Below the pieces are notes generated by a model, which saw nothing but the letters and a program-made list of their open reading frames with translations, had not been told where the DNA came from and did not search any database. A DNA stretch of 32,383 bases, taken from the IMG/VR virus record IMGVR_UViG_3300037264_003406, positions 1 through 32,383 of that record; one strand, given 5' to 3'. The stretch comes from a virus. Positions 1 to 32,383 of the stretch are shown in pieces (the first letter of the stretch is position 1; every line of letters starts with the position of its first letter). The position numbers and the translations under genes are program-made.

Positions 1-2
1 GT

Positions 3-614
3 CGCCAGTTCGGCCTAAACTATGCAGTGCTTCGGTGGGACACAAAACAAACGCGTAACATTTTCTTGCAAGAGCCCATCATTGGCGTCAGTCGCGTTGA
101 GATCGAGTCAGGCGTAAATGGTGTCAACGTTACAACGTCCGAGATCTCACTCGACGGGCTACGCATATACGCTCGACACTTGGAGGGCCTGCTTGACCCG
201 GATGACCGCGATGACCCACGTATCGAGATCGAACGTTTTGAAGGCATCATATACGAGTCGTTAGAATTCTTCCCTAACGGCCCCCAAGTCACACACATCA
301 CGGGTGTGTTCGGTTACACGGATCCGGATGGGTCGCCGTTTGGTCAAGTACCCATCAATCTGGCACGTGTCGTGGGCATCTTCGCGCTACGTGAAACGAC
401 GGATTACTTTGCATCCAACCCAACCATAAGCGAGCCAGGTAGCATCCAGTCGATGAAGACGCGTGACCAATCCATCACCTTCGCGTCTACAGGTGGCTCC
501 GCTGGCGGTGGTGGCCGAAGCGGTCGCGCGGCTTACGGGGGTTTGACAGGTGACGATGTTGTTGACCAAATTTTGATCAACTACGTGCGCCCAGTACACA
601 TGCGAGCAGTGTAA
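3..614 (+). CDS. Head-tail joining structural protein, 5' partial
   Basis: The reading frame is open to the left edge, so the gene begins before the window; the GTG at 27 is internal because the frame continues upstream of it without a stop. The visible ~203 residues contain a beta-rich body (IGVFGYTDPDGSP around residues 100-115), a Gly/Ser-rich linker (GGSAGGGG) and a C-terminal TGDDVVDQILINYVRP segment. Conserved 'TGDPEID..L..YRRP' endings are what I remember from head-tail adaptor-like proteins of contractile-tailed phages. Its place as the first of a run of neck genes, overlapping the next start by one base (TAATG), supports a virion head-tail role. That role is inferred from position and a remembered pattern; no catalytic motif is visible. 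Confidence 0.6.
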   Translation, partial: RQFGLNYAVLRWDTKQTRNIFLQEPIIGVSRVEIESGVNGVNVTTSEISLDGLRIYARHLEGLLDPDDRDDPRIEIERFEGIIYESLEFFPNGPQVTHITGVFGYTDPDGSPFGQVPINLARVVGIFALRETTDYFASNPTISEPGSIQSMKTRDQSITFASTGGSAGGGGRSGRAAYGGLTGDDVVDQILINYVRPVHMRAV

Positions 615-1147
615 TGCAAGTCAGAGTCCCCCTGCTGCTGTGCTTGACGGACGCCATTGTTCATCGGCGAGACCCCATAGGCACACGTGGGGTAGACCCA
701 CCCGGCCCCGCCACTGATGGCTTCGATGACATCTTCCGGGAACCAGTCGCGTTTGATACCGGTACTGGTTCTGAAGTCGACACGCGTAATGTGACGCTGC
801 TGTATCTGCCGCCCATCCGGGTAAAATGCCAAGTCGAAACGACGTTATTTGACGACCTTCGACAAGCTTTCTCCGGTGGTCTACGCGAGAGCCGCATCAC
901 GCTAGTACTACATCGACAAGACCTACTACCGCAGGGGTTAATCAACACCAAGACTGGTAACATAAAGCTTGGTATTGGTGACAAAGTTACGGGGTTTGAA
1001 CGCCACGGTCTAGGTGTCCCAACGGTGACTTTTCCAGAGCCCGGACTTTTTATACAGGAAATTCGTCCCGCTTCATTTGGCTTCGGTCCCGATGGGCATG
1101 ACCTTCATTTAGTTGTCTTGGAACAACGAAATCAAGGATCAACGTAG
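614..1147 (+). CDS. Neck / head-closure candidate protein
   Basis: This 177-residue protein starts at an ATG that shares its A with the TAA stop of the upstream gene, which suggests termination-reinitiation coupling. It has no signal peptide or enzyme motif. The C-terminal half (RITLVLHRQDL, then IKLGIGDKVTGFERH, then PGLFIQEIRPASFGFG) reads as a series of beta strands, as expected of small head-closure or stopper proteins between the connector and the tail terminator. Its position between a probable adaptor and a basic tail-completion protein fits that role. I do not recognise a named family with certainty, and the function is inferred from synteny. Confidence 0.5.
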   Translation: MQVRVPLLLCLTDAIVHRRDPIGTRGVDPPGPATDGFDDIFREPVAFDTGTGSEVDTRNVTLLYLPPIRVKCQVETTLFDDLRQAFSGGLRESRITLVLHRQDLLPQGLINTKTGNIKLGIGDKVTGFERHGLGVPTVTFPEPGLFIQEIRPASFGFGPDGHDLHLVVLEQRNQGST

Positions 1148-1845
1148 TGCCGACCGTTTTTGCACATCAGGGCGTCACTACAAAGATCATCATAACGCCA
1201 ACCGATCTAATCAAGCAGGTTCAAACTTTAGGTAAAAAACACCAGCATGTTGTAAAGCGTTTGCTCGTAAACATCGCCAAGATAGGACAACAAGCGTATC
1301 GAGTAGGCGTCACAACAAACGCGTTCAACCTTAAGCCGCTTGCTGAATCCACGCTACGGTCTCGTATTCGAGGCAAGCTAGCAGGCACAGGCGGACCTGC
1401 TAAGCCACGATCTCGTGGAGGCATACCACTCCGCTATAGTGGCCAAACAGTTCGTGCGTACAGAATCCGGCGGCAATCTAGCTTTCATATCGTTTTAGGT
1501 TTCACACCAGGCGAGACTATCCGCTACAGTCCAGGTGCATCTGTAAAAGATATTGCAGAGAACGTTCACGAGACAGGTAAAAGCCTACGTGTCAGGTACA
1601 CCGCGCGCATGCTGGCGTACATGCACATTCTCTTTCGAAAGACTGGTCAACGTGGCGCCAGAGCAGGAGAAGAATCCGCAGGAAGAGGGAAGCGGCCACG
1701 TCGTGTAGGTGTCTCAGTAAATCGCCGAATCCCGGCACGACGCGCGCTCAAACACGTAGCTCTTGCCATACAAAAACGTATGCCAACTGAACTACGCAAC
1801 GCTCGCAAAGAGTTACGTGATCAGACAACCATTCGTTTCCGGTAA
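1147..1845 (+). CDS. Basic tail-completion / virion morphogenesis-like protein
   Basis: GTG start overlapping the previous TAG by one base (TAGTG). The 232-residue product is very basic: it has many Arg/Lys blocks (SRIRGKLAG, PAKPRSRGG, GKRPRRVGV) and an amphipathic N-terminal helix (DLIKQVQTLGKKHQHVVKRLL). The layout of N-terminal helix, Arg-rich loop 'LAESTLRSR' followed by 'PLRYSGQT', and beta-rich centre recalls phage virion morphogenesis / HK97 gp10-type neck proteins, where 'L..ST...R......PL..TG.L' is typical. It sits directly before the tail terminator candidate, the usual place for a tail-completion protein. Assignment to the family is probable but made from pattern memory only. Confidence 0.5.
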   Translation: MPTVFAHQGVTTKIIITPTDLIKQVQTLGKKHQHVVKRLLVNIAKIGQQAYRVGVTTNAFNLKPLAESTLRSRIRGKLAGTGGPAKPRSRGGIPLRYSGQTVRAYRIRRQSSFHIVLGFTPGETIRYSPGASVKDIAENVHETGKSLRVRYTARMLAYMHILFRKTGQRGARAGEESAGRGKRPRRVGVSVNRRIPARRALKHVALAIQKRMPTELRNARKELRDQTTIRFR

Positions 1846-1853
1846 GTGTAATT

Positions 1854-2843
1854 ATGGGTGTTCCTACAATCACATCAATTAGCCCCGCCATCGGCCCTGT
1901 TGGCGGTCAAAATGTCGTTGAAATTATCGGCACGAATTTCCAAGTGCCAACACTTCCGCCTACAGCAGGTCCAGCACCCGAGGTGCCGCCAACTGTCGAA
2001 GTGTTCATTGACGCCAATCCTGCCCTCAAGGTGGACGTGTTCTCGGCCACACGTTTGTTTGTGACAATCCCGGCATGGCACGGAACTTCAATTCCAGATG
2101 ACGCCATCCCTGCAGTTACTGTCGCAGTGCGTAACATTGATGTTGCGGGCTCACTCATAGCATCCGAAGAAGTCAACGCACTGGATGCATACACATATGA
2201 GCGGCCACCAATCCACGCGACGCCGACAAAACCTACAACAGGCCCATCGTGTTACGCCCTCGTCTCAGCCGCCTTGATCACTGCTTGTCGTCGCCAGATA
2301 ATCGAGAATGTGTCGATGACAACGCACATTGACTACAGCGAAGATGGTGTCTTAGAAGTTCAAGTGTCGAAGATACCTGCAGTTGTCATCCAAGGTCCGA
2401 CAATCACTCGGGATTTTGAGTATTGGCACAACGAAATGCGGGAAATCGACAATGGCGACGGTACCTTTAATATTCGTAAGCCGCCTTTCGTTGCACGTAT
2501 GCTTTTCACCCTCGTCGGCGTCTGTGATAACGAGCAAGAATTGTTGAATTTACAGGCATCTGTACTGGAGATGTTTGAGCGCAATAAGTACCTGGGTGTC
2601 GATATAAACCCGAAAGTTCCCGATCCAGAAACACGCGTAAACCTGGTTCTTCAACTGACGCAGCCGCCCCAAGTTACAAGTGCCCCCAGTGAGGACAACA
2701 TTCGCACATTTACTGCAGCGTGTGAGATTCGAGGAATCGAGGTTCAAGAGGTAGAGGCATTCATTCGCGAATCCAAGATCACAACTGGCACCCTTGAAGT
2801 CCAGGATATCGACGGTACCCTTCCTGAGACAATCCCGGTTTAA
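1854..2843 (+). CDS. Tail terminator-like protein with N-terminal IPT/TIG domain
   Basis: 329 residues. Residues 3-35 (PTITSISPAIGPVGGQNVVEIIGTNF) carry the signature of an IPT/TIG immunoglobulin-like domain, which continues to about residue 105. The rest (LFTLVGVCDNEQELLNLQASVLEMFERNKYLGV) matches the 'vGVSDNe.ELLNL...v..Ff.rN..L' pattern I associate with tail terminator-type proteins of contractile phages that cap sheath and tube. The location, last before the promoter of the sheath operon, supports this. The Ig-like domain fused to the N terminus is unusual for a terminator and could decorate the neck. The domain call is strong; the terminator role is an inference. Confidence 0.55.
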   Translation: MGVPTITSISPAIGPVGGQNVVEIIGTNFQVPTLPPTAGPAPEVPPTVEVFIDANPALKVDVFSATRLFVTIPAWHGTSIPDDAIPAVTVAVRNIDVAGSLIASEEVNALDAYTYERPPIHATPTKPTTGPSCYALVSAALITACRRQIIENVSMTTHIDYSEDGVLEVQVSKIPAVVIQGPTITRDFEYWHNEMREIDNGDGTFNIRKPPFVARMLFTLVGVCDNEQELLNLQASVLEMFERNKYLGVDINPKVPDPETRVNLVLQLTQPPQVTSAPSEDNIRTFTAACEIRGIEVQEVEAFIRESKITTGTLEVQDIDGTLPETIPV

Positions 2844-2858
2844 ACCCGACATCACCAC

Positions 2859-2887
2859 CCACAGCCCCCAGAATGGGGGTATTGTGG
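2859..2887 (+). terminator. GC-rich stem-loop after the neck genes
   Basis: 2865-2870 (CCCCCA) pairs perfectly with 2874-2879 (TGGGGG) across a GAA loop. The stem is extended by 2859-2863 pairing with 2883-2887 through small bulges. It lies 16 bases after the stop of the terminator-like gene and just before a promoter. It lacks a clean U-tract, so it could be a weak or factor-dependent terminator, or an RNA-processing or stability element. Confidence 0.45.
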
Positions 2888-2890
2888 TTG

Positions 2891-2919
2891 TTGACCGGCT
2901 GGATGTGATGGCATAATGT
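2891..2919 (+). promoter_or_regulatory. Sigma70-type promoter for the sheath/tube operon
   Basis: TTGACC (2891-2896) and TAATGT (2914-2919) are separated by exactly 17 bases, a near-consensus -35/-10 pair. Predicted transcription start is near 2926, about 10 bases before the ATG at 2936. It directly follows a hairpin and precedes the genes for the most abundant tail proteins (sheath and tube), so independent high expression makes sense. It also argues against the GTG at 2918 as a start, because that codon overlaps the -10 box. Confidence 0.55.
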
Positions 2920-2935
2920 GTTGCAGAGAACTCCG

Positions 2936-3331
2936 ATGATTGTCGTTAACGTCCGCAATACGGGAAAGGTCCCTGTATCTTTCGACCTTTACCACGTGCT
3001 GTACTGCGAAATTTCGCGGGATTGTCGTTGCGACATTCAGCGCATCCTTCGTCCTGTGGCGCAGAAGACAGGTGAGGTAAAGACGCAATACGATAGGGTT
3101 GTCTCTGCTCGGGGGATCTACCTTGCGCCGGGTCAGTCGATTGAACTACATCCGGCTGTAAAGCGTTTGCAGCCTGTACAAAATCTGATTGCCAAGGGAC
3201 TTCTTGAGGTCAAAACGGTTGAAAAGACGCTTACAACTGCAGCTACAACACCAGAAACCGTGGTGAAGAAGCCGCACAAATCTCAGTCGGATAAAAAGAA
3301 ATCCGACAGCGAGACAACGGAGGACCTCTAA
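2936..3331 (+). CDS. Small protein preceding tail sheath, unknown function
   Basis: 131 residues from the ATG at 2936, which has a modest AGAG Shine-Dalgarno seven bases upstream; a longer version from GTG 2918 would begin inside the promoter. The N-terminal ~90 residues look like a compact beta fold with 'ARGIYLAPGQSIELHPAVKRL'. The C-terminal ~35 residues are low-complexity and highly charged (KKPHKSQSDKKKSDSETTEDL-like), probably disordered. It ends immediately before the sheath ATG, so it is transcribed with sheath and probably made with it. I recognise no domain; similar small genes often sit between the terminator and sheath in contractile tails. Function unknown. Confidence 0.55.
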   Translation: MIVVNVRNTGKVPVSFDLYHVLYCEISRDCRCDIQRILRPVAQKTGEVKTQYDRVVSARGIYLAPGQSIELHPAVKRLQPVQNLIAKGLLEVKTVEKTLTTAATTPETVVKKPHKSQSDKKKSDSETTEDL

Positions 3332-5512
3332 ATGGCTGGTGAACTTCTCTCGTCGAAGATTGTTGTCCAAGAAGTACCGCCACGAATTGCGTCGTTGCCG
3401 GTTGTTCAATCCGCCATCCTCGGCGCGATTGGACAAGCAGTTCGCGGTCCTTTAAACGTGGCGACACTGATCACCTCGTTTGAAGAATTCGCTCGTACCT
3501 TTGGTGAATTTCGTTCCGGTTTCGAGCTGCCATTAGGCGTTCGACAGTTCTTCTTGCAAGGCGGTCGGACAGCGTACGTTGTCCGCGCAGGCACAGGCGG
3601 TGTTGCCTCAGAAGCAACACCCCAAAGCGGCTCAAGCGCTTCCGGTACTGTACTGAGCGCCAACTCGGCGCCGTATAACTTGGAACCAGGCCAGACCTTG
3701 GTTGTGTCGGTTAACGGCGGTGGCGATCAAACTGCTACGTTCGCTGCAGCAGCCGCGGCGATTACGTCGGGTAATACAGCGCCATTTGCGCTCGCTGACA
3801 CAGACACGCTCACACTCAAGATTGACGGTGGTGGCGTTCAAACGGTCATCTTCAATTCGTCCGAGTTCGCCAACATCGCGGCGGCCACCGCTGCAGAAGT
3901 TGCCGCAGTCATCAACGCAGAAGGTGCTGGGCTTTTTGCTTCAGTGTCTGCAAACGCAGTCGTCATCACATCTGACAAGCGGGGCACGGGCTCCATTGTG
4001 GAAATTACAGGCGGCACGGCCAACACTGGTGGCAAGCTGAACTTTTCGACAACACCCGTTACAGGGACAGGCGACGTTGCCAACATCGATCAGGTGACAG
4101 CCTCCGAGATTGTTGCGGTTTTGACTGCCGATGTCACTGGCGCAACCAGTGTGGTTGAAGGCACTCAAGTCCGTATCACTTCCAACACTGCGGGTGTGTC
4201 ATCCAGTGTTCAAGTCAAAGCCGCTTCGACAGCCGTCGCCGTTGGTTTTGACAACGCAGTACATAGCGGTTCGGCGACAGGCTTGACCGATTCGTTTACT
4301 GCGGTAGCGACGTCAGTCGGGATTTGGGGCAACGCGACCAAGCTAATTATTGGCGCGTCATCTTCGGGTGTCGCCAGTGAATTCAATCTCGAAATTGAGA
4401 TTGACGGCACCATTACGGAGCGATTTTCAAATCTCCAGACCAACGACTCGGGCGCAGCGAATTACATCGAGACGGTTGTAAACGCAACGCAGACGGGCTC
4501 CTTGTTTATCACCGCAACGGTAGACAACCCCGTACGCCCAAACAATTCATCGGCAGGTATCGCGCTTACAGGCGGTACGGAACCAACCGTGACATCCACT
4601 GAGCTGATTGGTGGTACCTCGCCGTCGCTTACAGGCATTCGTGCACTGGACACTGTTCAGGATGTGACCCTGCTCATTGTGCCCGATGGCGCAACAGTAG
4701 GCGTGCAGAACGCCATGATCACATACGCAGAGATCACCAGGAATCGGCAGGTCTTTGCAGCACTTGATAGCCCCGCGGGTGCAGACGCGGCTACGATGGT
4801 GACACATGTCGGCTCGTTGACCGCAACTGAGAACGCGGCCTTGTACTGGCCCCGTGTCAAGATTCCCAACCCAAACCGTGCTGTCTATGGGCAAGATGTC
4901 GAAAGCATCACCCAGAGTGTGTCTGGCGCAATGACGGGCGTCATGGCGCGGAATGACGCAGGTGTCCCTATCGGCCCGTTCGCCAACCCCGCAAACGTCG
5001 AGGATGGTCGTCTGTTCGGCGTCGTAGCACTGGAGTCTGACGAAGCGCTGGAAGAGGCAAAACGGGACATCGTATTCCCGAAGCGGATCAATCCGATCGT
5101 TCTGGTAAAAGGCGCAGGTTTCTTTGCTGATGGCGCACGAACGCTGTTAGGCACCAGCAATTTCCCCTCAATTGGCGAGCGTCGAGGCGTCTCAACCATC
5201 GAAATCCAAGCTAAGCTGGCGCTGCAGTTTGCGAAGAACAAGCCCAACACTGAAGACCTACGAGAGCGTATCGAAAATACACTCATTCAAATCATTCTGC
5301 CGTTCGTACAGGCGGGTGCCTTGGCGTCCAAGAATCCTGACGAAGCCTTCTTTGTTGATGTGTCCGAGCAATTGAACAACGCAGCAGTTCGAGCATCTGG
5401 GCAGGTGAAAGCTCGTATCGGCCTCGCCACAGCAAAGCCTGCAGAATTCATCATCCTGCTTGTCACACAAGACACGCGGGCTCTTGAGGAACAACTGCAG
5501 TCACAGGCGTAA
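3332..5512 (+). CDS. Contractile tail sheath protein
   Basis: 726 residues, start set by a GGAGG Shine-Dalgarno (about 3320). The C-terminal part is characteristic of phage/CIS sheaths: 'LLIVPDG', 'NAALYWPRVKIPNP', 'GPFANPANV', 'INPIVLVKGAGFFADGARTL', 'RRGVSTIEIQAKLALQFAKNKPN', and a final 'IGLATAKPAEFIILLV' strand that would complete the inter-subunit handshake. The N terminus (residues 8-70) has the expected extended arm and first domain. Residues about 95-310 are an insertion of repeated beta units rich in Ala, Thr and Gly ('NLEPGQTLVVSVNGGGDQT', 'LADTDTLTLKIDGGGVQT', 'AATAAEVAAVINA', 'VVITSDKRGTGS'). Such insertions form surface domains. The sheath polymer surrounds the tube and contracts on infection. 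Confidence 0.93.
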   Translation: MAGELLSSKIVVQEVPPRIASLPVVQSAILGAIGQAVRGPLNVATLITSFEEFARTFGEFRSGFELPLGVRQFFLQGGRTAYVVRAGTGGVASEATPQSGSSASGTVLSANSAPYNLEPGQTLVVSVNGGGDQTATFAAAAAAITSGNTAPFALADTDTLTLKIDGGGVQTVIFNSSEFANIAAATAAEVAAVINAEGAGLFASVSANAVVITSDKRGTGSIVEITGGTANTGGKLNFSTTPVTGTGDVANIDQVTASEIVAVLTADVTGATSVVEGTQVRITSNTAGVSSSVQVKAASTAVAVGFDNAVHSGSATGLTDSFTAVATSVGIWGNATKLIIGASSSGVASEFNLEIEIDGTITERFSNLQTNDSGAANYIETVVNATQTGSLFITATVDNPVRPNNSSAGIALTGGTEPTVTSTELIGGTSPSLTGIRALDTVQDVTLLIVPDGATVGVQNAMITYAEITRNRQVFAALDSPAGADAATMVTHVGSLTATENAALYWPRVKIPNPNRAVYGQDVESITQSVSGAMTGVMARNDAGVPIGPFANPANVEDGRLFGVVALESDEALEEAKRDIVFPKRINPIVLVKGAGFFADGARTLLGTSNFPSIGERRGVSTIEIQAKLALQFAKNKPNTEDLRERIENTLIQIILPFVQAGALASKNPDEAFFVDVSEQLNNAAVRASGQVKARIGLATAKPAEFIILLVTQDTRALEEQLQSQA

Positions 5513-5532
5513 TTTCAGGAGGACTGTAACCA

Positions 5533-6039
5533 ATGGCAAGTCTTGGCTCAGCGCGTCAACTACACGAGAAGTTCAACTTCATTGTGCTGGTCCGAGGCGC
5601 AGAACAATTGTTCTTCCAGAAGGCGTCCGAACTAACCCAGGAAGTCGCGCGGATCGACTACTGGGAAGGTGGTGCCCTCATCCCAATCAAGCATCCAGGG
5701 CGCGTTACCCTCTCAGACATCACGTTGGAGCGTGGTGTGGGTGCGGACCAATCCTTGCACGACTGGATGCTCCAGGTCGCGAACGTCAACCTGGCGGGTG
5801 GTATCGGCGCGGGACAAGCTGTCGCCGACTTCACGCGTGAATTCTCAATCATGCAGCGCGACCGCACCAAGACGGCATCGTTGCGTCGGTACAAATTTTT
5901 TGGTGCTTGGCCGACACGCTACCTGGCTGGCGACTGGGACAACAGCGTAGACGAGGTGGTCATCGAGTCGTTAACCATCACGTTCGACCAATTTCGGTTG
6001 GAAAATCCGACAGCACGACGCGGCATTTCGGCAGTCTAG
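5533..6039 (+). CDS. Tail tube protein (T4 gp19-like), copy 1
   Basis: 168 residues with an excellent AGGAGG Shine-Dalgarno (5517-5522). Hallmarks of the T4 gp19/CIS inner tube family are present: N-terminal 'EKFNFIVLV', a central 'ITLERGVGADQSLHDWM', and the C-terminal 'RRYKFFGAWPTRYLAGDWDNSVDEVVIESLTITFDQF' block (quoted in part: FFGAWPTRY, DEVVIESLTI). It follows the sheath gene by 20 bases, as in most contractile tails. It stacks as hexameric rings to form the rigid tube lined by the tape measure. As the first of two paralogues with the stronger RBS, it is probably the major tube subunit. Confidence 0.92.
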   Translation: MASLGSARQLHEKFNFIVLVRGAEQLFFQKASELTQEVARIDYWEGGALIPIKHPGRVTLSDITLERGVGADQSLHDWMLQVANVNLAGGIGAGQAVADFTREFSIMQRDRTKTASLRRYKFFGAWPTRYLAGDWDNSVDEVVIESLTITFDQFRLENPTARRGISAV

Positions 6040-6054
6040 CCGGGGAGGTGCCCG

Positions 6055-6555
6055 GTGCCCACGCGTGAATTACAAGAAAGCTTCAACTTCCGGGTCACGG
6101 TCGACGGCTTTCCCGAAACTATCGAATTTGCCCGGTGCTCTGCACTAGCACTTACGGTATCAACGCTGGAATACCGTGAGGCAGGCGCGAATCTTGCCAT
6201 CAAAGATCCTAACTTTGTCTCGTACGGAGATGTAACTTTAGAACGCGCCGCGTCAAGTAGCTCCCACATGTACAAGTGGGTTCTTGCCGTGCTCGACGTG
6301 CTTGACGGAGTTGGCGGCGGTGTTGCGCCACCACAAGATTTCCGACGACACGTAGCGATCACCCAGTACAACCGGGCAAAGCAACGTCTACGTACCTACG
6401 TTCTTTTAGGAGCGTTTCCCACCGCGTATACCGCAGGTGCATGGGACAACGCGCAGGACGCGCTGGTGATCCAGTCACTAACGCTTACGTATGATCAGTT
6501 CGTTGTGAAGAACTTCCAAGACCCCACAACTAACCCACCGTCCATTCGAGCCTAA
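6055..6555 (+). CDS. Tail tube paralogue (gp19-like), copy 2
   Basis: 166 residues from GTG 6055 with a GGGGAGG Shine-Dalgarno (6041-6047). It aligns along its length with copy 1: 'ESFNFRVTVDGF', 'VTLERAASSSSHMYKWV', 'LLGAFPTAYTAGAWDNAQDALVIQSLTLTYDQF' (quoted in part: LLGAFPTAY, ALVIQSLTL). Identity is clearly lower than between recent duplicates. Extracellular injection systems also carry two tube genes, the second forming the layer that contacts the hub. By analogy this copy may be the tube-initiating ring or a minor tube component; it could also be mixed into the tube. Family certain, specific position in the tail inferred. Confidence 0.88.
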   Translation: MPTRELQESFNFRVTVDGFPETIEFARCSALALTVSTLEYREAGANLAIKDPNFVSYGDVTLERAASSSSHMYKWVLAVLDVLDGVGGGVAPPQDFRRHVAITQYNRAKQRLRTYVLLGAFPTAYTAGAWDNAQDALVIQSLTLTYDQFVVKNFQDPTTNPPSIRA

Positions 6556-6561
6556 CCTAGT

Positions 6562-6590
6562 TTCAACGCAACGTGTGTCGCTGCTATAGT
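6562..6590 (+). promoter_or_regulatory. Candidate promoter for chaperone/tape measure operon
   Basis: TATAGT (6585-6590) is a five-of-six -10 box; TTCAAC at 6562-6567 is a weak -35 at 17-base spacing. The gap of 112 bases between the tube paralogue and the chaperone ATG is the longest in the early tail region, consistent with a second transcript start near 6597. Confidence 0.45.
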
Positions 6591-6597
6591 AAGAAAT

Positions 6598-6618
6598 AAC
6601 AGACCCCCCGTGTCTGTT
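6598..6618 (+). promoter_or_regulatory. 5'-terminal mRNA stem-loop
   Basis: AACAGAC (6598-6604) pairs perfectly with GTCTGTT (6612-6618) around a CCCCCGT loop. If transcription starts at about 6597, as the TATAGT box predicts, the hairpin would sit at the very 5' end of the mRNA, where such structures protect transcripts from 5'-end-dependent decay. No U-tract follows, so a terminator for the tube genes is less likely, though possible. Confidence 0.45.
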
Positions 6619-6667
6619 GGCTGTGGGCAGATACCGCAGCACTGAGGTCAACCCAAACGAGGTCAAA

Positions 6668-7522
6668 ATGTCGAACGTAAAAACGGACGAAGTGACGTGT
6701 CCTTCAGGTATGCGGGGTCGAATTCGACCCTTCAAAGTATCGGAACTGATCGCCCAACAAGACGAACGCTTGTTGCGCAAAGGCACAGTTCTTACAGATA
6801 TCGTCGCGAACTGTTGGCTAGAAACGCTAGACCGCGGGCCTTACAGCTTCAACACGTCAGAGAGACCGCCGTGGCCGGTCTTGTTGCACGCGGATAAGAT
6901 GCACGCGTTGCGTTGCATCCGGACACTCACTACGGGAAGCCCCGATTTTGAGTACCAAGTGCAATGCCTGGACGAGACCTGCAAGCACCAGTTTGCTTGG
7001 GTCGTCGATCTTATGAAACTAGAAATGTTGCCGTTGCGGGCAAAGTCTATTCCGCATTTGCGTGAAGGCGTGCCTCTTACAGTGGACGTGGCGGGAACAA
7101 CTGTTGAGTTCCGTCTGCTACGAAATGAAGATGATGCACGCTTGATGGAGTACATCAATAAACACGGGTATTCGTCTTTCATCGCTGCATTTCTCTGCCG
7201 AATTGTAGCCGTAAAAGGCGTTGAGACAGACATGCACGCTCTCGCGGCCTGGTTAGAAAATCTTGACCTCGCTGACATCGATGATTTGGAAACTGCGATG
7301 GATGAGCACGAGGCCGGTTTGTTACTCCAAACGGATATTACATGCCCGAGGTGCAACACAGCCTGGAGATCAATGATCCCTTTAGTCCAAGCAGTCACCC
7401 GCAGCTCTATGCGGAAGGCGCGGACTCTACTGCGCGCGAAAACATCTGGCGCGAACTCGTCGGCGTCTCCTGGAACTTCGGGGAAACCGGAGGACCCAAC
7501 GTTACCATCGACGCCATCCTGA
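6668..7522 (+). CDS. Tail assembly chaperone, zero-frame product (T4 gp26-type)
   Basis: 284 residues from the ATG at 6668, chosen because GAGG lies five bases upstream; the more upstream TTG at 6617 lies in a hairpin and has no RBS. 'CPSGMRGRIRPFKVSELIAQQDERLL' near the N terminus resembles the opening of the T4 baseplate hub gp26-type family ('lpSGk..kvRplt..ee..l'), as do the Cys pairs (QCLDETCKHQF about residue 100; CPRCNTAW about 225). Its location between tube and tape measure is the standard place for a tail assembly chaperone. The C-terminal ~45 residues after the slippery site are Ser/Pro/Ala-rich and look unstructured, as expected of the short form of a frameshifted pair. Family assignment moderate, chaperone role well supported by context. 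Confidence 0.7.
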   Translation: MSNVKTDEVTCPSGMRGRIRPFKVSELIAQQDERLLRKGTVLTDIVANCWLETLDRGPYSFNTSERPPWPVLLHADKMHALRCIRTLTTGSPDFEYQVQCLDETCKHQFAWVVDLMKLEMLPLRAKSIPHLREGVPLTVDVAGTTVEFRLLRNEDDARLMEYINKHGYSSFIAAFLCRIVAVKGVETDMHALAAWLENLDLADIDDLETAMDEHEAGLLLQTDITCPRCNTAWRSMIPLVQAVTRSSMRKARTLLRAKTSGANSSASPGTSGKPEDPTLPSTPS

Positions 7523-7629
7523 ACATGGACTACGGCGATTACCTTGACATGTCCGCCGCAGTAACTTTCTACCGAGACGAAATTCACAAAGCCTTCAAGA
7601 AGTCTTCGAGTCGTCACGCACGCCGTTAG
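6668..7629 (+). CDS. Tail assembly chaperone, -1 frameshift fusion product
   Basis: A second reading frame in the -1 phase is open from 7306 to 7629 and overlaps the first gene's 3' end. Its sequence (ENIWRELVGVSWNFGETGG, LNMDYGDYLDMSAAVTFYRDEIHKAF) is well-ordered and conserved-looking, unlike the zero-frame tail. A perfect heptamer C CCT TTA at 7378-7384 is in the correct phase for a -1 slip. Slippage would join residue Leu239 of the first frame to SPSSHPQLY..., giving about 320 residues. This mirrors lambda gpG/gpGT and P2 gpE/E'. Initiation at ATG 7342 as a separate 95-residue gene is the alternative, but no convincing RBS precedes it. Confidence 0.65.
7378..7384 (+). promoter_or_regulatory. 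Programmed -1 frameshift slippery site CCCTTTA
   Basis: The zero frame reads ATC CCT TTA GTC here, so the heptamer is C|CCT|TTA, exactly X XXY YYZ. After a -1 slip, CCT re-pairs on CCC and TTA on TTT. Downstream, CCGCA (7399-7403) pairs with TGCGG (7410-7414), and GCGCG (7418-7422) pairs with CGCGC (7433-7437), giving two candidate stimulatory hairpins starting 14 bases after the site. The -1 frame has no stop between here and 7627. Confidence 0.65.
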
Positions 7630-7631
7630 TC

Positions 7632-10163
7632 ATGGCTGATAATACATTCAACATAAAGTCAGACATCAGCGTCAAAGGTGAGCAACAGCTCAAGGGCGCG
7701 GCTGCAGCCATGCAGCAAATGGGTGCACAGACACAACAAACGGCAGCCAAACTCGGTAAAGCGAAAGGTGAGTTTCAGAGTGTTGCAGGCGCGTTTGTTA
7801 GCTTGTTCGTTGCCAACAAATTAACACAGGCATTGAAAGGTGTTGCGTTAGCTGCTGATGAGATTGCGATCGGCATGTCAGCAATTACGGCTGTCGCAGG
7901 CGACACGGGTCAAGTTGCTGAGAAACTAAAAAGCAAGATGCTCGACGTGGCAAACAGCGTCGGGATAAGCTTCGGAGAGGTTGCGATAGCCACACGAAAC
8001 TTGATCGCACAGAACCTCGACCCCAACTCAATCGGCGCGTTCCTCGAACCGCTGCTTCAGTTCCAAAAAGTAGGTGAGCTATCGCAACAACAAACGAGTG
8101 ATCTCGTCGTCGCAATGCAGACGATGGGGGTTGAATCACAAAATGTCGCAGCGGGTCTCGATCTTACGTTAAAGCTAGCGAACGAAAGCGCATTGGCAAC
8201 ACGCGACTTTGCTGACGTCTTGACGCGTGCAGGTCCGGCAGCTCGCGTAGCGAACCAGAGTTTTGCAGAGTTAGCACGTTCTGCCGCCATTCTTCGCCGT
8301 GGTTTCCAGACTGGTGCGATTGAAGGCACGTCCTTTAATACACTACTGAACAAACTACTCGATCCGAAACGTCAGCAGTTTCTTCGCGAGACATTCAACG
8401 TTGAAGTTGTTGATGAATTCAATGGCGGCTTGCGTGGCCTTAACGACATATTCTTTGAATTGTCTGAAGCTTCACAGCGAACACAGGGTTCAATTGGCCT
8501 ACTTCTGCAGGAGTTCGGACCGCGAGCAGGCGGTCGCGTTCTTGCAACTGCGCTACAAGCGTTCCAGGAAGGTGTTGACGTCACAGTTGATGGTGTTACG
8601 AAACGCTTAAAAGGTGCTGAGCTGCTTGAAGGCGTCCGACAAATGGACGCCGCTGGGGCGGTTACCAAGGCATTCGACGCGTCGATGCAGAACCTAACGG
8701 CGCAAGTAAACGTCTTCCTCACGACAGCTAAGACGCTACTCGGCGAAGCACTGATGCCAATGGCGGCTGCAATGACAACACTCGTAAGTGTTGCCGCCAG
8801 TTTCGCCGTTGGGCTACGGGAACTATTCACTGAAATGCCTGCGTTAGCAACTGTGGTATCTACCATTGCTACGCTCGTCTTCAGCTTTACTGCCTTTCGC
8901 GCGGCCCAATTAGCTATCGCGGGTTCAGGCCGAATTTTGCGTGTTGCGATGGCGTTCATGTCAGGTGAATTAGCCACGAACACAGCCGCAACATCGCTCA
9001 ACGTAACAAGCAAACTACAACAGATCGTTGCGAACAACTCACTGACAGCTTCGTTAACGCGGCTTAGCGCCGCACACGCGCGAAACACATTGAATGCCCA
9101 AGCAGATGCGGCACTAAGTGGGCATCCACTTGGGTTGCCTGGACAACTGGCCACGGTAGGAACGGCTGCACGCGGCGGTCTTAGTCTTGGCGCGCTAACC
9201 AGCTCGTTCGCCGCGACTGCAGCATTAATCGCAGGTCCTATTGTACTTGCTTTACTCGGACTGCAGGCCGTTGTCTCAGACAACTTTGTTGAACGAGTTG
9301 AAAAACGGCTCGAAGCAAAAAGGGCGAAAGAAGCGCAAGAAGCCCTCGAAGAGAAAAGCAAATTTCAATCCGCGACAATAGCAACCAAGGAAGCTGCTGA
9401 CGCTTTAGCAAGAGCGACTGCAGACCTACGCGCGTCTTTCCAAAAAGAAGAACCGGCGTTTAACGTTGGAAAAATACTCGAACAACTGGCTAAGGCGCCA
9501 GAGATCATGGCGCGAGCCGCAGCCGCGATCGGTAAAGATCCACAGACTGCAAGAGACGCTGCAGCAATCCAGGTCGGTGAACTTCGCCCGTTAATCGCGC
9601 AGCTAGTTCAAGGCGGTACACTCGATCCAAAACAAACAGAGAACCTTTTCAGCGCGTTCCGCAACTTGGCAGCAGGAGGTGCACGGGCGCGTAAGGTTGG
9701 CGTTGCGGATGGGACGTCGTTTAGCGACACGTTTGTCGATGCGATTGAAGCAGGCAATTTAACCATTGAGAAAGAAAACGTCGTGGCGACGCGACGGCGG
9801 CTTCCGCTTGACGAACGCGGTAACCTGTCAGGTCGTTTTTCTGACCAGCGAGAAGGCGATGTTATCGGCCACCACGCAGCGCGACTTGGCGCGCAACCGG
9901 GTGCGCAATCAGGACTTACGCCTATACAACAAAGAAACGTAATCTTTGAGGCCGTTGAATCTGCATTAAAGGGCGGCGCAGGTCTAGATAAAGCACAACG
10001 CGTTGGGATTGCGAACGCGGCCATTGAGCGCACAGTTATCAAGCATGCTGAGATTCATGGTGCGTTCCGGTTGAACATCGATGGTGAGGAACTTGTTGGC
10101 GCAATCGACGCTGCAAATGCACGAAGCCATGGACGAGAATTAGGAGCTGATGATGGCCAATGA
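7632..10163 (+). CDS. Tail tape measure protein
   Basis: 843 residues, the longest gene between chaperone and baseplate, with typical tape measure composition: Ala/Gln/Lys-rich helices throughout. An N-terminal helical region (KGAAAAMQQMGAQTQQTAAKLGKAKG) leads into a TP901-type tape measure core ('AITAVAGDTGQVAEKLKSKMLDVANSVGISFGEVA', 'VGELSQQQTSDLVVAMQTMG', 'FADVLTRAGPAARVANQSFAELARSAAILRR' in part). Hydrophobic stretches at about residues 376-395, 405-424 and 526-548 could insert in the host membrane. The usual 1.5 angstrom per residue rule would give a tail of roughly 125 nm. It is coupled to the chaperone gene (3-base gap) and overlaps the next gene. Confidence 0.9.
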   Translation: MADNTFNIKSDISVKGEQQLKGAAAAMQQMGAQTQQTAAKLGKAKGEFQSVAGAFVSLFVANKLTQALKGVALAADEIAIGMSAITAVAGDTGQVAEKLKSKMLDVANSVGISFGEVAIATRNLIAQNLDPNSIGAFLEPLLQFQKVGELSQQQTSDLVVAMQTMGVESQNVAAGLDLTLKLANESALATRDFADVLTRAGPAARVANQSFAELARSAAILRRGFQTGAIEGTSFNTLLNKLLDPKRQQFLRETFNVEVVDEFNGGLRGLNDIFFELSEASQRTQGSIGLLLQEFGPRAGGRVLATALQAFQEGVDVTVDGVTKRLKGAELLEGVRQMDAAGAVTKAFDASMQNLTAQVNVFLTTAKTLLGEALMPMAAAMTTLVSVAASFAVGLRELFTEMPALATVVSTIATLVFSFTAFRAAQLAIAGSGRILRVAMAFMSGELATNTAATSLNVTSKLQQIVANNSLTASLTRLSAAHARNTLNAQADAALSGHPLGLPGQLATVGTAARGGLSLGALTSSFAATAALIAGPIVLALLGLQAVVSDNFVERVEKRLEAKRAKEAQEALEEKSKFQSATIATKEAADALARATADLRASFQKEEPAFNVGKILEQLAKAPEIMARAAAAIGKDPQTARDAAAIQVGELRPLIAQLVQGGTLDPKQTENLFSAFRNLAAGGARARKVGVADGTSFSDTFVDAIEAGNLTIEKENVVATRRRLPLDERGNLSGRFSDQREGDVIGHHAARLGAQPGAQSGLTPIQQRNVIFEAVESALKGGAGLDKAQRVGIANAAIERTVIKHAEIHGAFRLNIDGEELVGAIDAANARSHGRELGADDGQ

Positions 10164-10815
10164 TTTTGACCCAGTTCGTGAAACGTTCGGGGACCTCCTG
10201 GATACACGGCCTGCACGTGTAACGCTCATCCGTAGCCCAGGGCAAGAACCACCAGAGATGGAAGCGTTTCCGGTGCTGCTCAACCCCGAAACTTTCACGG
10301 AAGCGATTGAAGTTGAGTGGGCACGTTTACAGGTTATCGGTCTCGATCACCAAGTGCCACACTACACCAACACACGAAGCTTGGAATATCCGCTAACTTT
10401 CTATTGGTCGTCTTTTCAAGCAGGTCGCGGCATCAACGGCAACCCACCTCGGCGTAACAGTAACGTGGGCGGCGGAAATCTGCAGGATCCTGTACCTGAT
10501 CTTGGTGGCACAACAGCCATGGCGTTTGCCAACTTCATGCGTTCGTTATGTTTTCCAACGCGTCGCGGATTGCGCCCACCTACGGTACGTATTGAGTGGC
10601 CTAACGTATTCTCAATCCTCGGTGTAGTGACGTCCCTGTCTCTCAACTTCATCAAATTTGACCAAACGCTTGCGCCCTTAATCTATGAAGCAGAGGTTTC
10701 ATTTTTGGAAACCCGCGTTACGCGTCGATTCTCAGACGATGTCCGTAAAAGCGGAATCGTAGCTGAGTCTGCTGCAACAGTACAAGCAGTCCCGACACGG
10801 ACCTTCCTCGCGTAA
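10153..10815 (+). CDS. CIS tube initiator-like baseplate protein
   Basis: 220 residues. ATG codons lie at 10150 and 10153; AGGAG (10142-10146) is better spaced for 10153. The pattern 'FPVLLNPETFTEAIEVEW' early, 'LEYPLTFYWSSFQ' centrally, 'ANFMRSLCFP...RPPTVRIEWPNVFSILGVVTSLSLNFIKFDQ' and final 'AEVSFLETRV' matches the contractile injection system tube (CIS_tube) family: input 'FNP.s', a plate strand, then 'RPP.l.f.WG...f.GvvtsL...yt.F...g.p..AevslsF'. In CIS particles this protein links tube and hub and works with a LysM partner, which is the next gene here. The start overlaps the tape measure end by 11 bases. Confidence 0.8.
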   Translation: MANDFDPVRETFGDLLDTRPARVTLIRSPGQEPPEMEAFPVLLNPETFTEAIEVEWARLQVIGLDHQVPHYTNTRSLEYPLTFYWSSFQAGRGINGNPPRRNSNVGGGNLQDPVPDLGGTTAMAFANFMRSLCFPTRRGLRPPTVRIEWPNVFSILGVVTSLSLNFIKFDQTLAPLIYEAEVSFLETRVTRRFSDDVRKSGIVAESAATVQAVPTRTFLA

Positions 10816-10828
10816 AAGGATTACCGCT

Positions 10829-11176
10829 ATGCCACCCCGAGCGAATTCACGCCACTTGATTGCACCGCAAATTTTGCGGGTCGATGACGGACTCACATTT
10901 TTGTTAGACCGAGAACCATTCCGGTTTGTGCCACGACCAGACAATATGCGGGTGGTTATTCAGCAAGGCGACACGTGGCAGAGTCTTGCTGCAAAACACT
11001 TCACACCAATAATCGAGGCGCAAAACCTATGGTGGGCTATTGCAGACTTTCAACCCGAACCGGTTGTGGACCCAACAGATATACCAGTACCAGGTTCGAT
11101 TGTCTTCATCCCCAGCCCCGAATACTTGCTGTCTGAAATCTTGTCCGACGCGCGACGTGACGAAATAATCTTGTAA
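10829..11176 (+). CDS. LysM-domain baseplate protein
   Basis: 115 residues with AAGGA ahead of the ATG. Residues about 42-95 form a LysM-like module: 'VVIQQGDTWQSLAAKHF', a middle helix 'NLWWAIADFQP', and the closing 'DIPVPGSIVFIPS', matching the 'v..GDTl..IA..yyG....W..Ia..N.i.dP..l.pG..L.iP' pattern. In contractile tails this small LysM protein (T4 gp53 relatives or the LysM tail of the CIS tube protein) clamps the tube initiator to the hub instead of binding peptidoglycan. Its position directly after the CIS-tube gene and a one-base overlap with the hub gene (TAATG) fit that. Confidence 0.8.
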   Translation: MPPRANSRHLIAPQILRVDDGLTFLLDREPFRFVPRPDNMRVVIQQGDTWQSLAAKHFTPIIEAQNLWWAIADFQPEPVVDPTDIPVPGSIVFIPSPEYLLSEILSDARRDEIIL

Positions 11177-12771
11177 TGGGCGTTCTATTTCAACGAGCAG
11201 ATGAAGACATTCTAGAGACACTACGGTCTCTGGACTTCGATCCGTTTGCGCCCATACTGCTAATCAACCCTATTACGGGCTTCCCCAAAACTGTAGACGC
11301 AGAAACTGGTATAGGCGACGCAACTGTAAAGCTTGACGCACGCGATCGGCTCACCCGGTTTGAAATCGACGACAACGACAAGAAACTAGACGTTGTCCGT
11401 ATCACCTTTATTGACGAAGAAGGCTTCTTTGGTGACCCAAACCAACTCGCTCATGGGTCGGTTATCGACATCGCGTGGGGTTACAAAGGCTTGATGTCGC
11501 AACCGCGACGGCTGATCGTTCGGCGCTTACAGTTACAAGCACTGCAGGGTAAGGCACGTGTCGGTCGCCGACGTGGCTTCCTGGTTAACTTGGAAGGACT
11601 CGCACCTGGCGTTGTCGGTTTAGCTGACGAAGGCGCGTCCGTAGACCTATTCGAAAACAAACGCATCTCTACCATTGCGCGCATTCTTGGGGAAAAGTTG
11701 GGCTACCACGAAGAAGCACGCGGCGAACGCAACTTAACAATCAACATTCCGCCATCAGATGATTTTGTTGAAACCAGTTTACAAAAGCCTGCAGCGCAAA
11801 AACTATCGCAGTTCATGAAATCGTTGGCTGATCGATATGGAATGCTCGCGTCTTGGGGCAAGACAGGTTTGTATTTCGGTATCCGTGACTTCGACGCCAC
11901 ACCAGCCAAAGCCATCGACTTCAACGATGGGTTGCTATTGAGTTACGATCTTGATGGCGACCTTAGCCTCGGTATCCCAAAAGGTTTGAAACTTGTCGGC
12001 ATGCGTAAAGGCACCTGGGCAGAAGGCACACTCCAAAAGACTACGGATGGAGACGATCCATTAGCGTTCAACAACGACATTGCATCCACCGAAAACGAAG
12101 CTTCTGCCGAAGCTGAACCACACGACACAGACATTATCGAAGCGCCCCCAGAGCCGTCGCTACAACGCCAGCAAGCGGACGCGAACTCAGCCATTGTTTC
12201 AGGCAGCGCGGTCTTCGAGCTACAAAAACCGATCCGTGCCAGTCAAGCACTTAAACGACGCCATGTCGTAATGGAAGATTTTCGACCCACCACAGACGCC
12301 AAAATGCGTGCGCAAGCGCTACGCCGCTTCACCAACCGCATTAACAAGATGTGGCGTCTGAAACTTCGAATTGTAGGTCACCCTGAATTCATATCTGGTA
12401 TCACAATTGAACTACGCAACTTTGATACGCCCCTCATTGATGGCACATGGTACGTGTTGCAAGCCAAACACACCTTTGATCGTGAATACATTACAGAGTT
12501 AGTTTGTCGCCGCCGACGTGATACGCGTAAACGCGTGGGTCAAGATCATATTGAAGGCAAGCTTCAACGTGTCCCGCGTGAGGAAAGTGACAAGCCTCTA
12601 GACTTTGATAGCGACGGGTCGTACGAAGGCGGCATTATTATAGAGGACGTCGCTAAAGCACGCAGGCTGCTCAACTTACCGCAACCCAAAACAGCGCACC
12701 GAACCGAATCGGGCAATTTCGCAACGCGAACACTCAAACGACGCGGGCATAAGCCGGGAGGCTCAGTTTAG
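11176..12771 (+). CDS. Baseplate hub protein (gpD / gp27 / VgrG N-domain type)
   Basis: 531 residues. The N-terminal half has late-control protein D features: 'ITFIDEEGFFGDPNQLAHGSVIDIAWGYKG' (quoted in part), 'RLIVRRLQLQ', then 'ISTIARILGEKLGYH' and 'SQFMKSLADRYGMLASWGKTGLYFG', the typical 'q..esdl.fl.RLaeeyGy......g.l.f' block. This fold makes a trimeric hub under the tube, sitting on the spike. Residues about 290-340 are an acidic linker (ENEASAEAEPHDTDIIEAPPEP) between hub domains. The final ~60 residues (DFDSDGSYEGGIIIEDVAKA) are less conserved and may contact the spike. One-base overlap with LysM gene and three-base gap to spike gene indicate coordinated synthesis. Confidence 0.82.
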   Translation: MGVLFQRADEDILETLRSLDFDPFAPILLINPITGFPKTVDAETGIGDATVKLDARDRLTRFEIDDNDKKLDVVRITFIDEEGFFGDPNQLAHGSVIDIAWGYKGLMSQPRRLIVRRLQLQALQGKARVGRRRGFLVNLEGLAPGVVGLADEGASVDLFENKRISTIARILGEKLGYHEEARGERNLTINIPPSDDFVETSLQKPAAQKLSQFMKSLADRYGMLASWGKTGLYFGIRDFDATPAKAIDFNDGLLLSYDLDGDLSLGIPKGLKLVGMRKGTWAEGTLQKTTDGDDPLAFNNDIASTENEASAEAEPHDTDIIEAPPEPSLQRQQADANSAIVSGSAVFELQKPIRASQALKRRHVVMEDFRPTTDAKMRAQALRRFTNRINKMWRLKLRIVGHPEFISGITIELRNFDTPLIDGTWYVLQAKHTFDREYITELVCRRRRDTRKRVGQDHIEGKLQRVPREESDKPLDFDSDGSYEGGIIIEDVAKARRLLNLPQPKTAHRTESGNFATRTLKRRGHKPGGSV

Positions 12772-12773
12772 CC

Positions 12774-13391
12774 GTGGGCGAATTTGAAGGTGGTGGAAGT
12801 TTCATCCCTGACGCCGACGAAGCGCCAGAGAACCGTAACCTTGGGCTGTTTTGGGGCACGATTGTTGACAACAAAGACCCAGCAAACAGTGGGCGTTGCA
12901 AGTTTCACATTCCAGGGTTAACACGCCGGTCTACCACATGGGCCTCGCCAGCAATGATGTTGGGCAACGGTGGAAAACACGGCATCGTCGTGATCCCCAA
13001 GATCGGCTCTGTAGCGTTGGTTGGCTTTGTTCAAGGCGACATCAACGAGCCCGTTTATTTTGGAGGCCCAGCGCGTGATGGCGAACAGGTCGACGGCATC
13101 AATCCAGACAGCATCGTTTTCCAATCGGATAACTTCAGAATCGTATTCAGGGAACAAAACGGCCAACGTGTTCTACGGATGGAAAATCTGCGGTCGGATC
13201 TACAAGACCCAACGCCCGCGCAATCGTTTATCGAAATCACTTTGAATGGCGGCGACAAAGGGACAACCCATGCAGTCCGCATTCATAGCGCAGCATCGTT
13301 ATCGATCACGGCAGGTGTAGGGGTTGAGATTAATGCACCCGTTGTCAACATCAAGGGACGTCCCGTAGCCGTCACACCCGAACCAATCTAA
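12774..13391 (+). CDS. Baseplate spike protein (gpV/gp5 OB-fold type)
   Basis: 205 residues from GTG 12774. Residues about 25-105 form the OB-fold of gpV/gp5-type spikes: 'GLFWGTIVDNKDPANSGRCKFHIPGL', 'TWASPAMMLGNGGKHG', 'VVIPKIGSVALVGFVQGDINEPVYFGG' (each quoted in part; GSVALVGFVQGD and EPVYFGG are the signature). The C-terminal half (NFRIVFREQNGQRVLRME, then SASLSITAGVGVEINAPVVNI) is a beta-prism-like region that would form the needle of the trimer. It is short and lacks a lysozyme domain, so this is a simple spike. It follows the hub gene directly, as in most contractile systems. Confidence 0.85.
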   Translation: MGEFEGGGSFIPDADEAPENRNLGLFWGTIVDNKDPANSGRCKFHIPGLTRRSTTWASPAMMLGNGGKHGIVVIPKIGSVALVGFVQGDINEPVYFGGPARDGEQVDGINPDSIVFQSDNFRIVFREQNGQRVLRMENLRSDLQDPTPAQSFIEITLNGGDKGTTHAVRIHSAASLSITAGVGVEINAPVVNIKGRPVAVTPEPI

Positions 13392-14200
13392 TGCCCATCG
13401 TTTTTTGTGTAGAACCTACGAACGCGACCACGTCGCCGGGTATCACTATTCCCGCGGTAGGTGTCCTACGCGTAATGAAAGCGCGTATTGACGACGCACC
13501 AACCCCCTACAACTTAGCCACCGCACTGTTAGGACAAGTAGGACCATTGTTAGCGCCGTTCCAGGTCGTACTCCGTATCATGGAGGTAATTTTCGGGATC
13601 AACGATGCGCTTAAGTCCGTGACCAACCCCTTCAAGCTTGCAAAGGCATTGAAGAAGATCGCACTAGCCCTGCAAGGGCTTGTTGGTTTATTACCTGGGG
13701 TCGCGTGGGTAAAACTGGGGCGCGATATCTTCTCGCTGTTCGCGCAAATTTTTGAGGGTCTGGCAGTTGTGACCAACCAATGGGCTGTTGAACTGACACA
13801 GATGCAGAACGCGTTCGCAGCACGAAATGCGCTACCTAGTGATGATGAGATCCTCGACCTTATCGCGTGCAGCAAAGCACGTTTGATTGTCAGTACGCAG
13901 GGTGTTAATGCAACCCTTTCTGACATTGGAACTCTTCTCGCACTCGTGGGTAAGCTACTACAGGTCATGAAGCCATTCATGCCGGGAGATATACCAAAAG
14001 AGATCCTCGCGCTCATCCTACGTATCGCGCAAATACCCGCAGAAATCATTGGGATTAACACGGCGGTCGACGCTGCCGATAGTTCCGAAGACCTTGACGA
14101 TGTCATCGACCAACTGCGGGAACTATCCTTTACAATGAGCAATATAAGCGACCGTTTTGGTACGATCGCGCAAGTACTCACAGATGTGACAGGACCCTAA
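13391..14200 (+). CDS. Helical hydrophobic baseplate-region protein, unknown
   Basis: 269 residues, ATG overlapping the spike stop by one base (TAATG). After a short beta N terminus (FCVEPTNATTSPGITI) it is almost entirely helical and rich in Leu, Ile, Val and Ala, with runs such as 'PFKLAKALKKIALALQGLVGLL' and 'LALVGKLLQVMKPFM'. These resemble amphipathic or membrane-active helices. It has no enzyme motif. Genes of this kind between spike and gp25 are seen in some contractile tails without assigned function; a baseplate accessory role or membrane interaction during ejection is possible. Unrecognised family. Confidence 0.5.
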   Translation: MPIVFCVEPTNATTSPGITIPAVGVLRVMKARIDDAPTPYNLATALLGQVGPLLAPFQVVLRIMEVIFGINDALKSVTNPFKLAKALKKIALALQGLVGLLPGVAWVKLGRDIFSLFAQIFEGLAVVTNQWAVELTQMQNAFAARNALPSDDEILDLIACSKARLIVSTQGVNATLSDIGTLLALVGKLLQVMKPFMPGDIPKEILALILRIAQIPAEIIGINTAVDAADSSEDLDDVIDQLRELSFTMSNISDRFGTIAQVLTDVTGP

Positions 14201-14201
14201 A

Positions 14202-14609
14202 ATGCAACGCGCACAGTTTGAAAAAGACTTTCTTGGTAAAGGATTCAACACCCCGATTCGACGCCAGGGAGGGGGCGACTACGTCGCGGCTACCGGCGTG
14301 AATCTCGTACGAAGCGCGATTCGTCAGATACTTAATACAGACAAAGGTGAATTGCCCTGGCGTCCTAACTTTGGAACCACGATTCGTCGGTACAAACACA
14401 AGCTGCTAAATCAAGAATTTGATGCAGTTGTCCGCTCCGAAATCGAATCCGCTATCAAATCTTTCGAGCCACGAGTTGAGCTTGTCGCGGTACAGGTCGT
14501 CAAAAGAGACACACGTGCAATAGTCACGATACGATGGCAAGTCATCGAAACAAACGTCCCCGGCAATAACGTATTGCTTGGGCCAGACACTGTAGAGGTC
14601 AGCGTCTAA
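14202..14609 (+). CDS. Baseplate wedge protein gp25-like
   Basis: 135 residues. The gp25/GPW family signature is clear: 'SAIRQILNTDKGELPWRPNFGTTIRRY' (quoted in part), then 'VVRSEIESAIKSFEPRVELVAVQV', containing the conserved EPR motif near residue 88. T4 gp25 and its relatives form the core bundle of the wedge with gp6 and gp53 and connect to the sheath's first ring through a sheath-like handshake. Placement just before the gp6/J-like gene, with a one-base overlap, is the standard order. Confidence 0.9.
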   Translation: MQRAQFEKDFLGKGFNTPIRRQGGGDYVAATGVNLVRSAIRQILNTDKGELPWRPNFGTTIRRYKHKLLNQEFDAVVRSEIESAIKSFEPRVELVAVQVVKRDTRAIVTIRWQVIETNVPGNNVLLGPDTVEVSV

Positions 14610-16180
14610 TGGCACTGATTCCGCAACCAATCCTGGATTTTTCAGACAAAGACTTCGCGTCTTTGCGCCTACGCCTACAAGGCTTAGCGCGGTCTATTCA
14701 TCCTGAATGGACTGATTTCAATACCGCGAACTTTGGCAACATCATGCTGGAGTTGTTCGCATTCACAGGCGACATGATGTCGTTCTACCAGGATGCACAA
14801 GCACGCGAGCAATTCTGGCCAACTGTATCACGTCGGATTTCGGCAATCAGACTTGGACGATTAATCAACTTCACATTACCTGGGCCGACACCTGCAACTG
14901 GTACTGGGCGACTCGTCCTGAACGAAGCTATTGCTACAGACATTCCTATTGCACCAGGCACGCGTTTCCAATCACTGGACCCGCTAAACCCACTACCATA
15001 CCGGTCAACCAACACAGAAACGCTCACATTAATTGCGGGTGCCACAACACTGGACATCCCGGTTGAACAAGCGGAACTAATAACGAACGAAACATTCGAG
15101 TCAACAGGTGCGCCCAATCAAGAATTCATCCTGAACCGATTACCGTACATGGATGGAAGCGCCGAAATCATTGCCTCGAATGGAACGTACACCGCGATTG
15201 TGTCTTTTCTCGACATCATCGCGCCTGATACAAGGAAGTTCGTTGAACTGGTTGACCAAAACGATCGTGCGCACATTCGTTTTGGTAATGGAATATTGGG
15301 TGTCATCCCACAAGGCGCGATCACTATCAGATACAAGATCACACGAGGCGTTGAAGGCAACATCGAGATAGGTCAGCTCGGCGAAATTATCGACCCTATT
15401 CTCGATGTCAACGGCGCACAAGTTTCGGGCGCGACCGTCACGAACCTTACCGAGATGTCCGGTGGCGCCGACCGAATGTCTGTTGCCCAAGCGCGTAGTC
15501 TTGCGCCTGCATCACTGCGCGCGTTAAGTCGATCAGTAACTAAATCAGATTTTGAGACACATGGCGCTGAAGTCTCAGGCGTAGCCCGTGTTGTCATGTT
15601 GACCAAAAATGAGGATTCGGGTGTTAGCGAAAACACCGGCATCATGATGGTTGTGGCACGCGGCGCGCGTCTAACATCAGGCCGTTTCAAACCCGCCACA
15701 CCATCGCCAGATCTTCTAGCCAGCGTAGAGAATAAAGTTACCGTCGAGAAGCCAGCCACAATAACCTTCCAAGTATCCGCATTAGCTGCGCCATTCCTTG
15801 ACATCAACGTGTCGACATCAATTCACTTTGAAAACGGCGCAGACAAAACACTTACCGCGGTTGACGTTGCAGATTCATTGGAGAACTTTTTCGCCGCAAA
15901 CTTAGACAACGGTACAGCAAACCCAGACATCGACTTCGGCGCAAATATCCTGAATGACCAAGCAGTCCCTGTTGCTGAGATTGCTTGGAGCAATGTGCTG
16001 AATGCTGTCCGGGATGTCGTCGGCGTTAGACGTGTCGATGACACGGATTCTGGGTTGCTACTAAACAGCAAGCGTCAATCTGTTGTGATTGGACTCCGTG
16101 AGTTTCCCCGCTTGAAACAAATCACAGTCCGGGATGCATCAAACAACGCAACATTGCTCTCAAAAGACGTTAGCGCGTAA
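14609..16180 (+). CDS. Baseplate wedge protein J / gp6-like
   Basis: 523 residues. The N terminus 'DFSDKDFASLRLRLQGLARSIHPEWTDFN...NIMLELFAFTGDMMSFYQDAQAREQFWPT' (quoted in part: IMLELFAFTGDMM) is diagnostic for baseplate J/gp6-type proteins. It is followed by a beta domain and 'ITIRYKITRGVEGNIEIGQL', then 'RALSRSVTKSDFETHGAEVSGVARV', the usual C-terminal motif 'R.avT..Dye..a..v.gVar'. This protein forms the wedge ring that holds the hub and fibres and transmits the contraction signal. Overlaps gp25 and the next gene by one base each (TAATG), suggesting strict coupling. Confidence 0.9.
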   Translation: MALIPQPILDFSDKDFASLRLRLQGLARSIHPEWTDFNTANFGNIMLELFAFTGDMMSFYQDAQAREQFWPTVSRRISAIRLGRLINFTLPGPTPATGTGRLVLNEAIATDIPIAPGTRFQSLDPLNPLPYRSTNTETLTLIAGATTLDIPVEQAELITNETFESTGAPNQEFILNRLPYMDGSAEIIASNGTYTAIVSFLDIIAPDTRKFVELVDQNDRAHIRFGNGILGVIPQGAITIRYKITRGVEGNIEIGQLGEIIDPILDVNGAQVSGATVTNLTEMSGGADRMSVAQARSLAPASLRALSRSVTKSDFETHGAEVSGVARVVMLTKNEDSGVSENTGIMMVVARGARLTSGRFKPATPSPDLLASVENKVTVEKPATITFQVSALAAPFLDINVSTSIHFENGADKTLTAVDVADSLENFFAANLDNGTANPDIDFGANILNDQAVPVAEIAWSNVLNAVRDVVGVRRVDDTDSGLLLNSKRQSVVIGLREFPRLKQITVRDASNNATLLSKDVSA

Positions 16181-17262
16181 TGCCACAAGACTTCCAAAAT
16201 CCGTCCTTTGAAGTGCCTGGTATTGAAGCCGGGCTCGCACTGGATTGGACACTGGTCATTGTTAACTCGTTGTACGAGTTTGTGGTGTTCGTACGTGGTG
16301 ACACCATTGCCATCGTCTCAAACTTCATAACCACAATTCCTGCGGGTGTAACTGTCGTAGATAACGACGACGGTACACTCCAGATAATCAACGCGATCGG
16401 TGTATCTGAGGCGGTTGAGTCTTTCGTATACGGTTGGGACTCGAATCAGTTCTATCTATTCGCGTTCCCCACTGCATTGTTAGATGAAGCACGTTTCTCC
16501 GTAGCAAAGAAGCAAGAAGACTTCGAAGACAACTTTGGGCAAGACGATAACTTTCTTGTCGGCCTTGCAGCCACAACTACAGTCATACCTCTTGTGGGGC
16601 GTTTGCTAACCGTAAATGAATTCAATGGCTTCACAGTAAACATCTTTGGGGAAGAACGTATCGTCGCATCTAACAGCACGACGACCATCACACTTACTGT
16701 TGCGCTTTCAAATCCTCCTGCAGAAAACCTAACCGTTCGCGTTATTGGTGGCCCAATTAATGACGTTGGTTTTCTCGCGGAACTTGATGCGCTCGGTGTT
16801 GAATCGTTTGTGGATACGTTCGATGCGGGTTGGTCTACAACCGGTAACTTCAAAGACGCGTTCAACACCAATTTGGTCCTCGGCACGCTCGACAACAACA
16901 TTTTCACGGACGGAGCCGCGTACACCAAGAGTCTTCCCGACTTCAACAACTTCGCTAACGACCTACGTTTCCTTGTTTACTCAACTGACACCGATCGTCA
17001 ACCAAACAATTTGAACATCACGTTCAAACGATCTGACGGTACAACAATCGCGTTCTTCCCTGTCACATTCAGCGTCCCACCTGGAATCACGCTAGACACC
17101 GTCAATGGTACAGAAGTACCACTCAAAGCAGCAGGGGTGGCTCTCGGTTCAACGGCTGACGGTATCCAAGACTTGCTTGGCATGGTCGAACTCGGTAGCG
17201 CATCTGGTAAGTTTACCCTTGTCGGCAACCCGCACACCGATCTTGAAAGGGCACATTTCTAG
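16180..17262 (+). CDS. Tail/baseplate peripheral protein with repeated ESF..GW motif
   Basis: 360 residues, ATG overlapping the J-like stop by one base. I recognise no family. A short motif recurs: 'VESFVYGWDSNQF' (about residue 78), 'QEDFEDNFGQDDNF' (about 111) and 'VESFVDTFDAGWSTTGNF' (about 206), each followed by an aromatic or hydrophobic strand. The next gene has two further copies. A middle segment (LLTVNEFNGFTVNIFGEERIVASN) looks like a small beta domain. The protein is acidic and beta-rich, and sits between wedge and gpI-type genes, so it is probably a peripheral baseplate or adhesin-support protein. The function is unknown. Confidence 0.5.
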   Translation: MPQDFQNPSFEVPGIEAGLALDWTLVIVNSLYEFVVFVRGDTIAIVSNFITTIPAGVTVVDNDDGTLQIINAIGVSEAVESFVYGWDSNQFYLFAFPTALLDEARFSVAKKQEDFEDNFGQDDNFLVGLAATTTVIPLVGRLLTVNEFNGFTVNIFGEERIVASNSTTTITLTVALSNPPAENLTVRVIGGPINDVGFLAELDALGVESFVDTFDAGWSTTGNFKDAFNTNLVLGTLDNNIFTDGAAYTKSLPDFNNFANDLRFLVYSTDTDRQPNNLNITFKRSDGTTIAFFPVTFSVPPGITLDTVNGTEVPLKAAGVALGSTADGIQDLLGMVELGSASGKFTLVGNPHTDLERAHF

Positions 17263-17720
17263 TGGGCAACGAAACCTTTGAAGCAGGTTGGAAAGACAAT
17301 GAAAACGCTAAACTAGCGTTCTTAAGTACCGACCTTTCGCCTGCCGACTACGACCGCGTTGTGGGCGGAACGCTGGACCTGTTTACAGGAGACTTTACTG
17401 ACAGCGCAACTATTCCTGGCGGCGGCAACAAAATTACAGCACAAGTTACAACGGCTGTCGGAACCGGCGGCGCAACGACCGTTACCGTCACGTGGGACAA
17501 CCTAGTAGAAATAGGGCAGAGCAACAGCTTCCCCCTAGCCCCGCTTACTAACGTCGGACGCGAATTTGATATCGCCCTTCCTCCCGAAAAGCCTGTAGAC
17601 ATTACATTCGCATCTCTCTTAACTTCATTCACTGCTGGTGAGTTAACCTTCTTCATCGGCAAAAACGTCGCAGAAAAATTCGAAGAAGGTTGGCCCGCAC
17701 CCACCCAAGGTTTGGAGTAA
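17262..17720 (+). CDS. Small tail protein with terminal FEEGW motifs, unknown
   Basis: 152 residues from a GTG that shares one base with the previous TAG (TAGTG). The motif 'ETFEAGWKDNENAKLAF' opens the protein and 'EKFEEGWPAPTQ' closes it (residues 138-144), so the body lies between two copies of the motif repeated in the upstream gene. The central part (DYDRVVGGTLDLFTGDFTDS; EKPVDITFASLL) is beta-rich. The shared motif suggests this gene and its upstream neighbour are parts of one modular structure or derive from an ancestral longer protein. No known family recognised. Confidence 0.5.
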   Translation: MGNETFEAGWKDNENAKLAFLSTDLSPADYDRVVGGTLDLFTGDFTDSATIPGGGNKITAQVTTAVGTGGATTVTVTWDNLVEIGQSNSFPLAPLTNVGREFDIALPPEKPVDITFASLLTSFTAGELTFFIGKNVAEKFEEGWPAPTQGLE

Positions 17721-17725
17721 ACGAC

Positions 17726-18433
17726 ATGGCCGAGGCAGATTGGATCGAACTAGCAAATAGTCAGGACGCAAACACAGTCGCTCGCGGTGTCACCGCAGGG
17801 ACTGCAAAACCGAGTAGCGCGGGCGCAAACGACTTTGTGTTCGGCTGGAACTCGTTGCTCAGCTCACCGGGTGCGCACGGCTTGTACGTGGATAAGCCAA
17901 ACTTCAACCCGCTGCAGAATGACGCTGTTGGCCCAACGGGTGGATCTGTACGCGCAGCCATCAAACGTGGCCAGGTAGGCGGTGGTGTCGCCAACACAGG
18001 CTACGCACCGATGCTCTTCTTTAGCCTACAAGCAGCCGACGTGAACGGCCAAGGTTACCTTCTCGGTTTAGAAGACAACGAACCGCATCGAATTGTGCTC
18101 GTAAAAGGTGCCCCGATTTCAGGCTTGCCAACCTCGACCGCGTTGCGTGTCTCGTCAGAATCTTTCCAAGCAGACACCTGGTTGCACCTTCGATTGGACG
18201 CCGTCTTCAACGCCAATGGCGATGTGGTCCTCAACATGTTCCGCAACAAAGGTGTTGTTGAGACACCGGTATGGGAAGCAATCGCCGGAATGGATTCATT
18301 CATCGATGACTCCATCCAAGTCAACACAGGCAGCGCACCTTTCAGTGGTGGCTTCGCAGGATTTGCATTCTTTTCGAACGACCTACAAAAGCGTGCTTAC
18401 ATCGACCACGTAGAAGTCCTTCGACAAAAGTAG
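17726..18433 (+). CDS. Putative concanavalin-like beta-sandwich tail protein
   Basis: 235 residues starting at ATG 17726, supported by GGAG eight bases upstream; an alternative ATG at 17690 lies inside the previous gene with no RBS. The body reads as a jelly-roll: 'PMLFFSLQAADVNGQGYLLGLEDNEPHRIVLVKG', 'ESFQADTWLHLRLDAVFNANGDVVLNMF', 'FSGGFAGFAFFSNDLQKRAYIDHVEVL' (each in part). The order 'ditWlhlRld....ngd..l......gG.aGf.........yiDnvev' is like LamG/concanavalin carbohydrate-binding domains. The location among baseplate periphery genes suggests a receptor- or glycan-binding decoration. Fold inferred by eye. Confidence 0.5.
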   Translation: MAEADWIELANSQDANTVARGVTAGTAKPSSAGANDFVFGWNSLLSSPGAHGLYVDKPNFNPLQNDAVGPTGGSVRAAIKRGQVGGGVANTGYAPMLFFSLQAADVNGQGYLLGLEDNEPHRIVLVKGAPISGLPTSTALRVSSESFQADTWLHLRLDAVFNANGDVVLNMFRNKGVVETPVWEAIAGMDSFIDDSIQVNTGSAPFSGGFAGFAFFSNDLQKRAYIDHVEVLRQK

Positions 18434-18454
18434 TGTTTCACACGGGGCCGCCAG

Positions 18455-19390
18455 ATGCAGAACACGCCATTCGATAACCTGATCGGCTCTTTCCAGGGCC
18501 GAATCCAGCCGCAACGCGCTGTTGCGGCGAACGGTACATTCGTCTGGACGATGGGCCTCGACCTGAACGAACGGGCCGAGGTCATGGAGTTCGGCGATTA
18601 CATGCAGATCGAGCAGACGATCGATGTTACAGACATCACGTTCCTCAAAAGTCAAATCTGGATCAAGCAGCCGAAGAACCTGGATAAGCGCAGCGTCATC
18701 ACGGGTTTGGAAATTGTAGCGCTAACCTCGTCCACCATTGCTACCGCAGTACCTGGGGCACCGGTACGGCTGACGACGCTGGATAAGCACTATTTGGTGA
18801 CGGGAGATGTTGTTACGATCGCGGGCGCACTCGGGACTATTAACATCAATGGTACGTTCACCATCACAGTCATCGATCCTATAACCTTTGATTTGGATGA
18901 CGTTGAGGCGTCAGGCACGTACGTGGCTAACAGCGGCAGCATTGGTAAAGGCGAACGGCTGTATCTTCCTGCAGGCTGGACGCTCGACGAGTACCAGCGC
19001 CTCGTAGACATCAGCGGTTCCATCTTCGGCGACAATAACGGGGTCTACCGACTTCTTGGTTTTCAAGCGCAGCCTGGTGTGGACCCGCCCAAACTGGCAT
19101 GGGTGGAGCGTCCAAATGTAGGTGTACTAACACCGGACGACGTTGCCACCTCAACGGGCCTCGCAGCCGTTGCGCGCGGCACACGTTGGAAAGTTTCGTT
19201 GCTCATTGATGCGGGTAGCGGGTTCAAGGAACGCGCACGTGTCGTCCAGAAATTTACCCAGAGCGGTTTCTTCCGCACGGATCTCAGTGCATACATCCGT
19301 CGCTTGACCGGAGTGCACACGTTCGCCATTCGCCTGACGCTCATTGAACATGAGCCGACAAATATCTATGACCTACCGGTGCAGCCATGA
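18455..19390 (+). CDS. Tail structural protein with FCCH-like insert
   Basis: 311 residues. Residues about 105-165 ('HYLVTGDVVTIAGALGTININGTFTITVIDPITFDLDD', in part) match the pattern 'HGL.tGD.V.isG..g...inGt.ti.v.d.nTF.l', which I recognise as the E1 FCCH-like beta domain common in phage tail proteins. The flanking parts ('GDYMQIEQTIDVTDITFLKSQIWIKQP', 'RRLTGVHTFAIRLTLIEH') form a split beta-sandwich. It overlaps the gpI-type gene by four bases (ATGA). Probably a peripheral baseplate or fibre-attachment protein; exact role unknown. Confidence 0.5.
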   Translation: MQNTPFDNLIGSFQGRIQPQRAVAANGTFVWTMGLDLNERAEVMEFGDYMQIEQTIDVTDITFLKSQIWIKQPKNLDKRSVITGLEIVALTSSTIATAVPGAPVRLTTLDKHYLVTGDVVTIAGALGTININGTFTITVIDPITFDLDDVEASGTYVANSGSIGKGERLYLPAGWTLDEYQRLVDISGSIFGDNNGVYRLLGFQAQPGVDPPKLAWVERPNVGVLTPDDVATSTGLAAVARGTRWKVSLLIDAGSGFKERARVVQKFTQSGFFRTDLSAYIRRLTGVHTFAIRLTLIEHEPTNIYDLPVQP

Positions 19391-20964
19391 CCACGACAAA
19401 GCTGCCCACAGTCTACGCCGATGCGGTAAGTGAGGTTGACGACGCGTCCTTGACAGGGGCCGTGTTTATTTCGAATCGCATTCCTGAAGATCTAGAAAAC
19501 GACGTACCAATTGACGCGCTCATTGAACTCGTCGCCAACATCATCAACGACAGCGGACTAGCTGCGGGGACCATCACCGTAACTGACTCTGTGGGCCTTG
19601 TTGTGGCGTGGACTTTAAGCGGGGGCTTTCACGCATCGTACTCTGCATCCGCGCATAACAGCATCATCAGTCAAGGCGCAGGCGGCGCAGACGAATTTCG
19701 TTGGCAGATCATCCGCAGTACCAATTGGCTATCGCAAGAACGCGTCGTTGTACGTATCCAACTGACACCAACTTCCGGAGCAGCTCTCGACGTTACGTAT
19801 GCGTTCACGGTTGAAGATGTCACGGTGCCCGCGCTCATTTCGGCAGAGACGCGCGGCCTTAAGCGCTTGCGTCTCACGTTCAACGAACCAATCGCCATGG
19901 TTGGTGTTAATAGCGCCCTACGCGTACGCGATTTATCAGGGCGCACAGTGTTCGTCGCACCAAATCAAATCGAGGTTGACTCAACTATTTTCCCTGCAGA
20001 TCTCACAGGCGAGTACATCTGTGCGACAGGTTGTGTTCAAGCTGTGAACAACCGTTACGCTCAAATAGCATCTTCCGTAGTAGGCACACCGAATGTCATC
20101 ACAACGGTGGAGAGCGGCATCGTAACCGAGCCAACACAGATCGCCCACCGGTTGTTTAGCTCGCCCTACCTTCTCAAAGCTGTGATTCGAGACGACAAAA
20201 TCTTCCCCGCGTTTACACCTTGTATTACCAGTGCGGTACAGATCGATGCGGTCACAATTGAATTGATTCTCGACCAAGCAGTAACACCGGACACCACATA
20301 TCAAATCACAGCAGTCAATCTAGCTGACGCGGCTGATCCTGCGAATGTGCGCGACACTGTATCTGTGACGTTCGTAGCCGAGAAGCTTCCGCAAAAAGCA
20401 GGCCGCAGGTTTTCACTCTGGGATTTTATTCCCCAAGGGAACAAGCGTGACGACACTTCGCATGATCTGGAACGTTTGATTCGCGTGTTTGATGAGCCCT
20501 TACAACAGATGCTCGCCGACATTGACCGGTACGACGACATCTACGAAATAGACACGGCTGAAGGTGAGTTTCTCAATGCGTTGCTACTGCACCTTGGCAA
20601 CCCGTACACGTTCCTTCGCAACGACCTGGAGAAGCGCAAGGTCGCTACAAATCTGGTCGCTACCTACAAGGTCTCTGGGGCAGAAATCGCGATTGAACAG
20701 GCTATTCAACAGATCCTTGGGTTCCCCGCGGACGTGATTCCGTTTAATGGTTTCGACGACCAATGGATTTTGGGCGATAGCGAACTAGGTATTGATACAT
20801 TCCTCGGGCCGAGCGCCTTGTTCCTCATCTACAGCTTCAAGGTCGATGTGGCGGTAGACGCTTTGAGTCCTGAAGAGACAACTATCATCCAGGAAATCTG
20901 CGATACTTGGCGGCCTGCGCACACGCACTGTGTTCAAATCAATGCGGTTGGTGCGCCACCATAA
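19387..20964 (+). CDS. Baseplate protein with gpI-like C-terminal domain
   Basis: 525 residues. The C-terminal ~180 residues match the P2 gpI / phage tail I family: 'LERLIRVFDEPLQQMLADIDRYDDIYEIDTAEGEFLNALLLHLGNPY' (in part), 'EKRKVATNLVATYKVSGAEIAIEQAIQQILGF', and the closing 'ETTIIQEICDTWRPAHTHC' motif. The N-terminal ~340 residues are Ig- or cadherin-like beta domains ('TLTFNEPIAM', 'VTIELILDQAVTPDTTYQITAVN') of the type 'SLT..F..pl......Y.v' found in large structural proteins. gpI-like proteins form wedge tips that attach fibres, which fits the fibre gene downstream. The fusion with N-terminal Ig-like repeats is longer than the classic ~180-residue gpI. Confidence 0.78.
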   Translation: MTTTKLPTVYADAVSEVDDASLTGAVFISNRIPEDLENDVPIDALIELVANIINDSGLAAGTITVTDSVGLVVAWTLSGGFHASYSASAHNSIISQGAGGADEFRWQIIRSTNWLSQERVVVRIQLTPTSGAALDVTYAFTVEDVTVPALISAETRGLKRLRLTFNEPIAMVGVNSALRVRDLSGRTVFVAPNQIEVDSTIFPADLTGEYICATGCVQAVNNRYAQIASSVVGTPNVITTVESGIVTEPTQIAHRLFSSPYLLKAVIRDDKIFPAFTPCITSAVQIDAVTIELILDQAVTPDTTYQITAVNLADAADPANVRDTVSVTFVAEKLPQKAGRRFSLWDFIPQGNKRDDTSHDLERLIRVFDEPLQQMLADIDRYDDIYEIDTAEGEFLNALLLHLGNPYTFLRNDLEKRKVATNLVATYKVSGAEIAIEQAIQQILGFPADVIPFNGFDDQWILGDSELGIDTFLGPSALFLIYSFKVDVAVDALSPEETTIIQEICDTWRPAHTHCVQINAVGAPP

Positions 20965-21081
20965 TCTCGATTTGTGCAGTAGTCTGCTAACTCAAACTTG
21001 GATTTAAGCTGTACCCAACTAGAACTTCACAATCGAAGCGTTTTCTCGCAGAATGAGTTTCTACTCAGAGGTCACAAGTAA
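20965..21081 (+). promoter_or_regulatory. Intergenic region before fibre gene with weak promoter
   Basis: 117 bases without a gene. TTGGAT (20998-21003) and TAGAAC (21020-21025) with 16-base spacing form a weak promoter candidate. A small hairpin TGAGT-TTCT-ACTCA lies just before the RBS (AGAGG near 21067). This may allow independent control of fibre synthesis, but neither element is strong. Confidence 0.3.
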
Positions 21082-24000
21082 ATGGATCGGAACGATTTTT
21101 ACTTCAGGCAGAAGGTTCTCGAAGCAGAGCTGGATACAACATTCGACTTCGTAGAACTGGCGGACCAAGAACTAACGCTTGACGCGGGGTTAGGCCAGAT
21201 CGCAACCGGCTCAGGCATTCCGGTCTCAGATAAAGCTACGCTGTCTGACGACTTTGATTCAATCCGCGGCGGTATTCATTCTGGCTTGCTGATCACCTTT
21301 CCAGGTGCCCTGCCACAACCGATAAACAATATCGGCGTCTCACAAGGTGTGGCGCATGACCGACTCGGGCAGCGTATTGCGACAGGGCCTGACAGCTTCG
21401 TTGACCTCACTGCAATCGGTGACACGCCCATTGGTGAGTACGGCTCGACAACTGGCGGTGCCGCAGTCACACCACCTGCGGGGCAAACACGCATTGTCAC
21501 CCTGTTGGTCCTGTTTGACCGGCAACTGCTTGATGAACGTATCGACGGCAACGCGATGTCCGTCTTCTATCATCAACCGGAGTCGTTCTTCTTCCGCGCC
21601 GTTATGGGCAGCCCTAGCGCGGGTACACCCACACCCCCGCCCGGTGACGCAGAGTCAATCATCCTGGCAGATTTCAGAGTTGATGAGAACGACGATATTA
21701 TTTCGGTGAACTACAGTCGCCGTGGCGATTGGATTCGAACCGAGATTGGGACGACCGGAGATCCAGTCAATACAGGGGCGTTACAAGTTGGTACTTTTAA
21801 CGCAACAGGTACGGACTTTATTGTACGTAACCCACGCGAAGGCATTCTTCGATTGCTCCGTGTTGTCGGCGACAACCTTGGGGATCTCACGCTACACACC
21901 AACAACGCGGTCCCTGGTAGCCCCCACAAAGCCGCTAACATAACCTTCGAAGCACCCGGTGTTAACTGGCTAGATAGTACGTCTCTCGCCGCACGCGCTG
22001 CAGGCGCAACACTAACTGACGGCACGCAAGGTGCTATCAGAGAAATGATGGAAGACCTATCGCGCCAAGGCGCAGGTCTGGATGGCGCAGGCATTATTGG
22101 GTCAGAAGCCCGCGATGTTGGCGCGTTAACAGGACACCCATCCTTCGCGATTTTCAGCATCCCAGTAGGTACCGTAAGTTCACAGATCGATGCGCTTGCG
22201 ACGCAAATCGAAAGCCAAATTGTTGAACGCACGATCGGTGGCGGCGGCGATTCTTACGGTGATTTCAACACGATCGACTTCGGTGGTGATTTAGGTGCAA
22301 CAATTCAGGCCGCCGTTAATTCTGTTCCCAATGGTAACCCAATCAAAATCCACGTTGCAGCCGGGCTTGTAGGATCCCCACTCACTGCAACTACGCAAGT
22401 CAACATTGGCACGCGCAAAGTATTCTTACACGGCCCAAGTCGTGGAACGGTAATCAACGCTAACGTCCCAGGCTTGCCTTTCATTGTGGATACCATAGCG
22501 CAAGTTGTGTCGCGGTTGCACATTGAAAACCTCACATTCAGAAGCACAACAGCAGGCCAACCAGCCGCTGCTATCAGCGGGCAATTCAGCGCGCGTAACG
22601 CTGAGTTTGAATCTGGACTAAACCATGCGACCGATAGCGCTGCTGGACAGCGAAACTACCTTGAAAATTGTCTCATCAAAGGCAGTACATCCTTACTGGC
22701 TGGTTCCTGGGCAAACACCACATTTACGACATGCGTCTTCCAGGTTAAAGGTCCAATTGGTTCTGGTGTTTGGAACGGGACAGCATCATTTTCAGATACG
22801 CTCTCGAACGCACTTTTTTCGCGATGCGTATTTGAACCTGAAAGTGCGGGGTCGGGGTTCAGTTGGTACTTCCAATTCGCAGATGGCAACCAAGACATTA
22901 CATTTGCCGACTGCGTTTTTGAAGACGCAGCTAGCGGCACGTTTGCTTTCAAATGTGAAAAAACCTTCGCAACTGCGTTCCCTGCACGTATTTCCTTGGT
23001 TCGTTGCACAACCAGAACAAGGAATGGCGTGGCAGATCTTCGAGGCTGTGATCACGTGACCGTAGTCGATTCGACGATTGCCAACGTGCAAACGACAAGC
23101 GCGTCAATATTCCTGTGTTCCACGGATGCAATCACAAACCTGACAATCCGTGACAACGTGGTCCAACAGATCACCCATGGCGCGGACACTAAGTTCTTCC
23201 TGCGTATGATCGCCCCTTGTGTGATCAAACGGTCCAATATTGTACGCAACACGTTAGAAGACGTTGATGTTGGTATTGAGTTCACACGCTTTGAGCAAAC
23301 GCTCATTACTGATAACACATTCCGGAGTACAACTGCCGCGCGACAAAGAAACCATATTCGCGGTGCAGTTAACTGGTCTTTCGCTGACCTGACGATCCGC
23401 GGAAACACATTTAGCGGTATTCAGATCGACAGCACAAACCAGATTTCGATCGACATGACGAACACGTTCGATAGCGGTAATGGCGCTAAACGGTTACAGA
23501 TCATCGATAACATCTTCAGCGATATTGGTGTTGCTGTCGGCGGTTCCAACAACAACGCCATCGCGATTGCCATTAGCGCCAATAGCAGCAACGCAGCCCT
23601 GTTTACCATTCGCGGTAACACTATCGAGAATGTCCAATCCGATGGCAACTCGATCGGGATTCAAATCGAGAGCGTTGAAAACGTTCAAATCGCCAACAAC
23701 ATCATAAAGAATGTTGGCCAAGACACAAATTCACTCGGCTTGGCGATCTATGGCGTTCGTGTCTTTGATGCAGATCACGTGTCGATCACAAACAACACCA
23801 TTGATGGCGTCGCAAGTATTAACGCAACCGGCGCCCCGAGTTGTATTAGTGTGCTTGGCACTGGAACACAGCGGACGCTACTAACCATAACCGGAAACCA
23901 ATGTTCAGACATGCCTGGCATCACAGGCTTCGGAATCACCGTCGACATTGGGTACGAGAAGGTAATCGTCGCAAACAACAACCTCGACCTCGAAACCACT

Positions 24001-24741
24001 GTAGGTATTACAGGTATCCGCGTTATTGACGGTAGCAGCGGCGCTCATGGGCGTCAAATCAACATCAACGGAAACCAGATTGACGGCGGCGCAAAATCAA
24101 TCGAGGTCAACCTATCTGATACAGGCACACAGGACGTACAAGGCCGCGTTGTTTTGCAGGGCAACAACTGCAACGGGTACACCAACACCGGAATCCACAT
24201 TTTAGGTAACACATCAACCAGCGACCGCCAACGTGGCTTCTCAATCTCAGGCAATGTTCTATTCTCAACCGCGCAAGATATTGAAGGTATTCATCTTACT
24301 CGGCGCGTAACTAACGCAGTTGTTATCGGCAATTCGATTACACACACAGCCGTAAGCGGTGCAGTATCCAAGGCTGGTATTCGTATCGAAGACTTCGCAT
24401 TGAACATCAATGTTGTTGGTAATCAGATCTTCGTTGCAGCAACAAACGCGTTGAAACGCGGCATTTTTGTCTCAGACGCCAACTGTGCAAACATCTGGAT
24501 TACCGGAAACCACGTAAGAATGCCCAGCAGTAGCGGTATTGGAATCGAAGTTGAAGACGACGCAAACGACCAATTCGCGTACAACAACCACGTCTTCGTT
24601 GGCGGTGGCGGTGTTCCTGTGCGCAACAACGGAACGACTGGCAATGATCCGTTCTTGTTACCAAACTTCCAAGACAACAATCAAAGCACCACTCCATCTG
24701 GGCTCAACAACATTACAAGCAACATCACAAAGCTGATCTGA
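21082..24741 (+). CDS. Long tail fibre / tailspike with right-handed beta-helix
   Basis: 1219 residues. The N-terminal ~230 residues (MDRNDFYFRQKVLEAELD...) look like a baseplate-attachment region common to the first fibre gene of contractile tails. A central linker contains a helix-rich strip (GAIREMMEDLSRQGAGLDG). From about residue 393 ('GGDLGATIQAAVNSVPNGNPIKIHVAAG') to about 1195 runs a right-handed parallel beta-helix, with repeated coils such as 'LTIRGNTFSGIQI', 'FTIRGNTIENVQS', 'VQIANNIIKNVGQ', 'VSITNNTIDGVAS', typical of NosD/pectate-lyase-like tailspikes. Such spikes often cleave or bind surface polysaccharide. I cannot identify catalytic residues. Probably the main receptor-recognition protein. 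Confidence 0.85.
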   Translation: MDRNDFYFRQKVLEAELDTTFDFVELADQELTLDAGLGQIATGSGIPVSDKATLSDDFDSIRGGIHSGLLITFPGALPQPINNIGVSQGVAHDRLGQRIATGPDSFVDLTAIGDTPIGEYGSTTGGAAVTPPAGQTRIVTLLVLFDRQLLDERIDGNAMSVFYHQPESFFFRAVMGSPSAGTPTPPPGDAESIILADFRVDENDDIISVNYSRRGDWIRTEIGTTGDPVNTGALQVGTFNATGTDFIVRNPREGILRLLRVVGDNLGDLTLHTNNAVPGSPHKAANITFEAPGVNWLDSTSLAARAAGATLTDGTQGAIREMMEDLSRQGAGLDGAGIIGSEARDVGALTGHPSFAIFSIPVGTVSSQIDALATQIESQIVERTIGGGGDSYGDFNTIDFGGDLGATIQAAVNSVPNGNPIKIHVAAGLVGSPLTATTQVNIGTRKVFLHGPSRGTVINANVPGLPFIVDTIAQVVSRLHIENLTFRSTTAGQPAAAISGQFSARNAEFESGLNHATDSAAGQRNYLENCLIKGSTSLLAGSWANTTFTTCVFQVKGPIGSGVWNGTASFSDTLSNALFSRCVFEPESAGSGFSWYFQFADGNQDITFADCVFEDAASGTFAFKCEKTFATAFPARISLVRCTTRTRNGVADLRGCDHVTVVDSTIANVQTTSASIFLCSTDAITNLTIRDNVVQQITHGADTKFFLRMIAPCVIKRSNIVRNTLEDVDVGIEFTRFEQTLITDNTFRSTTAARQRNHIRGAVNWSFADLTIRGNTFSGIQIDSTNQISIDMTNTFDSGNGAKRLQIIDNIFSDIGVAVGGSNNNAIAIAISANSSNAALFTIRGNTIENVQSDGNSIGIQIESVENVQIANNIIKNVGQDTNSLGLAIYGVRVFDADHVSITNNTIDGVASINATGAPSCISVLGTGTQRTLLTITGNQCSDMPGITGFGITVDIGYEKVIVANNNLDLETTVGITGIRVIDGSSGAHGRQININGNQIDGGAKSIEVNLSDTGTQDVQGRVVLQGNNCNGYTNTGIHILGNTSTSDRQRGFSISGNVLFSTAQDIEGIHLTRRVTNAVVIGNSITHTAVSGAVSKAGIRIEDFALNINVVGNQIFVAATNALKRGIFVSDANCANIWITGNHVRMPSSSGIGIEVEDDANDQFAYNNHVFVGGGGVPVRNNGTTGNDPFLLPNFQDNNQSTTPSGLNNITSNITKLI

Positions 24742-25070
24742 TGACCCTTGAAGAGCTGCTTGAACAGGGACGCGAAAGCAAGAGCACAGAGATTCGGGTT
24801 CTTGCTACTAAGGTGCAACGCAACTGGAACCAGGGTGTCCTTCCAAGCGTCAAACAAATCGATAAACTGGCCGTCATGCTTGAGGATTTCAACAGTCCTT
24901 GCACACGACTACTAGAAAACGGTAACTGCGAAAAATGGCTGCAGCGATACGGAGCCGATTGCGGCTTACGCGCGACCCATCCGTACACTTGCATATTTGC
25001 TGGTAGGCAGGGCCAAGCATCCAAGTTCACTCAATGCCCCGGCTACCGTACACTCTCCCAAACCACATGA
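24741..25070 (+). CDS. Small cysteine-rich protein downstream of fibre, unknown
   Basis: 109 residues, start overlapping the fibre stop by one base (TGATG). The N-terminal half is helical. The C-terminal half has five cysteines with a distinctive layout: 'SPCTRLLENGNCEKWLQRYGADCG', then 'PYTCIFAG' and 'FTQCPGY' (quoted in part), which could bind zinc or form disulfides. As the gene directly after the fibre and translationally coupled to it, it could be a fibre assembly chaperone or a fibre-bound protein. No family recognised. Confidence 0.5.
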   Translation: MTLEELLEQGRESKSTEIRVLATKVQRNWNQGVLPSVKQIDKLAVMLEDFNSPCTRLLENGNCEKWLQRYGADCGLRATHPYTCIFAGRQGQASKFTQCPGYRTLSQTT

Positions 25071-25336
25071 AAGCAACGCTTCAAATCTTCGTACTCCATC
25101 CGGACCAACCAGCGGCGCGGCCCCGCGCGCTGGGACCTGCTTACGACGTTGCTGGAAGCAGTTTTGTTGCGCGTAAAGACGCAGCAAAGAAGATTGTCGC
25201 CAGCCTGAGTATGGCGATACGAGCGCTCAATGCGACGCCCGCTGGCTTCGTGGCCTACGTCTACCCCACAGCCAAGCTGCCAAAGCAAAAAAACCAACCG
25301 CAAGGTTGGGTCCACAGAACGCCCAACGCTAAATAA
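25067..25336 (+). CDS. Small basic protein, unknown
   Basis: 89 residues from ATG 25067, which forms a four-base ATGA overlap with the upstream stop; a longer version from 25034 would overlap more and lacks an RBS. The sequence is basic with a helical middle (ARKDAAKKIVASLSMAIRALNA) and a Lys/Gln/Pro C terminus (KLPKQKNQPQGW). No signal peptide or known motif. It closes the structural operon; an unrelated promoter follows. Function unknown. Confidence 0.45.
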   Translation: MKATLQIFVLHPDQPAARPRALGPAYDVAGSSFVARKDAAKKIVASLSMAIRALNATPAGFVAYVYPTAKLPKQKNQPQGWVHRTPNAK

Positions 25337-25345
25337 CTATACGGG

Positions 25346-25374
25346 TTGCATCTGTAGTTGTTGTGATATACATT
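25346..25374 (+). promoter_or_regulatory. Leaderless promoter for RHH gene
   Basis: TTGCAT (25346-25351), 17-base spacer, TACATT (25369-25374). The -10 box ends six bases before the ATG at 25381, so transcription would begin at or within a base or two of the start codon. No Shine-Dalgarno is present between the box and the ATG. Confidence 0.55.
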
Positions 25375-25380
25375 TGAACT

Positions 25381-25572
25381 ATGCCTGAAACACACGCACC
25401 TGCCGAGTACGCTGCCCCCCGGTCATTCCGCCTGGATGACGCATCGCTTTCAATTCTACGACAGCTATCCAAGAAGCTGTCCATATCCCAAGCCGACGTT
25501 GTTCGTCTCGCGTTACGTCGGTTGGGCGAAGCTGAGAAAGTGAAAAACAAGCCGCTTGCAACCGTTGCGTAG
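25381..25572 (+). CDS. Ribbon-helix-helix DNA-binding protein
   Basis: 63 residues. 'RSFRLDDASLSILRQLSKKLSISQADVVRLALRRLGE' (in part) has the ribbon-helix-helix layout: an N-terminal strand (RSFRLDD), helix A with Leu spacing, a turn 'LSISQADVVR', and helix B. This is typical of CopG/Arc-like repressors of about 45-70 residues, which bind DNA as dimers through the strand. It is monocistronic with its own promoter, as for a regulator. Predicted to be made from a leaderless mRNA. Its targets cannot be read from the sequence; the two similar promoters nearby are candidates. Confidence 0.65.
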   Translation: MPETHAPAEYAAPRSFRLDDASLSILRQLSKKLSISQADVVRLALRRLGEAEKVKNKPLATVA

Positions 25573-25624
25573 TCCGCGGCAGCAATTCGAAGCTCGCGAA
25601 AACAAAGCGTTTTACCCGTTTTTG

Positions 25625-25653
25625 TTGCGTAATTTTTTGTAGTGCGGTACGAT
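25625..25653 (+). promoter_or_regulatory. Leaderless promoter for sspB-like gene
   Basis: TTGCGT (25625-25630), 17-base spacer (A/T-rich start AATTTTTTG), TACGAT (25648-25653), then six bases (GTACAA) and ATG 25660. The layout is identical to the RHH promoter (TTGC.T-17-TAC..T-6-ATG). No Shine-Dalgarno is visible. This decides the start codon: the GTG at 25642 lies upstream of the expected transcript start. Confidence 0.6.
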
Positions 25654-25659
25654 GTACAA

Positions 25660-26118
25660 ATGAGCTACGGAAAACATCGACTCACTGTGTTATCAAAAGC
25701 CACCTACTTCAAGGCACTGCTAGCCCGTGATCACATGTGCATGGTGCATGTGGACACGAACCACAAAGACGTTGAGGTCCCTGACGTATTCAAAGGCCGC
25801 CCACGCATCGCACTTGGGTTTGCCGACTTCGGGAAGAACCCACTCAAAAATCTGTCTGTTCACCACAGCGGCATCCAAGCGACGCTCGCATTCAACCCTA
25901 TGCTTGTAGGCGAAAGCAACACCTACTACGATTGCAGCCTGCCATGGGCATCCATCTTCTGCATCGTTGAAGTCGGCGGTGAAGGGCTGTTCTGGGCAGA
26001 AGATGCTCCACCTGAAATCGCTAACGAGTACACGGCCATCACCGAAGTGACGGACCCTTCCGGAAACGTTAAACTAGCTGTCATCATAGGAAACGACCCC
26101 ACACCCTCAGACGCCTAA
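25660..26118 (+). CDS. SspB-like ClpXP protease adaptor
   Basis: 152 residues from ATG 25660. The body follows SspB layout: helix 'LSKATYFKALLA', strand 'CMVHVDTNHKDVEVPDVFKGRPRIALGFADFG' (in part), 'NLSVHHSGIQATLAFN', then 'CSLPWASIFCIVEVGGEGLFWAEDAPPE', which matches 'v..P...v.aIya...g.g..f.e' of SspB and the variant family in Myxococcota-type bacteria. SspB tethers ssrA-tagged and other substrates to ClpXP. The E. coli C-terminal ClpX-binding motif (ALRVVK-type) is not obvious in this short tail. First gene of an operon with an RRM protein; a free ClpX-type zinc domain is encoded nearby on the other strand. Fold assignment good; activity inferred. Confidence 0.72.
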   Translation: MSYGKHRLTVLSKATYFKALLARDHMCMVHVDTNHKDVEVPDVFKGRPRIALGFADFGKNPLKNLSVHHSGIQATLAFNPMLVGESNTYYDCSLPWASIFCIVEVGGEGLFWAEDAPPEIANEYTAITEVTDPSGNVKLAVIIGNDPTPSDA

Positions 26119-26540
26119 TGCAATCTCTATTCGTCGGCAACATCCCATACCAAGCAACCGAAGCTGAATTGGAGGCTATGTTCCTCCAGTTTGGATTTAA
26201 ACCACGGTCCGTTCGGATCATCCAAGACAGAGAAACCGGTCAGTCCCGCGGATTCGGTTTCGTGGAACTAGCGGATGACACAGAGCGTAACCGCGCCAAG
26301 ACACTGCTAGACGGACAGCTACTCAACGGACGCTCCCTAGCCATCCGAGACGCTGACTCCAAACCGCCAAGCTCACGTGGCCGTGACGGGGGCAGCGGAG
26401 GCCCACAGCAAGCGTTGCAGAACTCTGCGCCACCGCCAGACCCAAGACACAATGACAGCGGGTACGGGCACGGGGAGCGTAAAGAACACAAAGGGCGAAG
26501 TCGGCGCAGACGCGACGACGACAGCGGCGAACACTGGTAG
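26118..26540 (+). CDS. Single-RRM RNA-binding protein
   Basis: 140 residues, ATG overlapping the SspB-like stop by one base. Residues 1-78 form a complete RNA recognition motif: RNP2 LFVGNI (residues 4-9) and RNP1 RGFGFVEL (44-51) with the correct aromatic residues Phe5, Phe46 and Phe48, plus 'ATEAELEAMFLQFG' and 'AKTLLDGQLLNGRSLAI'. The C-terminal ~60 residues are Gly/Ser/Pro then Arg/Lys-rich (RGRDGGSGG; KEHKGRSRRRRDDD), as in bacterial cold-shock RRM proteins. It should bind single-stranded RNA. The gene directly downstream has a hairpin over its start codon, a possible target. RRM proteins are known in bacteria but rare in phages. Confidence 0.88.
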   Translation: MQSLFVGNIPYQATEAELEAMFLQFGFKPRSVRIIQDRETGQSRGFGFVELADDTERNRAKTLLDGQLLNGRSLAIRDADSKPPSSRGRDGGSGGPQQALQNSAPPPDPRHNDSGYGHGERKEHKGRSRRRRDDDSGEHW

Positions 26541-26566
26541 CTACAACCCGGCTGCGATAACCTACC

Positions 26567-26584
26567 CACGGGAGGTTTCCCGTG
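26567..26584 (+). promoter_or_regulatory. Hairpin sequestering RBS and GTG start
   Basis: CACGGGA (26567-26573) pairs perfectly over seven base pairs with TCCCGTG (26578-26584) around a GGTT loop. The stem and loop contain the GGGAGG Shine-Dalgarno (26570-26575) and the 3' strand ends with the GTG start codon (26582-26584). In the folded state both signals are hidden, so translation would need opening by ribosomes, temperature or a protein. Confidence 0.6.
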
Positions 26585-27085
26585 AAACATTTACGCCTCG
26601 CGTTATTGCACCTAGCGTGCGTCGGCCCCAATGCCCTTGCAGCCCTGATTCTCGCGTTTGTCATGGTCATGTGGGGGCAGCAAACCCATGTCATCAAAGG
26701 CGTGGCGTTTGTGGAACTAGACCCAGATTCCTGGCTGGCACGGGGACCCTACAAGATGTGGGGTGGAACAACCTTTGGCCCGCACGGGGTCATGGTCAAC
26801 TATGCCCAACTGGGTGTCGCAGATCATGAGTTGGTCCACACAGAACAAATGCAAGCGGAGGCAGTACAGAACATCGTGCTGACTGCGCTCATGTCGCTCA
26901 CTACAGGCTTCGGCACTGCCACGCTCATCTGCGTCCTCTGGTGGGTCTTAAGCCCATTGACAGCCTTAACAGCAGCGAATCTGACGGCCCTGCTGCGTGG
27001 CGAAAAAGGCTACCTTGGGTCACACTTTGAAGAAGGTGCACGTGCCCACGACCACGAAGAACACAAGGAACCCAATGGACGCTGA
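26582..27085 (+). CDS. Membrane protein with HELVH metallopeptidase-like motif
   Basis: 167 residues from GTG 26582 (GGAGG six bases upstream). A first transmembrane helix spans about residues 5-32, a second about 98-125. Between them lies 'GVADHELVHTEQMQAEA' with HELVH at 82-86, a match to HExxH zinc-peptidase motifs; 'YLGSHFEEGARAHDHEEH' near 144-161 could give the third ligand (Glu150/151). The arrangement 'HE.vH..Q....' then a membrane segment then '.Y...FE..A' is one I associate with a family of small bacterial membrane proteins of unknown function. Role could be in lysis, envelope modification or superinfection control; not demonstrated. Overlaps the next gene by 11 bases. Confidence 0.6.
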   Translation: MKHLRLALLHLACVGPNALAALILAFVMVMWGQQTHVIKGVAFVELDPDSWLARGPYKMWGGTTFGPHGVMVNYAQLGVADHELVHTEQMQAEAVQNIVLTALMSLTTGFGTATLICVLWWVLSPLTALTAANLTALLRGEKGYLGSHFEEGARAHDHEEHKEPNGR

Positions 27086-27638
27086 TCGACGCAATAAGCT
27101 AACCACCGCGCTGAAAATCATCGGCGCCGTCGCAGGCATCCTCGGCGCATCAGGGGGTAGCTACATACAAGCCCGGTCAGAGTCACGACAGGATGCAGAC
27201 ATCACGTACCAAACCCTCCGAACACAGGTCACAAATCTGGAGGAAGCGACAGCGTACCTGATTGCAGAGTTGGACATCCTGAAAGCCCGAGAAATTCTCA
27301 AAGAGCACGACCTCCCGCCAGAAACCATGGCTGAACTGGAAAAACTTCTCGGTGTAGCTGGAACAGAACCGTTCCAACCAAGGCCAGCAGAGCCTACTGG
27401 GCGGCGTTTGTCTCGGCGTGCTGGTGGTGGCGGTGAACGTGCGCCGCAAGAAGGCCCTGCCGCGGAAGCCGAACCTGAAACAGCGGCGCTGATTGAAGCC
27501 GCAACTGTGCAACTCAGGCAGGCGTACGACGCCAAGAATCGCGTTTCTAAACCCGATTGGTTGGATGAATCCAATAAAATGCCGGAGCTTCCCGCCACAC
27601 TTGACGAAGCTGCGCAGCAACGCATTTGGACAAAATAA
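27075..27638 (+). CDS. Membrane-anchored coiled-coil protein, spanin-like layout
   Basis: 187 residues starting at ATG 27075 (AAGGA seven bases upstream); the longer version from 26997 lies within the previous gene and lacks an RBS. One N-terminal transmembrane helix (about residues 11-30, 'LKIIGAVAGILGASGG'), then a coiled coil (about 40-85, 'TLRTQVTNLEEATAYLIAELDILKAREIL' in part), a Pro/Gly/Glu-rich linker and a helical tail. This N-in membrane anchor with periplasmic coiled coil is like an inner-membrane spanin, but no outer-membrane lipoprotein partner or endolysin is visible in the window, so the lysis role is only a suggestion. Other options are a holin regulator or a scaffold. Confidence 0.5.
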   Translation: MDADRRNKLTTALKIIGAVAGILGASGGSYIQARSESRQDADITYQTLRTQVTNLEEATAYLIAELDILKAREILKEHDLPPETMAELEKLLGVAGTEPFQPRPAEPTGRRLSRRAGGGGERAPQEGPAAEAEPETAALIEAATVQLRQAYDAKNRVSKPDWLDESNKMPELPATLDEAAQQRIWTK

Positions 27639-27667
27639 AGAATAAGCCTGCGAAGGAAAAGCAACAT

Positions 27668-27979
27668 ATGGAAGCGGTGTTGGAGTACGCCGCTGAGTAT
27701 CAGATTGCGCACCAACGCGTTGGGTTCCAAAGCGAGTTCGTGCTGAACAAGCGGGACGATGGGGCGTGGTGTCTTGAGGCGCGGAGCACAGTGCACAAGC
27801 TGCGGATCTGTATGTCGTGCCTCTGCTTCGAGCTGACAGCGTACCCGCTCGTTGAACAACGGGTCACAACAGATCTCTCAGAGCGCCACACCTACGGTCT
27901 GTTCTGCCCCTCATGCGCGAACCACATAGCGAAGGCTAGCGCCCAGTGGGCCACATACGTTCGGTGTACTGCGAACTAA
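27668..27979 (+). CDS. Zinc-ribbon-like protein (CxxC...CPxC)
   Basis: 103 residues from ATG 27668 with AGGA about ten bases upstream; a TTG at 27626 is a less likely alternative. Four cysteines in two pairs, Cys48-x2-Cys51 ('ICMSC') and Cys80-x2-Cys83 ('FCPSC'), with 'RHTYGLFCPSCANHIAK', recall the 'iC..Ckkir......yi......shGiCp.Ca..' domain that often accompanies bacterial signalling proteins. It probably binds zinc. Last gene of the plus-strand operon; its TAA overlaps the TAG of the convergent minus-strand gene (shared CTAA at 27976-27979). Biochemical role unknown. Confidence 0.55.
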   Translation: MEAVLEYAAEYQIAHQRVGFQSEFVLNKRDDGAWCLEARSTVHKLRICMSCLCFELTAYPLVEQRVTTDLSERHTYGLFCPSCANHIAKASAQWATYVRCTAN

Positions 27980-28317
27980 ACAAACGGATTCTTCTTCAAC
28001 ATCTCTAGCTCAAACACGTAGAAGACATTTGTGTTCGGTAGCTGAGACGGAACTTGCGCAACGCCAAAATCGATTCGGCCCAGTAGGCCGCCTAGCTCCT
28101 CGTGTGTCTGCGACGTTCCGCGTAGCAGGATGATGCGACGATTTGAGGACTTTGTGATCGACTCGTCTACAACAACCAGGCGCAAATTGCTCGCGCTGGT
28201 CATGAACACTTCCACGAAGAAAGCGTTTTCTGGCGCGGTGAAGCTAAGGATCTCGCCCTCAACACCTACGATGGTGAGGTCGATCGTCTGAAAGTCCATT
28301 CGCTGTCTGATCGGCAC
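27976..28317 (-). CDS. Hypothetical protein downstream of tRNA-Ile
   Basis: 113 residues from GTG 28317. The GGAGGA that serves as Shine-Dalgarno is the 3' end of the tRNA-Ile acceptor stem, five bases upstream, which supports this start over the ATG at 28299. The sequence ('MDFQTIDLTIVGVEGEILSFTAPENAFFVEVFM' in part, later 'RRIILLRGTSQTHEELGGLLGRIDFGV') is a mixed alpha/beta protein with no recognised motif. It is the last gene of the HNH operon and its expression may depend on whether the tRNA has been cut out of the transcript. Function unknown. Confidence 0.55.
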   Translation of the reverse strand: MPIRQRMDFQTIDLTIVGVEGEILSFTAPENAFFVEVFMTSASNLRLVVVDESITKSSNRRIILLRGTSQTHEELGGLLGRIDFGVAQVPSQLPNTNVFYVFELEMLKKNPFV

Positions 28318-28321
28318 ATGG

Positions 28322-28394
28322 TCCTCCGGGTAGGAATTGAACCTAACATCGTGCGCTTATAAAGCACCAGCTTTGACCACTAAGCTACCGGAGG
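28322..28394 (-). tRNA. tRNA-Ile(TAT)
   Basis: 73 nt. Acceptor CCTCCGG pairs perfectly with CCGGAGG, A73, T8-A9, D-stem GCTT/AAGC, anticodon loop TTTATAA gives TAT at 34-36 (reads ATA), T-arm TTAGG-TTCAATT-CCTAC. The DNA after A73 reads CCA, so the 3' end is encoded, unlike the other tRNAs here. T8-A9-G10 supplies the TAG stop of the upstream zinc gene, and its 3' acceptor strand supplies the RBS of the downstream gene. Confidence 0.85.
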
Positions 28395-28570
28395 ATTCGT
28401 CTCTTCTGCAACATTGCAACTAAGTCAGGGTTGGCTTGTTGGGTGGCAGCCCACCATGCCTGTTCTGCGCATTGCAAACAGATACGTATCTCAGGCTTGT
28501 CGGCCCGAGCTACGTGGGGGTTCGAGTCAGTGTCTACCCCTTCGCAGAAAAGACACGGTGAGCCAGCCAT
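28385..28570 (-). CDS. Small protein with ClpX-type zinc-binding domain
   Basis: 61 residues from ATG 28570, which follows the HNH stop by one base (TAG-G-ATG); a longer version from 28621 overlaps HNH by 50 bases. Residues 6-34 hold Cys6-x2-Cys9-x21-Cys31-x2-Cys34 with 'ICLQCAEQA', like the ClpX N-terminal zinc-binding domain ('CSFC'...'ICDEC'; usual inner spacing about 18). In ClpX this domain dimerises and docks SspB and substrates. A free domain could act as decoy or dominant partner for ClpX adaptors; generic zinc-ribbon is the alternative. Its stop codon TAG lies inside tRNA-Ile. The phage also encodes an SspB-like protein. Confidence 0.6.
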   Translation of the reverse strand: MAGSPCLFCEGVDTDSNPHVARADKPEIRICLQCAEQAWWAATQQANPDLVAMLQKRRILR

Positions 28571-28571
28571 C

Positions 28572-29099
28572 CTAGCGATCCAGCGAGCCTGTCCAATAAG
28601 GCGCCCACTCTGGAGGGACATCCCCTGTTCGCATGGTCACAGTTATGGTTGGGAGAAAAGCTGGCTTTACTGGCTGGGACAGGAGCTTGAGCCCCGCCTG
28701 TTGTGGAGTCTGGTTGGCCTTCAGGTGGTTGCACTCAATGCATGAGCACACCACGTTCTCCCATGTTGTCTTCCCACCCTGTGCCCGTGGAATGACATGG
28801 TCCAAGTTCAGCTCTTCCGAGAAGAACTTGTTCCCACAGTATTGGCAACGGAACTTGTCCCGTGTGTAGATGTTCAAGCGTGAGAACTTCAATCGGATAC
28901 GTTTCCGATCAAACTTCGTGAGGACACGGACAACCGAAGGCAAAGGGTAGTCCATTGTGACACCGCGGATCGTGCGGTCACGGCTGTACTCTACGACCTG
29001 AACCTTCTTGTTGAAGAGGTCTGTAATGGCGCGTTGCCAACCTTCTACACGTAGAGGTCGCCACTCCGCATCGAGAAATAGAACTGCCGTTGTCATCAT
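28572..29099 (-). CDS. HNH endonuclease
   Basis: 175 residues (ATGATG at 29099/29096). A zinc-bound HNH core is plain: Cys85-x2-Cys88 ('CQYCGN'), 'LNLDHVIPRAQGGKTTWENVV' (Asp100-His101, Trp113, Asn115) and Cys120-x2-Cys123-Asn-His125 ('CIECNHLKAN'). The N-terminal ~70 residues ('AVLFLDAEWRPLRVEGWQRAITDLF') match the helper domain of the bacterial 'HNH endonuclease family' proteins. It may be a homing nuclease or a host-DNA or packaging-related nuclease. First gene of a minus-strand operon with its own promoter and with the ClpX-type zinc gene directly after its stop. Confidence 0.9.
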   Translation of the reverse strand: MMTTAVLFLDAEWRPLRVEGWQRAITDLFNKKVQVVEYSRDRTIRGVTMDYPLPSVVRVLTKFDRKRIRLKFSRLNIYTRDKFRCQYCGNKFFSEELNLDHVIPRAQGGKTTWENVVCSCIECNHLKANQTPQQAGLKLLSQPVKPAFLPTITVTMRTGDVPPEWAPYWTGSLDR

Positions 29100-29112
29100 A
29101 GCCCCGTTCTTT

Positions 29113-29141
29113 GTTGTAGTTTAATTCCGCTACACAGTCAA
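29113..29141 (-). promoter_or_regulatory. Promoter for HNH operon
   Basis: On the minus strand TTGACT (29141-29136) and TACAAC (29118-29113) are 17 bases apart. The predicted start lies about six bases before the ATG at 29099, so the leader is very short. It is placed between the tRNA-cluster hairpin and the HNH gene. Confidence 0.5.
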
Positions 29142-29156
29142 GTGTGCAAAGATAAC

Positions 29157-29183
29157 GCCCCCGGTTGCGTGCGGTGCGGGGGC
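29157..29183 (-). terminator. GC hairpin ending the tRNA-Leu cluster transcript
   Basis: GCCCCCG (29157-29163) and CGGGGGC (29177-29183) pair perfectly, loop of 13. On the minus strand it is followed by GTTATCTTT, a poor U-tract. It lies 34 bases after the last tRNA and just upstream of the HNH promoter, the expected place of a terminator. Confidence 0.5.
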
Positions 29184-29216
29184 AACGGACCGGAACTACA
29201 TGCACGCTGGCCATTG

Positions 29217-29291
29217 TCCTTGCGGCGGGATTCGAACCCGCACTGCCTCGTTTTTGAAACGAGGGCCTCTTCCAAGTTGGGCTACGCAAGG
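29217..29291 (-). tRNA. tRNA with Leu anticodon CAA, short variable loop
   Basis: 75 nt. Acceptor CCTTGCG/CGCAAGG perfect, T8-A9, D-arm GCC/GGC, anticodon stem CTCGT/ACGAG with loop TTCAAAA (anticodon CAA, reads TTG), five-base variable loop GCAGT, T-arm GCGGG-TTCGAAT-CCCGC, A73. No long variable arm, which bacterial tRNA-Leu normally has. Confidence 0.85.
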
Positions 29292-29294
29292 TTG

Positions 29295-29369
29295 TACCGA
29301 GAGAGGGATTCGAACCCACACTGTCTCCGTTCTAAGCGGAGTGTCTCCTTCCAATTGGACTATCTCGGC
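29295..29369 (-). tRNA. tRNA with Leu anticodon TAG, short variable loop
   Basis: 75 nt. Acceptor GCCGAGA/TCTCGGT (G1-U72 wobble), T8-A9, D-arm GTC/GAC, anticodon stem CTCCG/CGGAG with loop CTTAGAA (anticodon TAG, reads CTA), variable ACAGT, A73. Not an amber suppressor (that would be CTA). Class I variable loop, although the anticodon is leucine. Confidence 0.83.
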
Positions 29370-29371
29370 AA

Positions 29372-29445
29372 TAGCACCGATGAGATTCGAACTCACACTG
29401 GACACGTTCTTAGCGTGCTCCCTCTTCCAGTTGGGGTACGGTGCC
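29372..29445 (-). tRNA. tRNA with Leu anticodon AAG, short variable loop
   Basis: 74 nt. Acceptor GGCACCG/CGGTGCT (G1-U72 wobble), T8-A9, D-arm CCC/GGG, anticodon stem GCACG/CGTGT with loop CTAAGAA (anticodon AAG, reads CTT), variable TCCAGT-like short loop, T-arm GTGAG-TTCGAAT-CTCAT, A73. A34 in a leucine tRNA is rare in bacteria. Confidence 0.83.
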
Positions 29446-29454
29446 AAATTACAG

Positions 29455-29528
29455 TGGGCCTGGTGGGATTCGAACCCACAACATTCTGGGTTTAAGTCAG
29501 ACGCGTCTGCCGATTGCGCCACAGGCCC
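29455..29528 (-). tRNA. tRNA with Leu anticodon TAA, short variable loop
   Basis: 74 nt. Acceptor GGGCCTG/CAGGCCC perfect, T8-G9, D-arm GCGC/GCGT, anticodon stem TCTGA/CCAGA (A31-C39 mismatch), loop CTTAAAC (anticodon TAA, reads TTA), short variable loop, T-arm GTGGG-TTCGAAT-CCCAC, A73. Begins five bases after the methyltransferase stop. Confidence 0.83.
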
Positions 29529-29533
29529 GAAAA

Positions 29534-30142
29534 TCAAACTCTAACGTACCAGTCAGTCTGACCAGTTGTCTCAAACTTACCGTGGAAGACTTGATCCAGG
29601 GCAGCGTAAATCCCCGGATGCTCAACGAACTGACCGTCAACGATACCCGCGCGTTTTCCAGCTAGTAAACCGCCAGGCTTAACCCGCCGACGCCAAACTT
29701 CAATCTCATGAACTACATGTTCTGTTGCGTGCGTGTTGTCCAAGAAAACAAGGTCTAGCGACCCGAGACCAAACACACCTGCAACTTGAGGTGAGGACGC
29801 CTGCATAACATGATGTTTGTCTGCGCCATGCGGGCGCCCCCTACGAAAGAACTCGAAGGTATCTCGGAAGCTACTAACGCTTGTTCGCGGAGGATGCTTA
29901 GCTACATGTTGCTGGATAATCAAACGAGCTGCTTGGCTCAAACGTGATTCGTCGAAAGCGTCCAACATCCACAACTGAATGTCTTTTCCCGACGCTTCGA
30001 TCATCTTCGCAATGCCCTGCGACGCACTGCCGAAAAGAACACCCGCCTCAACAAACGTCGCGTGGTTTGGTGCCTGGTCGACTGCTAGCTGAAAAAACTT
30101 TGGGCAGCTATACCACCCCGGTATTCCGTCAACAATTACCAT
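29534..30142 (-). CDS. Class I SAM-dependent methyltransferase
   Basis: 202 residues. 'HATFVEAGVLFGSASQGIAKMIEASGKDIQLWMLDAF' (in part) gives motif I (E-A-G-x-x-x-G-x-x) with acidic Asp in 'LDAF' that would bind the SAM ribose; 'LDLVFLDNTHATEHVVHEIEVWRRRVKPGGLLAG' (in part) is the 'DlvfiDg.H.ye.v..Di..W...lkpGG...G' block of the Methyltransf_24 type. Substrate cannot be read: sugar, small-molecule and protein methyltransferases share the fold. It leads into the four-tRNA cluster on the same strand. Upstream TATGTT sits five bases before the ATG, so a leaderless mRNA is possible but the -35 is weak. Confidence 0.78.
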   Translation of the reverse strand: MVIVDGIPGWYSCPKFFQLAVDQAPNHATFVEAGVLFGSASQGIAKMIEASGKDIQLWMLDAFDESRLSQAARLIIQQHVAKHPPRTSVSSFRDTFEFFRRGRPHGADKHHVMQASSPQVAGVFGLGSLDLVFLDNTHATEHVVHEIEVWRRRVKPGGLLAGKRAGIVDGQFVEHPGIYAALDQVFHGKFETTGQTDWYVRV

Positions 30143-30160
30143 GTTTCAACATACCATACG

Positions 30161-30189
30161 TGGTCAATACCGTAGTTCTGTTGTAGTGT
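30161..30189 (+). promoter_or_regulatory. Leaderless promoter candidate for DUF3467 gene
   Basis: TGGTCA (30161-30166), 17-base spacer, TAGTGT (30184-30189), then CCCAAC and ATG 30196. The -10 box ends six bases before the ATG, the same geometry as two promoters near 25.4-25.7 kb, although the -35 is weaker (four of six). It lies in the 53-base gap of a divergent gene pair. Confidence 0.4.
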
Positions 30190-30195
30190 CCCAAC

Positions 30196-30489
30196 ATGGA
30201 ACAGAAGATCAACCTAACCATACCGGAAGAACAAAAGCTTGGACGCTTTGTGAACCTGGTGTTCATTAATCACAGCGCCGACATGTTCACCGTTGACATG
30301 GTGTACGTTCAAGGCGCCTTGAGCAACACTCACATACAGGAAGCCGTCACCATCAGTCGTTCGCATATCACGCCTGGACATGCGAAACGACTCGTCGCAG
30401 CCCTGCAGAAGAACATTGATGGTTACGAAGAACGTTTCGGAAAGATCGATCCGGGAACACCGGTCGTTATCCTACCGAACGCCAATTAG
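30196..30489 (+). CDS. DUF3467 family protein
   Basis: 97 residues. The sequence 'LGRFVNLVFINHSADMFTVDMVYVQGAL' (in part), then 'TISRSHITPGHAKRLVAALQKNIDGYEERFGKI' (in part) has the DUF3467 pattern: 'N...i.hs..eF..DF......' followed by 'ri..sp.haKrL...L..nl..YE..fG.i'. The family is small, cytoplasmic and of unknown function. It is monocistronic, plus-strand among minus-strand genes, with a promoter placed for a leaderless mRNA. Phage copies may contribute to takeover of host processes, but nothing here shows how. Confidence 0.7.
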   Translation: MEQKINLTIPEEQKLGRFVNLVFINHSADMFTVDMVYVQGALSNTHIQEAVTISRSHITPGHAKRLVAALQKNIDGYEERFGKIDPGTPVVILPNAN

Positions 30490-30549
30490 TACAGGTGGAG
30501 GGCGTTGTGTCCACGGCGGGTTTTGATTTCCGTCAGACGACACCCGCGT

Positions 30550-30933
30550 TTAGGTTTGTAGAAACTTTTGTACCGCAGCCACAACTTTCCTGCACGTTGC
30601 TACATCGAACCGCCCAATGTGGCAAGCATCGCGAGGGAGCGCAAGCTGTTGCTGTAGCCACCGATAAGCTGCGCCCCGCGTAGGTACGTGTTTGTCCGTC
30701 CAAAGTATGTCGAACGCGTTGTGTGCGGCAATGCGCGCTTGCCTGGTTGCTTCATCTGCTGGCACACCTAGCGGGTCGCCGTTTAAGTGTGCGCCATGAC
30801 GGCAATCGCATGTCGGTCTGTCGCAGACATAGAACTTCTTGTCTTGCGTTGACATCAAAACCATAACGTCCCCACATTGTGGGCACGGTATGGTGCGGTC
30901 ACGATGCACCTGGAGTGTTAATAGCTTTGCCAT
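30550..30933 (-). CDS. DUF3268-type zinc-finger protein
   Basis: 127 residues from ATG 30933; upstream in-frame codons lie inside tRNA and are not a credible start. 'CPQCGDVMVLM' (Cys17, Cys20) and 'VCDRPTCDCRHGAH' (Cys37, Cys42) form the zinc finger; 'DPLGVPADEATRQARIAAHNAFDILW' (in part), then 'RGAAYRWLQQQL', 'DACHIGRFDVATCRKVV' match the zinc-finger-containing DUF3268 family ('plG..ad..lr..R..aH..fD.lw', 'a..HIG.fd...C..v'). The start lies only two bases after tRNA(CAT), with no Shine-Dalgarno; RNase cleavage at the tRNA 3' end would leave CAATG, almost leaderless. Function unknown. Confidence 0.75.
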   Translation of the reverse strand: MAKLLTLQVHRDRTIPCPQCGDVMVLMSTQDKKFYVCDRPTCDCRHGAHLNGDPLGVPADEATRQARIAAHNAFDILWTDKHVPTRGAAYRWLQQQLALPRDACHIGRFDVATCRKVVAAVQKFLQT

Positions 30934-30935
30934 TG

Positions 30936-31004
30936 TACCGACACTCGGAATCGAACCGAGCAAACCTGGCGTATGAAACCTGATCGTGACCCAGCACTGT
31001 CGGC
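30936..31004 (-). tRNA. tRNA with anticodon CAT, compact D-arm
   Basis: 69 nt. Acceptor GCCGACA/TGTCGGT (G1-U72 wobble), anticodon stem CAGGT/GCCAG with an A-A mismatch and loop TTCATAC (CAT), T-arm CTCGG-TTCGATT-CCGAG, A73. The D-arm is short: GTG-CTGGGT-CAC directly after the acceptor, without the usual U8-A9. Could be Met or Ile2-like. A zinc-protein gene begins two bases downstream. Confidence 0.7.
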
Positions 31005-31009
31005 GAAAG

Positions 31010-31080
31010 TGCTCCCGGAGAGAATCGAACTCCCAGCTCCGTGTTTCGTAGACACAGGTCCCAAATCCATGGGCGAGAGC
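31010..31080 (-). tRNA. tRNA-Arg(ACG), compact D-arm
   Basis: 71 nt. Acceptor GCTCTCG/CGGGAGC (one wobble), D-arm CCC-ATGGATTT-GGG immediately after the acceptor, anticodon stem TGTGT/ACACG with loop CTACGAA (ACG, reads CGT), T-arm GGGAG-TTCGATT-CTCTC, A73. Its T-arm region shares a 21-base identical stretch with the neighbouring Arg(TCG) gene, suggesting duplication. Confidence 0.75.
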
Positions 31081-31099
31081 AAACAACTATGTAATCAAG

Positions 31100-31169
31100 T
31101 ACCCCCGGAGAGAATCGAACTCCCGTCACCAACGTTCGAAGCGTCGGCACCAGGTCCACTGGCGAGGGC
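31100..31169 (-). tRNA. tRNA-Arg(TCG), compact D-arm
   Basis: 70 nt. Acceptor GCCCTCG/CGGGGGT, D-arm CCA-GTGGACC-TGG directly after the acceptor, anticodon stem CGACG/CGTTG with loop CTTCGAA (TCG, reads CGA), T-arm GGGAG-TTCGATT-CTCTC, A73. No U8/A9 linker; the anticodon stem can extend past position 27-43 (C26-G44 and a wobble). Confidence 0.73.
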
Positions 31170-31173
31170 AAAG

Positions 31174-31242
31174 TGCGCCCGGAAGGAATCGAACCCTCAA
31201 CGGCTGGCTTAGAAGACCTGCCTGGCATCCATGCCCGAGCGC
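31174..31242 (-). tRNA. tRNA-Arg(TCT), compact D-arm
   Basis: 69 nt. Acceptor GCGCTCG/CGGGCGC (one wobble), D-arm GGC-ATGGAT-GCC directly after the acceptor, anticodon stem CAGGT/GCCAG (A-A mismatch) that can extend to GGCAGGT/GCCAGCC, loop CTTCTAA (TCT, reads AGA), T-arm GAGGG-TTCGATT-CCTTC, A73. Confidence 0.73.
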
Positions 31243-31246
31243 ATTA

Positions 31247-31270
31247 GTAGATCCGGGTGGCGGAATCTAC
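31247..31270 (-). other. Hairpin between tRNA-Glu(TTC) and tRNA-Arg(TCT)
   Basis: GTAGATCCG (31247-31255) pairs with CGGAATCTAC (31261-31270) with one bulged A and a GGTGG loop (plus-strand reading). It is strong, has no U-tract, and lies in an 86-base spacer between tRNA genes. It may be an RNA-processing signal for the tRNA transcript, or the remnant of a lost tRNA; it cannot be folded into a complete cloverleaf. Confidence 0.4.
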
Positions 31271-31328
31271 AACCTTCTGTCATGCACAGCCACCATTGCT
31301 CCACAGTTCCTAGCCTGCAGAACGCTTG

Positions 31329-31402
31329 TGACCCCAGCGGGATTTGAACCCGCATCTCCAGCTTGAAAGGCTAGAAATCCTAAACCATTAGACGATGGGG
31401 TC
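31329..31402 (-). tRNA. tRNA-Glu(TTC)
   Basis: 74 nt. Acceptor GACCCCA/TGGGGTC perfect, anticodon stem CTAGC/GCTGG (one wobble) with loop CTTTCAA (TTC, reads GAA), T-arm GCGGG-TTCAAAT-CCCGC, A73. The D-arm 'CGTCTAATGGTTTAGGAT' is the classic tRNA-Glu arrangement, so this tRNA, unlike its downstream neighbours, is canonical. Confidence 0.9.
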
Positions 31403-31600
31403 ATAATAAAAGTTGCTCATCTAGGCCGCCCAGCCACCAGAGCGTCGTGAAAATCTCATAGCTGACTCGATAAGGACCGTAGGACCTTACGGCGCCAGTG
31501 GTAGAACTCAAGGGAAGCCATGACACCTCCCTCGCAAACACCCACTGTCACGATCTTGCGAAGAACAAACACCGAGCTTACGTCATGCCTAAATGAGCAG
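31403..31600. other. 198-base tRNA spacer without a recognised gene
   Basis: I find no open frame with an RBS and no cloverleaf here on either strand. It contains short repeats (GGACC twice at 31475-31490) but no strong hairpin. It may hold a degenerate tRNA or a processing site. Confidence 0.3.
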
Positions 31601-31674
31601 CGTTCCTGATGGGATTTGAACCCACGTTTTCGCCTTGAGAGGGCGACGGCCTAGGCCGACTAGCCGACAGGAAC
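31601..31674 (-). tRNA. tRNA-Glu(CTC)
   Basis: 74 nt. Acceptor GTTCCTG/CAGGAAC perfect, T8-C9, D-arm GGC/GCC, anticodon stem TCGCC/GGCGA with loop CTCTCAA (CTC, reads GAG), T-arm GTGGG-TTCAAAT-CCCAT, G73. First tRNA after the sulfotransferase gene on this strand. Confidence 0.88.
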
Positions 31675-31743
31675 AATTTTCCAACCTTTCAAACAACAAT
31701 AGTCTACCACTTTCTGTGTTGCTCAACCGTTCTGATGGTGCAC

Positions 31744-32382
31744 TCAATCCGCAACCTTATACCCAAGCATCGACAGTTCCGGTTGAACCACAGCCTGAAA
31801 GGCGTGTAGCAACTCCGAAGACCAGTGATGCCAACGTCCAATAGGGTTGAAATTCCCGTGCATACGCACAGGTTTCCAATGCAACTCATGGCCATCACGG
31901 ATCAAGTCAGATGACCCGTGTATCGGGTAGGCCATGATGCCTGGCCAATTGACGTTGTTCATCCAGTCCATTCGCAGTTGAGTGAAGACAGACTGCATTG
32001 TGTTTGTTCTGTTACGCACGAGTTGTTCATACTGAACACGAACAGCGTTTGGGTGTGTCTCTAGAAATGCAAACATCCGCTGAACCCCAGCCTTCCAATC
32101 TTCCGCCACAGTCATGTAAGGGCGCGCAAAACTCAAATGAGCGGACACCGCTACATCTCTAGGATCACGATAAATTATTACGACCTTGGCGCCAGGGAAC
32201 AGCTTGTCCAGGTTCTCCAATCCAACAGTACTTGGCGTTTTAGCTAACACGTATGCACCGTGTTCTTTTCGGGTACAGCCCTCCCAAAGATAGTCTTCCA
32301 GGGCGAACCCGAGCGTCCGTAACGTCTCAGACTCAGGCAACCATGTTTGTTTCCCATGATTGATACCCGAAGCGAACTTAAC
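31744..32382 (-). CDS. Sulfotransferase domain protein, 5' partial
   Basis: The frame stays open to the right edge of the window, so the N terminus is missing; the TTG at 32340 is internal. About 212 residues are visible. 'LAKTPSTVGLENLDKLFPGAKVVIIYRDPRDVAVSAHLSF' (in part) is the sulfotransferase 3'-PAPS-binding region: 'kthlP..lLP....akiIYv.RdPrDvavS', with RDPRDVAVS the key part. 'WKAGVQRMFAFLETHPNAVRVQYEQLVRN' follows the 'v..vrYEdLv' pattern, and 'GRWHHWSSELLHAFQAVVQPELSMLGY' (in part) matches the 'G.W...f......f........lgY' C terminus. It transfers sulfate from PAPS to an unknown acceptor. The 5' PAPS loop lies off-window or near the edge. Confidence 0.83.
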   Translation of the reverse strand, partial: VKFASGINHGKQTWLPESETLRTLGFALEDYLWEGCTRKEHGAYVLAKTPSTVGLENLDKLFPGAKVVIIYRDPRDVAVSAHLSFARPYMTVAEDWKAGVQRMFAFLETHPNAVRVQYEQLVRNRTNTMQSVFTQLRMDWMNNVNWPGIMAYPIHGSSDLIRDGHELHWKPVRMHGNFNPIGRWHHWSSELLHAFQAVVQPELSMLGYKVAD

Positions 32383-32383
32383 T

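Follow-up and report, generated by a model that had tools for sequence, protein, structure and literature searches.

A strongly diverged SspB-family protein predicted in a contractile-tailed phage lacks the standard ClpX-docking tail

The window analysed here, a virus record 32,383 bases long and taken over its whole length, encodes at 25660–26118 a protein that is, as judged by profile comparison, a strongly diverged member of the SspB family, and its predicted C-terminus is without the standard ClpX-docking tail. SspB is the textbook example of an adaptor with divided tasks, in which the substrate is bound by the core and the protease by the tail. The C-terminal XB peptide of SspB binds the zinc domain of ClpX (PMC12373786), and the core and the tail are separable, whereupon degradation requires that they be rejoined (PMC8138137). 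In Pseudomonas SspB, the replacement of tail residues R128-K135 by alanine changed ClpX binding from 27 to 179 nM, which is about sevenfold weaker (PMC13251409). If the phage protein has kept the core and dropped the tail, it would provide a ready-made natural test of this two-part adaptor model. A phage SspB as such is known, having been described in Pseudomonas phage pf16 in 2017 (PMC5587285), and 75 records of the phage collection match E. coli SspB, part of them being bacterial contamination. What is new here is a diverged phage SspB lineage without the docking tail.

The window covers part of a contractile-tailed phage genome, with genes for the tail tube gp19, gp25 and baseplate J. No relatives were found when the baseplate protein was used as bait for related phages, and the tail sheath gave distant matches alone, to Streptomyces phages, with ~28% identity over half its length. 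The SspB gene and its neighbours are as follows.

25381..25572, plus strand: small ribbon-helix-helix protein, immediately 5′ of the SspB gene (match to Pfam RHH_1/RHH_3 at E 0.005, under the cut-off)
25660..26118, plus strand: SspB-family protein, 152 aa, whole gene (profiles, fold match, coding statistics)
25687..26004, plus strand: predicted SspB core domain, residues about 10–115 (alignment; AlphaFold2 on alignment A7)
26005..26115, plus strand: C-terminal tail of the SspB-family protein, residues 116–152 (tail comparison; low pLDDT)
26118..26540, plus strand: RRM RNA-binding protein (Pfam RRM_1, 60 bits; its start overlaps the SspB stop in TAATG)

The RRM protein appears from the gene overlap to be a co-translated neighbour of the SspB gene, and a functional tie to SspB would be conjecture. 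Its closest NCBIfam model is an RNA-binding regulator, at 77 bits and thus under the model's cut-off of 100. A promoter-like TACGAT lies 6 bases 5′ of the SspB start codon (25640–25660) and a ribosome-binding site is not clear; the SspB transcript is possibly leaderless.

The open reading frame (MSYGKHRLTV...PTPSDA) is coding according to codon statistics, with 0.21 bits per codon and negative values in the five other frames. In the Pfam scan, SspB (PF04386) was the sole family listed for it, at 12.1 bits (cut-off 27) and E 0.21, and the SspB equivalog model of NCBIfam was found at E 0.15. Single-model E values of 0.15–0.21 prove nothing for one among many open reading frames, and the SspB call made in the initial annotation is not obvious from such scans. 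A collection of SspBs was assembled from E. coli, six phages, IMG/VR contigs, enterobacterial genomes and 150 genomes of the phylum of Serratia, and its 168 sequences were reduced to 69 for an HMM that left the window sequence out. This HMM bore the call out, together with the guided fold match described below: the window protein scored 29.1 bits, with E 1e-8 over all window ORFs, and the runner-up ORF scored 4.4 bits. None of 5000 shuffles of the protein did as well, the best reaching 14.0 bits, and among the 3793 ORFs of the fetched loci no non-SspB fell in the 12–45 bit range of this HMM. An HMM of the closest bacterial SspB type alone gave the window protein 36.9 bits (E 4e-11), which overlaps the range of about 37–45 bits that this model assigns to true SspBs of other types among the matches listed. 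A model without the closest type gave just 10 bits, which explains the weak single-model scans. An hhalign comparison with 7 SspBs was collinear and weak (E 0.064), and the wider profile took its place. Diverged phage SspBs can therefore be said to escape single-model scans.

Structure prediction points the same way. Without an alignment, AlphaFold2 returned no usable model (pLDDT 34). Guided by alignment A7, which comprises 17 fetched SspBs, it gave an SspB fold with a mean pLDDT of 68, reaching about 80–89 in the blocks 10–50 and 90–110, whereas residues 116–152 mostly stayed under 50. The modelled core consists of one helix and six strands. When the A7 model was compared with the PDB using Foldseek, ranks 1–19 were all SspB and nothing else fell below E 0.8; the matches include the alpha-proteobacterial SspBs of Caulobacter and Agrobacterium, which are absent from the alignment. 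Since the alignment steers the model, the fold match supports an SspB fold of the core without being independent proof, and it remains tied to the homology. The core carries two insertions relative to other SspBs, one of 7 residues after F78 and one of 3 residues near residue 57. The substrate-side residue Arg73 (iLID numbering) is Ala in the window protein, and other bacterial SspBs are also without Arg73. Published work on R73Q in the SspB groove was set aside as evidence, its source being ambiguous about the direction of the effect.

The closest sequences belong to a divergent bacterial SspB type from the phylum of Serratia (L131, L133, L164, L168), with about 24% identity over 114 columns. 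This type is marked by RMPQPI and a C..P...IW pattern and shares with the window protein the core domain, C92, W112, V-x-VP and GLFW/GLMW. The window protein differs from it in the two core insertions, a short tail and the lack of an HLRVVK end. Alignment A5 contains 12 invariant columns, including V-x-VP, F78, C92, P95, G109 and W112. In a maximum-likelihood tree, the window protein stands beside the divergent bacterial type (support 97/78) and not beside other phage SspBs, on a very long branch of 4.9 changes per column that leaves its exact position unsure. It is like the proteins of pf16, the Agricanviruses, PA7 (Phikzvirus) and Xanthomonas phage LucasX in being an SspB family protein of a tailed-phage genome. 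However, the SspBs of pf16 and the Agricanviruses cluster together with the E. coli type, unlike the window protein, and those of PA7 and LucasX have long, unresolved branches. Because it lies away from the pf16 and Agricanvirus proteins, the window SspB looks like a separate phage uptake, suggesting that SspB was taken up by phages more than once, from different lineages. Close relatives were present in none of the phage records, plasmids, IMG/VR and species genomes, and no homologue of the protein's own lineage was found.

The most telling feature of the protein, overlooked by the initial annotation, is the absence of the canonical ClpX-docking tail. A K or R occurs within the last six residues of 167 of the 168 SspB homologues, the lone exception being the SspB of an insect symbiont (L082), while the window protein has none there. 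The basic ends are mostly xLRVVK or LDAFRKK, with KLTVIKGGKK in PA7. The C-terminal end of the window protein reads VKLAVIIGNDPTPSDA (last residues TPSDA); no basic ClpX-docking (XB) peptide follows a flexible linker, the end being KLAVIIGNDPTPSDA, and the tail terminates as SGNVKLAVIIGNDPTPSDA, with an inner LAVI at residues 139–142. This LAVI could be a remnant of a docking peptide or else of the V-I-[ED]-G linker motif of many SspBs. A basic tail of the docking type is retained by the SspBs of pf16, the Agricanviruses, SNUABM_54 and PA7, in contrast to the window SspB. Loss of the tail through a frameshift or an assembly break was considered and rejected. Since the SspB stop overlaps the start of the next gene in TAATG, the gene end is a true one and not an assembly break, and a search of all reading frames of the window found none that ends in an XB-like tail.

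The initial annotation had also proposed that a free ClpX N-domain-like zinc protein, encoded 2.3 kb away at 28385–28570, may act as a pair with SspB. The features that bear on this proposal are the following.

27626–27979, plus strand: another small protein bearing two CxxC motifs (weakly matching Zn_ribbon_RPB9, E 0.004)
28385..28570, minus strand: 61-aa CxxC-x21-CxxC zinc protein (sequence; ClpX profile negative)
28572..29099, minus strand: HNH endonuclease gene, lying upstream of the zinc protein gene as its partner (Pfam HNH_5, 54.8 bits)
28319–31674, minus strand: tRNA cluster of eight tRNA genes, including four tandem tRNA-Leu (CAA, TAG, AAG, TAA)

A 61-aa reading frame with the CxxC...CxxC motif does exist (MAGSPCLFCEGV...RICLQCAEQAW...KRRILR), but it runs on the minus strand from 28570 down to 28385, which had gone unstated; the plus strand is interrupted by stops there. 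Its likeness to ClpX did not hold. The spacing is CxxC-x21-CxxC, as opposed to CxxC-x18-CxxC in the collected ClpX domains, and Pfam gave no zf-C4_ClpX (PF06689) match at E<=1. Against a profile of 32 ClpX zinc domains the protein scored 1.1 bits, a value equalled or beaten by 757 of the 4973 cysteine-keeping shuffles scored. Its start lies 1 nt after the HNH stop (TAG-G-ATG), so that the two genes are translationally coupled, and its stop falls inside the 5′ end of the tRNA gene 28319–28394. Relatives of the HNH gene adjoin tRNA-Leu genes in Myxococcus phage Mx1 and virus Rctr197k. The coupling, the tRNA overlap and these relatives beside tRNA-Leu together place the zinc protein in an HNH-tRNA unit. 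Profile, spacing and gene context thus led us to reject it as a ClpX zinc domain. The gene that lies downstream of the HNH relative in Mx1 was also rejected as a homologue of the zinc protein, having no CxxC, and close relatives of the zinc protein were found in none of the phage records, plasmids, IMG/VR and species genomes. A further CxxC/CxxC protein (27626–27979) and a DUF3268 zinc protein are also encoded in the window, and zinc motifs are therefore not rare in it.

Genuine free ClpX-type zinc-domain proteins occur in Escherichia phage D6, PhiR44_2 and Pseudomonas phage PP9W2. These are small C4 proteins like that of the window; however, they share 56–77% identity with E. coli ClpX (tblastn), whereas the window protein gives no signal, and they are real candidates for a ClpX decoy. 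They measure about 65–110 aa (L202 612–932, L203 621–953, L206 292–489), and some are annotated as carboxylate-amine ligase or Clp protease. The jumbo phages Phosso, Atu_ph07 and Callisto (L201, L204, L205) carry genes with the zinc domain that are annotated as ClpX or Clp ATP-binding subunit. The expected co-occurrence with SspB did not appear in either direction. None of the six SspB phages has a ClpX zinc domain (E<=1), and none of the seven phages that encode either a ClpX-type zinc domain or a complete ClpX carries an SspB by Pfam and the window-type alignment, a search that can miss very diverged SspBs, since this alignment finds those of pf16 and LucasX but not that of PA7.

A takeover of ClpXP by the pair, in which SspB tails would bind the zinc protein as a decoy, is consequently very improbable. 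It would draw on the presence of both genes in one phage, on a local resemblance of the zinc protein to ClpX in the stretch P-x-[VI]-x-I-C-x-x-C, and on the existence of the free zinc-domain proteins in D6, PhiR44_2 and PP9W2. Against it stand the wrong spacing, the absent profile signal with so many shuffles as good, the location of the zinc gene in the HNH-tRNA unit on the other strand, the lack of co-occurrence in 13 phages, and a window SspB without a tail to dock on such a domain. An action of the phage on ClpXP could still be proposed from the SspB protein by itself. The reading that we tentatively prefer, at somewhat less than an even chance, is that the SspB core binds substrate peptides while docking to ClpX weakly or not at all, thus shielding the substrates. 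The protein would form a dimer like other SspBs, and its groove would bind short peptide degrons, which may be ssrA tags on rescued proteins or anti-sigma-factor peptides. Having no LRVVK-type peptide, it would have no hold on the ClpX zinc domain, and because it lacks this grip it would work as a competitor of the host adaptor, covering the degron without tethering it to ClpXP. Phage or regulatory proteins may thereby be shielded from degradation while the infection proceeds. The 61-aa zinc protein has no part in the scheme. That a phage has turned an adaptor into an anti-adaptor, with a tether-less SspB core protecting ssrA-tagged or regulatory proteins from ClpXP, we regard as rather unlikely when taken as a whole. 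If shielding is true, it would be a phage route to stop host proteolysis or tmRNA-linked quality control.

A close rival to shielding is delivery by a functional adaptor whose tail is host-specific. The phage SspB would bind chosen proteins and carry them to host ClpXP by way of a docking peptide around KLAVIIGND, either host-matched or degenerate, and would thus shift the host proteins that ClpXP degrades; it is a serious possibility, which we rate only a little below shielding. The SspBs of pf16, Agricanvirus AH06 and Ea35-70, and pEa_SNUABM_54 keep an LxVVK-type tail, so that phages seem commonly to use SspB for delivery, and the pf16 authors argue that their SspB redirects RseA/RpoE regulation (PMC5587285). 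Tails also vary between SspB groups (LRVVK, LDAFRKK, KLTVIKGGKK), and the inner LAVI resembles the hydrophobic part of LRVVK, which makes a non-standard docking peptide possible. However, the basic end of nearly all homologues is missing, the LAVI stretch is followed by nine residues, none of them K or R, and a four-residue L-x-hydrophobic-hydrophobic pattern is easily met by chance, occurring also at residue 8 of the window SspB. An SspB fold put to some other use, for example RNA or protein binding with the co-translated RRM protein and without a tie to ClpXP, appears improbable. The very long branch, the two core insertions, the missing docking tail and the overlap of the SspB stop with the RRM gene start are consistent with it, but the core pattern residues of the closest bacterial type, seen in the 12 invariant columns of A5, have been kept.

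Two further genes were noted, and no tmRNA gene was found.

29534–30142: Methyltransf_24 gene
31744–32340, minus strand: sulfotransferase-family gene, an unusual phage cargo (Sulfotransfer_3, 62.8 bits)

The tRNA gene at 28319–28394 (minus strand), into which the zinc protein gene runs, is called by ARAGORN as tRNA-Tyr(ATA), an odd anticodon. With a one-base shift of the anticodon stem, the TTTATAA loop would have TAT as its anticodon (Ile, AUA codon).
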